Notes: generated by a model not told the origin, from the sequence alone. Positions 1-64,000 are shown, counted from the stretch's first letter. The stretch: 64,000 nt of DNA from Methylocystis sp. (GCA_002929055.1 PERY01000016.1:1-64000), one strand, 5' to 3'. Translations and numbers: made by a program.

Positions 1-239
1 CTGACATAGCGCGGCGCCTTCACGCTGAAGATGAAGCCGTCCGGCGTCTCTTCGCGCCAGCGCGCGAAATTCTCGCGCGACTGCGTGCGGTAGAAGGTGG
101 CGTTGATCTCGATGGAGGAGAGCAGGCGGCTCGCATATTCGAGCTCGCGCTTGTAGGGCAGGTCTTCGGGGTAGAACACCCGGCGCCAGGGCGCATAGTT
201 CCAGCCGCCGACGCCGACATGGATACGCCCCGCCGTCAT
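1..239 (-). CDS. DUF72 (YecE-like) protein, 3' part outside the window
   Basis: Reverse translation from the ATG at 239 gives MTAGRIHVGVGGWNYAPW followed by an FYP segment and an EINATFYR motif. This is the N-terminal signature of the DUF72/YecE family, a TIM-barrel-like fold with no firmly established biochemical role. The frame stays open to base 1, so the gene is cut by the window edge (79 codons visible); this is why the ORF track misses it. An AGGAG Shine-Dalgarno sequence lies about 8 bases upstream of the ATG. It is divergent from the sorbosone dehydrogenase gene at 387, so the 147-base gap probably holds both promoters. Family assignment is secure; function is unknown. Confidence 0.85.
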   Translation of the reverse strand, partial: MTAGRIHVGVGGWNYAPWRRVFYPEDLPYKRELEYASRLLSSIEINATFYRTQSRENFARWREETPDGFIFSVKAPRYV

Positions 240-386
240 CGGCGCTTCTCCTCTTTGCGGAATGGGTGGAGTTAGCGCGCGAGCCGGCAGCGGCGAGCGA
301 GGGGTTGCGCGCACGCCCAATCGCGCCATTTTGGCCAGAGCGGATGATCGATTGTTTGGATGCTAATGCGCAAGGAAGGAAGCATT

Positions 387-1730
387 ATGGCCGTGACGCC
401 ACGTGCGCTTTTATTCACTCTTGCGACGCTCGCGCTGGCCGCCTGCGATCGCGGCCCGGCGCTTCCCGAAAGCGCGGGCTATGGGCCAAACCCGGTGCTT
501 CCCGATCCCGCCGTCACGCCAAGCTGGGCGCCGAATGTGAATGTCGCGACTGCGGTCGGCTGGCCCGCAGGCGAAAAGCCGACGGCTGCGACGGGTCTGG
601 GGGTCAAGGCGTTCGCGAGCGGGCTCGAGCATCCACGCTGGCTCTATGAACTGCCGAACGGCGACATTCTTGCAGCGGAGAGCGATGCGCCGCCCAAGCC
701 GGAAGAGATCGGGGCAGGGGGCCTGCGTGGCTTCGTGGAAGGCATGGTGTTGCGCACGGCCGGTTCGCACGGACAGAGCGCCAATCGCATTTCGCTCCTG
801 CGCGATGCAGACGGCGACGGCGTGGCGGAAACGCGCACCGTTTTCATCGACAAGCTCAACTCGCCCTTTGGCATGGCGCTTGTCGGCGACTGGCTTTACA
901 TCGCCAACGCCGACGCGCTGGTGCGTGCGCCTTACAATGAGGGCGACGCGAAAATCGACGCGGCGCCCGAGAAGGTCGTGGACCTTCCGGCCGGCCGCAA
1001 CCATCACTGGACCAAGAGCCTGATCGCAAGCAAGGACGGTTCGCGGCTTTATGTCGGCGTCGGTTCGAACTCCAATGTCGGCGAAAACGGACTTGGCGAG
1101 GAGACGGATCGCGCTGCGATACTTGAAATCGATCCCGCCACGGGCGCGAAGCGCGTCTTCGCCTCCGGCCTGCGCAACCCCGTGGGAATGGGCTGGAATC
1201 CCCAGACCGGCGCGCTGTGGGTCTCGGTCAATGAGCGCGACGAGATCGGCGACAATCTCGTGCCGGACTACATGACGTCGGTGAAGGAGGGCGGTTTCTA
1301 CGGCTGGCCGTTCAGCTATTGGGGTCAGATCGTCGATCCGCGCGTCGCGCCGCAAAACCTCGAGCTGGTGAAGGCCGCGATCCGGCCCGATTACGGCCTT
1401 GGCGCACACACGGCCTCTCTTGGCTTTACGTTCGTTCAGGAAACGAAGCTGGACCGGTTCCAGAACGGAGCCATCATTTCGCAACATGGCTCATGGAACC
1501 GCACGCCGCGCGTCGGCTATCGCGTGATCTATGTGAAGTTCGAGAATGGCGTCCCGGTGGGCGCGCCGCAGGAAGTGCTCACCGGTTTTCTCAACGGCAG
1601 GGGCGAGGCGCGCGGACGGCCCGTGGGGGTGATCGTGGACCGGCGCGGCGGGCTGCTCGTCGCGGATGACGTCGGCGGCGTGGTGTGGCGAGTCAGCGAG
1701 ATCGCCGAAAGCCGCGCCCAGCTGAAGTAG
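387..1730 (+). CDS. PQQ-type sorbosone/glucose dehydrogenase family lipoprotein
   Basis: Encodes a 447-residue beta-propeller protein of the glucose/sorbosone dehydrogenase family, periplasmic oxidoreductases that usually use pyrroloquinoline quinone. The N-terminus has a signal sequence ending in a lipobox (LALAAC, Cys20), so the mature protein should be lipid-anchored in the periplasm. Propeller motifs are visible: [42 protein letters not shown] and QHGSWNR. The track starts at 360, but ATG 387 is preferred because AAGGAAGGA sits directly in front of it and the signal peptide begins there. It appears to be a single gene, with DUF350 starting 90 bases downstream. The real substrate cannot be read from sequence; the sorbosone label is a family name. 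Confidence 0.85.
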
Positions 1731-1819
1731 GGCCGTTCCCCGGGCGCCTGCAGGCGTCTGCAAAAGCGTCGCCCAGCTTATGCTATTATCCCCGCGACTC
1801 AGCGGGGAGACACGTTTCC

Positions 1820-2224
1820 GTGCCAGACTTCTTCTTCGGCCTATTCGCCTTCGCCGTCTATTTCGCCGGCGCTATCGGTTTCTGCGCCGTCTTCTGCCTT
1901 CTCTACACGCGCGTGACGCGGCACGATGAGTTCCGCCTGATCACGGAAGAGCAGAACGCCTCGGCGGCCATCGCCTTTGGCGGCAGCCTGCTCGGCTTCG
2001 CAATCGCGCTCGCAGGAGCGGTCCACCATACCGGCTCCGTCCCGGAATTCGTGATGTGGGGCGCGGTCGCGCTCGTGACGCAGATCATCGCTTATGGCCT
2101 CGCGCGGCTTGCCCATCCCGGCCTTTCCGCCGCGATCGAGGAGAATGCGCTCGGCGCGGCGATCTGGGTCGCGGCGGTGTCCGTTTCGGCGGGACTGCTG
2201 AGCGCCGCCTGCATGAGTCCGTGA
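1820..2224 (+). CDS. DUF350 (YjfL-like) inner-membrane protein
   Basis: A 134-residue protein with about four hydrophobic helices (FFFGLFAFAVYFAGAIGF, the AIAFGGSLLGFAIAL region, MWGAVALVTQIIAYGL and a C-terminal helix), matching the DUF350/YjfL family. The GTG at 1820 is the likely start: a GGGGAG ribosome site lies about ten bases before it, and the longer track ORF would overlap the previous gene. It is followed after four bases by a small membrane-protein gene and then by a glutathionylspermidine-synthase-like gene. The order resembles the enterobacterial yjfL-yjfM-yjfC and ygiB-ygiC loci. Its molecular function is unknown. Confidence 0.8.
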   Translation: MPDFFFGLFAFAVYFAGAIGFCAVFCLLYTRVTRHDEFRLITEEQNASAAIAFGGSLLGFAIALAGAVHHTGSVPEFVMWGAVALVTQIIAYGLARLAHPGLSAAIEENALGAAIWVAAVSVSAGLLSAACMSP

Positions 2225-2228
2225 CGCC

Positions 2229-2609
2229 ATGACGGAAGAGAAGCCCAAAAGTCCCGAGAAGAAATTCGGCAAGCGCAGCCCGCCTCCTGTCGTCACTCAC
2301 AAGCCCAAAAGGCCAGGCGCGCCGCCGGTTGGCGGGCAGAAGCGCTCGCTCGCCATCTCTCTCGCCGTGATGGGCTCTCTCGCGCTTCTTGGCTATGAAG
2401 CCATCGACTGGCTGGACAAGAAGCTCAACTGCGAACCCGATCCCGCCAACCCGGAAGAGTTGATCTGCAAGCATCGCGGCAGCGGCGGGTCGTCTTATCA
2501 CCGTTCACGCAGCAGTTGGTACGGGGGCGGCGGCTCCGGTTCGAGTCATGGCTCGTATTTTGGCGGCTTTGGGCATTCGGGCGGCGGTTACCACTTTGGC
2601 GGCGGGTGA
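2229..2609 (+). CDS. Small single-pass membrane protein with Gly/Ser/His-rich tail (DUF1190-like position)
   Basis: A 126-residue protein with a basic, proline-rich cytoplasmic start, one transmembrane helix (LAISLAVMGSLALLGYEAI, about residues 38-56), two cysteines (LNCEPD and LICKH) and a low-complexity tail rich in Gly, Ser, Tyr and His that ends GYHFGGG. The tail resembles those of DUF1190 (YgiB/YjfM) proteins, which also precede a glutathionylspermidine-synthase-like gene in enterobacteria. Family assignment rests on context and composition, not on a clear domain match. Its stop codon overlaps the next start (GTGATGA), implying translational coupling. Confidence 0.7.
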   Translation: MTEEKPKSPEKKFGKRSPPPVVTHKPKRPGAPPVGGQKRSLAISLAVMGSLALLGYEAIDWLDKKLNCEPDPANPEELICKHRGSGGSSYHRSRSSWYGGGGSGSSHGSYFGGFGHSGGGYHFGGG

Positions 2610-3772
2610 TGAAGCGGGAAAGCTCCACGCCGCGGCCAAACGTAGAGAAGCATTTCGACGAGATCGGATTCACCTACGCTCATATCGACGGCGTAGCCTA
2701 TTGGGACGAGAGCGCGCGCTATGTCTTCACTATTCGTGAGATCGAAGAGGACATTGAAGCCGCGGCGAGCGAAATCGACGCCATGTGCCTCGAAATCGTC
2801 AGCCGCATCGTCGCAAGCGAGGAGATGCTGGATCGCCTCCGCGTCCCCCAACACGGCCGGAATCTCATCGTCGAAAGCTGGAAGAAGCGTGACCCCTCGC
2901 TCTACGGGCGTTTCGATTTCGCCTATGACGGCGAGGGGCCGGCGAAGCTTCTCGAATACAACGCCGATACGCCGACGAGCCTTTACGAGTCCGCTGTGGT
3001 GCAATGGCACTGGCTGGAGCATCAAATCGAAAGCGGCGGTCTGCCGCATCACGCCGACCAGTTCAATTCGCTGCACGACAGGCTGATCGCCCGGTTTGCG
3101 GAGATCGCCCCCGAGAGTTTCGTTCACTTCGCTGCAATGAGTCAAAGCGCAGAAGATTTCGGCACAGCCGCCTACCTTGCCGATTGCGCGGTGCAGGCCA
3201 AATGTGCGGCGGCGATTCTCGACGTGAATGACATCGGGCTCAACGGCGCGCAGTTCTGCGACCGGAATGGGCGCAACATCGAGACGCTATTCAAGCTCTA
3301 TCCCTGGGAGTGGATGTTCGCCGACGCGTTCTCCCACTCCCCTGCGATGCGCGTCACGCGCTTCCTGGAGCCGGCGTGGAAGGCCGTGCTCTCGAACAAG
3401 GGCATGCTGGCGCTACTTTGGGAGATGGCTCCGGGCCATCCTAACCTGCTCGAATGCTATTTCGCCGACGACCCGCGCGCCGCCTCTTTGGGAGAGAGCT
3501 ACGCCAAGAAGCCGCTCTACTCACGCGAGGGCGCAAATGTCCTTTTGGTGAAGGACGGGCGCGCCGTCGCCAGCGCGCCCGGAGAATACGGGGTCGAGGG
3601 GTATGTGCGGCAGGCGCTGCACCTGCTGCCGCGCTTCGATCGGCGCTACCCTGTTCTCGGCGCCTGGATTGTCGGCGGCGTCCCGGCGGGGCTGGGCATA
3701 AGGGAGGATGCGTCGCCGCTGACCTCCAACAGCTCGCGTTTCGTCCCGCATTGCATCGTGGATCAAGTCTAG
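2609..3772 (+). CDS. Glutathionylspermidine synthase-like ATP-grasp ligase (YgiC/YjfC family)
   Basis: A 387-residue protein matching the C-terminal synthetase domain of glutathionylspermidine synthase. Visible motifs include GRFDFAYDGEGPAKLLEYN and the following ADTPTSLYE, DVNDIGLNG, and the late ATP-grasp segment LYSREGANVLLV. E. coli YgiC and YjfC are about the same length and lack the amidase domain of true GspSA, so peptide-polyamine ligation is only an inference. ATG 2609 overlaps the upstream TGA; the track start at 2516 would lie deep inside the preceding gene. It forms the last gene of a three-gene DUF350 / membrane protein / ligase cassette and overlaps the convergent gene at 3769 by four bases. 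Confidence 0.85.
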   Translation: MKRESSTPRPNVEKHFDEIGFTYAHIDGVAYWDESARYVFTIREIEEDIEAAASEIDAMCLEIVSRIVASEEMLDRLRVPQHGRNLIVESWKKRDPSLYGRFDFAYDGEGPAKLLEYNADTPTSLYESAVVQWHWLEHQIESGGLPHHADQFNSLHDRLIARFAEIAPESFVHFAAMSQSAEDFGTAAYLADCAVQAKCAAAILDVNDIGLNGAQFCDRNGRNIETLFKLYPWEWMFADAFSHSPAMRVTRFLEPAWKAVLSNKGMLALLWEMAPGHPNLLECYFADDPRAASLGESYAKKPLYSREGANVLLVKDGRAVASAPGEYGVEGYVRQALHLLPRFDRRYPVLGAWIVGGVPAGLGIREDASPLTSNSSRFVPHCIVDQV

Positions 3773-4473
3773 AAGCGGACCGAGTGCTGGGTCTTGGGCT
3801 CGGGGTCCACCCATTCCTCGATCTCGGTGAGGAAATTCATGCGGTTCTTCGTCAGGAACTCCGCGAGCCGGCTCTCGATGCGATCACGCAGGGCGAAGTC
3901 CGGCCTGTAGGTGAGGCGCGACCAGGGAAGGACTGGCGGCTCCAGCGTGACGGCGGCAAGAAACTCGTCCGTCTTCGTTTCGTCGTCGCCTGTTCGTCCG
4001 GCATGTGCGAAGGCGACCCAAAGAGGGGAGAAGTCCTTCTCGCCGACCCAGAAACCCCAGCCGTAATCTTCGGGAAGCGGCTCGCCTATTTCCGCCACGC
4101 CGCCTTCGGTCTCCGCGAGATAGCTGATGAAGTCCTCGGTGAAGCGCTTGCCCGGGTGGCCGTGGGGATTCAGTTCGCCGCTCGAGTCGTCGAGATAGCG
4201 GCCAGTAGCCAGCTCGAAGACGCGGCCCGGGTTGTGGTCCTTCGACAGAAGCAACGTCAGCCGCACGTTGGCCACGGATATCAGTATGGCGAGCATGGCC
4301 CACGGAACGAGCAACTCTTCCTCGGGAATGAACTCGTACATTGCGAGAGAGGGGTCGAGCACGACCGCGACCCCCGTGAGCACGGCGAGCGGCATAAGCA
4401 GTATCAGTCCGGATAGCAGGGGCCCTGAGAGCAGCCCGACGAGAACATCCCAGATCAATTGGCCGCGCATCAT
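3769..4473 (-). CDS. Uncharacterised membrane-anchored protein
   Basis: A 234-residue protein I do not recognise. It begins with two hydrophobic helices (WDVLVGLLSGPLLSGLILL continuing into AVLTGVAVVL, and VPWAMLAILISVANVRLTLL) followed by a soluble, acidic, tryptophan-rich domain of about 150 residues (PLPEDYGWGFWVGEKDF, PWSRLTYRPDF). No catalytic motif is evident. A GGAG site about ten bases upstream supports the ATG at 4473. It converges on and overlaps by four bases the glutathionylspermidine-synthase-like gene. Confidence 0.7.
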   Translation of the reverse strand: MMRGQLIWDVLVGLLSGPLLSGLILLMPLAVLTGVAVVLDPSLAMYEFIPEEELLVPWAMLAILISVANVRLTLLLSKDHNPGRVFELATGRYLDDSSGELNPHGHPGKRFTEDFISYLAETEGGVAEIGEPLPEDYGWGFWVGEKDFSPLWVAFAHAGRTGDDETKTDEFLAAVTLEPPVLPWSRLTYRPDFALRDRIESRLAEFLTKNRMNFLTEIEEWVDPEPKTQHSVRF

Positions 4474-4666
4474 CCGAACGCGTCTCCACGGTGAGGTTGC
4501 CCGAACCGAAGACTAAGCAAAATCCCGGCCCGTGAGAAGCCTCGACGCCAGTCCGGCCCTCTCAATCGCTAAATAAGAACCTTTTCCGCAGAAGCTATCG
4601 ACGTCGCCAGCGGCTGGCCGGGCTGGGCCTGTCTGAGCTAGAGTTCTCTTGCTGGTTTATTGGGCG

Positions 4667-5743
4667 ATGACGATGGGCCTTTGGTCTTTCCTGAATCCGA
4701 AACGCAGGCGCGAGGGCGAGGCCGATCCGCTGAACCCGATGGCTGACGCGATCTGCGCCAATTTGCGGATGCTGGGCCTGTTCGTCGATTGCAAGGGCTA
4801 CGGGTCCGGATTTCGGGAAATAAGGGCGTCGACTTCCGCCAGCTTGATCACGACGCCGCACGCCGCAGAGGCCTCAGGCGTTGCGCTTCTGCTCGCCAGC
4901 GGATTCGACCCGCCAGCGCTCGTCTTCGAGCAGATCAATTCAACCGAGCGGGGCCTGGGCCGGCAGATGGTCGGCGCCGTGATCGCGGGTTTGGCTGTGC
5001 GTCCCGGCCTGCTTGGGCGGGTCAAAGTGAACGATCTCTCACCTCTCCAGAGCGACGGGCGGCGCTGGTGGCAGCATATCGCGGATGCTTACCCAGACCT
5101 CGAATGGCGCATCACACATGACCCGGACGACACCCATTGGCCCGCGACGGCCCGGACTGGCGCGGTCGCTGATCCCGGGCTCACCCCCGACTTCATCGAA
5201 AAGAACCAAAAGCTTCAGTCTCTGGCGCGCATTTTCGGCCATGACCCGGATTGCGTGACGCTCAGCCTCGAGAAAAAGACGTTCGATTATCTTGGTCAGC
5301 GTTTCACCTCCGAAGGCGAAGCGACCCCCGACGGGCGCGTGACGATCTATTACGATCCGCAGATGAGCGATGCGCGGCTCGCCTGCTGTCTGGCGCATGA
5401 GCTTCAGCATCTGCGCTATTTCGCCGTGCGCCACGCCTTTCAAGCCGAGCCGCCCGAGGGGCCGCTTCGCAGCCGTTTCGCGCGCTTCACGCCGGAGCTT
5501 CTCGCCGGGCAGGGCGGCGTGTCCAATTATTCGAATGAACATTGGGACGCCTGGAAGGGGGCGGGTTTGCCGCAGCTTTTTTCCGACGAACTCGGGGAGG
5601 GCGGGAGCGAGCCGATCAATGAGACGATCGCCGAGGTCGCCAAAGCGCTCTACAATTGGGGACCGGATGTGCGGATCAATCCGATCTGGCGCGAGCTGCG
5701 GGAAGAGATCGACGCGGCATACAAGACGCTCGCGGGCGAATGA
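4667..5743 (+). CDS. Uncharacterised protein with HELQH putative zinc-protease motif
   Basis: About 358 residues. The middle contains VTIYYDPQMSD followed by LACCLAHELQHLRYF; the HELQH (about residue 244) fits the HExxH consensus of zinc metallopeptidases, with several downstream acidic residues (DELGEGGSEPINETIAE) that could give the third ligand. The N-terminal third (FEQINSTERGLGRQM) looks like a separate alpha/beta region. I know no named family for it. The start is uncertain: the track uses TTG 4649, while ATG 4667 and 4673 are in frame and none has a strong ribosome site. Its stop abuts the convergent DUF3147 gene. Peptidase activity is inferred from the motif only. Confidence 0.7.
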   Translation: MTMGLWSFLNPKRRREGEADPLNPMADAICANLRMLGLFVDCKGYGSGFREIRASTSASLITTPHAAEASGVALLLASGFDPPALVFEQINSTERGLGRQMVGAVIAGLAVRPGLLGRVKVNDLSPLQSDGRRWWQHIADAYPDLEWRITHDPDDTHWPATARTGAVADPGLTPDFIEKNQKLQSLARIFGHDPDCVTLSLEKKTFDYLGQRFTSEGEATPDGRVTIYYDPQMSDARLACCLAHELQHLRYFAVRHAFQAEPPEGPLRSRFARFTPELLAGQGGVSNYSNEHWDAWKGAGLPQLFSDELGEGGSEPINETIAEVAKALYNWGPDVRINPIWRELREEIDAAYKTLAGE

Positions 5744-6094
5744 TCAAAGCTCGACGCCCATGCGACGCAGCAGCGGCGTCATCAGCAGATAGGCGGCCGC
5801 CGTCGCGGCGATGGAGACGCCGAGGCTCGTCCAGAATCCCAAGCCGTGCCGCAACAGGAAGGGCAGCATCGGGAAGAGTACGAGCGAAGGAATGATCAGC
5901 CAGAATATCTGTCCCGAAAGCGCGCCGATCGATTCGGCTTCAGCGCCTTCCAGCCGCAGCCATATGAAGGCCAGCAGCGATGTGAGGGGCAAAGACGCGA
6001 CAAAGGCCGCAAACCCGGTGGATCGCTTGGCGATTTCCGACACCGCGACGATCACGAGAGCAGAGACGCCGACTTTGACAATGTAATAGAGCAT
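5744..6094 (-). CDS. DUF3147 family membrane protein
   Basis: A 116-residue integral membrane protein with about four helices (IVKVGVSALVIVAVSEIA, FVASLPLTSLLAFIWL, IFWLIIPSLVLFPMLPFLL, LGVSIAATAAAYLLM). The spacing and the SEIAKRS and LPLTSLLAF segments match the DUF3147 family. No function is known for the family. It ends directly next to the stop of the convergent HELQH gene, and the downstream desaturase is on the same strand but upstream in transcription order. Confidence 0.75.
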   Translation of the reverse strand: MLYYIVKVGVSALVIVAVSEIAKRSTGFAAFVASLPLTSLLAFIWLRLEGAEAESIGALSGQIFWLIIPSLVLFPMLPFLLRHGLGFWTSLGVSIAATAAAYLLMTPLLRRMGVEL

Positions 6095-6150
6095 TGCGAT
6101 TCCGTTGCGGAGAGGCGAAGGCGCGCAGGCGACCTTCGCCCCTTCCGAAA

Positions 6151-7242
6151 TCAGGCTTTCGCTGCTTCGCTCAGCGTATTCAGAACCGCGAACATGGCTT
6201 CACGGTTGTTCAACTCCTCATAGGAGTATCCGCATTCGCGCATCGCCTTGCGAGTCGCATCCCGCATCCGGCTCAAATTCGTGCGCGACATCGTCGGGAA
6301 CATGTGATGTTCGATCTGGCTGTTGAGCCCGCCGGTCAGCCAATCGCAGAAGCGCGACGTCGTTGTATTGCGGGTCGAGCGCGCCTGACGATCATAGAAG
6401 CCGTTGGCTTCGCTCGCGTCGTAGACTTCCATGCCCGTGTGGTTGAGCACGAAGACGAAGGCGAGGATGAAGCCGCCGAGCAACTGCGCCGACAGGAACC
6501 AGAGCCAGCCGGTCCAGGCCGGTCCCGGCGTCAGGAAGCCGGCGAGCGTCATGCCGACGATCCAGTGGATGACGCAGAGCGCGCCCTCGAGGTTCTTGCC
6601 CTTGCGGAACGCTGTCTCGATGCTCTGCCAGCTCCAGTTGAAGCGGGCCATCGTCAGCAACGGGAAGAACAGCGGCACCTGAAAGCGCGGCATCAAGTGC
6701 GACATCAGCTTATCGAAGGCCGTCTTGCGGGCCGTTGTATTGTAATCGGTCAAGGCCTTGTCCCAGACGATCCACGGCACCGAGTCGATGTCGCCGTCGA
6801 TAGGCGACAGCACGCCTTCCTCGCTCTTGCGGCAGGCGTTGGGGAATGCGTGATGCAATTCATGCTTCTCGACCCACCAGGTCGATCCGAAGCCCTGGAA
6901 GAGCGACACGGCGTTGAGCATGAAGCGCGGCTTTGCGTCGTCGCGCGGCCCCCACTGGTTGTGGGCGACGTCGTGGCCGAGATAGGCGGTGCGCGGATAG
7001 TGGACGCCGAGGATGATCGCTCCGGCCGCAGCGGCGATTCCGCCCTGGGTCAGAAGGGCGAAAGACAGCGTGGGCACACCGACGAGCTCGACGCAGCGAA
7101 GCGCCTGCTCCCAGACGGGGACATTGAAATAGCCCCTTTCGCGCGCTTCTGTTTTCAGCGTCGCCATGCGCTGGGCCAGCGCCCTTGGGTCCGGACCGGG
7201 CAAGTCAAGGCTTCCGGAAGCCGCTTCGATCGTGTCGCTCAA
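6151..7242 (-). CDS. Membrane fatty acid desaturase
   Basis: A membrane desaturase with the three histidine boxes that bind the di-iron centre: GHDVAHNQ, HELHH and QIEHH, in the expected order and separated by hydrophobic segments (LGGFILAFVFVLNHTGMEV just before the third box region). QIEHH is characteristic of the front-end/acyl-lipid and related desaturase subfamily rather than of stearoyl-ACP desaturases. The track begins at a TTG at 7296, but an in-frame TTG at 7242 has a GGGGA site five bases upstream and gives 363 residues; neither is certain. Substrate and position of the double bond cannot be told from sequence. It acts on membrane lipids or acyl chains in the inner membrane. Confidence 0.88.
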   Translation of the reverse strand: MSDTIEAASGSLDLPGPDPRALAQRMATLKTEARERGYFNVPVWEQALRCVELVGVPTLSFALLTQGGIAAAAGAIILGVHYPRTAYLGHDVAHNQWGPRDDAKPRFMLNAVSLFQGFGSTWWVEKHELHHAFPNACRKSEEGVLSPIDGDIDSVPWIVWDKALTDYNTTARKTAFDKLMSHLMPRFQVPLFFPLLTMARFNWSWQSIETAFRKGKNLEGALCVIHWIVGMTLAGFLTPGPAWTGWLWFLSAQLLGGFILAFVFVLNHTGMEVYDASEANGFYDRQARSTRNTTTSRFCDWLTGGLNSQIEHHMFPTMSRTNLSRMRDATRKAMRECGYSYEELNNREAMFAVLNTLSEAAKA

Positions 7243-7668
7243 TGTTTCCCCGCAGCGCCAAGGCTTGGCTTGTTTTTGTTTGCCGCAGCGACTCAATCGT
7301 CTATAGCCGCGCTCTTGTCAATTCGTTCTTACACGGCAAAATGAACCGGTTTATGTAAGTAAAACGTGGAAGCGGAAAGCGGTGCAGCAGAGCGATATCG
7401 AGGGGTCCGGTTTTCGATGCGCAATTTAGGTGAAAACCCAAAGAAACTGGGCTGCTTTCCTGCCTTTTGCAGCGCAGCGGCGGAGTAGAGCGCGCCCGAT
7501 GGCGCGCGGCTCCCAGATTCACGTAACGGAGCGCGTCCTGCCCCGGGAGGGGCCCCGCTCCCCAAGCTATCGCTCTCCCTCGCCTTTCGCGTCCGCCTGT
7601 GCTAACCGAAGCGCCTCCCCCAGAGGGGACAAGAAAAACCGGGCTGGTAAACGCAAGGGTCGGCGAGA
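7243..7668. other. Non-coding gap between divergent genes
   Basis: About 370-430 bases between the desaturase start (which of two TTG codons is used changes the length) and the YfgM-like gene. The ORFs drawn here are short, low in coding character and lack ribosome sites. The region is relatively AT-rich near 7310-7360 (AAAATGAACCGGTTTATG) and should contain both divergent promoters, but I cannot point to a convincing -35/-10 pair. No tRNA or other RNA structure was recognised. Confidence 0.5.
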
Positions 7669-8454
7669 ATGTCGGATATTTTCAACGAGGTCGACGAAGA
7701 CGTCCGTCGGGACAAGGCCGCCGAATTCTGGCAGCGTTATCAGACGCCGATCTTCGTCATCGCCTTCCTCATCGTCGCGGCGACGGGGGCGTGGAGCTAT
7801 TATCAGGACAAGCGCCTGAAAGCGGCCGAGTCGGCCAACTCCCAATTCATGGCCGCCGTGGCGCTCGCCGAAGAGGGCAAGAACGCCGAGGCCGCCGCCG
7901 CATTCGACGCCATCGCCAAGGACGCCCCCAAGGGTTACGCCGGCCTCGCGCGCATTCGCGCCGCAGAGGCGCGCCCGGACAAGAAGCAGGCGCTGGCCGA
8001 GCTCAACGCCATCGGCGAGGACGCCAGCGTCGACAAGCTGACGCAGCAAGTCGCCATGCTACGCGCTGCGCTGCTCGTGCTCGAGAGCGGCGACCGCGAG
8101 AAGTTCGAGCGCGCGCTGGGGCCGATGATGACCTCGGATGGCTCCTTCCGCTTCTCCGCCCAGGAATGGAACGGCCTCGACGCGCTGTTCAACGACGATT
8201 TCGACGAGGCCGAGCGCGTTTTCGAGCAGGTGCTCAACAACGGCGACGCGCCACAGTCCATGCGCCAGCGGGCTTCCGCTTATAAGGGCCTGCTGCACGC
8301 GAGGCGCGGACCGAAGCCGGCTCCCGGAGCGGCGGCGGCCGGCGGCGCCGGCAAGGCCGGCGGCAAGATCGAGGTCGTGCCGGTCATCGAACCGGAGTCG
8401 GGCGGCGAAATGCCGGCGGGGTCCGCGCCGTTCGATGCGGCGCCCGCCAAGTAG
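7669..8454 (+). CDS. YfgM-like ancillary translocon protein (TPR_21 family)
   Basis: A 261-residue protein: cytoplasmic N-terminus, one membrane helix (FVIAFLIVAATGAWSYY, about residues 29-45), then a periplasmic helical domain with TPR-like repeats (FMAAVALAEEGKNAEAAAAF) and an Ala/Gly/Pro-rich tail ending DAAPAK. This matches the TPR_21/YfgM family. E. coli YfgM is an accessory partner of SecYEG and of periplasmic chaperones. It sits just upstream of der, as yfgM does in enterobacteria (there with bamB between them). Function is transferred from the family. Confidence 0.8.
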   Translation: MSDIFNEVDEDVRRDKAAEFWQRYQTPIFVIAFLIVAATGAWSYYQDKRLKAAESANSQFMAAVALAEEGKNAEAAAAFDAIAKDAPKGYAGLARIRAAEARPDKKQALAELNAIGEDASVDKLTQQVAMLRAALLVLESGDREKFERALGPMMTSDGSFRFSAQEWNGLDALFNDDFDEAERVFEQVLNNGDAPQSMRQRASAYKGLLHARRGPKPAPGAAAAGGAGKAGGKIEVVPVIEPESGGEMPAGSAPFDAAPAK

Positions 8455-8484
8455 CTGGCGCGTCCAGGATAGCCTATTTTGCAG

Positions 8485-8509
8485 AACCCTCTCCCGCCGG
8501 GAGAGGGTT
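8485..8509. repeat. Perfect GC-rich palindrome (dispersed REP-like element)
   Basis: AACCCTCTCCCG and CGGGAGAGGGTT form perfect 12-base arms separated by one base, placed between the yfgM-like gene and der. The core CTCTCCCGC/GCGGGAGAG recurs near 14.15, 21.7, 24.2 and 25.3 kb, so this is a dispersed element rather than a gene-specific site. It lacks a clear T-run, so terminator activity is doubtful. Confidence 0.75.
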
Positions 8510-8553
8510 TCGCGTTACGAGAGGGGCGCGCAAGCGCTTTCCGAAAGTCGCTC

Positions 8554-9957
8554 ATGTCCTTTTCGCTCGCCATCATCGGCCGCCCGAACGTCGGCAAGTC
8601 GACGCTCTTCAACCGGCTGACCGGCAAGAAGCTCGCGCTTGTCGACGATCGCCCCGGCGTCACCCGCGACCGCCGCGAGGGCGAGGCGAAGCTCGCTGAC
8701 CTGCGCTTCACCATCATCGACACGGCCGGTCTGGAGGAGGGGGCGAGCGCAACGCTGGAAGGACGCATGCGCGCGCAGACCGAAAGCGCCATCGCCTCCG
8801 CCGACGCCATTCTCTTCGTCATCGACGCGCGCGTCGGCGTGACGCCGGACGACAAATATTTCGCCGATCTCGTGCGACGCGCCGGCAAGCCCGTGATCCT
8901 CATCGCCAACAAGGCGGAAGGCAAAGCAGGCACGGCGGGCGCCTATGACGCCTTCTCGCTCGGCCTTGGCGACCCCGTGCCGTTTTCCGCCGAGCATGGT
9001 GAAGGCTCGGGCGCGCTCTACGAGGCGCTGCTGGAGGCGCTTCCCGAGCAGACCGCCGAGCCTGTCGAGGAAGAAGAGCAGCAGGAAGACAATCTCTACG
9101 ACGACGAGGAGGACGGCAGCGACCTCGACGTCACCAAGCCGCTTCGCATCACGGTCGTCGGGCGTCCCAACGCTGGCAAGTCGACGCTGATCAACCGCAT
9201 CCTCGGGGAAGAGCGTTTGCTGACGGGGCCGGAAGCCGGCATCACACGCGACTCGATCGGCGTGGACTTCCTGTGGCGCGACCGCAAGATGAAGCTGTTC
9301 GACACGGCGGGTCTGCGCCGGCGCGCCAAGGTCGTCGACAAGCTCGAGAAACTCTCCGCGGCCGACGCGCTGCGCGCCGTTCGCTTCTCGGAAGTCACTG
9401 TGCTTCTGGTCGATTCGACCATTCCGTTCGAGAAGCAGGATCTGACCATCGCCGATCTTTCGGCGCGCGAGGGCCGCGCCTTCGTCATCGGGCTCGGCAA
9501 ATGGGATTTGATCGAAGACAAGAACGCGACACTGATGAGGCTGCGCGAGGAAGCCGAGCGGCTGCTGCCGCAGGTGCGCGGCTGCCCGGTCGTTCCTGTG
9601 TCGGGCGAGACGGGGCAGGGGCTCGAGAAACTCATGGAGGCCATCATCGCCACGCATGTGGTGTGGAACAAGCGCATCGCGACGGCGCGGCTCAACCGCT
9701 GGCTGCTGCAGGCGGTCGAGCAATCGCCGCCGCCCGCCGTTTCCGGGCGCCGCATCAAAATCCGCTACATGACCCAGGCGAAATCCCGCCCGCCCCACTT
9801 CGTGCTGTTCGGCAATCAGCTCGATGAATTGCCAACAAGCTACGAGCGCTTCCTGATCAACGGCATGCGCAAGGCCTTCGATCTTCCAGGCGTTCCGATC
9901 CGTATTTCGAAGAAATCAGGCGACAATCCATTCGCAGGAAGGAAACGGAAAAGCTGA
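8554..9957 (+). CDS. der: Ribosome biogenesis GTPase Der (EngA)
   Basis: A 467-residue tandem GTPase needed for 50S subunit maturation. Two complete G domains are visible, each with its own P-loop ([12 protein letters not shown] near residue 8 and [12 protein letters not shown] near residue 200), DTAGLEE/DTAGLRR switch II motifs and NKAE or a G4-like segment GKWD, then the KH-like C-terminal domain ([26 protein letters not shown]). A strongly acidic linker ([17 protein letters not shown]) joins the G domains. ATG 8554 is chosen because the sequence from [12 protein letters not shown] matches the normal Der start; the track start at 8479 lies in the palindrome upstream. Confidence 0.97.
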
Positions 9958-10207
9958 CGCCAGCCAATCTTCGCTTGTATTCCGTCCATCCACGGCCCAT
10001 GTATTGGTTGTGGGCTTTTGGCAATTAGTTCATGCAGCAAAGCTTTAGCCCACATCTTCAGCGCGTTTGCGCAGCAGGCTGCGGGCGACGTTGTTCATAA
10101 TCCATCAGCCGCTTGTTGCCTCTTTCTCCCGATATGGCGGGAGTGAGCGACCCTCGTCACAACGAAGGATTCTCGCCGCATGCGAAGTCCTGGAAGGACT
10201 CCAAAAA

Positions 10208-10519
10208 ATGGCAAAAGCGGAACTCGGCGAGAAGCGTCGCTGCCTCACTTGCAGCACGGCGTTTTTCGATCTCAAGCGATCGCCGGTCGTCTGTCCCAAA
10301 TGCGCCGCTGTTTTTCAGGTGATCGAGCAGGCGCGCTCTTCAATGAAATATGCGCCGCGCCCGGTCCGTTTCGGCAGATCTGGCCCCGCGGCGCCGACGC
10401 CGATCGTCGAAGAAACGACCTTGCTCGTCGAGGATGACGAGGATGCGGTGGCCGAGACCGAATCCGAGGTTTCCGAGGACGCCGAAGACGAAGTCCCGGA
10501 AGACGAGGCGGCGACTTGA
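10208..10519 (+). CDS. FYDLN-acid family zinc-ribbon protein (TIGR02300)
   Basis: A 103-residue protein with an N-terminal zinc ribbon (CLTC at 12-15 and CPKC at 29-32, with AFFDLKRSPVVCP between them) and a very acidic C-terminal half (EDDEDAVAETESEVSEDAEDE). This is the alphaproteobacterial TIGR02300 architecture; FFDL here replaces the FYDLN of the name. No function is known. ATG 10208 follows an AAGGA site; the longer track ORF is unlikely. The 250-base gap between der and this gene shows no other gene. Confidence 0.88.
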   Translation: MAKAELGEKRRCLTCSTAFFDLKRSPVVCPKCAAVFQVIEQARSSMKYAPRPVRFGRSGPAAPTPIVEETTLLVEDDEDAVAETESEVSEDAEDEVPEDEAAT

Positions 10520-10657
10520 GCATCGGCGGAACTCACGCCTGAGCGTTTGCGCGCATCGGGTGTAACAGTTCCTCCAGAATTGTTGGAAAGCAGCGCAAAT
10601 TGTTCGTGAAACGCGGCGAGAAAGCGCGTTTTCATGCCGATTTTACCCGTATTGGAC

Positions 10658-10672
10658 TGGTCCGGTTATTGC
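10658..10672 (+). promoter_or_regulatory. Sigma-54-like promoter before the ferredoxin-ferritin gene
   Basis: TGGTCCGGTTATTGC fits the sigma-54 pattern TGGCACG-N4-TTGC with the invariant GG and GC exactly ten bases apart. It lies 64 bases before the ATG at 10736. Two positions of the -24 box deviate. No clear NifA (TGT-N10-ACA) or NtrC site was found upstream, so the activator is unknown. Confidence 0.5.
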
Positions 10673-10735
10673 GGTGGATGGGGAGTTCCCACCAACGGCC
10701 GATGTGTTCGCGCCTGTTATTCAAGGAGTGGAGCT

Positions 10736-11644
10736 ATGGCCAACGTCACTTTTTCATCCCCCGTGCTGGCGCGCGACGTCACGGTTTATGCGGTCGCCGG
10801 CGATCGCGGAACGCTGCTGGCGGTCGCCAAGGCGCACAAGATTCCGTTGCCTTTCGACTGCCAGGATGGCGAGTGCGGCTCGTGCATCGTCGAGATCAAG
10901 CACCTCAGCCCCGATGTGAAATACGCCATCGCCCTCACCGAGAAGGAGAAGGAACTGCTGAAGCAGCTTGGCAAGATCACAAAGGCGGAAATCGAGAACG
11001 CGGAAGTCAACGACATGCCGCCGCGCTATAGGCTGGCGTGCCAGTATTTCGTTCGCAACGAGGACATCGTCGTCAGCTTCGAAGGCGACCAGACGCTGCC
11101 CGTCAAAGGCCCCCACATCACGCACGCCGCCAGCCGCTTCAAGGGCGGCACCGAGATCGGCTCGATCGACGAATTCCTCGGTTACGCCGTGAAGCTCGAG
11201 GAGGACGCGGCGCTCCATTACGACGAACTGGGCGCGGCGATGGACGGCTGCGGCAACCAAAGGGTCGCGACCCTGTTTCGTCAGCTCGCAGCCTTCTCGC
11301 GCCGGCACCTCGCCGAGGCGCGGTCGCGCGCAGGCTCTCTCGACGTCGACACTAAAATCCCGCCGGATTACGTCTGGCCCAATCATGTCACGCCGGAGCG
11401 CGCTTCGATCTGGGCGGCCGATCCTTCGCTGTCGCGGCTCGATGCATTGAAAGCCGCGCTGCAGGGCGAGCGGCGGGGCCATGAATTTTACTGCGCGGTC
11501 GCGGCGATGAGCAAATCTCCCGAGGTCGCGGCCATGGCGAAGGAGTTCGTCAAGGAAGAAGCCGATCACGTCAAGGTTCTCGAAGCCTGGATAACGCACG
11601 AAGAATGGGACGTGAAGAATGCGTCGGCGCCGGCCGGCGCCTGA
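10736..11644 (+). CDS. [2Fe-2S] ferredoxin - ferritin-like (rubrerythrin-type) fusion protein
   Basis: A 302-residue two-domain protein. Residues 1-115 form a plant-type [2Fe-2S] ferredoxin with C42-x4-C47-x2-C50 (CQDGECGSC) and a fourth cysteine at 102 (YRLACQYF). Residues about 138-295 form a four-helix ferritin-like domain homologous to the next gene (shared DYVWP and xxIWxxDP). Candidate metal ligands are present on helices A (KLEED), C (GERRGHEF) and D (EEADH), but the ExxH expected on helix B reads SRRH, so the di-iron site may be altered. AAGGAG directly precedes the ATG. It probably forms an operon with the paralogue 37 bases downstream. The domain pairing suggests a self-contained electron donor and ferritin-like centre, but activity is unknown. 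Confidence 0.85.
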   Translation: MANVTFSSPVLARDVTVYAVAGDRGTLLAVAKAHKIPLPFDCQDGECGSCIVEIKHLSPDVKYAIALTEKEKELLKQLGKITKAEIENAEVNDMPPRYRLACQYFVRNEDIVVSFEGDQTLPVKGPHITHAASRFKGGTEIGSIDEFLGYAVKLEEDAALHYDELGAAMDGCGNQRVATLFRQLAAFSRRHLAEARSRAGSLDVDTKIPPDYVWPNHVTPERASIWAADPSLSRLDALKAALQGERRGHEFYCAVAAMSKSPEVAAMAKEFVKEEADHVKVLEAWITHEEWDVKNASAPAGA

Positions 11645-11681
11645 GCATCCGCGGGCCGAAATACAACCGCAGGGGAGCAGC

Positions 11682-12149
11682 ATGGAGTCCGTCGAGGAAT
11701 TTCTCGCCTATGCGATAAAGCTCGAACAGGAGGCGGCTTCTCGTTTCGGGCAATTGGCGGATGCGATGGAAGCGTCCGGCAATCGCGAGGTGGGCAAGCT
11801 GTTCCAGCGTCTCGCGCATGCGTCGAGGCTGCATCTGGCTGAGGCGCGGGCGCGCTCCGGCTTTCGCGAAATTCCGGAGATGAAGCCGGCGGACTATGTG
11901 TGGCCAGATCTCGAGAGCCCCGAGGCGGCCGCCATTTGGGGAACCGACCCGCTCATCGGGCGCGAACAGGCGCTGGAGATCGCCCTGGAGGCGGAGACGG
12001 CGGGCCTCGACTACTACCAGAGCGTTCTCGACGCCACGCACGATCCCGACATCAAGGTGCTTGCGAAGCAATTCATCGAAGAAGAAACGGGTCACGTGAC
12101 GGCGCTGCAAAAATCCATTGCGGCGCTGAGGTCGAAACAGTCGGGCTGA
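11682..12149 (+). CDS. Ferritin-like domain protein, paralogue of the upstream fusion
   Basis: A 155-residue protein aligning along its full length with the C-terminal half of the upstream fusion: EEFLAYAIKLEQEA, HLAEARARSG, DYVWPDLESPE, IWGTDP and IEEETGHV. Like that domain it has SRLH where a rubrerythrin would have ExxH on helix B, while helix D keeps EETGH. It has no ferredoxin part and no rubredoxin domain. ATG 11682 follows AGGGGAG; the track start at 11619 lies inside the preceding gene. The pair probably arose by tandem duplication, with one copy joined to a ferredoxin. Iron binding is plausible but not shown. Confidence 0.8.
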   Translation: MESVEEFLAYAIKLEQEAASRFGQLADAMEASGNREVGKLFQRLAHASRLHLAEARARSGFREIPEMKPADYVWPDLESPEAAAIWGTDPLIGREQALEIALEAETAGLDYYQSVLDATHDPDIKVLAKQFIEEETGHVTALQKSIAALRSKQSG

Positions 12150-12155
12150 CGCCGT

Positions 12156-12755
12156 TTAGCGCGTCGCTTCCCGATGAAGCGCGGCGCGCACAGCCTCTGC
12201 GAACGAGTGGCCATGCACGGCGTCCTGCGCAAATCTGATCCGCAGCGCGCGCGGCAGCTCCAGTTGCACGCCGGCGCCGCGTCGCCCCTTGTTGCAGATG
12301 TTCGCGGGATCGCGGCCGGCGAGCGGATGCCCGTCGCCAACCGTCTTGGCGCGAAAGCCGCCAGCGAGCAGCTCCGCGCAAATGGCGTCGCGCAATGCGC
12401 CATGCAATCCTCCGACCCAGATCGAGGCGTCGTCCGCGCCATTCTTGCGCCCGTGCACGCTGACGACAATCTCGCAGGCCTCGACCAGCGTCATCGCCTT
12501 CGGCTCGTCGAAGCGCGTGGAAGTGATGTGCAGGCCGTCGCCTCTTGCGCGCCTGCTCAGGCTTTCGAAGACATAGAGCGAGTGAGTTTCGCGCGCGATT
12601 GCCATCGCCGCCTCGGAGGAGCCGGGTTCGATCCAGCCGCCATGCGGCGCGACGACGGCGAAGGGTGAAGATCGCTCAGCGACGTGAATACGATAGTGCA
12701 CGCCTTCTATTTCGCGCGCGGCGAGCGCCGCGAAGCTGTCGTATTGGTCGACCAT
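12156..12755 (-). CDS. Poly-gamma-glutamate hydrolase family protein (YjqB/DUF867-like)
   Basis: A 199-residue protein with motifs of the phage-type poly-gamma-glutamate hydrolase family: FAVVAPHGGWIEPGSSE near the start, HITSTRFDEP, SVHGRKN and a late HPLAGRDPANICNKG. The conserved histidines and glutamate are the expected zinc-ligand positions of this carboxypeptidase-like fold. Family members occur in phages and in many bacterial chromosomes, where the substrate is often unknown. The ATG at 12755 is preferred to the TTG at 12806 in the track because the family similarity begins there and the longer form would overlap the neighbour. It converges with the ferritin-like gene. Confidence 0.8.
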   Translation of the reverse strand: MVDQYDSFAALAAREIEGVHYRIHVAERSSPFAVVAPHGGWIEPGSSEAAMAIARETHSLYVFESLSRRARGDGLHITSTRFDEPKAMTLVEACEIVVSVHGRKNGADDASIWVGGLHGALRDAICAELLAGGFRAKTVGDGHPLAGRDPANICNKGRRGAGVQLELPRALRIRFAQDAVHGHSFAEAVRAALHREATR

Positions 12756-12802
12756 GCGGGTGAGATTAACGCGCCAGCAAGGAGACTGGCATGCGACGCT
12801 CT

Positions 12803-13375
12803 TCAAATAGGCGCAAGCGCGCTGCGCCGCCTTAGGGCGTAGGCCACGATGGCCGCATGGATCACGATAGCAACGAAGAGGGCAATCGCCTGAAACGCGC
12901 GGCCGCCGGCGCCGAGCGCATCGAAGCGCATGATCGCGTAGCCGCCCAACGGCAGAAAGATCGCGACCGCCGTGCCAAGGCCCGGATTGTAGCGGCGGAA
13001 GATGATCGCGTGGACGATGTGGACGACTGCGTTCACCACGGCGAGATAGACCGCGATGAGCCCCAGCCCCGGCGCGACATAGGCGGAGAGATAGCAGGCG
13101 AGGAGGATCACGCCCCAGACGCCGAAGATGTTGATGACGAAGACCGCGGCCGGCGTCAGCACTTCGCGGCCCTTGCCGAGCGTGAGATTGAAAAAGAGGC
13201 GGAATCGGTCGGCGTCGTGCTCTTCATACTGGTGGATCATGTAGATCGGCAGGAAGAGATAGGTGAGCCTGAGCGTCTCCGGCCAGTGCGGCGCGATGAG
13301 CGGAAACAGCCCAAGGAGAGCCAGGGCCGACAGAAAGCCGCCATAGACCCAGTTTCGCATCAGCCGATCCAGCAT
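12803..13375 (-). CDS. HXXEE-domain membrane protein
   Basis: A 190-residue membrane protein with the HxxEE signature (IYMIHQYEEHDADRFRLF) after a first hydrophobic segment, followed by four or five more helices (FVINIFGVWGVILLACYL, LGLIAVYLAVVNAVVHIVHAII, AIALFVAIVIHAAIVAY). This is the HXXEE family; the conserved His and Glu residues suggest a metal site in the membrane, but no function is established. The ATG at 13375 is chosen because a GGAGGGG ribosome site lies just upstream; the track begins at a TTG six codons earlier. It is divergent from rubrerythrin. Confidence 0.75.
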   Translation of the reverse strand: MLDRLMRNWVYGGFLSALALLGLFPLIAPHWPETLRLTYLFLPIYMIHQYEEHDADRFRLFFNLTLGKGREVLTPAAVFVINIFGVWGVILLACYLSAYVAPGLGLIAVYLAVVNAVVHIVHAIIFRRYNPGLGTAVAIFLPLGGYAIMRFDALGAGGRAFQAIALFVAIVIHAAIVAYALRRRSALAPI

Positions 13376-13517
13376 GGCTTTCCCCTCCAGCAAAGGCCCA
13401 GCTTAGCTGGAAAAGAAGGCCTTGCCAGAGCGCTGTCGGGCTTCTTCGCCTAAAAAGCGAGAGGGCGGGCGCGAAAACTGGCCGGCGATTGTCTGATTTT
13501 GGTTGGACGCGGCCCAG

Positions 13518-13534
13518 TTTTGAATTATTCTAAG
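13518..13534. promoter_or_regulatory. ICE-like operator (possible Irr box) before rubrerythrin
   Basis: TTTTGAATTATTCTAAG is an imperfect palindrome matching the iron-control element TTTAGAA-N3-TTCTAAA bound by Irr in Rhizobiales, with one mismatch in each outer arm. It lies about 60 bases upstream of the rubrerythrin ATG in an otherwise GC-rich gap. Irr control of the rubrerythrin/Fe-S/DUF3501 operon is an inference from the motif. Confidence 0.55.
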
Positions 13535-13596
13535 AAAGCGTCGCCGGAGCCCCATGCAGACTCCGCGCTCCGTCAATTTTCTCCTTGGAGGCAATA

Positions 13597-14016
13597 ATGG
13601 CATCGCTCAAGGGCAGCAAGACCGAAGAGAACCTGAAAGCCGCCTTCGCCGGCGAATCGCAGGCGAACCGTCGCTATCTCTATTTCGCTCAGAAGGCCGA
13701 CGTCGAAGGCTACAACGACGTCGCCAGCGTGTTCCGCTCCACCGCGGAAGGCGAGACGGGCCACGCCCACGGCCACCTCGAGTTCCTCGAGAGCGTCGGC
13801 GATCCGGCCACTGGCCTGCCGATCGGCAAGACCTCGGACAATTTGAAGGCCGCCGTCGCCGGCGAGACCCATGAATACACCGACATGTATCCGGGCATGG
13901 CGCGCTCGGCTCGCGAAGAAGGCTTCGACGAGATTGGCGACTGGTTCGAGACGCTCGCCAAGGCTGAGCGTTCGCACGCCGGCCGCTTCCAGAAAGCGCT
14001 CGACGAGCTGAAGTAA
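13597..14016 (+). CDS. Rubrerythrin without rubredoxin domain (erythrin type)
   Basis: A 139-residue ferritin-like protein with a complete set of di-iron ligands: E20 ([10 protein letters not shown]), E53 and H56 (EGETGHA), E90 and E93 (AGETHEYTD), E124 and H127 (AERSHAG). The internal repeat ([10 protein letters not shown] and [10 protein letters not shown]) is clear. The C-terminal CxxC rubredoxin domain of classical rubrerythrin is absent, so electrons must come from another protein. Such proteins reduce peroxide or handle iron. ATG 13597 follows GGAGG at an ideal distance. It leads an apparent operon with the CCG Fe-S protein and DUF3501, a grouping found in other proteobacteria, and has an ICE-like box upstream. 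Confidence 0.92.
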
Positions 14017-14039
14017 GTTCGTTTCTATTCCCTCTTCCC

Positions 14040-14180
14040 GCAAGCGTCGAAAGACGCCCGTTTCGGACGGGCTGTGTGGGGGGAGGGTAAGGGGCCGGGG
14101 CTAGCCCCCAGTTCCCTCGCTGGCCCCTCGGCCACAGCCTCTCCCCGTTCTTCGGGGGGAGGCGGCGGGCCGCAAGCCGC
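14040..14180. repeat. Gap with several GC-rich hairpins and REP-like palindrome
   Basis: The 178-base gap between rubrerythrin and the Fe-S protein holds GCCCGT-TTCGG-ACGGGC (14056-14072, terminator-like but with only a weak T-run), GGGGCTAGCCCC and CTCTCCCCG-TTCTT-CGGGGGGAG. The last belongs to the dispersed family seen at 8.5, 21.7, 24.2 and 25.3 kb. These may reduce read-through or protect the rubrerythrin mRNA. No gene is visible here. Confidence 0.55.
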
Positions 14181-14194
14181 ATAGCAGGACGATC

Positions 14195-15538
14195 ATGAGA
14201 GAAGGCAGTCTCGAGGCGCCCACCCGGCATCCGCTGGATTGGGAAAATCCCGACTTTTACGACGACGCGAAACTCGACGCGGAAATGCGCCGCGTCCTCG
14301 ACATCTGTCACGGCTGCCGCCGCTGCTTCAATCTCTGCGACAGCTTTCCGAGGCTCTTCGACCTCGTCGACGAGTCGAAGACGGGCGAACTCGACTCGGT
14401 GGACAGCAAGGATTTCAAGCCCGTCGTCGACGCCTGCACGCTTTGCGACATGTGCTTCCTGACCAAGTGCCCCTACGTCCCGCCGCACGAATTCAACCTC
14501 GATTTCCCGCATCTGATGCTGCGCTATCGCGCCGTCGAGGCGAAGAAGAACGGCGTCGGCGCCGCCGACCGCGCACTGACCGAGACCGACCGTAATGGCA
14601 AATGGGCGACGCTGATCTCGGGCGCCGCCAATTGGGCGACCCGCCGTGGAAGCCCGCTGCGCGGCCTCGAAGAGAAAATAGCCGGCATCGACAGGAACGC
14701 CGAACTGCCGGAATACGCCAACCAGACTCTCACCGCGCGCGCTGCGGCCAAGCCGCCTGCGCGCGACGACGCTGCGCCCGCCAAGGCCCGCAAGGTGGCC
14801 CTCTACGCCACCTGCTACGGCGACTATAACGACACCTCCATCGGCATGGCCGCGCTCGCCGTGCTTGCTAAGAATGGCGTCGAAGCCAAGGTCGTGCATC
14901 CCGCCTGCTGCGGCATGCCGAAGCTCGAACAGGGGTTGATCGGCGAAGTGGCGGACGCCGCACGCAAGGTCGCCGCCGCCTTCGCGCCCTATATCGACGA
15001 AGGCTATGACATCGTCGCGCCGGTTCCCTCCTGCGCGCTGATGCTGAAATTCGAATGGCCGTTGATCCTGCCGAACGACGAGAGCGTGAAGCGCCTCGCC
15101 AAGGCGACGTTCGACCTGTCTGAGTATATCGTCGACATCTCGAAGAAAGAGGGGCTCGCCGACGGCATGACGCCCATCGACGGCGGCGTCGCCTTCCATG
15201 TGTCCTGCCATTCGCGCGCGCAGAACTTCGGCCAGAAGGGCGCGGAACTGCTCAGGCTCATCCCGCAGGCGGATGTCGCGGTGGTCGAGCGCTGCTCGGG
15301 CCATGGCGGCGCCTGGGGCTACAAGAAGGGTAATTTCGAAACCGCGATGAAAGTCGGCAAGCCCGCCATGCGCCAGCTCAATACGGCTGGCAAGAAGCAT
15401 GTCGTCTCGGAGTGCCCGCTCGCCGGCATCCATCTGGAGCAGGGACTCGAACAACTGGGCGGCGAGACGCCCAAGCCCGAGCGCGTCGGCCATCCGATCG
15501 TGTTGATGGCGCGGGCTTATGGAGTTGCGAGCGAATAG
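14195..15538 (+). CDS. (Fe-S)-binding protein with two 4Fe-4S motifs and CCG domains (GlpC/HdrB-like)
   Basis: A 447-residue iron-sulfur protein. The N-terminal third carries two cluster motifs: C38-x2-C41-x2-C44-x3-C48 (CHGCRRCFNLC) and C81-x2-C84-x2-C87-x4-C92 (CTLCDMCFLTKC). The C-terminal part has two cysteine-rich CCG-type domains; the first is canonical (HPACCGMPKLEQG), the second reads ERCSGHGGAWG. This is the layout of GlpC and heterodisulfide-reductase subunit B/C fusions, which pass electrons between carriers. It lies between rubrerythrin and DUF3501, so it may supply electrons to the rubrerythrin, but no partner is proven. An AGGA site precedes the ATG. Confidence 0.88.
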   Translation: MREGSLEAPTRHPLDWENPDFYDDAKLDAEMRRVLDICHGCRRCFNLCDSFPRLFDLVDESKTGELDSVDSKDFKPVVDACTLCDMCFLTKCPYVPPHEFNLDFPHLMLRYRAVEAKKNGVGAADRALTETDRNGKWATLISGAANWATRRGSPLRGLEEKIAGIDRNAELPEYANQTLTARAAAKPPARDDAAPAKARKVALYATCYGDYNDTSIGMAALAVLAKNGVEAKVVHPACCGMPKLEQGLIGEVADAARKVAAAFAPYIDEGYDIVAPVPSCALMLKFEWPLILPNDESVKRLAKATFDLSEYIVDISKKEGLADGMTPIDGGVAFHVSCHSRAQNFGQKGAELLRLIPQADVAVVERCSGHGGAWGYKKGNFETAMKVGKPAMRQLNTAGKKHVVSECPLAGIHLEQGLEQLGGETPKPERVGHPIVLMARAYGVASE

Positions 15539-15587
15539 GGCGGAGCCTCGTTCGCGCCCTCAGACTGTTTTACGGAGCAGCAAGAAG

Positions 15588-16178
15588 ATGACGAACCGTC
15601 ACGAACTCACCAGAGCCGACATTCTCCCCTGGGCGGAATACGCCAAGGGTCGGGCCGAGCACCGCAAGCGCATCACCGCGATCAAGCGCAACCGCCGCGT
15701 CGAGGTCGGTCCCTTCGTGACCTTCTATTTCGAGAGCTTCGACACGATGTGGCTGCAGGTGCAGGAGATGCTCCACATCGAGCGTGGCGGCGACGCGCAG
15801 GTGCCCGAGGAGCTCGCCGCCTATAATCCGCTGATCCCGAAGGGTCGCGAACTTGTGGCGACTTTCATGATCGAGATCGACGATCCGTTGCGCCGCGCGC
15901 GGGTGCTGGCCGGTTTGGGCGGCATCGAGGAGACCGCATTCATCGAGGTCGCCGGCGAGCGCGTGCCGGCCGTCGCCGAGACCGACCAGGACCGCACCAC
16001 CGCCGAGGGCAAGGCGAGCAGCGTGCAATTCGTGCACTTCACCTTCACCGACGCGCAGGTCGCAGCCTTCAAGGAACCGAACGCCCGGGTGATCCTCGGC
16101 TTCGCGCATCCGAACTACAGCCACATGGCCGTGCTTGGAGAGGCGACGCGGGCCGCGCTGGCGGGGGACTTCGCGTAA
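15588..16178 (+). CDS. DUF3501 family protein
   Basis: A 196-residue soluble protein beginning MTNRHELTRADILPW, with the conserved segments RRVEVGPFVTFYFESFDTMW, QVQEMLHIERGG and ELAAYNPLIPKG characteristic of DUF3501. The family has no known activity but is repeatedly found next to rubrerythrin and a CCG-domain Fe-S protein, as here, which suggests a role in peroxide or iron handling. ATG 15588 is chosen over the track start because of the GGAGCAGCAAGA leader and the family N-terminus. The gap to the Fe-S gene is 49 bases. Confidence 0.88.
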   Translation: MTNRHELTRADILPWAEYAKGRAEHRKRITAIKRNRRVEVGPFVTFYFESFDTMWLQVQEMLHIERGGDAQVPEELAAYNPLIPKGRELVATFMIEIDDPLRRARVLAGLGGIEETAFIEVAGERVPAVAETDQDRTTAEGKASSVQFVHFTFTDAQVAAFKEPNARVILGFAHPNYSHMAVLGEATRAALAGDFA

Positions 16179-16183
16179 GTTGC

Positions 16184-17215
16184 TCAGTCCTTGTTCGGCT
16201 TGTATTTGAACGAGGCGCAGATGATCCCGTGGTCATTTGTGCCCGTTTCCTTGTGGTCCTCGAAATTGAGATGATCATTGTTGACGGTCATGCCGTTGAA
16301 CATCCACAGACGCCGTTTGCTGTGATCGTAGAACTCTTCGCTGACGAGGATATGGTCCAGCGATTCCATGATGTCCTGATGGACGTGCGTGTAATAGACG
16401 TCCCGGGTGTTGCGGTATTCCTGCAGGGTCTGCGCCGTGTAGAGACTGTTGTCGCCGCCGCCCTTTGAATCCCCGACGAGATAGCGAGGCTGCTCTGTGA
16501 GTATGTTGACAGTGTTGCTGTGCTGACTGTCATTGATGTCGCCAAGAACGATCACCGGGGTTCGCGTGCCCTTCATCTGCTCGGTAAGCATGAAGCGCAA
16601 AGCCGCAGCCTCTGCCGTGCGACGCACGGTCGAGATCGCCGAGCCCAATGAATCAGCGTGCTTCTTGTACGTCTCCTCATCGGCCTTGAACCATGCTTCG
16701 CGAAAAACCTTCGTCGGCCCCTTGGACTTGAAGTGGCAGACATAGACGTGAATTTCGCTGTGGTCTTCTCGCGGTTTGATCGTGAAATTCAGGACTGGCC
16801 TCGAGAAGCTCTCGATGGCGACGGCGATCAAGGGCGTCTGCGGGTCGTCGCCCGAACTCTTCAGAACGAACTTGTCCGGGAAGCGCGTGATCCATTGCGG
16901 CTGCCCGAGAAGCAGTCCCTTCTTCACGATCGCGGCGCTCGAAATACGCAAGCCTGCGCCCACGTCGGGCGTCACCAGCTCATATTCGGCAGAAAGCCCC
17001 GATGTCTCCAGAGCGCGCGTCAGCGCATTCTTGTGCCAAAGCTCCTGAAAGCCGAAAACGTCCGGTCTCAGCAGCTCGATGTTATGAGCTACCCATTTGA
17101 TTTTCTTTTCATACTCGTCTTGGGACCAGCCGTCCTTATCGGTATAGATCGGAAGTCCGGGCTCATTCAGATTATAGAGATTGAAAGTGCCGATTTTCAA
17201 TTGCTTCAAATTCAT
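16184..17215 (-). CDS. Endonuclease/exonuclease/phosphatase family protein
   Basis: A 343-residue EEP-fold protein. Motifs: IGTFNLYNL at the start, DVFGFQELWHKN (catalytic Glu), VLGDINDSQHSNT (catalytic Asp/Asn), SLDHILVS and the terminal NDHGIICASF (Asp-His pair). It has no signal peptide, so it is probably cytoplasmic. The ATG at 17215 is preferred since GGAG lies seven bases upstream. The gene is visibly less GC-rich than its neighbours, with many Lys, Asn and His codons, suggesting acquisition. DNA, RNA or phosphoester substrate cannot be decided. A second, unrelated member of the same superfamily lies at 40.6 kb. Confidence 0.85.
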   Translation of the reverse strand: MNLKQLKIGTFNLYNLNEPGLPIYTDKDGWSQDEYEKKIKWVAHNIELLRPDVFGFQELWHKNALTRALETSGLSAEYELVTPDVGAGLRISSAAIVKKGLLLGQPQWITRFPDKFVLKSSGDDPQTPLIAVAIESFSRPVLNFTIKPREDHSEIHVYVCHFKSKGPTKVFREAWFKADEETYKKHADSLGSAISTVRRTAEAAALRFMLTEQMKGTRTPVIVLGDINDSQHSNTVNILTEQPRYLVGDSKGGGDNSLYTAQTLQEYRNTRDVYYTHVHQDIMESLDHILVSEEFYDHSKRRLWMFNGMTVNNDHLNFEDHKETGTNDHGIICASFKYKPNKD

Positions 17216-17385
17216 TTCGTTCTCCAATAACGGCAACTCAAATAAAATGGGGCAGGCGATAATGGCGGCATCATACTATTCGAGGCCGCCCGCTAGCAAA
17301 GCCCCCTAGATTCGGGCGACGGAAGCCCGTAAATCCCATTCGGGCTACGCCATGAACTTATCGGGCGTCAGCCATGTGACAAGCC

Positions 17386-18993
17386 TTGAACAATGAGCAG
17401 CTGTTGAACACCCCCACCACCGGCGACCCCGTCTCGCGGCGCCGCACTTTCGCGATCATCTCGCACCCGGACGCGGGTAAAACGACGCTCACCGAGAAGC
17501 TGCTGCTCTTCGGCGGCGCGATCCAGCTCGCCGGCGCGGTGAAGGCCAAGCGCAACGCGCAGCAGACGCGCTCGGACTGGATGAGCATCGAGCGCGAGCG
17601 CGGCATTTCGGTCGTCACTTCGGTGATGACCTTTGAATATGCCGACTGCGTTTTCAACCTGCTCGACACGCCGGGCCACGAGGACTTCTCCGAAGACACT
17701 TATCGCACGCTGTCGGCCGTCGACGCGGCGGTGATGGTGATCGACGCGGCCAAGGGCATCGAGGCGCGCACGCGCAAGCTCTTCGAGGTCTGCCGCCTGC
17801 GCGACATTCCGATCGTCACCTTCGTCAACAAGCTCGACCGAGACGGGCGCGATCCCTTCGAGCTTCTGGACGAAATCGAGAAGACTCTGGCGCTCGACAC
17901 GACGCCGATCACCTGGCCCATCGGCGGCGGCAAGAGTTTCGCGGGCACCTATCGCTTCGCCACGAAAACCATCCGCAAGATCGACAAGGACGACGAAGTC
18001 ACGCAGACGTCGGGCCTCGACGATCCGGTCTTCGACACGCTCCTGCCGCCGGGCGCCGCCGAGGGCTGGCGCGAGGAAGCCATGCTGGCGGCGGAGGGCA
18101 GCAAGCCCTTCGATCTCGAGGCCTTCCGCGAAGGGCACCTCACGCCCGTCTTCTTTGGCAGCGCGCTGCGCAATTTCGGCGTGCGAGATCTCATCGACGC
18201 GATGGCCGAATATGCGCCCAGCCCGCGCGCGCAGGAGGCCGACAAGCGCGTGGTGGAGGCGAGCGAGCCGAAGATGACCGGTTTCGTCTTCAAGATTCAG
18301 GCGAATATGGACCCGAACCACCGCGACCGCATCGCCTTCATGCGCGTGTGCTCGGGCAAGCTCACGCGCGGCATGAAGGCGAAGCTCGCGCGCACCGGCA
18401 AGAACATCCCGCTCAACGCGCCGCAGTTCTTCTTCGCGCGTGATCGCTCGATCGCCGACGAGGCTTTCGCCGGCGATGTGGTGGGCCTGCCGAACCACGG
18501 GCAATTGCGCATCGGCGACACGCTCACCGAGGGCGAGGACATACGTTTTCGCGGCGTGCCGAGCTTCGCGCCGGAAATTCTACGCCGCATTCTCATTTCC
18601 GACGCGATGAAGGCCAAGAAACTGAAAGAGGCCTTGCAGCAACTGGCCGAAGAGGGCGTCGTGCAGGTCTTCACGCCCCATGACGGCTCGGGCTCCATCG
18701 TCGGCGTCGTCGGCGCGCTGCAGCTCGACGTGCTGGCGACGCGGCTCGACGCGGAATACGGCCTGCAGACGCGCTACGAGCAGTCGCGCTTCACTATCTG
18801 CCGCTGGATCACCTCGGAGGAGCCGTTGAAGCTGAAGAGCTTCATCGATTCCAATGGCTCCAGCATCGCCGACGATCTCGACGGCGCGCCGGTGTTCATG
18901 AGCTCGTCCGCGTTTCAGCTCAACTACGACGCGGAGCGTAATACGGCGATCAAATTCTCGGATGTGAAGGACTACCAAAAAAGCGCGGCGTAG
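17386..18993 (+). CDS. prfC: Peptide chain release factor 3 (RF3)
   Basis: A GTPase that recycles class I release factors from the ribosome. The G motifs are intact: SHPDAGKTTLTEKLLLFGG, ERERGISV, LDTPGHEDFSEDTYR, VNKLDRDGRDP and the RF3-specific GGAIQLAGAVKAK. Length (535) is close to the usual 525-530. Start is uncertain: the track uses TTG 17386, but an in-frame TTG at 17404 (giving MNTPTTGDPVSRRRTF) fits the family better and follows GAGCAGC. Single gene, followed by a dispersed palindromic repeat. Confidence 0.95.
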   Translation: MNNEQLLNTPTTGDPVSRRRTFAIISHPDAGKTTLTEKLLLFGGAIQLAGAVKAKRNAQQTRSDWMSIERERGISVVTSVMTFEYADCVFNLLDTPGHEDFSEDTYRTLSAVDAAVMVIDAAKGIEARTRKLFEVCRLRDIPIVTFVNKLDRDGRDPFELLDEIEKTLALDTTPITWPIGGGKSFAGTYRFATKTIRKIDKDDEVTQTSGLDDPVFDTLLPPGAAEGWREEAMLAAEGSKPFDLEAFREGHLTPVFFGSALRNFGVRDLIDAMAEYAPSPRAQEADKRVVEASEPKMTGFVFKIQANMDPNHRDRIAFMRVCSGKLTRGMKAKLARTGKNIPLNAPQFFFARDRSIADEAFAGDVVGLPNHGQLRIGDTLTEGEDIRFRGVPSFAPEILRRILISDAMKAKKLKEALQQLAEEGVVQVFTPHDGSGSIVGVVGALQLDVLATRLDAEYGLQTRYEQSRFTICRWITSEEPLKLKSFIDSNGSSIADDLDGAPVFMSSSAFQLNYDAERNTAIKFSDVKDYQKSAA

Positions 18994-19004
18994 GCCCTAT
19001 CGCC

Positions 19005-19086
19005 GTCATTGCGAGGAGCTTGACGACGAAGCAACCCAGAGCCCGCTATAGTTGCGTTGGATTGCTTCGCTCGCGCTTGCAATGAC
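19005..19086. repeat. Dispersed CATTGCGAG...CAATGAC palindromic repeat
   Basis: An 82-base imperfect palindrome: GTCATTGCGAGGAGC and CGAAGCAACCCA on the left, TGGATTGCTTCG and CTTGCAATGAC on the right. This is the widely distributed alphaproteobacterial repeat with CATTGCGAG ends and an internal GAAGCAAYCCA. It sits downstream of prfC and just before the DJ-1/PfpI gene. Only one copy occurs in the window, and it is decayed in one internal arm (AACCC versus AATCC). Confidence 0.7.
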
Positions 19087-19119
19087 GCGGCCATGCTAAG
19101 GTGAGACGCGGAGGCCAAC

Positions 19120-19920
19120 ATGAATCGTCGCGACGCCCTTTCCCTTGCTGCGCCCGCGCTTCTTGCGACGGCGACGCGCGCGACCGAGGCGCACGGCGAA
19201 CCCTTCAAACACCCGCCGATGGAGGGTCCGCCCTTGCAGATCGCGATGCTGCTCTATCCGTCGTTCTTCACGCTCGACGTCATCAATCCGCAGACCTTTT
19301 TCAAGGGACTCGGCAATGTGAACGTCTTCCATGTCGCCAAGACGCGCGAGCCCGTTGCGGGCGATCTCGGCATACCTTTCGTCGCTCAGCACGACTTCGA
19401 TTCCTGCCCCAGGGATCCCGACATTCTCTTCGTGCCCGGCGGGCTGAAAGGCACGATACCGGCCATGGGCGACCGCGCGACCATCGACTTCCTCGCCGAC
19501 CGCGGATCGCGGGCGAAATATGTCACGAGCGTCTGCACGGGCTCGCTGCTGCTCGGCGCCGCGGGGCTGCTGAAGGGCTACAAGGCCACGAGCTACTGGA
19601 TGGTGCGCGATCTGCTGCCGCTCTTTGGCGCGGAACTCGTCAAGCAGCGCGTCGTCATCGACCGCAACCGCATCACTGGCGGCGGCGCGACGGCGGGGCT
19701 CGATTTCGGCCTCACCCTCGCCAGCGTCATCCGCGGGGCGGATTACGCAAAGATGCTGCAACTCGCCATCGAATACGACCCCCATCCGGCCTTCGACGCC
19801 GGCGCGCCCGAGACGGCGCCGGGGCGGATCGTCGATCATTTGTGGGAGATGCGGGACGGGGAAATCAAGGCTGTGCGGGAAGCGGCGACTGCGGCGGCGA
19901 AGAATTTGGGAAAGGGGTAG
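19120..19920 (+). CDS. Exported DJ-1/PfpI family protein (isonitrile hydratase-like)
   Basis: A 266-residue protein. The first 21 residues (MNRRDALSLAAPALLATATRA) resemble a short, possibly twin-arginine, export signal. The rest is a DJ-1/PfpI domain with LYPSFFTLDVINP, DILFVPGGLKGT and the nucleophile elbow VCTGSLLLGAAGLL (Cys about 139). The last motif resembles those of isonitrile hydratases and GATase1-like regulators; no AraC domain follows, so an enzyme is more likely than a regulator. GGAGG before the ATG supports the start. The substrate is unknown. Confidence 0.85.
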   Translation: MNRRDALSLAAPALLATATRATEAHGEPFKHPPMEGPPLQIAMLLYPSFFTLDVINPQTFFKGLGNVNVFHVAKTREPVAGDLGIPFVAQHDFDSCPRDPDILFVPGGLKGTIPAMGDRATIDFLADRGSRAKYVTSVCTGSLLLGAAGLLKGYKATSYWMVRDLLPLFGAELVKQRVVIDRNRITGGGATAGLDFGLTLASVIRGADYAKMLQLAIEYDPHPAFDAGAPETAPGRIVDHLWEMRDGEIKAVREAATAAAKNLGKG

Positions 19921-19924
19921 GGCG

Positions 19925-20179
19925 ATGGCAGAGGTTTCGAACCGACTTCTCTTTGCGCCCGGCATCGCGAGCTTCGCCCTTCTGCTTGGTTCCGCCCCCT
20001 GCGAGGCTGCAATGAGCTGCGACGCCGCGGAGGCGAGGCTGCGCGCGGAAAATTACCAGATCATCTCGAAGGACTGCGGCGGCAGGATCCACACATTCTC
20101 GACGATGAAGGGCGAGGCCGTGCTGGTGAAGGTCGACGCAAGGTCGGGGAGGATGAAGAAGGTGCTGGGTGGGGACTGA
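19925..20179 (+). CDS. Small secreted protein, possible PepSY-like domain
   Basis: An 84-residue protein with a signal peptide (LLFAPGIASFALLLGSAPCEAA) and a short mature part with two cysteines (MSCDAAEARL, SKDCGGRIH). Its end, GEAVLVKVDARSGRMKKVLGG, resembles the final strand of PepSY domains. It starts four bases after the DJ-1/PfpI gene, so the two are probably cotranscribed and both exported. The longer track ORF is rejected because it overlaps that gene. No function can be given. Confidence 0.65.
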   Translation: MAEVSNRLLFAPGIASFALLLGSAPCEAAMSCDAAEARLRAENYQIISKDCGGRIHTFSTMKGEAVLVKVDARSGRMKKVLGGD

Positions 20180-20331
20180 TCCGACGGACCTCGCACCCGG
20201 GGGCGCAGCCGCGTATCGGGCGACGCCCCAGGGTCCGGGGAGACCAATTTCCCCGCGCCAATCCGCCACTCTTCCCGTCCCGCCCGCGGCGTGATAGAGC
20301 GAACCTCTCAACAATGCGCGACATGGAAGGC

Positions 20332-20366
20332 CGGCTTTGCCGCCAAACCGGGCAAGCCGCTTTTTT
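20332..20366 (+). terminator. Intrinsic terminator-like hairpin in the glyA leader
   Basis: CGGCTTTGCC pairs with GGCAAGCCG across a short loop (one bulged T), followed by six Ts. It ends about 39 bases before the glyA ATG. It may terminate the upstream DJ-1/small-protein transcript or act as an attenuator of glyA. No anti-terminator partner was identified by eye. Confidence 0.5.
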
Positions 20367-20404
20367 CGCTTATCTTTCGCGCGCTTAAGGCTAGAGGAAA
20401 TTCC

Positions 20405-21679
20405 ATGAGCCAGTCCGGTTTCTTCACCACCTCCCTTGCGCAGTCCGATCCGGAACTCGCCAAGGCGATCGAACTCGAACTCGGCCGCCAGAGGCACGAG
20501 ATCGAACTGATCGCGTCGGAGAATATAGTCTCGAAGGCGGTGATGGAGGCTCAGGGCTCGGTTCTGACCAACAAATACGCCGAGGGCTATCCGGGCAAGC
20601 GCTATTACGGCGGCTGCCAGTTCGTCGACATCGCCGAGAACCTGGCCATTGAACGCGCCAAGAAGCTCTTCGGCTGCGGCTTCGCCAATGTGCAGCCGAA
20701 CTCCGGTTCGCAGGCCAATCAGGGCGTGTTCCTCGCGCTCGCGCAGCCGGGCGATGCCTTCATGGGCCTCGACCTCGCGGCGGGCGGCCATCTGACCCAC
20801 GGTTCGCCGGTGAACCTCTCCGGCAAGTGGTTCAAGCCGGTCCCCTACACCGTCCGCAAGGACGACAATCGCATCGACATGGAGCAGGTCGCCGCGCTCG
20901 CCCGCGAGCACAAGCCAAAGATCATCATCGCCGGCGGCTCGGGCTATTCGCGCATCTGGGACTTCGAGGCGTTCCGCAAGATCGCCGATGAAGTCGGCGC
21001 CTATTTCATGGTCGACATGGCCCATATCGCCGGCCTCGTCGCCGCCGGCCTGCACCCCTCGCCGTTCCCGCACGCCCATATCGTCACCACCACGACGCAC
21101 AAGACGCTGCGCGGCCCGCGCGGCGGCATGGTGCTGACCAATGACGAGGACATCGCCAAGAAGATCAATTCGGCGATCTTCCCCGGCCTGCAGGGCGGCC
21201 CGCTGATGCATGTCATCGCCGCCAAGGCCGTCGCCTTCGGCGAGGCGCTGACGCCCGAGTTCAAGGCCTATCAGCAGCGCGTGAAGGACAATGCGAAGAC
21301 GCTCGCCCAGACCCTCGTCGACGCCGGCCTCGCCATCGTCTCCGGCGGCACCGAGAACCATCTCATGCTGGTCGATCTGCGTTCCAAGAAGATCACCGGC
21401 AAGGCGGCGGAAGCCGCGCTGGGCCGCGCCCACATCACCTGCAACAAGAACGGCATTCCGTTTGACCCGGAAAAGCCCTTCGTCACCTCCGGCATCCGTC
21501 TCGGCACGCCGGCGGCGACCTCGCGCGGCTTCGGCACGGGCGAGTTCGCCGAGGTCGGCAAGCTGATCGTCGAGGTGCTGGACGGCCTGTCGTCGAAGGG
21601 CGAAGAGGGCAATGCCGGCACGGAAGCGGCGGTGAAGGAAAAGGTTCACGTGCTGACCGCGAAGTTCCCGATCTACTGA
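20405..21679 (+). CDS. glyA: Serine hydroxymethyltransferase
   Basis: A 424-residue PLP enzyme that interconverts serine and glycine with tetrahydrofolate, feeding one-carbon units; in serine-cycle organisms it is also a central assimilation step. Motifs: [48 protein letters not shown] and the PLP lysine in [17 protein letters not shown] 20405 follows TAGAGGAAAT. The upstream leader carries a terminator-like hairpin and the downstream gap a REP-like palindrome. The gene heads the nrdR-rib-nusB-thiL run, a common alphaproteobacterial order. Confidence 0.98.
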
Positions 21680-21693
21680 GGCGTTGAATGATT

Positions 21694-21717
21694 CCTCTCC
21701 CCGCCAGCGGGGAGAGG
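21694..21717. repeat. GC-rich palindrome downstream of glyA
   Basis: CCTCTCCCCGC and GCGGGGAGAGG form perfect 11-base arms around two bases, 15 bases after the glyA stop. It is another member of the dispersed CTCTCCCC family. A second, shorter hairpin (CCCCGC-AAG-GCGGG) lies near 21825 before nrdR. No T-run follows either. Confidence 0.7.
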
Positions 21718-21871
21718 CTTGGATTTGGGGGCGTGGGGTTTGGCTGCTTTCGCGCCAGCGCCGCGCCCTTTTTCATTTGACCCGGACGGTCAATCGCGCC
21801 TAATGCCCCTCGCTCCCGCCCTCGCCCCGCAAGGCGGGAAGATGAGGCTCGCGCTCCCGGAAGCACTGATC

Positions 21872-22351
21872 ATGCGCTGTCCCTATTGCGGCTCCTTCGA
21901 TACCCAAGTGAAGGACTCGCGTCCCGCGGAGGATTCCGCCTGCATCCGGCGCCGGCGCGTCTGCCCGACATGCGGCGGCCGCTTCACGACCTTCGAGCGC
22001 GTGCAACTGCGCGAGATCATCGTCGTCAAGAAGACCGGCAAGCGCGCGCCCTTCGACCGCGACAAGCTCACGCGCTCGGTGGAGATCGCGCTGCGCAAGC
22101 GCCCCGTCGAGCCCGACCGCGTCGAGCGCATGATCTCCGGCATCGTGCGCCAGCTCGAGAGCCTGGGCGAGGCCGAGGTCGAGAGCCAGCGGATCGGCGA
22201 ATTGGTGATCGAAGGCTTGCGCTCTCTGGACGCGGTGGCCTATGTGCGTTTCGCCTCGGTCTACCGTGACTTCCGCGAGGCGCGCGACTTCAACGCCATC
22301 ATCGACGAACTGGAGAGCGGCGGCGAATTCACCGAAGACGCCGACGACTGA
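21872..22351 (+). CDS. nrdR: Transcriptional repressor NrdR
   Basis: A 159-residue regulator of ribonucleotide reductase genes. The zinc ribbon [17 protein letters not shown] ... [13 protein letters not shown] at residues 1-50 and the ATP-cone domain ([29 protein letters not shown]) are complete. It binds NrdR boxes when loaded with dATP/ATP. ATG 21872 is certain from the conserved MRCPYC start. Its stop TGA is immediately followed by the ribD ATG, so the two are translationally linked. Confidence 0.97.
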
Positions 22352-23482
22352 ATGAGTCTTCACGAAAGCTCCTCTCTCGCAGCGACGGACGACGCCTTCA
22401 TGGCGGCGGCGCTTGCTCTCGGCCGCCGCAATATGGGCCGAACGGCGCCGAATCCGGCCGTGGGCGCGCTCGTCGTCAAGGACGGCGTCATCGTCGCGCG
22501 CGGCTATACGGCCGAGGGCGGGCGTCCTCACGCGGAAGCCATCGCGCTCGCCGCGGCGGGGGAAGCCGCGCGCGGGGCGACGCTCTATGTGACGCTCGAG
22601 CCCTGTTCGCACCACGGCGCGACGCCGCCCTGCGTCGACGCCATCATCGCATCGGGCGTGGCGCGCGTCGTCACCGCCATGCAGGATCCGGATCCGCGCG
22701 TCGCGGGCGAGGGCCATGCGCGCCTTCGCGAAGCGGGCGTCGAGGTCGTCGTCGGGCCGGAGGCGGCGGCGGCGCGTTGCGACCATCTCGGCCATATCTT
22801 GCGCGTCACCAAGCATCGCCCGATGGTGACGCTGAAACTCGCGCAGACTGCGGACGGCTACGCCGCCGGCGCCGCGCATGATCCGCGCCTGCATATCACC
22901 GGCCCGATCGCCGACGCATTCACCCATGTGCAGCGCGCGCTCCACGATGCGATCATGATCGGCTCCGGCACCGCGCGCGACGACGATCCGCTGATGACCG
23001 TGCGCCTGCCGGGGCTCGACGGCGTGAAGCGGCTCCGCGTCGTGATCGACCGCAGGCTGACGCTTTCGCACCGCTCGCGCCTTGTCTCCACCGCGCGCGA
23101 GGCGCCGCTGCTCGTCATCACGGGCAAAGACGTCGCGGAAGACGCCGTGCGCAGCTTCTCGGCCGCCACGGGCGCGCAGGTCGCGCAAGTCGATGCGCAG
23201 GACGGAAGGCTCGACCTTCTCGCCGCGCTGCGCCTGCTCGCGGACCGCGGGATCACCCGCGTCTTCAGCGAAGGCGGGCCGCGCGTCGCCGAGAGCCTGC
23301 TTGCCGCAAGCCTCGCGGACGAGGTCATCATTCACACGGGCGTGAAGCCGCTGGGCGCCGCCGGCCGTCCCGCGCTCTTGCCCGCCGCGCGCGCCGCATT
23401 GGGCAATGGCGGGCGCTATCGCATGATCGAAAGCCGCATGCTCGGCGCGGACAGGATGACGCGCTACGCGAGGATGGATTGA
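22352..23482 (+). CDS. ribD: Bifunctional riboflavin biosynthesis deaminase/reductase
   Basis: A 376-residue bifunctional enzyme for steps two and three of riboflavin synthesis. The N-terminal deaminase has the zinc motifs HAEAIAL and PCSHHGATPPC; the C-terminal reductase has MVTLKLAQTADGYAAG and FSEGGPRVAESLL. Length is normal. The ATG follows the nrdR stop with no gap, and its own TGA overlaps the ATG of ribE (TGATG), so nrdR-ribD-ribE form a tightly coupled unit. Confidence 0.97.
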   Translation: MSLHESSSLAATDDAFMAAALALGRRNMGRTAPNPAVGALVVKDGVIVARGYTAEGGRPHAEAIALAAAGEAARGATLYVTLEPCSHHGATPPCVDAIIASGVARVVTAMQDPDPRVAGEGHARLREAGVEVVVGPEAAAARCDHLGHILRVTKHRPMVTLKLAQTADGYAAGAAHDPRLHITGPIADAFTHVQRALHDAIMIGSGTARDDDPLMTVRLPGLDGVKRLRVVIDRRLTLSHRSRLVSTAREAPLLVITGKDVAEDAVRSFSAATGAQVAQVDAQDGRLDLLAALRLLADRGITRVFSEGGPRVAESLLAASLADEVIIHTGVKPLGAAGRPALLPAARAALGNGGRYRMIESRMLGADRMTRYARMD

Positions 23483-24120
23483 TGTTCACCGGCATTGTCA
23501 CCGACATTGGCGAGGTGCTTTCCGTCGAGCGGCGCGGCGAGTTGAAGCGGTTGCGCATCGCCTGCGGCTATGACGCCGAGGGAATTGCGCTCGGCGCCTC
23601 TATCGCCAATTCGGGCGTTTGTCTCACCGTGGTCGCCGTTGCGCGGGAAAGCGGGCGCACGGTGTTCGACGTCGACGCCGCCGCAGAGACGCTGGCGAAA
23701 ACGACGGTTGGAACATGGACGCAAGGCGCGCGCGTCAATCTCGAACGCGCGCTGAAGATCGGCGACGAACTCGGGGGCCATATCGTCACCGGCCATGTCG
23801 ATGGCGTGGCGCGCATCGTCTCGCGCGAGGACTTTCGCGAAAGGGCGCCCGACGGGCGCCCGTCAGAAGAAACAAGCATGGCGCGTTTCTGGATCGAGGC
23901 GTCGCACGCGCTTTCGCGTTTCATCGCGCAGAAGGGCTCGGTCGCGCTCGACGGCGCGTCGCTGACGGTGAACGAGGTTGAGGGCGACCGCTTCTCGATC
24001 CTGCTCATTCCGCATACGCTGGCGGTGACGACTTTCGGCGCGCGCGGGGCAGGGGATGCGCTTAACATCGAAGTCGATATGATGGCGCGTTATGCGGCGC
24101 GGCTGAGCGAGGTGCGCTGA
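23482..24120 (+). CDS. ribE: Riboflavin synthase alpha subunit
   Basis: A 212-residue enzyme dismutating lumazine to riboflavin. It starts with the hallmark MFTGIVTDIGEV and has two lumazine-binding repeats, recognisable as ASIANSGVCLTVV and SVALDGASLTVNEV. ATG 23482 overlaps the ribD stop; the track start three bases earlier is a TTG. It is often named ribC in older alphaproteobacterial literature. The following 212 bases are filled with a GC-rich repeat before ribH. Confidence 0.96.
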   Translation: MFTGIVTDIGEVLSVERRGELKRLRIACGYDAEGIALGASIANSGVCLTVVAVARESGRTVFDVDAAAETLAKTTVGTWTQGARVNLERALKIGDELGGHIVTGHVDGVARIVSREDFRERAPDGRPSEETSMARFWIEASHALSRFIAQKGSVALDGASLTVNEVEGDRFSILLIPHTLAVTTFGARGAGDALNIEVDMMARYAARLSEVR

Positions 24121-24198
24121 GCTTGGCCGTGGTGGCTGACAAGCCGCCGCTCATGTGACATAAGACGCACGAAATCAGAGATATCCGCAGCAGCGCCG

Positions 24199-24313
24199 CC
24201 CCCACCCCAACCCTCCCCCGCTTCGCGGGAGAGTGAGTCAGAGCACGGCCCTCATCGCCGGCGCCGATCGCGAGCGTCCCCTCCCGCGTGCGGGGGAGGG
24301 TCAGGGAGGGGGC
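24199..24313. repeat. Composite GC-rich palindromic element between ribE and ribH
   Basis: Two hairpins, CCCTCCCCCGC-TTC-GCGGGAGAG (24211-24233) and CCCTCCCGC-GTGC-GGGGGAGGG (about 24279-24300), joined by about 45 bases and ending TCAGGGAGGGGG. The outer segments CCCCAACCCTCCCC and GGGGAGGGTCAGGGAGGGG are roughly complementary, so the whole element can fold as one unit. A close relative fills the nusB-thiL gap. It is inserted inside what would otherwise be a compact rib operon. Confidence 0.7.
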
Positions 24314-24332
24314 CTTTCGGAGTTCGAAACGC

Positions 24333-24815
24333 ATGGCAGGTTTTTCACCCGATGACGCTGACGCCACGCCGGTTCCCGGCGCGCGGATTCTCGTCGTCGC
24401 GGCCAGGTTCAACGCCGACATCGTCGGCCAGCTACGCGAAGGCGCGCTGGCGGCGATCGAGCGGCTGGGCGCAAGCGCCACCGTGATCGAAGTTCCCGGC
24501 GCCCTTGAGATCGCCACCGCGGCGGCGATTGCGCTGGACGCGGCCGAAAAAGCGGCGCAACCCTATGAAGGACTCGTCGCGCTCGGCTGCGTCATTCGCG
24601 GCGAGACCTATCATTTCGAGATCGTCGCCAACGAAAGCTCGCGCGCGCTGACCGATCTGTCGGTCTCGCGGCGCCTCCCCTTTGGCAATGGAATCCTCAC
24701 TGTGGAAAATGACGAACAGGCGATCGTGCGCGCCGATCCCAAACAGGGCGACAAGGGCGCCGACGCCGCGTTCGCCGCGCTCGCGCTCATCCGTCTGAAG
24801 CGGAGCCTCTCATGA
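24333..24815 (+). CDS. ribH: 6,7-dimethyl-8-ribityllumazine synthase
   Basis: A 160-residue enzyme forming lumazine from the RibD product and a C4 sugar phosphate; it assembles as an icosahedral or decameric shell. Motifs: VVAARFNADIVGQL, EVPGALEIATAA, ALGCVIRGETYHFE (catalytic His) and PFGNGILTVENDEQA. ATG 24333 is 20 bases past the REP-like element. Its stop overlaps the nusB ATG (ATGA). Confidence 0.96.
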   Translation: MAGFSPDDADATPVPGARILVVAARFNADIVGQLREGALAAIERLGASATVIEVPGALEIATAAAIALDAAEKAAQPYEGLVALGCVIRGETYHFEIVANESSRALTDLSVSRRLPFGNGILTVENDEQAIVRADPKQGDKGADAAFAALALIRLKRSLS

Positions 24816-25264
24816 GCCTCGACCAGCGCTCCGCCGCGCGACTCGCCATCGTGCAGGCGCTCTATCAGATGGAGGTCGCCGGCAAGGGGCTCAACGAGAT
24901 ATTCGCCGAATTCGAATCGCACTGGATCGGGCGCGAGATCGAGGGCGTGCAATACAAGCCCGCCGAGCTCGGCTTCTTCCGCGACGTGCTGCAGGGCGTG
25001 CTCACCGATCAGGTCGCCATCGACCGGCAGATCGACCGCGTGCTTTCCGGCGGCTGGCCGCTCGCGCGCGTCGAGGCCGTGATGCGCGCCGCCCTGCGCG
25101 CCGGAACCTATGAGCTGCGCTCGCGCAAGGACGTGCCCCCGCGCGTCGTCATCAAGGAATATGTCGACGTCGCCGGCGCCTTTTTCGGGCCGACCGAGTC
25201 CGGTATGGTGAACGCCGTCCTGGACAAGGTCGCGCGCGAGGAGCGGGCTGCGGAGTTGGGTTGA
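24812..25264 (+). CDS. nusB: Transcription antitermination factor NusB
   Basis: A 150-residue all-helical protein that binds boxA RNA with NusE in rRNA antitermination. Motifs: RSAARLAIVQALYQMEVAG, ARVEAVMRAALRAGTYEL and PRVVIKEYVDVAGAFF. It overlaps ribH by four bases. The stop codon TGA lies within the first bases of the palindromic element that fills the gap to thiL. Confidence 0.95.
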   Translation: MSLDQRSAARLAIVQALYQMEVAGKGLNEIFAEFESHWIGREIEGVQYKPAELGFFRDVLQGVLTDQVAIDRQIDRVLSGGWPLARVEAVMRAALRAGTYELRSRKDVPPRVVIKEYVDVAGAFFGPTESGMVNAVLDKVAREERAAELG

Positions 25265-25381
25265 CCCCTCCCTGTCCCTCCCCGCTGACGCGGGAGAGGG
25301 GACGCTCGCGATCCGCGTCGTCGATGGAGGTCGCGCTCTGGCTCCGTCTCCCGCTTGCGTGGGAGTGTGGGGGAGGGGGTC
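25263..25381. repeat. Palindromic element filling the whole nusB-thiL gap
   Basis: The element begins with GACCCCTCCC, whose first two bases are the last two of the nusB stop codon, and ends with GGGAGGGGGTC two bases before the thiL ATG. Inside are CCTCCCCGC-TGA-CGCGGGAGAGG and CTCCCGC-TTGC-GTGGGAG hairpins. The terminal GGGGGAGGGGG is the only ribosome-site-like sequence for thiL. Related elements lie at 24.2, 21.7, 14.1 and 8.5 kb. Confidence 0.75.
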
Positions 25382-25382
25382 A

Positions 25383-26330
25383 ATGCCCATCCGTTACACC
25401 GAAGACGAAATCATCGCCCGCGTCTTCGCGCCCATCGCCGGACCGGCGGCGCTGGGGCTGAAGGACGACGCGGCGCTGCTCGCGCCCACGGCCGAGTCGA
25501 CCGTCGCCACCGTCGACGTGCTGGTCGCAGGGGTGCATTTCTTCCCCGATGATCCGCCTGCGCTCATCGCCAAGAAGGCGCTGCGCGTCAATCTCTCGGA
25601 CCTCGCCGCCAAGGGCGCGGAGCCGGTCGGCTTCCTGCTGTCGCTCGCGCTTCCCGCCGACTGGACCAACGACTGGCTCGAAGCCTTCGCGGCAGGGCTG
25701 GCGGAGGACGCGCGCGCCTACGCCATCCCCCTCATCGGCGGCGACACCACGGCGACGCCGGGGCCGCTCACGATTTCCATCACTGCGCTCGGCCGCACGC
25801 CGGGCTTCGTGCCGCGCACCGGAGCGAAGCCCGGCGACGCCATCTATGTCTCCGGGACCATCGGGGACGCGGCGCTTGGCCTCGCGCTGCGCCGCGACCC
25901 GGCGCTGGCCGCGCGGCTGTCGCCGCAGGCGCGCGGCTATCTGCTGGACCGCTACCTGCTGCCGCGCCCGCGCCTCGACCTTGTTCCGCTTCTGCGCGCC
26001 CACGCCAGCGCCGCCATGGACGTCTCCGACGGGCTTGCAGGGGATCTCGCCAAGCTGTGCCGGGCGTCCCGCGTCAGCGCCGTGGTCGAGGCGCCGCTTG
26101 TTCCGCTTTCTCCGGCAGCCCTCGAGGCTTCCCTCGCGCCCGGCTTTTTCGAGGCGGCGATCAGCGGGGGCGACGACTACGAGATTCTCTTCACCGCCGA
26201 TGCGAATTGGACCCCGCCCCAAGACGTGTTTCGGATCGGCGCGATCATCGCCGGAACGGCGCCGCCGCAGTTCCGGGATGCAACAAAAAAGCCCATAAAT
26301 CTCGCTAAAATGTCCTTCAGTCATTTCTGA
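25383..26330 (+). CDS. thiL: Thiamine-phosphate kinase
   Basis: A 315-residue AIR-synthase-fold kinase making thiamine diphosphate. Motifs: [65 protein letters not shown] and [14 protein letters not shown] 25383 follows the end of the palindromic element, so its translation signal appears to be supplied by the repeat. NusB-ThiL adjacency is common in proteobacteria. Confidence 0.95.
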
Positions 26331-26503
26331 GCGCAACCGGCGGGCGCCATTGCCCGAACGACGTCTTTCTGGCAAAAAGCGCCCGGAAATTCGCGGCCCC
26401 CGCTCCGATTCGTCGGCGCGGGAGCAATCCCTTTTTTCCGTTGCGCGAACCCCTCGCGACCTGTTTCGGCCGTCCCCCGGCCGAAGAACGAAAAGGCGAA
26501 CCC

Positions 26504-28696
<2,193 letters not shown>

Positions 28697-28718
28697 TCGG
28701 CGAGACAGCAAGCTTCGA

Positions 28719-28744
28719 AGGGCGGGGGAAACCCCGCCCTTTTT
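28719..28744 (+). terminator. Rho-independent terminator of hppA
   Basis: AGGGCGGGG and CCCCGCCCT form a perfect nine-base stem around GAAA, followed by TTTT and GTTTGG. It begins 23 bases after the hppA stop. Confidence 0.9.
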
Positions 28745-28867
28745 GTTTGGACGGCGGTCCGGCGCCGCGGACTGGAACCTTGCGTCTGTCCGTGCGTTTA
28801 CGGATCGCGCTTCGCTCGAGTTTCAGGGCGCAGAATTTGATGGAAATCCCTTCTAAAGGACTTTGAT

Positions 28868-29320
28868 ATGACCAAGCTTCTTCGCGCGGCGTTCGCGCTT
28901 TTCCTGATCTCCGGCGCTTCCTTCGCCTTTGCCGAACCAGCCAAGAGCGGTTGCCAATCTGGCGGCGCAAAAGGCGTCGCGCAATTTGCAATTCAGGAAG
29001 CGGCGGGCGGATATGATCTGGTCTTGCCGCCGGACCTTCTTGCGAGGATGCCAGCCAAGGCGGAATATAAAATCACGATCCACGACACGACGAACAAGTC
29101 CGAGACCCTCACGGGGACAGGGTCGAAGGTGGGCGCCAATGTCCTGAACGTTCTGGCTGGAAATCGGTTCAGCCTGCCAACCGGGCGAAACAGCCTTCTG
29201 TCGTTGGACGTCGTAGCTTTGGGGATCAACACCGTAGCCGGGGGAAGTTGCTCGGGCTGTCCACGCGACGCCTCGCTGCAAGTCTACGGCGACGAGTCGA
29301 TCTGCTACTGCGTCCACTAG
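28868..29320 (+). CDS. Secreted protein of unknown function
   Basis: A 150-residue protein with a signal peptide (LLRAAFALFLISGASFAFA, cleavage likely after AFA). The mature part has six cysteines (SGCQSGG, GGSCSGCPRD and SICYCVH), probably forming disulfides in the periplasm, and a beta-rich middle (YKITIHDTTNKSETLTGTG). I recognise no family. It sits alone between the hppA terminator and the formate dehydrogenase terminator. Confidence 0.65.
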   Translation: MTKLLRAAFALFLISGASFAFAEPAKSGCQSGGAKGVAQFAIQEAAGGYDLVLPPDLLARMPAKAEYKITIHDTTNKSETLTGTGSKVGANVLNVLAGNRFSLPTGRNSLLSLDVVALGINTVAGGSCSGCPRDASLQVYGDESICYCVH

Positions 29321-29379
29321 AACACGCAGATGAATTGCCGTGGCGGCAGGTCGCCGCTCTTTCAACGCGTCGATTGAAG

Positions 29380-29422
29380 AGAAAAAAAGAGAAAGGGCGG
29401 AGGGGGCGCTCCGCCCTTTCTC
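29380..29422 (-). terminator. Strong terminator of the formate dehydrogenase operon
   Basis: GAGAAAGGGCGGAG and CTCCGCCCTTTCTC are perfect 14-base arms around a six-base loop; on the minus strand the stem is followed by TTTTTTTC. It lies about 60 bases past the fdsD stop. On the plus strand no T-run follows, so it serves mainly the minus-strand operon. Confidence 0.88.
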
Positions 29423-29483
29423 GCAGCGCTCATGGAACCGCGCGTGGGGCGCGCGGCTCCTGCTCCCCAGCCCGAGCGCTGCT

Positions 29484-29780
29484 TTATGCCTTCGGCGGGC
29501 CGTAGTAGCCCGGCTTGGCGTGCGTCTCCTCGCGGAGGAGCTTCGCGCCTTCCATGACATGCGGTGCAAGTCCGGCGCCGCCGCCCTGTTCGATCAGCGC
29601 CAGCAATTCTTCGCGCATGCGCGGATCCCAATAGGTGCGCAGATGGTTGCGTATGCCCTCCGCACGCCGCTCCGGCGGGTATGGTGCAAAGAAATCGCCG
29701 ATCTGGTTGGCCATGAGGACGATGCGGTCCAGCGCCATGACGGGGATGGCCCCATCCGCCTGTTGCTGCGTCATGCTCAT
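29484..29780 (-). CDS. fdsD: Formate dehydrogenase delta subunit (FdsD family)
   Basis: A 98-residue protein with the FdsD signature: RIVLMANQIGDFFAPYPPE followed by RNHLRTYWDPRMREEL. In Cupriavidus and Rhodobacter the delta subunit is needed for assembly or stability of the NAD-dependent molybdenum formate dehydrogenase. Its start overlaps the stop of the catalytic subunit gene (ATGA). Its presence ties the operon to the Fds class even though fdsG, fdsB and fdsC are not in the window. Confidence 0.88.
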   Translation of the reverse strand: MSMTQQQADGAIPVMALDRIVLMANQIGDFFAPYPPERRAEGIRNHLRTYWDPRMREELLALIEQGGGAGLAPHVMEGAKLLREETHAKPGYYGPPKA

Positions 29781-31927
29781 TCTGCGGGCTCCATTTCCGC
29801 GATTCTCGGCGTTGCTGCATCACGCGCGGCATCGGCGGCGGGACCGTTCGTGCGCACCACATCCACGGCCGTCACTTTATATTCAGGGCAGTTTGTCGCC
29901 CAATCGGACAGGTCCGACGTAACAGCGTTGGCCTTCGATTTGGCGTGATGGAACGTTGTGTAGACAACGCCCGGATTGACGCGCTCCGATATTCTCGCGC
30001 GCACCTCGATCTCTCCGAAGCGACTCGACACCTTCACCCAGTCGCCGTCCTTCACGCCGCGCGAAATGGAGTCCTGCTCGTTGATTTCGAGCACGTCCTC
30101 GGAATGCCACATGGAGTTCGGCGTGCGCCGCGTCTGGGTGCCGACATTGTATTGCGACAGGATGCGGCCGGTCGTGAGCAGCAACGGGTATTTGTCGTTG
30201 GTGCGCTCCGCGGTCGGCACATATTCCGTGAGCATGAAGGTGCCGAGTCCATTCGCCCGCGGGAATTTCTCGCGGTGCAGCACCTCCGTGCCCTCGGGCG
30301 CGTCCTCGTTGCAGGGCCACTGCGCCGACCCGATGCGGTCCACGAGCGCGAAGCTTATGCCACGATAGTTGGGCGACAGTCGCGCGATCTCGTCCAGCAC
30401 TTCGCCAGCGCTGGTGTAATTCACATTGTAACCCATGGCGTTCATGAGCTTTACAGTGATCTGCCAGTCCTCGAGGCCGGCGAGCGGCTCGATCACCTTG
30501 CGCACGCGCGAGACGCGCCGCTCGGCGTTGGTGAAGGTGCCGTCCTTCTCCAGCGACGATGAGCCGGGGAAGAAGATGTGGGCGTATTTCGACGTCTCGT
30601 TGAGGAAAAGGTCATGGAGCACGACGCATTCCATGTTCCTCATCGCGGCGATGACATGGTGCTGGTTCGGATCGCTCTGCACCGGGTCTTCGCCCATGAT
30701 GTACATGCCCTTGAACGATCCCGCGACGGCGGCGTCGAGCATGTTGGGGAGGCGAAGGCCGGGCTCCGCGTCGAGCGGCACGCCCCATTCTGCCTCGAAG
30801 CTCGAACGGGTCTCGTAATCGGTCACGAAGCGATAGCCGCTGAAGACATGCGGCCAGCTGCCGAGGCAGCTTCCGCCCTGCACATTGCCCTGGCCGCGCA
30901 GCGGGTTCACGCCGACGCCCTCGCGCCCCAGCATGCCGCAGGAGAGGCCGAGATTGCCAAGGCACATCACGCCCGTCGAGCCCTGCGAATGCTCGGTGAC
31001 GCCGAGGCCGTAATAGATCGCGCTGTTCGGGCCGCTGGCATAAATGCGCGCCGCCTTGCGGATGTCGTCCGGGTCGACGCCCGCGAGCGGGCCGATCACC
31101 TCGGGCGCATAATTGTCGGAGCCGACAAGCGCCTTCCAGTTCTCGAACTCGTTCACCTCGCAGCGCGCGCGGACGAACTCTTCATTGTAGAGCTTCTCGC
31201 GCACCACGACATGCGCGATGCTGTCCAGGATGGCGACATTGGTTCCGGGGCGGATGGCGAGATGCACATCCGCCTTGCAGTGCGCCGATTCCACCGTCTC
31301 GGTCTTGCGCGGGTCGATGACGATGAGCTTCGCGCCCTGACGGATGCGACGCTTCATCAGCGAGCCGAACACCGGATGGCCCTCCGTCGGATTGGCGCCG
31401 ACGACCATGATGACGTCGGCCTGCAAAATCGAGTCGAAGTGCTGGCTCGCCGCGCCCGCGCCGACAGTGTTCGTCAGACCGAACTGCGTCGGCGAGTGGC
31501 AGATGCGAGCGCAATTGTCGATGTTGTTGTTGCCCAGCACGGCGCGCGCGAATTTCTGCGTGAGGAAGATTTCCTCATTCGTGCAGCGCGAGCTGGAAAC
31601 GGCGCCGACCGACTTCACGCCATATTTCGCCTGGATTCGCTTGAACTCCTTCGCCGCGTAGGCAAAGGCCTCGTCCCAACTCACGGGCGTCCACGGATCG
31701 TCGATCGATGCGCGGATCAGCGGCGTGCGGACGCGGTCGGGCGCGTTGTAATAGTCGTAGGCGAAGCGGCCCTTGATGCAGCTATGGCCGTGGTTGGCCT
31801 TGCCCTCTTTCCAGGGCGTCATGCGCACGATCTTGCCGCCGCGCGTCTCGGCCTTGAAGCCGCAGCCGACGCCACAATAGGCACAGGTCGTAACGACTGA
31901 TTTCTCAGGCTTCAGCGGATTCGGCAT
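29777..31927 (-). CDS. Formate dehydrogenase catalytic (molybdopterin) subunit
   Basis: A 716-residue molybdopterin oxidoreductase. The N-terminal [4Fe-4S] motif is C15-x2-C18-x3-C22 with C50 (TCAYCGVGC ... GHSCIKGRFAYDY). The active-site cysteine is C143 in CARICHSPTQFG, followed by His as in formate dehydrogenases. Mo-bis-PGD motifs VVGANPTEGHPVFGSL and GNVQGGSCLGSWP are clear. Compared with FdsA (about 950 residues) it lacks the N-terminal iron-sulfur extension, which is encoded by the upstream gene in another frame. The ATG at 31927 has GGGAG nine bases upstream and overlaps that gene by 23 bases. Formate oxidation in the cytoplasm is the likely role. Confidence 0.92.
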   Translation of the reverse strand: MPNPLKPEKSVVTTCAYCGVGCGFKAETRGGKIVRMTPWKEGKANHGHSCIKGRFAYDYYNAPDRVRTPLIRASIDDPWTPVSWDEAFAYAAKEFKRIQAKYGVKSVGAVSSSRCTNEEIFLTQKFARAVLGNNNIDNCARICHSPTQFGLTNTVGAGAASQHFDSILQADVIMVVGANPTEGHPVFGSLMKRRIRQGAKLIVIDPRKTETVESAHCKADVHLAIRPGTNVAILDSIAHVVVREKLYNEEFVRARCEVNEFENWKALVGSDNYAPEVIGPLAGVDPDDIRKAARIYASGPNSAIYYGLGVTEHSQGSTGVMCLGNLGLSCGMLGREGVGVNPLRGQGNVQGGSCLGSWPHVFSGYRFVTDYETRSSFEAEWGVPLDAEPGLRLPNMLDAAVAGSFKGMYIMGEDPVQSDPNQHHVIAAMRNMECVVLHDLFLNETSKYAHIFFPGSSSLEKDGTFTNAERRVSRVRKVIEPLAGLEDWQITVKLMNAMGYNVNYTSAGEVLDEIARLSPNYRGISFALVDRIGSAQWPCNEDAPEGTEVLHREKFPRANGLGTFMLTEYVPTAERTNDKYPLLLTTGRILSQYNVGTQTRRTPNSMWHSEDVLEINEQDSISRGVKDGDWVKVSSRFGEIEVRARISERVNPGVVYTTFHHAKSKANAVTSDLSDWATNCPEYKVTAVDVVRTNGPAADAARDAATPRIAEMEPAE

Positions 31928-32639
31928 GGACGTATTCTCCCTCAAAGAGACTCTTTTCGACCAGGGCGTGGCTCGGGCAGGCCTGAACGCAGGCGCCGCA
32001 ACTCACGCACTCCGATTCGAAGAATGGCTGATCTTGGCTGGCGACGACTTTGGAGTCGAAGCTTCTCCCGGCGATGGTGATGGCGAAGGTGCCCTGCACT
32101 TCGGCGCAGGCGCGCACACAGCGGCTGCAGACGATGCATTTCGCCGGATCGAACAGGAAGTAGGGGTTGGAGGCGTCGACCGGCGCCTCGAAGTGGTTGA
32201 AGCCGCCCGCGCCGTACGGATGCGACGCAACGCCTTCGGCCTTAAGCGTGTCGTGGAACTCGCTCCAGCCGTCAGCGATCTCGCTTTCCGGGAAGTCCGA
32301 AAGGTAAAGCTCCAGAACTCCCTTGCGCAGGCGCGAGAGCGTCTCCGACTGCGTCTTGACCTTCATGCCCTCGGCGACGAGCGTCGTGCAACTCGCGGGA
32401 AAGCCGCCGCGGCCCTCGATCTCGACAAGGCAGACGCGGCAGCTCCCGAAAGCCTCGAGCATGTCGGTCGCGCAGAGCTTGGGGATGGGGCGTCCGGCGC
32501 TCGCCGCAGCCAGCATCAGCGAGCTGCCGGCAGGCACGGTGACGGTGACGCCATCTATCTCCAATGTGACCGGGGCCCCGTCGCGCGGCGGGGTGCCGTA
32601 GTCAACGTCGTCCTTCAATCCGCGAATTTCGGACCACAT
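31905..32639 (-). CDS. Separate iron-sulfur subunit equivalent to the N-terminus of FdsA (HoxU/NuoG-like)
   Basis: A 244-residue protein. A [2Fe-2S] domain has C56-x10-C67-x2-C70-x13-C84 (LCATDMLEAFGSCRVC); two [4Fe-4S] motifs follow at C168-C178 (CIVCSRCVRAC) and C211-C221 (CVSCGACVQAC). The end, PSHALVEKSLFEG, aligns with the joint in fused FdsA proteins just before the TTCAYCGVGC segment. The HPLDCxxC-type His-Cys cluster expected between the domains is not visible: residues 90-160 contain no cysteine. It has a strong GGAGGAAAGGA leader. It should relay electrons from the catalytic subunit, but to which acceptor is unknown because the diaphorase subunit is missing here. Confidence 0.88.
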   Translation of the reverse strand: MWSEIRGLKDDVDYGTPPRDGAPVTLEIDGVTVTVPAGSSLMLAAASAGRPIPKLCATDMLEAFGSCRVCLVEIEGRGGFPASCTTLVAEGMKVKTQSETLSRLRKGVLELYLSDFPESEIADGWSEFHDTLKAEGVASHPYGAGGFNHFEAPVDASNPYFLFDPAKCIVCSRCVRACAEVQGTFAITIAGRSFDSKVVASQDQPFFESECVSCGACVQACPSHALVEKSLFEGEYVHAESAEA

Positions 32640-32949
32640 TCGGAATTCCTTTCCTCCGCAACTTCGGGCGCCTGCCTAATGCTTGCGCTTTTTTCTAAGG
32701 CGAGCGCCGATCGTGACCTTATAGCCCGTGCTTTAGAACTTTTCAAAAAAGGAATTTACCGGCCGGAAGCTCCCGTGAGGCATAGAAAAACTGAATTTCA
32801 ACCATAGGTGAAAGCGATGCATTGGCCCCTTGGCCCGCTTGCTTGTCGAATAGGCGCCAAGCCTGCACGCGACGGCATTGGCATTTGGGTCCGGCTTTCT
32901 GCATTATCGGCCCCTCAAGCGCGCCGTCCGCGGCCTCATCCGGGCAGAA
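32640..32949. other. Divergent promoter gap between the formate dehydrogenase operon and nadE
   Basis: About 310 bases without a convincing gene. It contains an AT-richer stretch at 32720-32815 (AGAACTTTTCAAAAAAGGAATTT and GAAAAACTGAATTTCAACC) that should carry the promoters of both divergent units. I could not assign clear boxes or an operator. The small ORFs in the track lack ribosome sites. No fdsG- or fdsB-like coding sequence is present. Confidence 0.5.
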
Positions 32950-34983
32950 ATGACTCACCCCTTTTTCTCATTGCATACCCACGGATTCATCCGCGCCGCA
33001 GTCGCCTGTCCGCGGCTGCGGGTCGCCGATCCGGCCTTCAATGTCGCCCGCACGATCGAGCTGGCTCAGGAAGCGCATGAAAAAGGGGCGTCTGTGGTCC
33101 TCTTTCCGGAATTGGGAGTCTCGGCCTACGCCATCGATGATTTGTTGCAGCAGGCGGCGCTGCTGTCGGCGGTGGAGCGTGCGCTCGGTGCGCTGATCGA
33201 GGCCTCGCGCGCCATTCGCCCCATTATCGTCGCCGGGGCGCCGCTGCGCCATCGCGGGCGGCTCTACAATTGCGCCGTCGCGATCCTGCGCGGGCGCGTG
33301 CTCGCGGTGACGCCCAAGACCTATCTTCCGAACTACCGGGAGTTTTACGAGAAGCGTCACTTTGCTTCCGGCGCCCATGTCGCCGGCGAGGAGATTGTTG
33401 TCGCGGGGCAGATCGCGCCCTTCGGCTCGGATGTGCTGCTGGAGGCGTCGGATTTCCAAGGCCTCGCGATCCACATGGAAGTCTGCGAGGATGTGTGGGT
33501 TCCGATCCCGCCCTCGTCGCGCGCGGCGCTCGCGGGCGCGACCGTGCTGCTCAACCTTTCGGCCTCCAACGCCATCGTCGGGAAGTCGGACTACCGGCAG
33601 ACATTGTGTGCGGCGCATTCGGCGCGCTGCCTCGCCGCCTATCTCTATTCCGCCGCGGGGCAGGGGGAATCGACGACCGATCTCGCCTGGGACGGCGAGG
33701 CGATGATCTACGAGAGCGGCGACCTTCTCGCCAAGGCGCCCCGTTTTTCCGACGAGCCGCAGCTCGTTCTGGCCGACATCGATCTGGGGCGCCTTGCCGC
33801 CGAGCGGACGCGCCAGGGCACTTTCGGCGACTGCGCCGACGTCGAGGCGGGCGCCACACAGTATCGGAGAGTCGCATTCGAACTAGATGCGCCTCGCGAC
33901 GTCGATCTTGGCCTGCTGCGCAATGTGCCACGCTTCCCCTTCGTTCCCGACGACGAGGCGCGGCTCGCGGAGCTCTGCTTCGAGGCCTTTAACATCCAGT
34001 CGCACGGGTTGGAGCAGCGGCTGCGCTCGGCCGGGTTGGGAAAGGTCGTGATCGGCGTCTCGGGCGGTCTCGACTCCACTCAGGCGCTGCTGGTCGCGGT
34101 GACGGCGATGGATGCGCTGGGGTTGCCGCGCGCGAATATTCTCGCCTATACACTGCCTGCCTTCGCGACGAGCGACCGAACCAAAAGCAGCGCCTGGAAG
34201 CTGATGCGCGCACTCGGCGTGAGCGCGCAGGAGATCGACGTCTCCGCCGCCTGCAAGCAGATGCTCGAAGACATCGGCCACCCCGCCGCGCGCGGCGAAG
34301 CGGTGTATGACGCAACGTACGAGAATGTGCAGGCGGGCGCTCGCACCTCGCTTCTCTTCCGCCTCGCCAATCTCCACAACGGCATCGTCGTCGGCACCGG
34401 GGACTTGTCGGAGCTCGCGCTCGGATGGTGCACCTATGGCGTCGGCGATCAAATGGCGCATTACAACGTCAACGCCTCCGTGCCGAAGACGCTCATCCAG
34501 CATCTCATCCGCTGGTGCGCGCGCGACGCGCGCTTCGGGACGGATACGATCGCGGTGCTGGCGGATGTTCTCGCGACGGAGATTTCGCCCGAACTGATCC
34601 CGGGCGATGCGGCGCAGCGCACGGAAGCCTTCGTAGGCCCGTATGCGTTGCAGGACTTCAACCTCTTCTACACGACGCGCTATGGCTTTGGCCCCGCCAA
34701 GGTCGCGTTTCTTTCCTGGCGCGCGTGGCGTGACGCGGGGCTGGGCGGCTGGCCTTCGGTCATTTCGCAAAAGGATCGCGTGGCCTACGATCTACCGGAG
34801 ATCAAGCGCTGGCTCACTGTCTTCCTGCGGCGCTTCTTCGCCACGAGCCAGTTCAAGCGCTCGGCGCTGCCCAATGGGCCGAAGGTGAGTTCGGGAGGCT
34901 CGCTGTCGCCCCGCGGCGACTGGCGCGCGCCGAGCGATTCTTCCCCCGATGCGTGGCTTTCTGCGCTGGACGACATCCCATAA
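32950..34983 (+). CDS. nadE: Glutamine-dependent NAD(+) synthetase
   Basis: A 677-residue two-domain enzyme. The N-terminal nitrilase-type glutaminase has its catalytic Glu ([13 protein letters not shown]), Lys ([16 protein letters not shown]) and Cys (HMEVCEDVW); the C-terminal ATP-dependent synthetase has the SGGLDST pyrophosphate loop and [12 protein letters not shown]. Both halves are intact, so it can use glutamine as nitrogen donor. ATG 32950 ([19 protein letters not shown]) is preferred over the track start. It is divergent from the formate dehydrogenase operon. Confidence 0.97.
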
Positions 34984-35007
34984 AAAAGGACCGGCTAACG
35001 CCGGTCC
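34982..35007 (-). terminator. Terminator between nadE and the DUF1328 gene
   Basis: GGACCGGC-TAAC-GCCGGTCC is a perfect eight-base stem. On the minus strand it is followed by TTTTTTA, so it terminates the DUF1328 gene; it starts right at the nadE stop and may also slow read-through from that side. Confidence 0.8.
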
Positions 35008-35036
35008 AGTCGGGGAGAAGACCGCCAATCGCCGCG

Positions 35037-35210
35037 TCAGGCTCTGCGCAGGAACCCCGCGACGGCCGAGACGACGAACAGAACGAGCGCAACCCAGAAC
35101 AGAATTCGCGCCCCTTCCATCGCTGTGCCCGCGACGCCGCCAAAGCCGAAAAACGCCGCGATGATTGCGACGATCAGAAACAGTATCGCATAGTGCAGCA
35201 GGCTGCCCAT
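35037..35210 (-). CDS. DUF1328 small membrane protein (missing from the ORF track)
   Basis: A 57-residue protein read directly from the minus strand: it starts [20 protein letters not shown], continues [19 protein letters not shown] and ends [12 protein letters not shown]. This matches the DUF1328 family (YtjA-like), two-helix membrane proteins of unknown function that are often stress-induced. A strong GGAGG lies seven bases before the ATG, and a terminator follows 30 bases after the stop, so it is a complete single-gene unit. It is below the length cut-off of the supplied track. Confidence 0.9.
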
Positions 35211-35297
35211 GTTGGACCTCCGTGATGAATGTCACTCGCGGGCAGAACGCACGTTAGCCGCCGGTGTTCCGGCGGGGGCGGGGCGGCGCGCGATCTT

Positions 35298-36155
35298 TCA
35301 GGTCGCGGTCGCGCGGGCGAAAGCCAGATAGAGCGCGCGCAGCCTTTTCGCGTGCGGGCCGGGGGCGCCGCCGCCCAGCGCTCGCCCGTCGATTGAGACG
35401 ATGGGCAGGACGAGATTGGAGGCGGAGGTCAGAAAGGCCTCCGCCGCCTCACAGGCTTCGGCGACGGTGAAGGCGCGCTCCCCCAGCGTCAGCCCCGCTT
35501 CGGCCGCCAGCGCCAGCACCGAGCGGCGGGTGCAGCCGGGCAGGATCGCCTCGGAATTGGGTCGCGTGACAATCGCCCCGCTCTTCGTGACGATGAAGGC
35601 GGTGGAGGAGGAGCCTTCGGTGACGAAGCCGTCCGCGTCCACCATCCAGGCTTCCTGGCAACCCGCCTCCGTCGCCGCCTGCTTGGCCAGCACCTGCGCC
35701 AGCAGCGCGACGCTCTTGATGTCGCGCCGCCCCCAGCGCAGGTCCGGGACGGTCACGACTTTGACGCCCTTTTCCGCATAGGGGGATGCGAGGATGTTCT
35801 TCTTTTGCGCGAAGCCGACCAGCGTCGCTTTTACGCCTTTCGGAAAGGAGAAATCCCGCTCCGCCGCGCCGCGCGTGACCTGCAGATAGACCATGCCTTC
35901 CTGAACGCCGTTGCGGGAAACGAGCGCGCGCTCGATCTCGACGATCTCCGTCATTGATACGGGACTTTCGAGCCGCAACTCTCTCAGCGAGCGCTCCAGC
36001 CGCGCGATATGCGCCTCATTATCGATGAGCTTGCCGTCGATCACCGCGGCGACCTCATAAACGCCGTCCGCGAAGAGGAAGCCGCGGTCGAGAATGGATA
36101 TCCTGGCGTCGACGAGCGGCGTATAGGCGCCGTTGACATAGGCGATGTCGGACAA
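35298..36155 (-). CDS. D-amino acid aminotransferase
   Basis: A class IV PLP transaminase of 285 residues when begun at the TTG at 36155 (MSDIAYVNGAYTPL), which fits the normal size and start of the family; the track start at 36239 adds 28 unlikely residues. Motifs: ARISILDRGFLFADGVYEV, the PLP lysine in GRRDIKSVALL, and EGSSSTAF with PGCTRRSV. DIKS and the length suggest D-alanine transaminase (dat) rather than branched-chain transaminase, but substrate is inferred. It converts D-alanine and 2-oxoglutarate to D-glutamate for peptidoglycan. Confidence 0.88.
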   Translation of the reverse strand: MSDIAYVNGAYTPLVDARISILDRGFLFADGVYEVAAVIDGKLIDNEAHIARLERSLRELRLESPVSMTEIVEIERALVSRNGVQEGMVYLQVTRGAAERDFSFPKGVKATLVGFAQKKNILASPYAEKGVKVVTVPDLRWGRRDIKSVALLAQVLAKQAATEAGCQEAWMVDADGFVTEGSSSTAFIVTKSGAIVTRPNSEAILPGCTRRSVLALAAEAGLTLGERAFTVAEACEAAEAFLTSASNLVLPIVSIDGRALGGGAPGPHAKRLRALYLAFARATAT

Positions 36156-36327
36156 GGGCGGGGCTCCGCGCGCGCAAGAGAGCAAGGGGATTGTTCGATT
36201 ACGATCATGGTGAATCACGCCTAACTTGACCTTAAACAAGGCGCGGGTGAAACAAGATTGTTATCAACACCCGCGATTCCTCCATGCGTGCAGAACGCGG
36301 CTTCCAAAATTCGGAGACGTTCGGTCG

Positions 36328-38103
36328 ATGGCGTACTCTTCAACTACAATTGCCCGTGTAATCAGCCAAATCAATCGAAGCTATTTCTTGCCTGCCATCC
36401 AGCGGCCCTATGTTTGGCAGCCAGAGCAAATCATAGCCCTCTTCGATTCACTCATGAAAGGCTATCCCATAAGTTCCTTCCTGTTCTGGGAAGTGGCGCC
36501 CGATCGGCGGCACGACTGGGATATCTATAAGTTCATGGAAAATTTCCGACATGGAGACGTTCATAATGAGATGGCCGAAACGGACGGAAGGGATGTCATT
36601 CTTGTCCTCGATGGTCAGCAGCGACTGACCTCGTTCGTCATCGGCCTGCAGGGGAGCTATACGATTAGGCCAAAGTATGCCAGGCGCGGCAGTCCTGATA
36701 ACTGGGTTCGTCAGCGCCTCTACATAGATTTGCTCAAAATTAAAGATGACATTGAGAACGCCGTAGTTGATGAAGCCGAGCTCGGTGTTACGTATGGTTT
36801 TAAGTTCGCGCCGCACCTGCCAATGAACGGTCCTGCGCAGATGTGGTTTAAGGTGGGCCGTATATTGGACTGCACCAGTGACGATGCCTTCGACAAGCTT
36901 CGCAACGAACTTCTAGACCTGCTCCCTGATAGCTCAACGCGCGCTCAGGGACGGATACTTCAGGATAATCTGAGTCGGCTCTATCGGGTTGTCTGGAAGG
37001 ATGAGGTCGTATCGTATTTTACGGAAACTGATCAATCCTATGACCGAGTTCTTGATATATTTATCCGAGCGAATGACGGTGGAACAAAGCTAAGTAAGTC
37101 CGACCTGCTGTTGTCAATGATCACCTCGAAATGGCAGGGAGTGAGTGCGCGCGAAGAGATTTATAATTTTGTTGAGCATCTCAACTCAGGGCTTGAAGGC
37201 CGAAACGGTGTTGACAAAGATTTGATTATGAAGGCGTGTCTAGTACTAAGCGATCTCGATCAAACTTATAAAGTAGGTAACTTTACTTCCAGAAATCTCT
37301 CCATAATTGAGGGCCATTGGCCTCGCATAAAGTGCTCGCTGGAAGCGACCTTTCGACTGGTCAATCGCTTGGGAATTGATCAGGAGACTCTCACTTCAGG
37401 AAACGCGATCCTGCCAATAGCGTACTATCTCTTCAAGACTGAGCAGGGTGACTTGTCCGGTTCGACGAGTGAGAACGCAAAGAACACATTGCTGATCCAG
37501 CGATGGCTCATCGGGAGCCTTCTAAACGGCGTCTTCGGCGGAACCTCCGATGCGACGCTAGGCGCGGCACGCTCGATCATAAAAGATAACCTCAGAGCCA
37601 ACTCCGACTTTCCATACCGCGACCTTGTCGACGGCCTTGCCTTGAAGGGTCGTCTCACTGAGTTCAATGAGAGTAATATGGAGAGTTTTTTTGAGATTGG
37701 CTACGGAAAGCGTGTCTGTTTTCTAGCTCTGTCTTTGCTTTACGACACCACAAACTGGGGCCTTACGAGTTACCATATCGATCACATAATCCCTAGATCG
37801 CTAGCGGACCGAAAAGCGTTGATGGCGGCGAATGTCTCAGAAAGTTTGATTCAGCGAATTGAGAATGCGGTGAATCGCCTAGGTAACCTACAGTTGCTCC
37901 AAGGCTATGAGAACTTAGAAAAGAACAACAGGCCATTTTCCGAGTGGATAAAAACGCGGGACAAAGATTTTTTGAGGAGGCATCTAATCCCAGAGCGGGA
38001 GGATCTATATTCGGTGACAGAGCTGGCGGCATTTGTAGCGGAAAGAGAAAAGCTTATCGCGCAAAGGCTACGACAAAGCGTCTTCGCCAGAGCGATGGTT
38101 TAG
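36328..38103 (+). CDS. DUF262/HNH (GmrSD-like) putative defence nuclease
   Basis: A 591-residue protein with an N-terminal DUF262 ParB-like domain (PAIQRPYVW, LVLDGQQRLTS, FIRANDGGTKLSKSDLL) and a C-terminal DUF1524-type HNH nuclease motif (YHIDHIIPRS, then RLGNLQLLQGYENLEKNNR). This is the GmrSD architecture, where DUF262 hydrolyses or senses nucleotides and the HNH part cuts modified DNA; related DUF262 proteins act in several anti-phage systems. ATG 36328 has GGAGA upstream. The gene is clearly AT-richer than everything around it, with frequent ATA, TTA and AGA codons, and has no partner gene: a transferred single-gene module. Confidence 0.85.
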   Translation: MAYSSTTIARVISQINRSYFLPAIQRPYVWQPEQIIALFDSLMKGYPISSFLFWEVAPDRRHDWDIYKFMENFRHGDVHNEMAETDGRDVILVLDGQQRLTSFVIGLQGSYTIRPKYARRGSPDNWVRQRLYIDLLKIKDDIENAVVDEAELGVTYGFKFAPHLPMNGPAQMWFKVGRILDCTSDDAFDKLRNELLDLLPDSSTRAQGRILQDNLSRLYRVVWKDEVVSYFTETDQSYDRVLDIFIRANDGGTKLSKSDLLLSMITSKWQGVSAREEIYNFVEHLNSGLEGRNGVDKDLIMKACLVLSDLDQTYKVGNFTSRNLSIIEGHWPRIKCSLEATFRLVNRLGIDQETLTSGNAILPIAYYLFKTEQGDLSGSTSENAKNTLLIQRWLIGSLLNGVFGGTSDATLGAARSIIKDNLRANSDFPYRDLVDGLALKGRLTEFNESNMESFFEIGYGKRVCFLALSLLYDTTNWGLTSYHIDHIIPRSLADRKALMAANVSESLIQRIENAVNRLGNLQLLQGYENLEKNNRPFSEWIKTRDKDFLRRHLIPEREDLYSVTELAAFVAEREKLIAQRLRQSVFARAMV

Positions 38104-38176
38104 CTGCGCGAAGCCTCTTCGTCGCCTTGCCGCGCCTGCGTAATATAACGGGCAGCGCACAGGGGTCGGGAGCGTC

Positions 38177-39580
38177 ATGGGCGAGGAAATCCACACCACG
38201 GGCTTCACGAGCGAGGACAAGGCGCGATTCGCGGAGCGCCTCTCGCGGGAGACGGACCTCGCCCGGGCGCTCTTTTCCGGTGACAAATTCTCGCGCGCCG
38301 GACACATGATCGGCTTTGAGATCGAGACCTGGATCGTCGACCACAATTATTTCCCTGCCTCGATCAATCAGCAGCTTCTCGAAGCGATGGACAATCCGCT
38401 CGTGGTGCCGGAGCTGTCGCGCTTCAATCTCGAGCTCAACTGCGATCCGCTGCCGCTCGAAGGCGATGCGCTCGGGCGCGCCTTTGACGCGCTGACCAAA
38501 GTCTGGGCCGACTGCAACGAGACGGCGCATCGGCTCGACGCCAATCTCGTGATGATCGGCACGCTGCCGACGATCCGCGACGAGGATCTCTCGCTGGCGA
38601 ACATGTCGCCGCTCAATCGCTATTACGCGCTGAACGCCGAGGTGCTGCGCCTGCGCGGCGGGCGACCCCTTCGCGTCGACATTTTTGGGCGCGACCATCT
38701 CGTCTCGGAGCACAGGGACGTGATGCTGGAGGCGGCGACGACCTCTTTTCAGATTCATCTCAAGGCGCCGGCTGACCTCGCCCACCGCTATTACAACGCC
38801 TCCATCGCCGCATCGGGGCCGGTCCTCGCAGCCTGCGCCAATGCGCCCTTCCTCTTCGGCAAATCGCTGTGGGAGGAAACGCGCATTCCGCTTTTCGAGC
38901 AGGCGGTGAATGTGCCCGGCCCAGCGCGCGTCTGCATGGGCTCGGGATTCGCTTCGCAATCCCTGCTCGAAGTGTTCGAGGAAAACCTGCGCGATTACGA
39001 CGCGCTGCTGCCCATCGCCTTCGACGACGCCCCAAAGGCCCTGCGCCACATGCGCCTGCACAATGGCGTCATCTGGCGCTGGAACCGGCCGCTCGTCGGT
39101 TTCGACGACGACGGCGCGCCGCATCTGCGCGTCGAGCATCGCATCCTGCCGGCGGGGCCGACCTTCGTGGACATGATGGCCAACGCCGCGCTCTATCTTG
39201 GCCTTGCGCGGGCGCTGGCGCTGGGGACCGGCGACGGGACCGGCGGCCTCCCTTTCGACGAAGCCTCGCGCAATTTCTACTCTGCCGCGCGCATGGGGCT
39301 GGAGGCGACGCTCTATTGGCCCGGGGTCGGCGAGATCGGCGCGGAACGGCTCTTGCTGGAGCGCCTGCTGCCGGTGGCCCGCGAGGGGCTCGCCGATTTC
39401 GGCGTCGTCGACCCGCGCGGCTACCTCGACGTCATCGAAGCGCGCGTGCGCAGCGGGCAGACCGGCGCCGCCTGGCAGCGCAAGGTTCTTGCGGCGCGCG
39501 GCGGCGACCTCTACGCGCTGATGGCGGCCTATTGCGAGGGGCAGCGCAGCGGCGCGCCCGTGCATGAATGGGAAGTGTGA
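38177..39580 (+). CDS. Glutamate-cysteine ligase family protein (GCS2-like)
   Basis: A 467-residue protein of the GCS2 carboxylate-amine ligase family. Motifs: MIGFEIETWIVDHN near residue 50, FNLELNCDPLP (glutamate-rich ATP/Mg site), NLVMIGTLPTI, SFQIHLKAP and RVEHRILPAGP. Other family members make gamma-glutamyl bonds, but this branch is not the standard GshA or EgtA, so the substrate is open. GGGAG precedes the ATG. It ends two bases before the likely start of an aspartoacylase-like gene, which suggests a shared pathway. Confidence 0.8.
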   Translation: MGEEIHTTGFTSEDKARFAERLSRETDLARALFSGDKFSRAGHMIGFEIETWIVDHNYFPASINQQLLEAMDNPLVVPELSRFNLELNCDPLPLEGDALGRAFDALTKVWADCNETAHRLDANLVMIGTLPTIRDEDLSLANMSPLNRYYALNAEVLRLRGGRPLRVDIFGRDHLVSEHRDVMLEAATTSFQIHLKAPADLAHRYYNASIAASGPVLAACANAPFLFGKSLWEETRIPLFEQAVNVPGPARVCMGSGFASQSLLEVFEENLRDYDALLPIAFDDAPKALRHMRLHNGVIWRWNRPLVGFDDDGAPHLRVEHRILPAGPTFVDMMANAALYLGLARALALGTGDGTGGLPFDEASRNFYSAARMGLEATLYWPGVGEIGAERLLLERLLPVAREGLADFGVVDPRGYLDVIEARVRSGQTGAAWQRKVLAARGGDLYALMAAYCEGQRSGAPVHEWEV

Positions 39581-39582
39581 GA

Positions 39583-40617
39583 ATGGAAGTGACCGACGCG
39601 CCTTGCGCCGTGATGAACAGATTGCCCGAAGGTTTTCTAGGTTGCCCCGCCGACAAGCTCGTCGATCTACTTCCTGGCCCCACACTGTTCGATCTGCCGG
39701 GGCGCGATCCCGATCCGCTTTTCGTCTCGACGCTGCTGCACGGGAACGAATATAGCGGGCTCGACGCCATGCAGGCGGTGCTGCGCCGCCACGCCGCGCG
39801 CGGATTGCCACGTTCCTTGCTGTTCTTCGTCGGCAATATCCGCGCGGCGGCTGCAAACCTGCGCACGCTGCCCGGCGAGCGCGACTACAACCGCGTCTGG
39901 CCCGGCACGCTCTACTCCGACGAACCTCAGGCCGAGATGGCGCGTTGGGTCTATGACTACGCGGCGCGGCGCGGGCTCTTCGCCAGCATCGACATCCACA
40001 ACAACACCGGCTTCAATCCGCACTATAGCTGCGTGACGAAACTGGAGCCGAAGTTCATCGCGCTTGCGCAGCTTTTCTCGCGCGTCGTCGTGCATTTCCA
40101 GCGCCCGGTCGGCACGCATGCGGCGGCTTTCGCCAATCTGTGCCCGTCGATCACGGTCGAATGCGGCAAGGCGGGCGCGGGTTCCGCCACGGAGCACGCA
40201 ATCGAACTCGTCGAGGCTGCGCTCTCCATCGCCCATCTGCCGGACCACGCGCCGGCGCCGCATGACGTCGATCTCCTGCGCACCTACGCCATTGTGAAGC
40301 CGCCGGAGGATTCCAGTTTTTCCTTCGACGGGACGCCGGCGGATTTCATGTTCCGCGCAGACATCGACCGTCAGAACTTCAGCGAATTGGCGAGCGGCGC
40401 CAGCTTCGGCTCCGCGCGGCCGGGCATGAAGCTGGAGATGCTTCCAGGCGACGGCGACGACCACGCGCCCGGCGAATATTTCAGCTATGCGGGCGGGAAA
40501 ATCACCCTCGCGCGCCCCGCGATCCCCGCCATGCTCACTGTCGATCCGCGGGCCGTGAAGCAGGATTGCCTGTGCTATCTGATGCACAGGATCGGCATGG
40601 ACGGCGCGCGGCTCTAG
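39583..40617 (+). CDS. Succinylglutamate desuccinylase/aspartoacylase family zinc hydrolase
   Basis: A 344-residue M14-type zinc hydrolase. Zinc ligands appear in STLLHGNEYSG (His and Glu) and SIDIHNNTGFNPHYSC (His); ITVECGKAGAGS carries the catalytic Glu region. A C-terminal beta domain follows. ATG 39583 is chosen because GGAAG lies seven bases upstream and it begins right after the previous stop; ATG 39568 in the track overlaps that gene. Its tight linkage with a GCS2-like ligase suggests that one gene makes and the other removes an amide-linked acyl or glutamyl group, which is inference. Confidence 0.82.
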   Translation: MEVTDAPCAVMNRLPEGFLGCPADKLVDLLPGPTLFDLPGRDPDPLFVSTLLHGNEYSGLDAMQAVLRRHAARGLPRSLLFFVGNIRAAAANLRTLPGERDYNRVWPGTLYSDEPQAEMARWVYDYAARRGLFASIDIHNNTGFNPHYSCVTKLEPKFIALAQLFSRVVVHFQRPVGTHAAAFANLCPSITVECGKAGAGSATEHAIELVEAALSIAHLPDHAPAPHDVDLLRTYAIVKPPEDSSFSFDGTPADFMFRADIDRQNFSELASGASFGSARPGMKLEMLPGDGDDHAPGEYFSYAGGKITLARPAIPAMLTVDPRAVKQDCLCYLMHRIGMDGARL

Positions 40618-40620
40618 GAC

Positions 40621-41571
40621 TCAAATCTCAAAAGCTGCGGCGACCGGCGCGTGCAGAGAGCCAAGGATGGGCTCCTGCGCATAGACCTCGTCCGGGAGTC
40701 CGCCGTTCAATATCTCACTCTCGCGCCATGTTGAAGACAAGGCGGGCGAAGCGAGGATGTGATCGATGAGCTTCTGCCGCCCCGCATGCAGCACCGTATA
40801 ACGCCGGGCCGCTTCGACCCGCTCCTCGAGCGGCGCCAGCGCGCGCGGGCCTTGCTGAAGCTCGTTGTCGCCCCCGCGCAGCAGACGCGTCGGCGCATCA
40901 TGTTCGTCGGCGTTGAAGTCGCCGCAGACGGCGATGCGCGCATCGGGCTCCGAGTCGAACAGCGTCTCAATGAAAAGCCGCGCCTCCAGCGCCTGTCCCT
41001 CGCGCTTTTGCGCGGCGACGAACTGGCCCTCGATCTGCGATTTGCTCGAGCCCTCGCCGCGCGCGGTGGGGACAGGCGCCGGCCGGGGCGCGCGCAGATG
41101 GAGATTCAGCGCGTGGAGCAGGGCGCCCGACGGCAGCTCGATCGCGGCGTAGAGCAGCGGGCGATCCCATTCGATCAGGATTGGTTTGGGCTGCGTGTCC
41201 CCGTCACGCGGCGGCGGCCAGCTCCAGCGCGGGACAAGTTCGTGATGGATCTGCCGCGCCTCGCGGATCGGCCAGCGGCTGAGGATCGCAAGATTATGCA
41301 CATCGGCTGGCGCATCGCCGCCGGGGCGCACGCTCGTCGCGCGCGCAAAGCCGGCGTAGGGCGTGCCGGCGAGCAGCCGGTCGAGCGCGAGATATTCGCG
41401 AGGGGCATGCTTATGGGCCTTTTGCGCGCCGATCTCCTGCAGGCAAAGCACATCGGCGCGCAGCGCTTCCAGTAGCGGCAGAAGAATCGCGCGGCGGCGC
41501 GCGAAGTCGGCCTGATGCGACGCCGCCCAGTCGAGATTTTCCAGATTGAAGGTCGCGACCCGCAATTCCAT
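40621..41571 (-). CDS. Endonuclease/exonuclease/phosphatase family protein
   Basis: A 316-residue EEP-fold protein: VATFNLENLDWAA, ADVLCLQEIGAQ (catalytic Glu), LHALNLHLRAPRP, AVCGDFNADEHDAPT (Asp/Asn) and KLIDHILASPAL. The final SDH-type motif is weak (GSLHAPVAAAF), with His but no preceding Asp. The ATG at 41571 (MELRVATFN) is preferred over the track start. Its GC content is like the rest of the chromosome, unlike the related gene at 16.2 kb. Substrate unknown. Confidence 0.82.
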   Translation of the reverse strand: MELRVATFNLENLDWAASHQADFARRRAILLPLLEALRADVLCLQEIGAQKAHKHAPREYLALDRLLAGTPYAGFARATSVRPGGDAPADVHNLAILSRWPIREARQIHHELVPRWSWPPPRDGDTQPKPILIEWDRPLLYAAIELPSGALLHALNLHLRAPRPAPVPTARGEGSSKSQIEGQFVAAQKREGQALEARLFIETLFDSEPDARIAVCGDFNADEHDAPTRLLRGGDNELQQGPRALAPLEERVEAARRYTVLHAGRQKLIDHILASPALSSTWRESEILNGGLPDEVYAQEPILGSLHAPVAAAFEI

Positions 41572-41736
41572 CGACCGATACTTGCGCGGCGGGGCGCAGA
41601 GCGCCAGTGCCCCCAAATGGCGGCGCTTTCGGTTGGGGGCGATCCTTTACCAAGCGAAAGAATTGGAGATTAGCCACTCGACGGCGGCCAAGTTTAGCGT
41701 CAATATTGCCCCTCTACTTTTCTGGAGAAGCTCTCA

Positions 41737-42426
41737 GTGTCCGTTTTCGACGGCATTCCATTTTTTGCGGGGCTGGACCCCATCCGCGCCGAGAGCTTTG
41801 CGCGTCAATGCGCGCGCAAGCGCTACGCAGAAGAGGAACTTGTTCTCGACTTCGACGACCACTCGACCGACGTTTACTTCATCGTCAGCGGCGACGTGCG
41901 GGTGCTGATCCGCACCGCCGCCGGCAAGGAGATGATCTTCGGCGATTTCGGGCCGGGGAAGTTCTTCGGCGAGATGGCGGCCATCGACGGCGCCAAGCGC
42001 TCCGCCAACGTCACCGCCCTGACCAATGCGGAACTCCTGATCGTCCCGCCGGGGGCCTTTCGGGAGATCGTGCTTCATGCGCCCGACATCGCCGAGAGGC
42101 TGCTGCGACTGCTGACCGCGCGCGTGCGCGAACTCAACATCCGCCTCTTCGAGCGTTCCGTGCTCGATCTGCGCCATCGCCTCTATTCTGAGCTTTTGCG
42201 CATGTCGGCGCCCCGCAAGGGACACGATGGTCAGGCCATTGTCTCGCCGCCGCCCTTCCAGCACGATCTCGCTTCCCGCATCGGCTGCCGGCGCGAGCAG
42301 GTCAGCCGCGAGCTTGGCGCGATGGTGGAGGAGGGCCTGGCCGAAAAAATCCGCGGCGGCCTTGTCCTGCCGCAGCCGGGCGTGCTCCAGAAGCGTGTCC
42401 GGGACGCAATGAACGAGGCGGAATGA
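41737..42426 (+). CDS. Crp/Fnr family transcriptional regulator with cAMP-type binding cassette
   Basis: A 229-residue regulator. The N-terminal cyclic-nucleotide-binding domain holds the phosphate-binding cassette FFGEMAAIDGAKRSANV, with the Gly-Glu and Arg-Ser that contact cAMP in E. coli CRP. The C-terminal winged helix has PFQHDLASRIGCRREQVSRELGAM, close to the CRP recognition helix. There are no Fnr-type cysteines. Start is GTG 41737, preceded by GGAGAAG. It lies 1.4 kb upstream of the CHASE2-cyclase cassette on the same strand, so it is a natural candidate receptor for that cyclase, although this is only positional evidence. Confidence 0.88.
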   Translation: MSVFDGIPFFAGLDPIRAESFARQCARKRYAEEELVLDFDDHSTDVYFIVSGDVRVLIRTAAGKEMIFGDFGPGKFFGEMAAIDGAKRSANVTALTNAELLIVPPGAFREIVLHAPDIAERLLRLLTARVRELNIRLFERSVLDLRHRLYSELLRMSAPRKGHDGQAIVSPPPFQHDLASRIGCRREQVSRELGAMVEEGLAEKIRGGLVLPQPGVLQKRVRDAMNEAE

Positions 42427-42530
42427 CGCGTGCTTCAGCGCACAAACGCTGAGCCGGCGATCTCCTAGGTTGATGACGCTCGATGAAGGGCTCTTGGGTC
42501 CGACGAGCGTCAGCGACGGAGGAGAGGCAG

Positions 42531-42938
42531 ATGAACCCTCGATTGACGCCGATTTTCAGATGCGCCGAACTCGCGGGCCTCGCGGCCCATGAGATCGTCC
42601 TTGGCGTGAGCCCCGGCAAGCAACATGAGCGCATGCTAGCAAGGTACCGGCGTGCGCGATCCCAGGCTCTGACACGCGCCCGGATAGTCGCAGATATGCG
42701 GGCCGCCATGCGCAGAGGCGCCGCGGGCCGCGCGGCGGATCTCCTGATCGTGCTTCGCCAGCTTCTGGCGGAGGAGGGCGCCACGACGCGCGTTGGCGGC
42801 CCCTGCGCACGACGGCGGCGCGTTTCAGTTCGCCTTCCCGGCCTTCCGACTCTCGACGCGACGCCCGCGCGTGGGGTGGAAGCTCAGGTGATCGCGTGGC
42901 GCAGTTCTCCCGATAATCGCTGTGAATCTGTTGTTTAG
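42531..42938 (+). CDS. Hypothetical protein
   Basis: A 135-residue ORF beginning MNPRLTPIFRCAELAGLAAH, preceded by an excellent GGAGGAGAGG ribosome site, which is the main reason to believe it. The first 80 residues are helical and arginine-rich (HERMLARYRRARSQALTRAR, LLIVLRQLLAEEG). The end (VRLPGLPTLDATPARG onward) looks less protein-like, so the true stop may be affected by a frameshift. No family recognised. It lies between the Crp-type regulator and the FecR/CHASE2 cassette. Confidence 0.5.
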   Translation: MNPRLTPIFRCAELAGLAAHEIVLGVSPGKQHERMLARYRRARSQALTRARIVADMRAAMRRGAAGRAADLLIVLRQLLAEEGATTRVGGPCARRRRVSVRLPGLPTLDATPARGVEAQVIAWRSSPDNRCESVV

Positions 42939-43023
42939 GCGCCACACAGGACTAATCTTTGGCGTTTCCGCGTAGGGGCCGACCGGAGCGAATCGGCGCA
43001 GTCAGTGGCTCCAGACCATTCAT

Positions 43024-43042
43024 TTACAAATGCTTACAAATG
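43024..43042. promoter_or_regulatory. Tandem TTACAAATG direct repeat upstream of the TPR/FecR/cyclase cassette
   Basis: TTACAAATG occurs twice, separated by one C, giving a ten-base period, in the AT-richer part of the 202-base gap before the cassette. Such helical-turn spacing suits a dimeric or tandem regulator. It does not match the TGTGA-N6-TCACA CRP consensus. Regulator unknown. Confidence 0.35.
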
Positions 43043-43140
43043 ACACGGCGTCAATTCCGCCGCTGCGTCATAGGGTTGCGAGGATGAGGGGTTTGAGTCA
43101 GCTTCGCTTTATCGGGGCCGTTTGAGTTTAGGGGCAGGCT

Positions 43141-44502
43141 TTGTTTGGATTTTGCGAGAAGCGGGCGATTGCGCTAGGCGCCATTCTTTTTATGTCGGCG
43201 ATAGGGACGTCTTACGGTCAGGATGTGCTGACCCAGGACATCGAAGCCGAAAAGTCTCAGCTGGCGACGCATATCCAGCTGCATCCCGAGGATTATGAGT
43301 CGACATACCGCTATGTGCGGGTGACGACGGAGCTGCGCGATTACGAAGCCGGGATCGGCGCGCTCGAGCGGCTGCTGATGTTCAATCCCAAGCTGACGCG
43401 CGCCCGCAAGGAACTGGGTTTCCTTTATGCGCGGCTCGGCGCCTGGGAGATGGCGGCACAGCATCTGCGCGCCGTAAAGGCGGCGGGCGATCTTGATCCG
43501 GTGCAGATGGCGCAGGTCGACGCGCAACTGCCCGATATCGAGAAGCGCACCCAGACGAACCGTCTCAACGTGCGCATGCATGTCGGCCTGCGCGCGCAGT
43601 CCAACGCCAATTATTTTCCCGCCAACAACCTCTTCCAGGTCGGCGGCATCGGGCTCGCGTCACCCAACGGAAAGCAGGGCGACGTCAACTCGTTTCAGTT
43701 GATCCAGGCCGCGCATGATTACGAGTTCGGCAATCAGCGCGGCGACCGGCTCGAGACGCGCCTCACGGGCTATGCGACGCAGCAGTTCAATCTGCCCCAA
43801 TATAGCGTCGCGTTGTTTGCGGGCACGATCGGGCCGCGTTTCTTCGTTCCGCAGACCATGTTCCACAGCCTTTCCGTGCGTCCCTATCTGACGGGCGCGG
43901 TGTCGATGCTCGGCTCGAATAATTATCTCAACACCGGCGGCGCGGGCGCCAGCGTCCGGGCGGAATTCGCTCCGGAAATCTGGCTCGAGCCGGGGGCCGA
44001 GTGGCGCAGCCTCTGGGTCGATCCCGGCAGAGGTTTTTTCGGGGTGTCGCCCTACGCCACGCTCTCGACCCTTGCGACGGGCGATGCGGTGACGGGCTAT
44101 CTCAGCGGCTCCTACCGCCTGCTCGACGGCGTGCGGCTCGACGGCCGCGTCGCCTATTCGCGGGCCAACGCCGGCTTCGCAGCGCAGAGTTCGGATCAGG
44201 TCGACGTGCAGGCGATGCTGCGGCTGGAAGTCGATCCTCCGCTCCCGATCATCGCGCGCCGCTGGACGATTGCGCCCTATGCACGATTCACCAATCTCAC
44301 TTTTGACAAAGCTAATCCGCTGGTGAATCCGTTCGTCGCGCGCCGGGACGTGGCATGGACCTACGGCATGATGCTCGATGCGCCGGTCACGGATATATTC
44401 GGCTTCGCAGGCAATCTGGAGTTCGCGCGCAACGACTCCAATCTGCAGAACTTCAAGATGCAGAACGTGTCTGTCTCTTTCGGCCCCACGGCTAAGTTTT
44501 AA
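43141..44502 (+). CDS. TPR plus outer-membrane beta-barrel protein (Slam-like layout)
   Basis: A 453-residue exported protein: signal peptide (AIALGAILFMSAIGTSYG), a TPR-like helical region at about 45-125 (ETTELR-type repeats; AGIGALERLLMFNP, RARKELGFLYARLGAWEMA), then about 300 residues of alternating beta strands ending in aromatic-rich FGPTAKF, typical of an outer-membrane barrel. Size and order resemble Slam/DUF560 proteins, but the match is by layout only. Start is TTG 43141 with AGGGGCAGG just upstream; no ATG would preserve the signal peptide. It is followed after 14 bases by the FecR gene. Confidence 0.75.
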   Translation: MFGFCEKRAIALGAILFMSAIGTSYGQDVLTQDIEAEKSQLATHIQLHPEDYESTYRYVRVTTELRDYEAGIGALERLLMFNPKLTRARKELGFLYARLGAWEMAAQHLRAVKAAGDLDPVQMAQVDAQLPDIEKRTQTNRLNVRMHVGLRAQSNANYFPANNLFQVGGIGLASPNGKQGDVNSFQLIQAAHDYEFGNQRGDRLETRLTGYATQQFNLPQYSVALFAGTIGPRFFVPQTMFHSLSVRPYLTGAVSMLGSNNYLNTGGAGASVRAEFAPEIWLEPGAEWRSLWVDPGRGFFGVSPYATLSTLATGDAVTGYLSGSYRLLDGVRLDGRVAYSRANAGFAAQSSDQVDVQAMLRLEVDPPLPIIARRWTIAPYARFTNLTFDKANPLVNPFVARRDVAWTYGMMLDAPVTDIFGFAGNLEFARNDSNLQNFKMQNVSVSFGPTAKF

Positions 44503-44516
44503 AGGACGCGAGCGCC

Positions 44517-45392
44517 ATGATGACCAGAATTTCCGCTCTCGCCCTCGCGGCCGCCTTGGTTTTGTCGCCCCTTGCCGCGCAGGCCGAGAAGGTCGGCAAT
44601 GTCGGCGCCGTAAATGTCTCGGCGCATGGCACGCCGCCCGGCGGCGCAAAGCGCGCGCTTTCCGTGGGCCTTGGCGTCGAAAAACGCGAGCGCGTTGAAA
44701 CGACCGCAGACGGCAGCGCGCAGATCGTCTTCAACGACACGTCGACCATGACAGTTGGGCGCAACAGCTCGGTCGTCATCGACGACTTCGTCTACCGTGG
44801 CGGCGGCGGCGCTCAGGGCGTCTCGGTCGCCAAGGGCGTGCTGCGCTTCGTGGGCGGCGGCGTGAGCCATAGCTCGGGCGCCAATCTCAAGACGCCCACA
44901 GCCTCGATCGGAGTCCGCGGCGGCGCCGTGCTGGTGCGCGTCGGCGGTCCGTGCGGCACGCTCGTCGTGCATCAATATGGCGTGGCCGAAGTCTCTGGCG
45001 CCGGCGGCGGCTCCGAGACGCTGAACCGCGCGGGCTTTGGCGTCTGCGTGACGGAGAGCGGCGTGTCGGAGCCCTTCCGCGTGCCGCCGGAGACGATAGC
45101 GGCGCTGATCGCGCAGCTTGAAAGCCAGGCCGGCCAGTCGGGCGGCGCCAGGAGGAAGCCGACCAATCAGGAGGCGAATCTGGGCCTCGGCAACGACCGA
45201 CCGCCCTATGTCGATCCGCCGCCCGGCCTCGACGCGCTCATTCCGGTCTGGGCGGGCAATGCGCTCGTGCAGAGCCAGGCCAATTCACAGAACCAGCCGT
45301 CGCCTCCGGCGACCGAGGAGCGACACAGCGAACACTATCACTACTATTATAACGGCTATGGCCCCACCGGCGGCTACGGCTACTACGATTGA
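44517..45392 (+). CDS. Periplasmic FecR-domain protein
   Basis: A 291-residue protein with a signal peptide (ISALALAAALVLSPLAAQA) and a FecR domain at about residues 55-150: VGLGVEKRERVETTADGSA, VFNDTSTMTVGRNSSVVID, KGVLRFVGGG and LKTPTASIGVRGG. The C-terminal third is Pro/Gln/Asn-rich and ends in a Tyr/Gly/His-rich tail (HYHYYYNGYGPTGGYGYYD). There is no N-terminal anti-sigma segment, so it is not a sigma-factor regulator of the FecI/FecR kind. Position between a barrel protein and a CHASE2 sensor suggests a periplasmic link or ligand. Confidence 0.85.
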   Translation: MMTRISALALAAALVLSPLAAQAEKVGNVGAVNVSAHGTPPGGAKRALSVGLGVEKRERVETTADGSAQIVFNDTSTMTVGRNSSVVIDDFVYRGGGGAQGVSVAKGVLRFVGGGVSHSSGANLKTPTASIGVRGGAVLVRVGGPCGTLVVHQYGVAEVSGAGGGSETLNRAGFGVCVTESGVSEPFRVPPETIAALIAQLESQAGQSGGARRKPTNQEANLGLGNDRPPYVDPPPGLDALIPVWAGNALVQSQANSQNQPSPPATEERHSEHYHYYYNGYGPTGGYGYYD

Positions 45393-45468
45393 TCGCCTGC
45401 AAGGCGCGCCGTTGCGCGTTCCGACGACGGCACAGTGATCGCTGCCGCGCGCAGGCGCAGCTCAACGG

Positions 45469-47685
45469 ATGAAGAGTCGCTGGCGCATCCTGCTGCTCGC
45501 GACCCTCGCGGCGGCTGCACTGGTCCTGCCCTGGGGATTTCTCCAGCCGCGCGCGCTCGAGGATTTGCGTAACGTCGTCTTCGACAATTTCCAGCGCCTG
45601 TCGCCGCGCGCCTATGATCCCGAGACGCCGACGCGCGTCGTGGGCATAGACGAGGAAAGTCTCAAAACCTACGGGCAATGGCCCTGGCCGCGAACGCGCA
45701 TCGCCGAACTCGTCAGCCGGCTGAAGGAGCTGGGCGCCGCTGCGATCGCCTTCGACTTCATGTTCGCCGAGGCCGACCGCGCCGGGACGCGCACGCTTCT
45801 CGAAACCGCGACCGACGCCAAGCTGCGCGCCGAACTCGCCCGCCTCCTCGCCAGGGCTCCCGACAGCGATACGATCTTCGCCGGAGCCATCGCACAGGCG
45901 CCGGTCGTTCTCGGCGCGACGCTCGCAACCGAGGGCGCGAAGGCTTTCCCGGCGAAAGCCGGTTTCGTGACGGCGGGCGACGATCCCGCGGCCTTCATCT
46001 TGTCGTTCCCGGCCGTGGTGCTGCCCGTGCCGATTTTTCTCAAGGATGCACAGGGCCTCGGCGCGACGAACTGGGCGCCGGACCGCGATCTTGTCGTGCG
46101 GCGCGTGCCGCTGCTGACACGCGTCGGGCTATCGCTCGCCCCCTCGCTCGCGCTGGAAGCGTTGCGCGTGGCTCAAGGCGCCTCGAGCATCGTCATCCGT
46201 TCCTCCAACGCCAGCGGTGAGACGGCCTATGGCGCTCAGACCGGCGTAAACGCGGTCAAGGTTGGCGGATTCGAGATCAAGACGGGATCGTCTGCGGATG
46301 TGCGCCCGCGATACAGTTACACCGATCCCGCGCGCGATATTTCCGCCAAGGCGGTGCTGCAGGGGCAGACGCCGCGCGGCGAGATCGAGGGCCGGATCAT
46401 TTTCGTCGGCGCGCTGGCCGTTGGCCTTGGCGATGTACGGGCGACGCCGCTCGAGCCGATTGTCCCGGGCGTCGAGGTGCATGCGCAGATCGTCGAGTCG
46501 TTGACTTCGGGCGCGCTCCTGTCCCGGCCGGACTGGGCCGTCGGGCTGGAGCTCCTGGTCGCGCTCGTCGCCTTCGTGCTGACGATGCCGCTTCTCTTCA
46601 TCGCGCCGCCCTTCGTCTCGGCGGCTTTCGCGCCCCTCGCGGTGGCCGTGCTGTTTGGCGGATCCTTCTACCTTTTCGAGCGACAGGGACTGTTGCTCGA
46701 TCCCGCCTATCCCAGCCTTGTCGTCATCGGCTCCTACATTGTCGGGGCCGTCACGCTCTGGCGCGCCGAAACGCTTGCGCGTCGTCAGGTGCGCCGCGCC
46801 TTCGGCAAGTTCGTTGCGCCCGCGGTCGTCGACCGGCTTGCGGAGCATCCGGAGCGTCTGGTGCTCGGCGGCGAGACGCGCGAACTCACCGTGCTCTTTT
46901 CGGATCTTCGCAACTTCTCAGGCATTTCCGAGGGCATGAGCGCGCGTGAACTCACGCAGTTCATGAATGCTTATCTGACGCCCATGACCGACGCGATCCT
47001 CGAATGCGACGGCACGGTCGACAAATACATGGGCGACGCCATTCTCGCCTTCTGGAACGCGCCGCTCAACATCGCCGATCATCCACGCAAGGCGGTGCAG
47101 GCGGCGCTCGTCATGCGCGCCGCGCTGTTGACGTTCAACGAGCAGCGCGCGCAGGCGGCGCAGGCGGCGGGGCGTCCGCATATAGAGGCGGCGATGGGGC
47201 TGGGCCTGAACCTCGGTCCCTGCAACGTGGGCAACATGGGGTCGATCCGCCGCTTCGACTATTCCATCCTCGGCGACAATGTGAATCTGGCCTCGCGCCT
47301 CGAGGGCGCGAGCAAGGCGTTCGCGACGGATATCATTGCTTCGAAGGCAGTTCGCGACGCCGCGCCAGACATGGCCTGGCTCAGTTTAGGGCGAATCGTG
47401 GTGGTCGGGCGCACCGAGCCGACCCGGATTTTTGCGTTGGCCGGAGACAAGGCCTACAGCCTGTCGGATGAGTATGTGCGTTGGCGCACAGCGCATGAAG
47501 CCATGCTGGCTGAATATGAGGCGGCCCGATTCGAAGACGCCGCTGCGCGCGCTTCCAGCCTCGCGGGGATACTCCCCGGCGCGTGGCCTGCGCTCTATGT
47601 GACGTTGGAGAAACGATATTCGGCGCTGGCCCGGGAAGGCTTGCAACAAGGCTGGTCGTCTATATGGAATCTCACCGGTAAATGA
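45469..47685 (+). CDS. CHASE2-domain adenylate/guanylate cyclase (class III)
   Basis: A 738-residue membrane sensor: helix at about 6-25, a periplasmic CHASE2 domain (about 30-335; VVGIDEESLKTYGQWPWPR, AIAFDFMFAEADR), three membrane helices at about 345-435, then a class III cyclase domain (about 470-655). Catalytic residues are intact: metal-binding Asp in VLFSDLRNFSGISE and KYMGDAILAFW, purine-selecting Lys in VDKYMGD, and the Asn/Arg of LGDNVNLASRLEG. This pattern predicts ATP as substrate. It closes the TPR-barrel/FecR/cyclase row; all three run in the same direction with gaps of 14 and 76 bases. cAMP made here could act on the nearby Crp-type regulator. Confidence 0.92.
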   Translation: MKSRWRILLLATLAAAALVLPWGFLQPRALEDLRNVVFDNFQRLSPRAYDPETPTRVVGIDEESLKTYGQWPWPRTRIAELVSRLKELGAAAIAFDFMFAEADRAGTRTLLETATDAKLRAELARLLARAPDSDTIFAGAIAQAPVVLGATLATEGAKAFPAKAGFVTAGDDPAAFILSFPAVVLPVPIFLKDAQGLGATNWAPDRDLVVRRVPLLTRVGLSLAPSLALEALRVAQGASSIVIRSSNASGETAYGAQTGVNAVKVGGFEIKTGSSADVRPRYSYTDPARDISAKAVLQGQTPRGEIEGRIIFVGALAVGLGDVRATPLEPIVPGVEVHAQIVESLTSGALLSRPDWAVGLELLVALVAFVLTMPLLFIAPPFVSAAFAPLAVAVLFGGSFYLFERQGLLLDPAYPSLVVIGSYIVGAVTLWRAETLARRQVRRAFGKFVAPAVVDRLAEHPERLVLGGETRELTVLFSDLRNFSGISEGMSARELTQFMNAYLTPMTDAILECDGTVDKYMGDAILAFWNAPLNIADHPRKAVQAALVMRAALLTFNEQRAQAAQAAGRPHIEAAMGLGLNLGPCNVGNMGSIRRFDYSILGDNVNLASRLEGASKAFATDIIASKAVRDAAPDMAWLSLGRIVVVGRTEPTRIFALAGDKAYSLSDEYVRWRTAHEAMLAEYEAARFEDAAARASSLAGILPGAWPALYVTLEKRYSALAREGLQQGWSSIWNLTGK

Positions 47686-47749
47686 CCGTTTCCGCCTTGC
47701 GCTCTGGCGCGACTTTCACCGACCTTTCTTCAGGACCGCCGCTCAGCGC

Positions 47750-48436
47750 ATGACCGAAGCCATCGTAAACCAATATTGGACCCTCCTTGCTGACCGGCAC
47801 GACGCCGACGCGTTTCAGACGCTGGACGCGGCCTATCGCGAGCCGCAGCGCGCCTATCACGCCTGGGGCCATATCGTCGATCTGCTGACGAAACTCGATG
47901 CGCTGGGGAGCCTTGCAACTCGCCCAGACCTCGTCGCGGCAGCGATTTTCTGGCACGACTCGGTTTATCTCACGCGCGATCCGGACGGGCGCCCGCGCAC
48001 CGATCCTGAAAACGTGCGCGCGAGCGCGGCGCTCTTCGAACGCCATTCCCGTTTCGACGCGGTGGAAGCGCAGTCCATCCACGACATGATCATGGCGACC
48101 GCGAGCCACATGAAGGCGAAGGCGACCACGGAACATTACCCGGGCTTTGCGCGCGATCTCGATTTCTTCCTCGACCTCGACCTGTCGTCGCTCGCGGCGT
48201 CATGGGCGATCTTCGAACGAAATCTCGACGACATCCATTTCGAATATGGCTGGGTTCCCGAACGCGCCTTCTACCTGGGCCGCGTGCAGATGCTCGAGAG
48301 CTTTCTTGGCGGCGGGGAGTCGCTCTACCGGCTTCCCGAAACGCGCGCGCTCTGGCTCGAGCCTGCGCTTGCAAATCTGCGCCGGGCGCAAGCCGAACTG
48401 CGTGAGCGGCTCGCCCGGCCTGCTTCCTCGGCCTGA
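47750..48436 (+). CDS. HD-family predicted metal-dependent hydrolase (COG4339-like)
   Basis: A 228-residue protein with HD-type metal motifs: RAYHAWGHIVDLL, AAIFWHDSVYL (His-Asp) and QSIHDMIMATASHM. These are typical of the COG4339 family of predicted metal-dependent HD phosphohydrolases. It starts 65 bases after the cyclase gene on the same strand, so cotranscription is possible, and a nucleotide phosphodiesterase or nucleotidase role would make sense, but nothing in the sequence proves it. ATG 47750 follows CAGCGC without a strong ribosome site. Confidence 0.78.
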   Translation: MTEAIVNQYWTLLADRHDADAFQTLDAAYREPQRAYHAWGHIVDLLTKLDALGSLATRPDLVAAAIFWHDSVYLTRDPDGRPRTDPENVRASAALFERHSRFDAVEAQSIHDMIMATASHMKAKATTEHYPGFARDLDFFLDLDLSSLAASWAIFERNLDDIHFEYGWVPERAFYLGRVQMLESFLGGGESLYRLPETRALWLEPALANLRRAQAELRERLARPASSA

Positions 48437-48482
48437 CGCGAACGCGCCAGCAGCCGACAGATGGAGGTGTGGCTGCGCACAA

Positions 48483-48507
48483 AAGAAAACGGCGCCCGTG
48501 GGCGCCG
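48483..48507 (-). terminator. Terminator of the glnK-amtB operon
   Basis: CGGCGCCC and GGGCGCCG form an eight-base stem; on the minus strand it is followed by TTTTCTTTTG. It lies 26 bases past the amtB stop and would also face the convergent HD-hydrolase gene. Confidence 0.85.
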
Positions 48508-48532
48508 CTTGGAGTTGGGGGAGAAAACCGGC

Positions 48533-49996
48533 TCAGTAGTTGTAGGCGCGTTCGCCGTGATCGGAGATGTCGAGGCCTTCGCGCTCCTGATCGGGCGCCG
48601 GACGCAGACCGATGACGATGTCGACGACCTTGTAGAGGATCGCCGACCCGATGCCGGAGAAGAGCAGCGTCGCGACAACGGCGGTGCCCTGCGCCTTCAT
48701 CTGGGCCATCATGTCATACGTGCCCGTGAAACCCTCGAGATTGGTGTAATCGGTGATGCCGGTGCCGCCGAAGTCGGGGTTGACCAGCAGACCCGTCGCC
48801 AGAGCGCCGGTGATGCCGCCGATGCAGTGCACGCCGAAGACGTCCAGAGCATCGTCGTAGCCGACCTTCTTCTTGATCACGTCGACGAAGAAGAGGCAGA
48901 TCGGCGAGACGGCGAGGCCGAGCACGATCGAACCCATCGGACCCGCGAAGCCGGATGCCGGCGTCACGGCGACGAGGCCAGCGACCGCGCCGGTGATGAG
49001 GCCGAGCAGCGAAGGCTTGCCCTTCACCAGCCACTCAACGATCATCCACGACAGTCCCGCCGCGGCGGTCGCGACCATGGTGTTGACGAAGGCGAGCGCC
49101 GTGGTGGCGTTGGCTTCGAGGTTGGAGCCGGCGTTGAAGCCGAACCAGCCCACCCACAGCAGCGAGGCGCCGATCATCGACATGGTGAGCGAATGCGGCG
49201 CAAGCACTTCCTTGCCATATCCGATGCGCTTGCCGACCATGATGGCGCCGACGAGGCCCGCGATGCCTGCGTTGATGTGGACGACAGTGCCGCCCGCAAA
49301 ATCCAGCGCACCCTTGCCAGCGAGCCAGCCGACGTTGCCGACGATTTCGTCGATCTTCGCCTGCGCGGCGGCTTTCGCCTCCTCGGTGGAAGCGGCGGCG
49401 AGTTGCGTCGCCGCATCGACGATGGCGTTGGGGTCAGCGGTGCCCCACACCCAGTGGGCGACTGGGAAGTAGATGAAGGTGACCCAGAGCGTCGTGAAGA
49501 GCATCACCGCCGAGAACTTCATGCGCTCGGCATAGGCGCCGACGATGAGGGCCGGGGTGATCATGGCGAAGGTCATCTGGAAGACGAAGAACACGTATTC
49601 CGGAATGACATGGCCGGGCGTGAAGGTCGGGGCGTTGTTGGCCGCGGTCACGCCCTTGAGGAACAGCTTGTTCAAGCCGCCCATATAGTGATTGAGCGAG
49701 CCGCCGTCGCCGAAGGCGAGGGAATAGCCGTAGATAGCCCAGATGACGCCTACGAGCGAAACGATCGCAAAAGTCTGCGTGAGCAGCGACAGCATGTTCT
49801 TGGTGCGCACGAGGCCGCCGTAAAACAGCGCCAGCCCGGGGATCGACATCATCAGCACGAGAAGCGCCGACGTCAGCATCCATGCGACGTCGCCGGGATT
49901 GGGGGTCGGGTCGTTGCCGGCGAAGGCCGGTCCCGCCGCCATCGCTCCCGCGAGGATCGAAGCCGCGAACGCGCTCCGAAGCGAAGGAAGTTTCAT
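48533..49996 (-). CDS. amtB: Ammonium transporter
   Basis: A 487-residue Amt/MEP channel with a cleavable signal peptide (FAASILAGAMAAGPAFA) and eleven helices. Hallmarks: MLTSALLVLMMSIPGLALFYGG, DFAGGTVVHINAG, WVGWFGFNAGS and FGVHCIGGITGAL (conserved pore histidines in VVHINAG and GVHCIGG). An Ala/Glu-rich insertion (AATQLAAASTEEAKAAAQAK) sits in a periplasmic loop. The ATG at 49996 with AGGAG upstream is preferred to the track start, which runs into glnK. It is 37 bases after glnK, the usual PII/Amt pair, so ammonium entry should be gated by GlnK. Confidence 0.97.
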   Translation of the reverse strand: MKLPSLRSAFAASILAGAMAAGPAFAGNDPTPNPGDVAWMLTSALLVLMMSIPGLALFYGGLVRTKNMLSLLTQTFAIVSLVGVIWAIYGYSLAFGDGGSLNHYMGGLNKLFLKGVTAANNAPTFTPGHVIPEYVFFVFQMTFAMITPALIVGAYAERMKFSAVMLFTTLWVTFIYFPVAHWVWGTADPNAIVDAATQLAAASTEEAKAAAQAKIDEIVGNVGWLAGKGALDFAGGTVVHINAGIAGLVGAIMVGKRIGYGKEVLAPHSLTMSMIGASLLWVGWFGFNAGSNLEANATTALAFVNTMVATAAAGLSWMIVEWLVKGKPSLLGLITGAVAGLVAVTPASGFAGPMGSIVLGLAVSPICLFFVDVIKKKVGYDDALDVFGVHCIGGITGALATGLLVNPDFGGTGITDYTNLEGFTGTYDMMAQMKAQGTAVVATLLFSGIGSAILYKVVDIVIGLRPAPDQEREGLDISDHGERAYNY

Positions 49997-50033
49997 GTGG
50001 GGAAGCTCCTGGAAGTTTCGGGGAGTTGTGCGA

Positions 50034-50447
<414 letters not shown>

Positions 50448-50482
50448 CTAGAGAGAGCGCTGGCGCGCCCGGACACTGCGCT

Positions 50483-50498
50483 TTCAAATGCCGTGCCA
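50483..50498 (-). promoter_or_regulatory. Sigma-54 promoter of glnK-amtB
   Basis: On the minus strand TGGCACGGCATTTGAA matches the consensus TGGCACG-N4-TTGCW in all but one invariant-region base. It lies about 110 bases upstream of the glnK ATG. The 315-base gap to tesB holds no gene; I found no clear NtrC palindrome within it. Confidence 0.75.
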
Positions 50499-50687
50499 GC
50501 GACCGGGAGTCCTGCAAACGCGGCGCTTTCAGCAATGGTTGGCGCCGGCTCAAATATGCAGACGCTTTGGCTCAGGCTTCCCGCAGCCAAGGAAAGGCTA
50601 GGGATTACCTGAATTGTCTGCGCGAAGCGGGGGTTGATCGGCGCGAGGAGCGGGAACGCCATCGGCGCCTAAAAGATAGACAGGCGC

Positions 50688-51548
50688 CTAGATATTGGTG
50701 CGCATGCGGATCAGGCCTTCCTGCGCGACCGAGGCCAGAAGCTGCCCATCGCGGGCGTAAATCTGGCCGCGAGTCAGGCCACGGGCGTGACCGGCGTTCG
50801 GACTCTCCTGCACATAGAGGAGCCAGTCGTCGACGCGCAGGCTCCTGTGGAGCCACAGCGCGTGGTCGAGGCTCGCGACCTGGATCGCCGGATCGAAGAT
50901 GTTGCGGCCGTGAGCGACGAGCGCCGTGTTCAGCAGCGTCATGTCGGAAAGATAGGCGAGCAGGGCGTTGTGAAGCGCTGGCTCGTCGGGCAAGGGGCCC
51001 TGGACGCGAAACCAGATCATCTGGCCGGCGTGGTTGGCGGTCAGCAGCGTTTCTGGCGCGACGATGCGCATGTCCAGGGCGCAAGCGCGCTTCATCCAGT
51101 TTTCGGCGGGCGCGGGCAAAAAAGCGCGGAAACGATCGACCAGCGCATCGATGCGCTCGAGGCTTTCCGGCGCCGGCGCGGTCGGCATGTCGCGGGAATG
51201 CTCCAAACCCTCCTCGAGGACGTGGAAGGACGCCTCCATGGAGAAGATGGTCCGCCCTTGCTGGGTGGCGACGCAGCGCCGCGTCGTGAAACTCCTGCCG
51301 TCGCGGATGCGCTCCACATTGAAGTCGATTGGCGTCTGCGGGTCGCCGGCGAGCACGAAATAGGCATGCAGCGAATGGGCGGGCCGGTCGGCGGGCACGG
51401 TGCGCGTGGCCGCCACCAGCGCCTGCGCAACGACCTGCCCGCCGTAAAGATGTTTGCCCGCAGAGGCCGGACTGTGGCCGCGAAAGGCGCTCTCTCCCGT
51501 TTGTTGGAGATCGAGAAGCGCGATCAGGTCGCCTGCGGGCGTGTCCAT
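50688..51548 (-). CDS. tesB: Acyl-CoA thioesterase II
   Basis: A 286-residue double-hotdog thioesterase hydrolysing acyl-CoA to free acid and CoA. Motifs: LYGGQVVAQALVAATRTV, HSLHAYFVLAGDPQTPI, VASLDHALWLHRS (catalytic Asp) and RGLTRGQIYARDGQLLASV. The ATG at 51548 (MDTPAGDLIALLDL) replaces the longer track start. It is last in an apparent minus-strand run with a Trm112-like gene, a LON-like gene and cnoX. Confidence 0.93.
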   Translation of the reverse strand: MDTPAGDLIALLDLQQTGESAFRGHSPASAGKHLYGGQVVAQALVAATRTVPADRPAHSLHAYFVLAGDPQTPIDFNVERIRDGRSFTTRRCVATQQGRTIFSMEASFHVLEEGLEHSRDMPTAPAPESLERIDALVDRFRAFLPAPAENWMKRACALDMRIVAPETLLTANHAGQMIWFRVQGPLPDEPALHNALLAYLSDMTLLNTALVAHGRNIFDPAIQVASLDHALWLHRSLRVDDWLLYVQESPNAGHARGLTRGQIYARDGQLLASVAQEGLIRMRTNI

Positions 51549-51552
51549 GCGA

Positions 51553-51777
51553 TCAATCGATCTGGCGCGCCTCTTCCGGCAGCATGATGGGGATGCCGTC
51601 ACGAATGGGATAGGCGAGGCGCGCGGAACGGGAAATCAACTCCTGACGGGCGCGATCATATTCCAACGTCGTCTTCGTCAGCGGACATACTAGGATTTCC
51701 AGAAGGCGGGGATCGACTTTCGTTCCCTCCTGGCCGTCCGCGTCAACGTTGTCGCCGGTTCCGATGCCATCGCTCAT
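51553..51777 (-). CDS. Trm112/YcaR-family small protein
   Basis: A 74-residue protein; the recognised part is [20 protein letters not shown] followed by [18 protein letters not shown], the Trm112-like (UPF0434/YcaR) fold. The zinc-binding CPxC pairs of archaeal and eukaryotic Trm112 are reduced to a single Cys-Pro, as usual in bacteria. Trm112 proteins activate methyltransferases elsewhere; no partner is known here. The ATG at 51777 has AAGGA upstream; the 357-residue track ORF is an open-frame artefact over the next gene. Confidence 0.85.
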
Positions 51778-51797
51778 AATGAATGTCCTTGTTGCAG

Positions 51798-52460
51798 TTA
51801 ATGGTATTGCTGGCGGTCGCCGTCGCGCTGCGCCATGTCGAGCTTGGCGAGGGCGACCAGAGTCTCTGCCCGCGTCTTCAGGTCGATGGCTTCGACGAGC
51901 GCCTGTTTTTCGTTCGCGCCGAAGGGCGACATCATGGCGAGCGCGTTGACCAGCGTTTCTGTCGGCGCCGCGTCGATGCTCGCCCAATCGACTTCGAGTT
52001 TCGAATATTCCGCGAAGGTCCGCAACATCGACACCATGCTTTCGCGGTCCACTGCGTCTTCCCCCGCGCCGGGCTCGAGGTCGGCGTCGAATCCGTCGTA
52101 GCGGACCCGAAACTGCCTGTACGGGGTATCGACATCGAGTTCGCGGACGACGTGAAAGCGCGCCACGCCGGTCAGCGTGATCAGATAGCGGCCGTCGCCC
52201 GTCTCCGCGAAGCGGGTGATCCGTCCGACGCAGCCGATCTGGAAGAGTTGCGGCGCGGCGCCATTGGCGCCCGGGAGCGGCTGGATGACGCCGATCAGCC
52301 GGTCGCTCGCGACCGCCGCATCGAGCATCGCGACATAGCGGGGTTCGAAAATGTTGAGCGGCAGCTCCCCGCGCGGGAGCAGAACCGCGCCCGCCAGCGG
52401 AAAAAGCGGAATGACGTCGGGAAGTTCGCTTAGTTCCGCGTAGGGGTGGTTCAGGCTCAT
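51798..52460 (-). CDS. LON-protease substrate-binding-domain protein
   Basis: A 220-residue protein with only the N-terminal substrate-recognition domain of Lon: [36 protein letters not shown] and [16 protein letters not shown]. It has no AAA or protease domain. Such stand-alone LON-SB proteins are widespread in alphaproteobacteria, usually next to a thioredoxin-like gene as here; function is not established. The ATG at 52460 replaces the track start. Confidence 0.88.
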
Positions 52461-52486
52461 GGCGGCTGGCGGTCGCGCCTCTCCCT

Positions 52487-53377
52487 TTACGAGAACAGGA
52501 GCGTGGAGAGCCGGCGGCGCGCCGCCACGGCGGCCTTGTCCACCGGTCCCCACGCCTCAAAAAACTGGACGAGCTGCTTTCTGGCTCCGTCCTCATTCCA
52601 ACTACGGTCGCGCCGGATGATTTCAAGAAGCGCGTTCGCCGCTTCTTCGCGCATGTCCTTGGCGTTCAGCGCGAGCGCCAGGTCGAAATAGGCCTTCATG
52701 TCGTCGGGGTCGGAATTAATGCGCTTCCGGAGTTCGTCGATCTCGCCGAGATCCTGGGCGGCTTCGGCGTTTTCGATGGCGGCGAGGGCCGCTGCGGCCT
52801 CCGGGCTTTTCAGGGCGCTCTCGGGCAGGCTTTCAAGCAGCGCGCGCGCGGCGTCGATCTGCCCGACGCCGATGTAAAGACGCGCCAGCATGGCGACGGC
52901 TTTAGGCTCGACGGGCTCCGCGCTCGCCAGTTCGGAAAGAAGCGCGTGGGCGCCCTCGAGGTCGCCCGTCTCGATCATCGCCTGAGCGGCCTCCAGGGCG
53001 TCGCTCGCGTCTTCGATGGGTCCGACAAGACGCTCCAGGAAACCCTTGATCTGGCTTTCGGGCAGCGCACCGACGAAGCCGTCCACAGGGCGCCCGCGCT
53101 GGAAGGCGACGACGGCGGGGATGGATTTGACGCCAAGCTGGTCGGCGATCTCGGGCTCGGCGTCGATGTTCATCTTCACCAGCCTGGCCTTGCCGCCGGT
53201 CGCGGCCACAAGCCGTTCGATGACGGGCGCGAGTTGCTTGCAGGGGCCGCACCAGGGCGCCCAGAAATCGACCAGCACCAACTGCCGCATGGACGGGTCG
53301 AGAACGTCCGCCCGGAAGCGCGCGACCGTCGTCTCGACCGGCGCCGCCGCATCCGCAGTGTTCCCCAAATCGGTCAT
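52487..53377 (-). CDS. cnoX: Thioredoxin-TPR co-chaperone CnoX (YbbN family)
   Basis: A 296-residue protein: a thioredoxin domain ([19 protein letters not shown], cis-Pro in [10 protein letters not shown]) followed by TPR-like helices. The active site is a full CGPC, so unlike E. coli CnoX (SXXC) it should be redox-active, as in Caulobacter. CnoX holdases pass oxidised clients to GroEL/DnaK. It is followed by the LON-like and Trm112-like genes on the same strand. Confidence 0.9.
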
Positions 53378-53395
53378 CGCCGCTCCCTCCCGCTC

Positions 53396-54073
53396 TCAGC
53401 CGGCCCGCCTTATGAAGGTCAGATAGACCGGTCTGCGGCCTTCCGCCATCGCTTTGGCCTCATATTTGGTCTGCGTCCACCCCTCCCAGGGGGTGCGCCA
53501 ATCTGCGGCGGTCGAGGCCGGCCAAAGGAAGGCGTCGCTCGCGCGCAGCCGCGCCAGCGTCCAGGCGGCGTAGTCGTCGATATCCGTTGCGAACCTCAGT
53601 TCGGCGCCCGACTGCATCACACGCGCGAGACGCTTCAGGTTTTCCGGCGAGACGAAGCGCCGCTTGCGATGGCGGCGCTTGGGCCATGGGTCGGGATAAA
53701 AGAGATAGACTCGCGATAGGCTCGCGTCCGGCAGGCGGTCGAGCACTTCGGCAGCGTCGCCGCGATAAAGGCGGATGTTGGAAAGCCCGCGCGCTTCGAT
53801 GCGGGAGAGCAGCTTGGCCATGCCGTTGACGAAAGGCTCGCATCCGAAGTAGTCCGCCTCGGGCTCGCCCGCCGCCGCCTCGATGAGATGTTCGCCGCCG
53901 CCAAAGCCGATCTCGAGGCGCGTTTCGCGCTCCGGGCGCAAGGGCAGGGGCGCCGACAGGTCGAGCGCGAGCCGGGGGAGAAGCTCCGCCATCAACTCGG
54001 TCTGATGGGGGCGCAGCGCCTTGCCTTTGGAACGGCCATAAAGGCGGCGGGTGGGGTGAGCCGCTTCAGTCAT
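53396..54073 (-). CDS. trmB: tRNA (guanine-46-N7)-methyltransferase
   Basis: A 225-residue SAM-dependent methyltransferase that modifies G46 in the variable loop. Motifs: RLEIGFGGGEHLIEAA, NIRLYRGDAAEVLDRLPD, and VYLFYPDPWPKRRHRKRR, the TrmB signature. It ends 18 bases before cnoX begins and begins 62 bases downstream of metK, which supplies its cofactor; metK-trmB adjacency is common in Rhizobiales. Confidence 0.96.
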   Translation of the reverse strand: MTEAAHPTRRLYGRSKGKALRPHQTELMAELLPRLALDLSAPLPLRPERETRLEIGFGGGEHLIEAAAGEPEADYFGCEPFVNGMAKLLSRIEARGLSNIRLYRGDAAEVLDRLPDASLSRVYLFYPDPWPKRRHRKRRFVSPENLKRLARVMQSGAELRFATDIDDYAAWTLARLRASDAFLWPASTAADWRTPWEGWTQTKYEAKAMAEGRRPVYLTFIRRAG

Positions 54074-54135
54074 TTTCCATCTTGGAACGCGTTATGGCCG
54101 GGACATGCCCGGCCATAGCATCTGCCCGCGGCCGA

Positions 54136-55326
54136 TCAGGCGCAGTGCGACTTTAGCGTTTCGACGAGGTCCGTCTTCTCCCAGGAGAAGCCGCCGTCCG
54201 TTTCCGGCGCCCGGCCGAAGTGGCCGTAGGAGGAGGTGCGGGCGTAGATCGGGCGGTTGAGCTGGAGATGCTCGCGAATGCCGCGCGGGGTCAGGCGCAT
54301 GATCTGCGGAATCACCGCCTCGATCTTGTCCTCCGCAACCTTCCCGGTGCCGTGCAGGTCGACGTAGATCGACAGCGGCTCGGCGACGCCGATGGCGTAG
54401 GAAAGCTGGATCGTGCAGCGGTCGGCGAGGCCGGCCGCGACGACGTTCTTGGCGAGATAGCGCGCGGCGTAGGCGGCCGAGCGGTCGACCTTGGTCGGAT
54501 CCTTGCCGGAGAAGGCGCCGCCGCCGTGCGGAGCCGCGCCGCCGTAGGTGTCGACGATGATCTTGCGGCCGGTGAGGCCGGTGTCGCCGTCGGGGCCGCC
54601 GATAAAGAACTTGCCGGTCGGGTTGATGTGCCAAACGGTTTTGTCGGTGATCCAGTCCTTCGGCAGCGCCTCGCGGATATAAGGCTCGGCGATGCGGCGG
54701 ATGTCGGCGGGCGAAAGGCTCTCATCGACATGCTGGTGCGAGAGGACGATCTGCGTGGCCTCGACGGGCTTGCCGTCGACGTAGCGCACGGTCACCTGGC
54801 TCTTGGCGTCGGGGCCGAGGCCCTTCTCCTTACCGGAGTGGCGCGCATTGGCGAGCAGCTCGAGAATTTTGTGCGAATAATAGAGCGGCGCGGGCATGAG
54901 GGCCGGCGTCTCGTTGGTCGCATAGCCGAACATGATGCCCTGGTCGCCGGCGCCTTCGTCCTTGTTGCCGGCGGCGTCGACGCCCTGCGCGATGTCGACG
55001 GATTGCTCATGGAGCAGGACTTCGATGTTGGCGGTGTTCCAGTGGAAGCCGCGCTGCTCGTACCCGATGGCGCGGATCGCGTTGCGCGCGATCTCGATGA
55101 TGCGATCGAAGGAAATATGCGGGCCGCGCACTTCGCCCGCGATCACGACGCGGTTCGTCGTGCAGAGAGTCTCGGCGGCGACGCGGATGGCGTAGGGGTC
55201 GATGCCAGCCTTGGCGCCTTCGCGGAAAAACTCATCGACGATCTCGTCGGAGATACGGTCGCTCACCTTGTCGGGGTGGCCTTCGGAAACGGACTCACTG
55301 GTGAAAAGATAATTCTTCCGGGTCAC
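54136..55326 (-). CDS. metK: S-adenosylmethionine synthetase
   Basis: A 396-residue enzyme making SAM from methionine and ATP. Motifs: [35 protein letters not shown] and [19 protein letters not shown] are complete. The GTG at 55326 ([11 protein letters not shown]) is preferred over the ATG at 55365: GGGAG lies eight bases upstream and the family starts at this point. The leader between the XRE gene and metK shows no SAM riboswitch that I recognise. Confidence 0.97.
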
Positions 55327-55456
55327 TTCGGAATCTCCCAATGCCGCCGGGGCGGTAAGCCCCATTCTGCGACGCTCGCGCCCGTCATCTGCCAGCGGGC
55401 GTTCGGCAGGTCAAGCCGAAACGGCGCAAAGCGTTCGTTATAGAGAACTTTACTGG

Positions 55457-55864
55457 TCAGTTCTCGTCCGGCTCCGCGAGCGTCGTCACGAGATCCAGGA
55501 CGCGTTTGCGGACCTTGGGATCCTTGATGCGGGCAAAGGCGCGATTGAGGTGCAGGCCCTCGGCCGTCGACAGGAAATCGACCACATATTGCGAGGAGGA
55601 CTCCTCGGCGAAACCATTGCCGTCAGCAACGCCGAGCGTAGGCGCGCCATCGAAGAAAAAGGACGGCGGAACACTGAGCGTCTTGGAAATCTGTTGGAGG
55701 CGGCTCGCGCCGATCCTGTTCAGACCCTTCTCGTATTTCTGCACCTGTTGAAACGTCAGCCCCAAAGCTTCGCCAAGCTTCTCCTGACTCATTTTCATCA
55801 GAATGCGCTGCATACGCACACGGCTGCCGACGTGCCGGTCGATCGGGTCTGGCGTCTTCTTCAC
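55457..55864 (-). CDS. XRE-family transcriptional regulator
   Basis: A 135-residue Cro/C1-type regulator: DRHVGSRVRMQRILMKMSQ then KLGEALGLTFQQVQKYEKG, a clear HTH. The C-terminal half (YVVDFLSTAEGLHLNRAF, RKRVLDLVTTL) matches the small regulators found between lnt and metK throughout Rhizobiales. The start is taken as GTG 55864, nine bases after AGGAGG; the longer track ORF runs into the promoter. Targets are unknown; metK is an obvious candidate. Confidence 0.88.
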   Translation of the reverse strand: MKKTPDPIDRHVGSRVRMQRILMKMSQEKLGEALGLTFQQVQKYEKGLNRIGASRLQQISKTLSVPPSFFFDGAPTLGVADGNGFAEESSSQYVVDFLSTAEGLHLNRAFARIKDPKVRKRVLDLVTTLAEPDEN

Positions 55865-55884
55865 GTTCAACAACCTCCTGCCGT

Positions 55885-55912
55885 GTTGTAACCGAAAGCT
55901 GAACGAATGCAA
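55885..55912 (-). promoter_or_regulatory. Possible promoter of the XRE gene
   Basis: On the minus strand TTGCAT and TACAAC are separated by 16 bases in an AT-rich gap, and the predicted start lies just before the AGGAGG site. The -10 box is poor, so this is tentative. Confidence 0.3.
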
Positions 55913-56089
55913 ACTACCGAAATTGTTAGACCTATGAAATTCCACAAAAATACGTTCGCTCTTGTACGAGGCGCTGTTCTTCATTGATCGCAGCCGATTG
56001 TCTGACTTTCGTCAAATCGTCTTGCCGGATGCTTCAGACGAAAAAATCCAGGGAGAATTTTGCTTAAGATGATAACTTAATTTCGGCTT

Positions 56090-57724
56090 TTACCCTCGCC
56101 AGCGACCCGCCGCGGCCACCGCGAGCAATAAGACCCAAAGCGCGGGGAAGACCCATGCCCCCCTGCGAGAAAAATTCGTATCGGGCGCCGGCTTGGGAAG
56201 ACGGCCGTCTATCACGCCCTCCTCGCCGAGCGGAAGCGAGTCGACGATTCGACCGTAAGCGTCGACTATGGCGGAAATGCCGGTGTTGGCGACGCGGATC
56301 AGGGGCAGCCCTTCTTCAATGGCCCGCAGTCGGGCCTGGGCGAAGTGCTGATAGGGGCCGGGCGTGCGTCCGAACCAGCCGTCGTTCGTTAGATTGAGCA
56401 GAAATTTTGGGCGCTTGCCGTCCGGGCCGGCGGGGGCGGCCTCGCCCGGGAATATGGCTTCGTAGCAGATGAGCGGGGACATCGGCGGCAGGCCGGGCGC
56501 CGAGAGCGCGCGCGGACCCTGCCCCTGATCCCACGTTCCGGGCACGAGATGGCTGAAGCCGAGCGGACGCAGAAGGCCGTCGAGCGGAAGATATTCGCCG
56601 AAGGGGACGAGATGCGTCTTGTCATAGAAGGACAGGATCTTGTCGCCCTGAAGAACTTCGACCGAGTTGAAGATCTTGCCCCGCCGGCCGCCGCCTTCGC
56701 CCTCGATGCGCGCCGCGCCGGAGATAAGAATCTTGCCCTGCAGGGCGCGCGCTATCGAGGCCAGCGCCTGCGGCTCGCGCGAGAGAATGTAGGGGAAAGC
56801 GGATTCCGGCCAGATGAGATGCGTGACGTCGGAGATCCCGGTTCGGTTGGGGCCGGTCGCGCGATCGGAGAGAGTCAGGTAGCTGCGCAGGATTTCCTGC
56901 CCGTTCTCCGGCTTGAATTTGGCGTCCTGCGGGAGGTTGGGCTGCATCAGCCGCAGTTTCACGCCCTCGACATATTCCGTGCCGTTCGCCACGAGCCTCA
57001 AAGCGCCGAAAAGGGCGAACGAAACGAGCAGCAGCGCGGCGCCCCAGGCGGCGGCGTTCGACAGAAAGCGTTGTCCGGGCTTGCGGTCGACGATTGTCGC
57101 TGGCGCCGCGAAGATGACGATCGCCGCGAGGTCGAGCCCGTGGAGGCCGATAACCGACGCGATCTGACCCAGCGGGCCGGCATTGGCGAGCGCCATGCCG
57201 AAGTCGTTCCAGGGAAAGCCCGTGAGCACATGGCCGCGTAGCCATTCCGACGCGCCGAGGCCCGCGGCGAGGGCGAAAATCCGCAGGCTCCCGGATGACC
57301 ACAGCAGGCGCGAGAGCGCAAAACCCAGCGCCGGAAAGAAGGCCAGAAGCGCGGGCAGGCCGATGACGGCGAGCGGCAAGGCCCAGGCGAACTGATCCGC
57401 CTCGACGAGCATCGCCGCGCCGAGCCACCACAGCCCGGCGAGGAAATAGCCGAAACCGAGCCACCAGCCCGCGCTCGCGGCGGCGCGGATCGGCGCCAGG
57501 CTGAAGCGGGCGCCGCGCACAGCGGACCCGTCGATCAGCCAGACGGCGACCGTCAGCGGAATGGCCATGGCCGGGGCGAAATCGAACGGAGGCAGCGCGA
57601 GCGCGCCGGCCGCCCCGGCACCAAAGGCGATGGCGCGGCGCGTCCAGCCGTCGGCGAGGATAACGCGCTGCGGAAGGGACGATAGTCCCGCCCGCGCGCC
57701 GGTCAGTTCGGCAGTTTGCGCCAT
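56090..57724 (-). CDS. lnt: Apolipoprotein N-acyltransferase
   Basis: A 544-residue inner-membrane enzyme adding the third acyl chain to lipoproteins. Eight or so N-terminal helices are followed by a nitrilase domain with the catalytic triad: Glu in LIWPESAFPYIL, Lys in YDKTHLVPFGEYLPL and Cys in LICYEAIFPGEA. A last membrane helix (WVFPALWVLLLAVAAAG) ends the protein. The lipoprotein at 387 is one potential substrate. It forms part of the phoH-ybeY-corC-lnt run seen in most alphaproteobacteria. Confidence 0.97.
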   Translation of the reverse strand: MAQTAELTGARAGLSSLPQRVILADGWTRRAIAFGAGAAGALALPPFDFAPAMAIPLTVAVWLIDGSAVRGARFSLAPIRAAASAGWWLGFGYFLAGLWWLGAAMLVEADQFAWALPLAVIGLPALLAFFPALGFALSRLLWSSGSLRIFALAAGLGASEWLRGHVLTGFPWNDFGMALANAGPLGQIASVIGLHGLDLAAIVIFAAPATIVDRKPGQRFLSNAAAWGAALLLVSFALFGALRLVANGTEYVEGVKLRLMQPNLPQDAKFKPENGQEILRSYLTLSDRATGPNRTGISDVTHLIWPESAFPYILSREPQALASIARALQGKILISGAARIEGEGGGRRGKIFNSVEVLQGDKILSFYDKTHLVPFGEYLPLDGLLRPLGFSHLVPGTWDQGQGPRALSAPGLPPMSPLICYEAIFPGEAAPAGPDGKRPKFLLNLTNDGWFGRTPGPYQHFAQARLRAIEEGLPLIRVANTGISAIVDAYGRIVDSLPLGEEGVIDGRLPKPAPDTNFSRRGAWVFPALWVLLLAVAAAGRWRG

Positions 57725-57805
57725 CTGTCATGGGATCCCGTGCGAATCGGCGGATTGACTCTAGTCACTTTCCGCCAAGCGCAAAGCCCGAGGCCTCCGC
57801 CCTTC

Positions 57806-58741
57806 TCAGGGGTGACGCCGCGCCCTGACGCGCAGTTTCCCGACGCGGCGGGGGTCTGCGTCGACGATCTCGAATTCATGCGTCTCCACCGGCGTGGCGA
57901 TGATCTCGCCGCGCATGGGGACGCGCCCGGCGAGCCATGCGACGAGGCCCCCGATGGTCGTGACTTCAGCCGGCGTGTCCTCGAGGCGGAAGTCGACGCC
58001 GAGCCGCCCGGTCACCTCATCGAGGTCGGCGCGCGCATCGACGAGATAATCGCCATCGTCGAGTTCCACGATCTCCGGCGGCTCGGCGACGTCATGCTCG
58101 TCCTCGATGTCGCCGACAATCATTTCCATGATGTCTTCGATGGTGACGAGCCCGTCCGTGCCGCCATATTCGTCGATGACGAGAGCAAGATGCGTATGCG
58201 AAGTCTGCATTCGGATGAGCAGGTCCAGCGCGGGCATGGAGCGCGGCACGAAGAGCACCGGCTTGAGAAGATTGGCTTGCGACAACGACATGTCGAAGTC
58301 GACTTTCTTCGCCTCGCGAGCAGACTCCGACTCGGCCGACTTGTCCGCGCAGAGCGCGAAATGATTCACGAAGTCGCGGATGTGCACCATGCCGCGCGGA
58401 TCGTCGAGCGTCTCTGAATACACGGGGAGGCGCGAATGGCCCGCGTCCCGAAACACCGTCAGCGCCTCGCGCAGCGATGCTTCGAGCGAAATCGCGATGA
58501 TGTCGGCGCGGGGAATCATCGCGTCTTCGACACGCAGGTCGTGCAGACCCAGCACGTTCTTGAGGAGCGCGCGCTCGTGCGGGGTCACATCCCCGGCGGT
58601 TTCCTCGAGAGCGTCCTCGATGTCCTCGCGCACGGAGGCTGGCGACAGGCCGAGCAGGCCGCGCAGGCGATCAAGGAGGGTGACGCGCGGCTCGTGCCCG
58701 CGTCTTAATGGCTCCTCGGCATTTTCAGATCGTGTCGACAT
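57806..58741 (-). CDS. CorC/HlyC-type CBS-domain protein
   Basis: A 311-residue soluble protein with two CBS domains (VEDAMIPRADIIAISLEASL, RDAGHSRLPVYSETLDDPRG, FVPRSMPALDLLIRMQ, VTIEDIMEMIVGDIEDEHD) and a C-terminal transporter-associated domain (DARADLDEVTGRLGVDF). This is the CorC/TlyC family linked to Mg2+/Co2+ handling; it lacks the DUF21 membrane part. Its start overlaps ybeY by 17 bases. Confidence 0.92.
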   Translation of the reverse strand: MSTRSENAEEPLRRGHEPRVTLLDRLRGLLGLSPASVREDIEDALEETAGDVTPHERALLKNVLGLHDLRVEDAMIPRADIIAISLEASLREALTVFRDAGHSRLPVYSETLDDPRGMVHIRDFVNHFALCADKSAESESAREAKKVDFDMSLSQANLLKPVLFVPRSMPALDLLIRMQTSHTHLALVIDEYGGTDGLVTIEDIMEMIVGDIEDEHDVAEPPEIVELDDGDYLVDARADLDEVTGRLGVDFRLEDTPAEVTTIGGLVAWLAGRVPMRGEIIATPVETHEFEIVDADPRRVGKLRVRARRHP

Positions 58742-59252
58742 GACCTTCGTTCAGTTCGCCCGCTTCATCCACTTCGCCGGCCGTCTCCCCGGCGTATGGG
58801 TCGCGCAAGCCCAACCGCGACGCTATGCGTCTTTCGAGGCTCTCCATCTCTTCGGCCTCGGCGGCGGTCTCGTGATCATAACCGATCAGGTGGAGAAATC
58901 CATGGATGACCATATGCGCTGTGTGTTCGCGTAATGTTTTCTCCTGCTCGGCCGCTTCGCGCGCGACGGTTTCGTAGGCGACGACAATGTCGCCAAGCAG
59001 CGGCCGGGCGGCGACGGGGCCGGGCGTGGGAAAGGAGAGGACATTCGTGGGCGCGTCCTTGCCCCGCCACTGGGCGTTGAGTTCCCGGATTTCATCGTCA
59101 GCGCAGAAGGTGACGCTCATTTCACACCCGTCGGCGAGCGCCGCGCCGCTCTCGGAGAGGCTCGCATCGACGCAGGCGCGCGTCAGCGTCTCCAGTCCGT
59201 CGAAACCTTCCCAGGCCTCGGCGGCGACGATCATATCGACATCGACGTTCAT
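58725..59252 (-). CDS. ybeY: Endoribonuclease YbeY, rRNA maturation factor
   Basis: A 175-residue zinc RNase acting in 16S rRNA 3' processing and ribosome quality control. The zinc motif HGFLHLIGYDH is intact, and MSVTFCADDEIRELNAQWRG followed by PTNVLSFP is the expected N-terminal half. A C-terminal extension (EVDEAGELNEGHVDTI) runs into the corC overlap. The start overlaps the phoH stop by four bases. Confidence 0.96.
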   Translation of the reverse strand: MNVDVDMIVAAEAWEGFDGLETLTRACVDASLSESGAALADGCEMSVTFCADDEIRELNAQWRGKDAPTNVLSFPTPGPVAARPLLGDIVVAYETVAREAAEQEKTLREHTAHMVIHGFLHLIGYDHETAAEAEEMESLERRIASRLGLRDPYAGETAGEVDEAGELNEGHVDTI

Positions 59253-60289
59253 GGATCGCCGCGGAGCTTCGTCTTGGCGCGGGCGGCTCGGTCATAGGCC
59301 CCGACGATCTGGCGCACGAGATCGTGGCGCACGACGTCGGCTTCCGAGAATCTGACGCGGCCGACCGTGTCGATCTCCGAGAGGAGCGAGACGGCCTCCG
59401 ACAGGCCGGAGGTCTGGCCGGGCGGAAGGTCGGTCTGAGATGGATCGCCGGTCACGATCATGCGCGAACCTTCGCCGAGGCGCGTGAGGAACATCTTCAT
59501 CTGCATGGAGGTCGCGTTCTGAGCCTCATCAAGCAGCACGCAGGCGCGCGTGAGCGTGCGCCCGCGCATGAAGGCGAGCGGAGCGACCTCGATGAGGCCT
59601 GTCTGCATCCCGCGCTCCACCATGCGCGAATCCATGAAGTCGTGCAGCGCGTCGTAGATCGGGCGCAGATAGGGATCGACCTTTTCGCGCATGTCGCCGG
59701 GAAGGAAGCCGAGGCGCTCGCCGGCTTCGACCGCGGGGCGCGAGAGAATGAGACGTTCGACGGCGCCTTGCTCCATGAGCTGCACGGCGTGGCCGACGGC
59801 GAGCCAGGTCTTGCCGGTGCCGGCAGGGCCTTCGCCAAAGACGAGTTCGTAGCGCTTCAGCGCGCGCAGATACTGGTCCTGCGCGGCGTTGCGCGCGCGC
59901 ACCAGGCCGCGCTTGCGCGTAATGAGTTGCTCGAAGGCGCCGCGGGCCGGCTCGGCGTCGGGGAAAAGGCTGCGCTGGCGTGCGGCTTCCTCGATCGCGC
60001 CGTCGACGTCTCCGATCGCGATGGTCTGACCCTTCGATATGCGCTCATAGAGCGCCTCGAGGACGCGGCGGGCGTGCTCGCAGGCCTCGGACTTTCCCTT
60101 CAGCGTGACGTGATTGCCGTTTGCGAAGGAGGCGATCTTCAGTCGTCGTTCGATTTTGGCGAGGTTCTGGTCGTAATGCCCGAAGACGAGCGACGCATAT
60201 TTGTTGTTTTCGAAGGCCAAAGTGATTTCCGCGTCCGGCTCGGCCGCCTCGTCCCGGCGTGCGAGCCTCACATCGTCGATCGTCGTCAA
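59249..60289 (-). CDS. PhoH-family ATPase (PhoH-like)
   Basis: A 346-residue protein with Walker [16 protein letters not shown], Walker [13 protein letters not shown] and the NYN-like [13 protein letters not shown] segment. An N-terminal KH-like region ([18 protein letters not shown]) precedes it. PhoH proteins bind ATP and are genetically tied to YbeY in RNA metabolism. It overlaps miaB and ybeY by four bases on either side, so miaB-phoH-ybeY-corC are cotranslated. Confidence 0.95.
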
Positions 60290-61785
60290 GCCTTCGCCTC
60301 CTCGCCCGCGCCCAACAGCCGGCCCGCCAGCGAATTGGAGCCCGCCGCGACGATCGCGACGCGTCCCACGCTGCCGATCATGTCAGCGGGACCGCTGACG
60401 TGCACTGCCTGCATATAGGGGCTCTTGCCACCGATTTGACCCTCGTGGCGACCGGGTTTTTCAAACAGCACGTCAATCGTCTTGCCGACGGTCGCGCTGT
60501 TGAAAGACTGACGCTGCTCCTCGAGCAGGGTCTGTAGCGCGGCGAGGCGCGCGCGCTTGATCTCTTCGTCGATCTGATCGTCGCGTTCGGCTCCGGGCGT
60601 GCCGGGGCGGGACGAATATTTGAAGGAGAAGCTCGACGCGAAGCCGACGGCGCGGATGAGCGCCATCGTGTCTTCGAAATCCGCGTCGGTTTCGCCGGGA
60701 AAGCCCACGATGAAATCCGACGACAGCGCCACATCCGGCCGCGCCCTGCGCAGCCGCTGGATGATGTCGAGATAGTCCGCAGCCGTGTGCTTGCGGTTCA
60801 TGGCCTTCAGGATGCGGTCCGATCCCGATTGCACGGGCAGATGGACATAGGGCATGAGCTTTTGAATCGACTCGTGCGCGTCAATAAGATCCGGCGCCAT
60901 GTCGACCGGATGACTGGTGGTGTAACGCAGCCGCGCAACGCCATCCATCTCCGCCAGATGCGCCAGAAGCCGCGCGAGGCCCCATTCCTGCCCGTTCTCG
61001 CCGGCGCCGCGATAGGCGTTGACGTTCTGGCCGATGAGCGTGATCTCGCGCACGCCCGCATCGACGAGGCGCTGCGTCTCGGCGACGACGTCCGCGACGG
61101 GCCGCGAGACTTCCGCGCCGCGTGTGTAGGGGACGACACAGAAGGAGCAGAATTTGTCGCAGCCTTCCTGCACTGTGACGAAAGCCGAGACGCCGCGGGC
61201 GCGAATTTGCGCGCGGCTCGGCTGGGGCAGGGTGTCGAATTTGTCTTCGACCGCGAAGTCCGTATCGGTGAGACGGGCGCCGTTCTTTGCGCGCTTCAGC
61301 AGGTCCGGAAGGCGGTGGTAGCTCTGCGGGCCGACGACGAGATCGACGGCGCGCTGGCGCTTCAGCACCTCCTCGCCTTCGGCCTGCGCGACGCAGCCGG
61401 CGACGACGATCTTCATCTCGCGGCCCTCGGCCTCGCGCGCGCGCTTTTCCAAAGCGAGCTTGCCGAGCTCGGAATAGATTTTCTCGGCTGCCCTCTCGCG
61501 GATGTGGCAGGTGTTGAGGATAACGAGATCCGCGTCAGAGTCTTCAGCGGTCTCGGCGTAGCCTTCCCGGCCAAGCAGGTCCGTCATGCGCGTCGCGTCA
61601 TAGACGTTCATCTGGCAGCCGTAGGACTTGATCAAGACCTTGCCGCCCACGCTCTCCCCGCCTTGCGGGGCCGTTCCGGGGGCTTCCTGAAGCGCCTTAG
61701 CCGCGTTCGAAACCGGGGTGGAAATCTTGCCTGCTCCTTCAAGCCTGGAGGCGCGACTCGGCAGCGCGATCAGTCCTGAAATCAT
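60286..61785 (-). CDS. miaB: tRNA-2-methylthio-N6-dimethylallyladenosine synthase
   Basis: A radical-SAM methylthiotransferase modifying A37 of tRNAs. All three N-terminal cluster cysteines are visible ([26 protein letters not shown]), as is the radical-SAM motif [15 protein letters not shown]; a TRAM domain ends the protein. The track ORF is 565 residues; the ATG at 61785 ([17 protein letters not shown]) gives 499 and still carries a 45-residue unstructured extension. No good ribosome site marks the start. It is divergent from the DUF1963 gene. Confidence 0.95.
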
Positions 61786-61896
61786 TATAGGGGCTTTTGC
61801 CAGCCGCGCCGACTCGAATATTCCGATTCGCACCGCCACGCCGCTGATCGAGCATTTTTCTGGCGATCCTTGCGCCAAAGCTATAGTCTGCCTTCC

Positions 61897-62652
61897 ATGA
61901 CGCCCGTGCCTGAAGCGCTGCGGCCCTTTGCGGCCCGTATTGAAACCACACGGAAGCCCATCCTCGCCGCCGACTTCACGCAAAAGCGCGTAATGAGCCA
62001 GCTCGGGGGAACGCCCTGGTGGCCGACAAGCAGTCGCTATCCAACGAACCCCAAAGGGCAGCCGCTTTTTCTACTTTTCCAGATTGATTTCAGCGAGACT
62101 CCGCGGCTTGCGCCTTTTCCGGGCGAGGGACTGCTACAGATTTTCATCGACGGTTTTGACGGGATATACGGCGCCGACTTCGACGATCCCCTCGCCAGCC
62201 CGGGCGTCGCCTATCATTTCCACAGCGACCTGACACAGCCGGCGGTTGGGGATTTCTCGTTTCTCCAAGCCCTCGAGGAGAAGCCCATACTGCCAACGTT
62301 CGAGCCGTTCGACGGGCGCGGGCTCGCGTTTTCGCTGGATACGATGACGATCGATCCGGGGGATTACCGATTTGAAGAGATGCTGCCCGAAATCGCCGGA
62401 AACGACGATCTTCTCGACCTCTATTTCGACTGGTGCGCCTCAGCCGCGATACGTCTTGGCGGCTATCCGAGCTTCACGCAAAGCGACCCGCGCGAATACC
62501 AGCCCAATTTGGGCGATTTCACCCTTCTGACGATCGACACCACGGACGGAATCATGTGGGGCGACACCGGGGTAGCCCAGTTCCTCATGGACGAGAAGGC
62601 ATTGGCGCGGCGAGACTTTTCCCAAGTGGCCTATAATTGGGACTGCGGATGA
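61897..62652 (+). CDS. DUF1963 (YwqG-like) protein
   Basis: A 251-residue protein with the DUF1963/YwqG layout: [10 protein letters not shown] near the start, [41 protein letters not shown] and [16 protein letters not shown]. The family has an SMI1/KNR4-like fold relation and occurs in many bacteria, sometimes as an immunity-like protein; its role here is unknown. ATG 61897 is preferred over the track start. It is the only plus-strand gene in the last 15 kb. Confidence 0.85.
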
Positions 62653-62668
62653 GGCGCGTTCGGCGCGC

Positions 62669-63157
62669 TCACATCTCAAGGCGCAGATTTACGGCGGCCC
62701 GCTTTGCGCCGTCGGCGCGCAGATAGTAATTTTCGCGCCGGCCGATCTCCTTGAAGCCCACACGGCCGTAAAGTTTGAGGGCCGCATCATTGTCATCCGC
62801 GACCTCCAGAAAAACCAGCCGAGCGCCGCCGCGCTCCAGATTTTCCAGATGTCTCTCGATGATCATCCGGCCGAGTCCCGCGCCGCGGCGGGCCGGGTCG
62901 ACGGCGAAGGTCAGCACCTCTGAGTCGGGCGGCAGCAGGCGGGAGAGGATGAAGCCCCCGAGCTTGCCGCGCGCGCCTTCGGTCACGGCGCCGTCGGCGA
63001 TCACATGCGGGTCAGTCAGATAGCTTTCGAAATCGATCTTCGACCAGCCGAAGGCGAAGGAGGCGCCATGCAGCGTCTCGCATTCTTCCGCGCGCTCGGC
63101 CCCGATGGGGCGCACCACGAATGTCGGTTTGGCGAAAAATCCGGCGAGGAGGCTCAT
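62669..63157 (-). CDS. rimI: Ribosomal protein alanine acetyltransferase (GNAT)
   Basis: A 162-residue GNAT enzyme. Motifs: VLTFAVDPARRGAGLGRMII (acetyl-CoA loop) and FLEVADDNDAALKLYGRVGF, then IGRRENYY. In this position after tsaB it is the RimI that acetylates the N-terminus of ribosomal protein S18, though alphaproteobacterial RimI may have other targets. It is separated from tsaB by 11 bases on the same strand. Confidence 0.9.
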   Translation of the reverse strand: MSLLAGFFAKPTFVVRPIGAERAEECETLHGASFAFGWSKIDFESYLTDPHVIADGAVTEGARGKLGGFILSRLLPPDSEVLTFAVDPARRGAGLGRMIIERHLENLERGGARLVFLEVADDNDAALKLYGRVGFKEIGRRENYYLRADGAKRAAVNLRLEM

Positions 63158-63168
63158 GGCCCAGGGTC

Positions 63169-63936
63169 TCAGGCCTGAGCCGGAGCGGAAGCGTGCTCTA
63201 CCGGTTCGGCGTGGCGGGTTTCTTCGGTCGGCGCCGGCTCAGGGTCCGACTGCGGAGTCGCGGCATCCTGGGGCTTGCCTGCGACTGTGACGTCCGGCTC
63301 CTTCAGGTAAAGCGGCTTTGCGGGCGCGTTTTCCGGCCGGGCGGCGAGGCCGAGCCGCGCGACGAAAGCGATGTCCGGCGAGGGCTGCTCATTGACGATG
63401 GTGACCGGCACGCCCCGCGCGCGCGCCTCCCTGGCGAGCAGTTCCGCGCCGGAGCCGATCAGCAGCAGCGGGCCGTCCCCGAGGGCGCGCAGCGCCTCAT
63501 GCGCGCCCATCCGGCGGGGCGAGAGCAGGGCGCGTCCGTCCGGTCCGAACGCCGCCACATAGACCTTGCCGTGGCGGGCGTCGATCGCCGCCGCGACAAC
63601 GCCGTCCGATTCTTCGAGGATCAGCGGCGCGGCGAGCGCCGACAGCGTCGAGACGCCGACGATCTCCGCCTTGCAGGCGAGCGCGATGGCCTGTCCGGCG
63701 GCGAGTCCGATGCGGATGCCGGTGAACGAACCCGGCCCGACCGCGACCGCGACACGGTCGATCGTCGAGAAGCCGCCCTCCACCTTGTTCATGACGCGCT
63801 CGATCAGCGGCATGATCGCTTCCGCATGCCCGCGCTCCATGGCGAGGGTCTCGGACGCAACGGGCTCCTCCGCGTCATGGTCGAGGACGCAGGCCGAAAC
63901 GGCGGGAAGGGCGGTGTCAATCGCAAGGATTCGCAT
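63169..63936 (-). CDS. tsaB: tRNA threonylcarbamoyladenosine biosynthesis protein TsaB
   Basis: A 255-residue ASKHA-fold partner of TsaD in t6A37 synthesis. Motifs: LAIDTALPAVSACVLD, HAEAIMPLIERVM, AVAVGPGSFTGIRIGLA and AAIDARHGKVYVAAF. After the core, ending near EPDVTVAGKP, it has a Pro/Glu/Ala-rich tail of about 35 residues (PQSDPEPAPTEETRHAEP) not needed in the family. The mRNA may be leaderless, since a -10-like box ends six bases before the ATG. Confidence 0.95.
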   Translation of the reverse strand: MRILAIDTALPAVSACVLDHDAEEPVASETLAMERGHAEAIMPLIERVMNKVEGGFSTIDRVAVAVGPGSFTGIRIGLAAGQAIALACKAEIVGVSTLSALAAPLILEESDGVVAAAIDARHGKVYVAAFGPDGRALLSPRRMGAHEALRALGDGPLLLIGSGAELLAREARARGVPVTIVNEQPSPDIAFVARLGLAARPENAPAKPLYLKEPDVTVAGKPQDAATPQSDPEPAPTEETRHAEPVEHASAPAQA

Positions 63937-63942
63937 GCGGGG

Positions 63943-63970
63943 ATTATGACCCTTTTGCGGGCGCGATCAA
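63943..63970 (-). promoter_or_regulatory. Possible promoter giving a leaderless tsaB mRNA
   Basis: On the minus strand TTGATC and CATAAT are 16 bases apart, and the -10 box ends only six bases before the tsaB ATG, so transcription would start at or next to the start codon. No ribosome site lies upstream of that ATG. The last 64 bases of the window hold no other recognisable gene. Confidence 0.45.
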
Positions 63971-64000
63971 CAAAGAGGCCCGGAAAAGGCTCAAAGTTGC

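What the first reader, a model, noticed from the sequence alone, without database searches (positions are those of the whole stretch)
43141..47685. TPR/beta-barrel, FecR-domain protein and CHASE2-adenylate cyclase as one envelope-spanning cassette
Three consecutive same-strand genes encode an exported TPR-barrel protein, a periplasmic FecR-domain protein without a sigma-factor partner, and an inner-membrane CHASE2 cyclase with all catalytic residues. Together they reach from outer membrane to cytoplasm. FecR next to CHASE2 cyclases is known to recur, but the biological role is not established, and the barrel partner suggests a signal (or the FecR protein itself) is passed or exported at the outer membrane.
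Basis: partly seen in the sequence, partly recalled or inferred. Interest (0 to 1): 0.75.

Follow-up and report, generated by a model that had tools for sequence, protein, structure and literature searches.

The report
Envelope-spanning FecR/CHASE2 cAMP signalling cassette
A methane-eating bacterium carries a three-gene unit (a protein-export-type pore in the outer membrane, a partner protein between the membranes, and an inner-membrane cAMP-making enzyme), and relatives suggest the pore descends from a surface-protein export system that was coupled to cAMP signalling.

Summary
In detail: three intact same-strand genes in a Methylocystis genome (43141-44502 TPR/beta-barrel; 44517-45392 FecR-domain protein with signal peptide; 45469-47685 CHASE2 adenylate cyclase with a complete active site). 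(1) The conserved core is the barrel-FecR pair (directly adjacent in 71 of 80 named relatives and 25 of 35 class-wide loci); the cyclase is a frequent but optional third partner (35/80, 16/35), in changing gene order. (2) The barrel is homologous to Slam/type XI secretion (T11SS) outer-membrane proteins (profile-profile 99.8%, E 1e-27), not to S. meliloti NsrA. (3) In many relatives the FecR protein ends in an fHbp/TbpB/NHBA-type beta-barrel, the mark of T11SS cargo; the window's clade has a short FecR without it. (4) A functional analogue is known: NsrA-CyaK in S. meliloti (FecR-TPR-barrel fusion plus CHASE2 cyclase). Best reading: a transenvelope relay in which a T11SS-derived barrel holds or exports a FecR protein whose periplasmic state is read by CHASE2 and turned into cAMP. 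Shown: homology, linkage, topology signals. Inferred: ligand, contacts, cAMP response.

The parts
43141..44502 (+). TPR/beta-barrel outer-membrane protein, homologous to Slam/T11SS OMPs (signal peptide about 1-30, TPR about 40-135, barrel about 141-453, C-terminal Phe)
44517..45392 (+). periplasmic FecR-domain protein, short form (PF04773 at residues 59-144), with a low-complexity His/Tyr/Gly tail and no T11SS cargo barrel
45469..47685 (+). CHASE2 class III adenylate cyclase with complete catalytic residues
47750..48436 (+). conserved downstream gene in Methylocystis (228 aa, HD-phosphohydrolase-like by eye, no Pfam or PDB match); possible turnover enzyme, not shown to belong
41737..42426 (+). 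Crp-family regulator (CRP-like, FGEM...RSA cyclic-nucleotide pocket motif); neighbour and plausible cAMP reader, but a core gene kept in genomes without the cassette

Best explanation
A transenvelope cAMP-signalling relay. A T11SS/Slam-derived TPR-barrel sits in the outer membrane and binds (in relatives probably exports or threads) its dedicated FecR-domain partner. The FecR domain remains in, or passes through, the periplasm, where its state depends on what the barrel or the exposed part meets at the surface. The CHASE2 domain of the inner-membrane cyclase reads this, and the cyclase makes cAMP, probably for a Crp-type regulator. Shown here: gene linkage, homology of the barrel to T11SS OMPs, cargo-type C-terminal barrels on many partner FecR proteins, signal peptide and membrane segments, intact active site. 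Inferred: barrel-FecR and FecR-CHASE2 contact, direction of signalling, ligand, cAMP output. In the window's clade, whose FecR lacks the cargo domain, the barrel more likely serves as receptor or anchor than as exporter.
For: Barrel directly followed by FecR in 71/80 named relatives and adjacent in 25/35 class-wide loci taken mostly from different families; CHASE2 cyclase near 16/35, downstream, upstream, divergent or convergent, in neighbourhoods unlike the Methylocystis one; at least 15 changes of cyclase linkage on the barrel tree. Negative control: 0 of 5 loci that match canonical Slam better have FecR or cyclase. From the cyclase side, 8 of 40 fetched CHASE2-cyclase loci have this barrel (one a weak match) and 9 more have FecR alone. 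Barrel vs SlipAM profiles: 99.8%, E 9.7e-28 over 373 columns; barrel part alone 98.1%, TPR part 98.7%; crossed-domain controls 0.1%. Long FecR proteins: FHBP_C in 14/20, TbpB_B_D in 10/20, solved NHBA/GNA2132 E 2e-5, cargo of true Slam 93.7%. Analogues: NsrA is FecR+TPR+barrel in one chain beside cyaK, and NsrA mediates signal perception for CHASE2 cyclases (PMC13001267; PMC7529298); Campylobacterota cluster (PMC9239204). Active site matches CyaK.
Against: No interaction, localisation or cAMP data. Genome G002 keeps the cyclase without barrel or FecR at the locus, and Nitrobacter keeps barrel and cyclase without an adjacent FecR, so no pair is strictly obligatory. Afipia and others have barrel and FecR without a nearby cyclase. 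The window FecR lacks the cargo barrel and no other such protein was found in 15 Methylocystis genomes, so secretion there has no visible substrate signal. The window barrel does not itself reach PF04575's cut-off. The Crp gene is not co-inherited. NsrA's barrel is unrelated, so the analogy is of function, not descent.
Confidence: 0.5

Rival explanations
1. Secretion with feedback: the barrel is a true T11SS-type exporter, FecR its cargo, and the cyclase senses unsecreted FecR in the periplasm, so cAMP reports export status rather than an outside ligand.
For: Long FecR proteins carry T11SS cargo-type C-terminal barrels; in the control genomes the domain is found at the linked FecR gene only; many genomes have the barrel-FecR pair without a cyclase.
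Against: The window's clade (support 100, all short FecR) lacks the cargo domain; no secretion data; does not explain barrel + cyclase without FecR in Nitrobacter.
Confidence: 0.22
2. Co-location without signalling contact: barrel-FecR is an envelope or surface module, and the cyclase is only co-regulated or linked by its own FecR-type partners.
For: Cyclase optional in about half of the loci; cyclase kept alone in G002; other CHASE2 cyclases lie near FecR proteins without this barrel, including giant RTX/cadherin adhesins.
Against: Repeated re-association in different gene orders; barrel + cyclase kept without FecR; genetic link of OM barrel and CHASE2 cyclase in the NsrA-CyaK analogue (PMC13001267).
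Confidence: 0.2
3. The TPR-barrel is an ordinary porin or polysaccharide exporter (PgaA-like) unrelated to FecR function.
For: PF04575 has included PgaA-like 16-stranded proteins (PMC8406197); TPR + barrel is a common layout.
Against: Full-length profile match to Slam-type proteins, cargo-type partners in relatives, no exopolysaccharide genes in the window cassette.
Confidence: 0.05

Closest known systems
NsrA-CyaK (with CyaD1, CyaD2, Clr) of Sinorhizobium meliloti
   Same: FecR domain, TPR and outer-membrane barrel encoded directly beside a CHASE2 adenylate cyclase with the same active-site residues; FecR domains homologous (hhalign 94.6%)
   Different: NsrA is one 1190-aa chain with a large barrel unrelated to the window's (hhalign 0.5%); here FecR and a Slam-type barrel are separate proteins; the organism is a methanotroph, not a legume symbiont
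Campylobacterota CHASE2-cyclase/PDE/FecR/TPR clusters (PMC9239204)
   Different: no T11SS relation seen in the passages read; a phosphodiesterase is not established here
Type XI secretion / Slam (DUF560, PF04575) with TbpB/fHbp/hemophilin-type cargo
   Same: TPR + barrel OMP beside its cargo gene; long FecR partners end in the cargo barrel; SPI-type soluble cargo is known
   Different: N-terminal effector is a FecR domain, and the locus often holds a CHASE2 cyclase; the window's FecR has no cargo barrel; FecR and cyclases are not mentioned in the main texts of the two T11SS surveys searched
BiofilmReg operon of Burkholderia (LysM-FecR + CHASE2 histidine kinase; PMC5192318)
   Same: periplasmic FecR protein paired with a CHASE2 sensor
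   Different: histidine-kinase output, no outer-membrane barrel
FecA/FecR/FecI surface signalling
   Same: FecR domain relaying an outer-membrane state
   Different: no sigma factor, no TonB-dependent receptor, FecR here has no inner-membrane anchor

Membership tests
Slam / T11SS outer-membrane protein (PF04575) | Sec signal, periplasmic TPR domain and C-terminal barrel, homologous over full length | tested here: met
   hhalign 99.8%, E 9.7e-28, 373 columns; barrel and TPR each on their own
Slam / T11SS outer-membrane protein (PF04575) | window protein reaches the curated PF04575 cut-off | tested here: not met
   no SlipAM hit for the window protein; 2 of 12 homologues hit, one homologue (G038) over cut-off
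Slam / T11SS outer-membrane protein (PF04575) | cognate neighbour with C-terminal 8-stranded cargo barrel | tested here: not met
   absent from the window FecR and from 15 Methylocystis genomes, controls 6/6; met in many relatives
Slam / T11SS outer-membrane protein (PF04575) | 14-stranded barrel fold | not testable with these tools
   structure prediction switched off
Slam / T11SS outer-membrane protein (PF04575) | protein translocation activity | not testable with these tools
   needs an experiment
NsrA-CyaK type system | CHASE2 adenylate cyclase with intact catalytic residues next to FecR and OM-barrel coding sequence | tested here: met
NsrA-CyaK type system | OM barrel homologous to NsrA, FecR and barrel in one chain | tested here: not met
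   hhalign 0.5%; separate genes
NsrA-CyaK type system | OM protein needed for ligand-induced cAMP | not testable with these tools
   needs an experiment
FecI/FecR sigma regulation | ECF sigma partner | tested here: not met
   no sigma domain in the neighbouring genes tested

The most novel reading that the evidence does not exclude
T11SS-family barrels have been drawn into second-messenger signalling: the exported or tethered cargo is itself the sensor, with a FecR domain at its periplasmic end and a cargo barrel (or, in the window's clade, a low-complexity tail) at the other, read by a CHASE2 cyclase. CHASE2/FecR would then be a general reader of surface-protein status, whether delivered by a T11SS-type barrel, by an RTX route, or fused to a barrel as in NsrA.
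Probability: 0.35. Interest if true: 0.82.

Novelty: new variant of a known kind. Interest (0 to 1): 0.6.

Why it matters
What CHASE2 domains sense, and why FecR domains so often occur without sigma factors, are open. This links both to a secretion-type barrel across Alphaproteobacteria and predicts a defined, testable chain (barrel, FecR, CHASE2, cAMP) in easily grown species such as Rhodopseudomonas. It also gives T11SS a candidate cargo type (FecR proteins) and a signalling context not mentioned in the two T11SS surveys searched here.

Tried and rejected
AlphaFold jobs were interrupted and then switched off, so barrel fold and FecR-CHASE2 contacts are untested. NsrA-type barrel homology rejected. 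Crp regulator as a co-inherited part rejected: kept in 30 of 31 genus genomes, including several without the cassette. FecR remnant in Nitrobacter between barrel and cyclase: none found. Unlinked T11SS cargo in Methylocystis: none; the Pfam-only searches had no working control, the profile search did. A shared docking motif after the FecR domain: conserved within the short forms, not found in the long ones. Crp-type site upstream: only a weak palindrome. Genus-level synteny was not counted as independent linkage.

Full report
Observation. The window lies in a Methylocystis genome (nearest named relatives are Methylocystis species). Three intact genes on the + strand, 43141-44502, 44517-45392 and 45469-47685, are separated by 14 and 76 nt. 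The first has TPRs (TPR_9 E 2.6e-8), the second a FecR domain (E 4.8e-11), the third CHASE2 (E 8.3e-54) and a class III cyclase domain (E 1.6e-13). The FecR protein has one N-terminal hydrophobic stretch ending AQA|E and no other membrane segment; the cyclase has a segment at 5-26 and a cluster at 354-403 around CHASE2. Its active site (D479, K519, D523, S599, N606, R610) matches S. meliloti CyaK.

Linkage. Within the genus the order is vertical synteny and the neighbours (exonuclease-like gene, Crp, the 228-aa gene) are conserved too, so this alone says little. Congeneric genome G002 keeps Crp, cyclase and the 228-aa gene at the locus but lacks barrel and FecR there. A scan of 84,980 species genomes with the barrel profile returned 80 loci, mostly Hyphomicrobiales: in 71 the next gene on the same strand is a FecR protein, usually 10-13 nt away. 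A CHASE2 cyclase is near in 35 (Methylocystis, Methylosinus, Rhodopseudomonas, Nitrobacter, Tardiphaga, Microvirga, a Bradyrhizobium), absent in Afipia and others. In a class-wide sample 76 of 385 genomes have the barrel. Of 40 neighbourhoods fetched, 35 hold this barrel type; 25 have FecR adjacent on the same strand and 16 a CHASE2 cyclase, with varying order. With about 4 FecR genes per 3,500 genes assumed, 25 of 35 by chance is below 1e-60 (a rough figure that ignores relatedness). The five loci that match canonical Slam better have neither FecR nor cyclase. On the barrel tree (FastTree, long branches present) cyclase linkage changes at least 15 times and FecR linkage at least 11. From the cyclase side, 8 of 40 fetched CHASE2-cyclase loci carry this barrel (one of them a weak match) and 9 more carry FecR without it. 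Plasmid records show the same trio in Shinella and Paracoccus aminophilus, and the pair alone in Azospirillum thermophilum.

What the barrel is. The window protein alone misses PF04575 (SlipAM), but 2 of 12 homologues hit it and one in G038 passes the cut-off. A profile of the FecR-linked barrels finds seven true SlipAM proteins at E 1e-21 to 3e-4, and profile-profile comparison gives 99.8%, E 9.7e-28 over 373 columns, with barrel and TPR parts each significant on their own and crossed-domain controls at 0.1%. It is therefore a relative of T11SS/Slam OMPs. It is not filed as a T11SS: activity and fold are untested and the window's partner lacks the cargo domain.

What the FecR partner is. In many relatives the FecR protein is 560-1620 aa and ends in a beta-barrel domain: FHBP_C in 14/20 and TbpB_B_D in 10/20 at E 0.1 or better, some over the curated cut-offs, solved NHBA/GNA2132 at E 2e-5, and 93.7% against cargo next to true Slam genes. 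That domain marks T11SS cargo (PMC8406197; PMC12282271; PMC5449769). The window's clade (45 barrels, support 100) has only short FecR proteins, with variable low-complexity tails, and 15 Methylocystis genomes hold no such cargo domain elsewhere while 6 of 6 control genomes with it ring. So export of FecR is a fair inference for the long forms and open for the window.

Known analogues. S. meliloti NsrA (FecR, TPRs and barrel in one 1190-aa chain) is encoded directly upstream of cyaK; cAMP synthesis by the CHASE2 cyclases increases on sensing plant uL2 through NsrA (PMC13001267; PMC7529298; the primary 2018 paper was not held). NsrA's barrel is unrelated to ours (0.5%), its FecR domain is related (94.6%). 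Campylobacterota have CHASE2 cyclase/PDE/FecR/TPR clusters (PMC9239204), and Burkholderia pairs LysM-FecR with a CHASE2 histidine kinase (PMC5192318). FecR proteins near other CHASE2 cyclases include giant cadherin/RTX proteins. The common thread is a FecR domain near the N-terminus of an envelope or surface protein and a CHASE2 sensor in the inner membrane.

Mechanism. Most likely (0.5): barrel holds or exports FecR; FecR state is read by CHASE2; cAMP is the output. Rivals: export feedback (0.22), co-location only (0.2), ordinary porin or polysaccharide exporter (0.05). The Crp gene upstream has a cyclic-nucleotide pocket motif (FGEM...RSA) but is a core gene of the genus, so its role is only plausible.

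Limits. No structures or complexes could be predicted. Gene linkage does not prove contact. The named-relative sample is biased to close homologues of the barrel, and some FecR or cargo domains may have diverged beyond the profiles used. Literature was limited to open-access papers.

Noticed in passing
L267:3227-7318 (-), L278:3092-7354 (-), L285:12421-16683 (-), L286:1401-4406 (+): Giant surface-type proteins (FecR near the N-terminus plus Big_9/cadherin/Calx-beta/VWA and RTX repeats) lie near other CHASE2 cyclases, suggesting FecR as the periplasmic end of surface adhesins read by CHASE2.
   Followed up: partly
window 42531-42938 (+): Small ORF (135 aa) between Crp and barrel, aligned and conserved in 8 Methylocystis genomes, no Pfam match.
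   Followed up: partly
window 42429-42445: Palindrome just after the Crp stop codon (CGTGC-TTCA-GCGCACA; TGTGCGTTCTCGCACA in relatives), a possible hairpin or Crp-type site.
   Followed up: no
window 47750-48436 (+): 228-aa protein conserved after the cyclase in Methylocystis and Methylosinus, HD-hydrolase-like by eye, no Pfam or PDB match; candidate phosphodiesterase.
   Followed up: partly
window 36226-38103 (+): GmrSD-type (PF03235/PF07510), PADLOC HEC-05 candidate defence gene in a low-G+C (0.505) stretch, perhaps a recent arrival.
   Followed up: partly
L137, L149, L152, L153 (Nitrobacter), L151: Barrel and CHASE2 cyclase adjacent with no FecR gene or remnant between them.
   Followed up: partly
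L057 and L058 (G007): In one congeneric genome the cassette is split: barrel with two FecR copies at one locus, cyclase with two other FecR genes 1.7 Mb away.
   Followed up: no
L078-L091 FecR C-termini: FecR proteins vary from 282 to 439 aa within Methylocystis through Gly/His-rich tails, a fast-changing low-complexity end.
   Followed up: no
L063 / L120 (G017): The barrel gene reads as three overlapping frames in one Methylocystis MAG: frameshifts or assembly errors.
   Followed up: no
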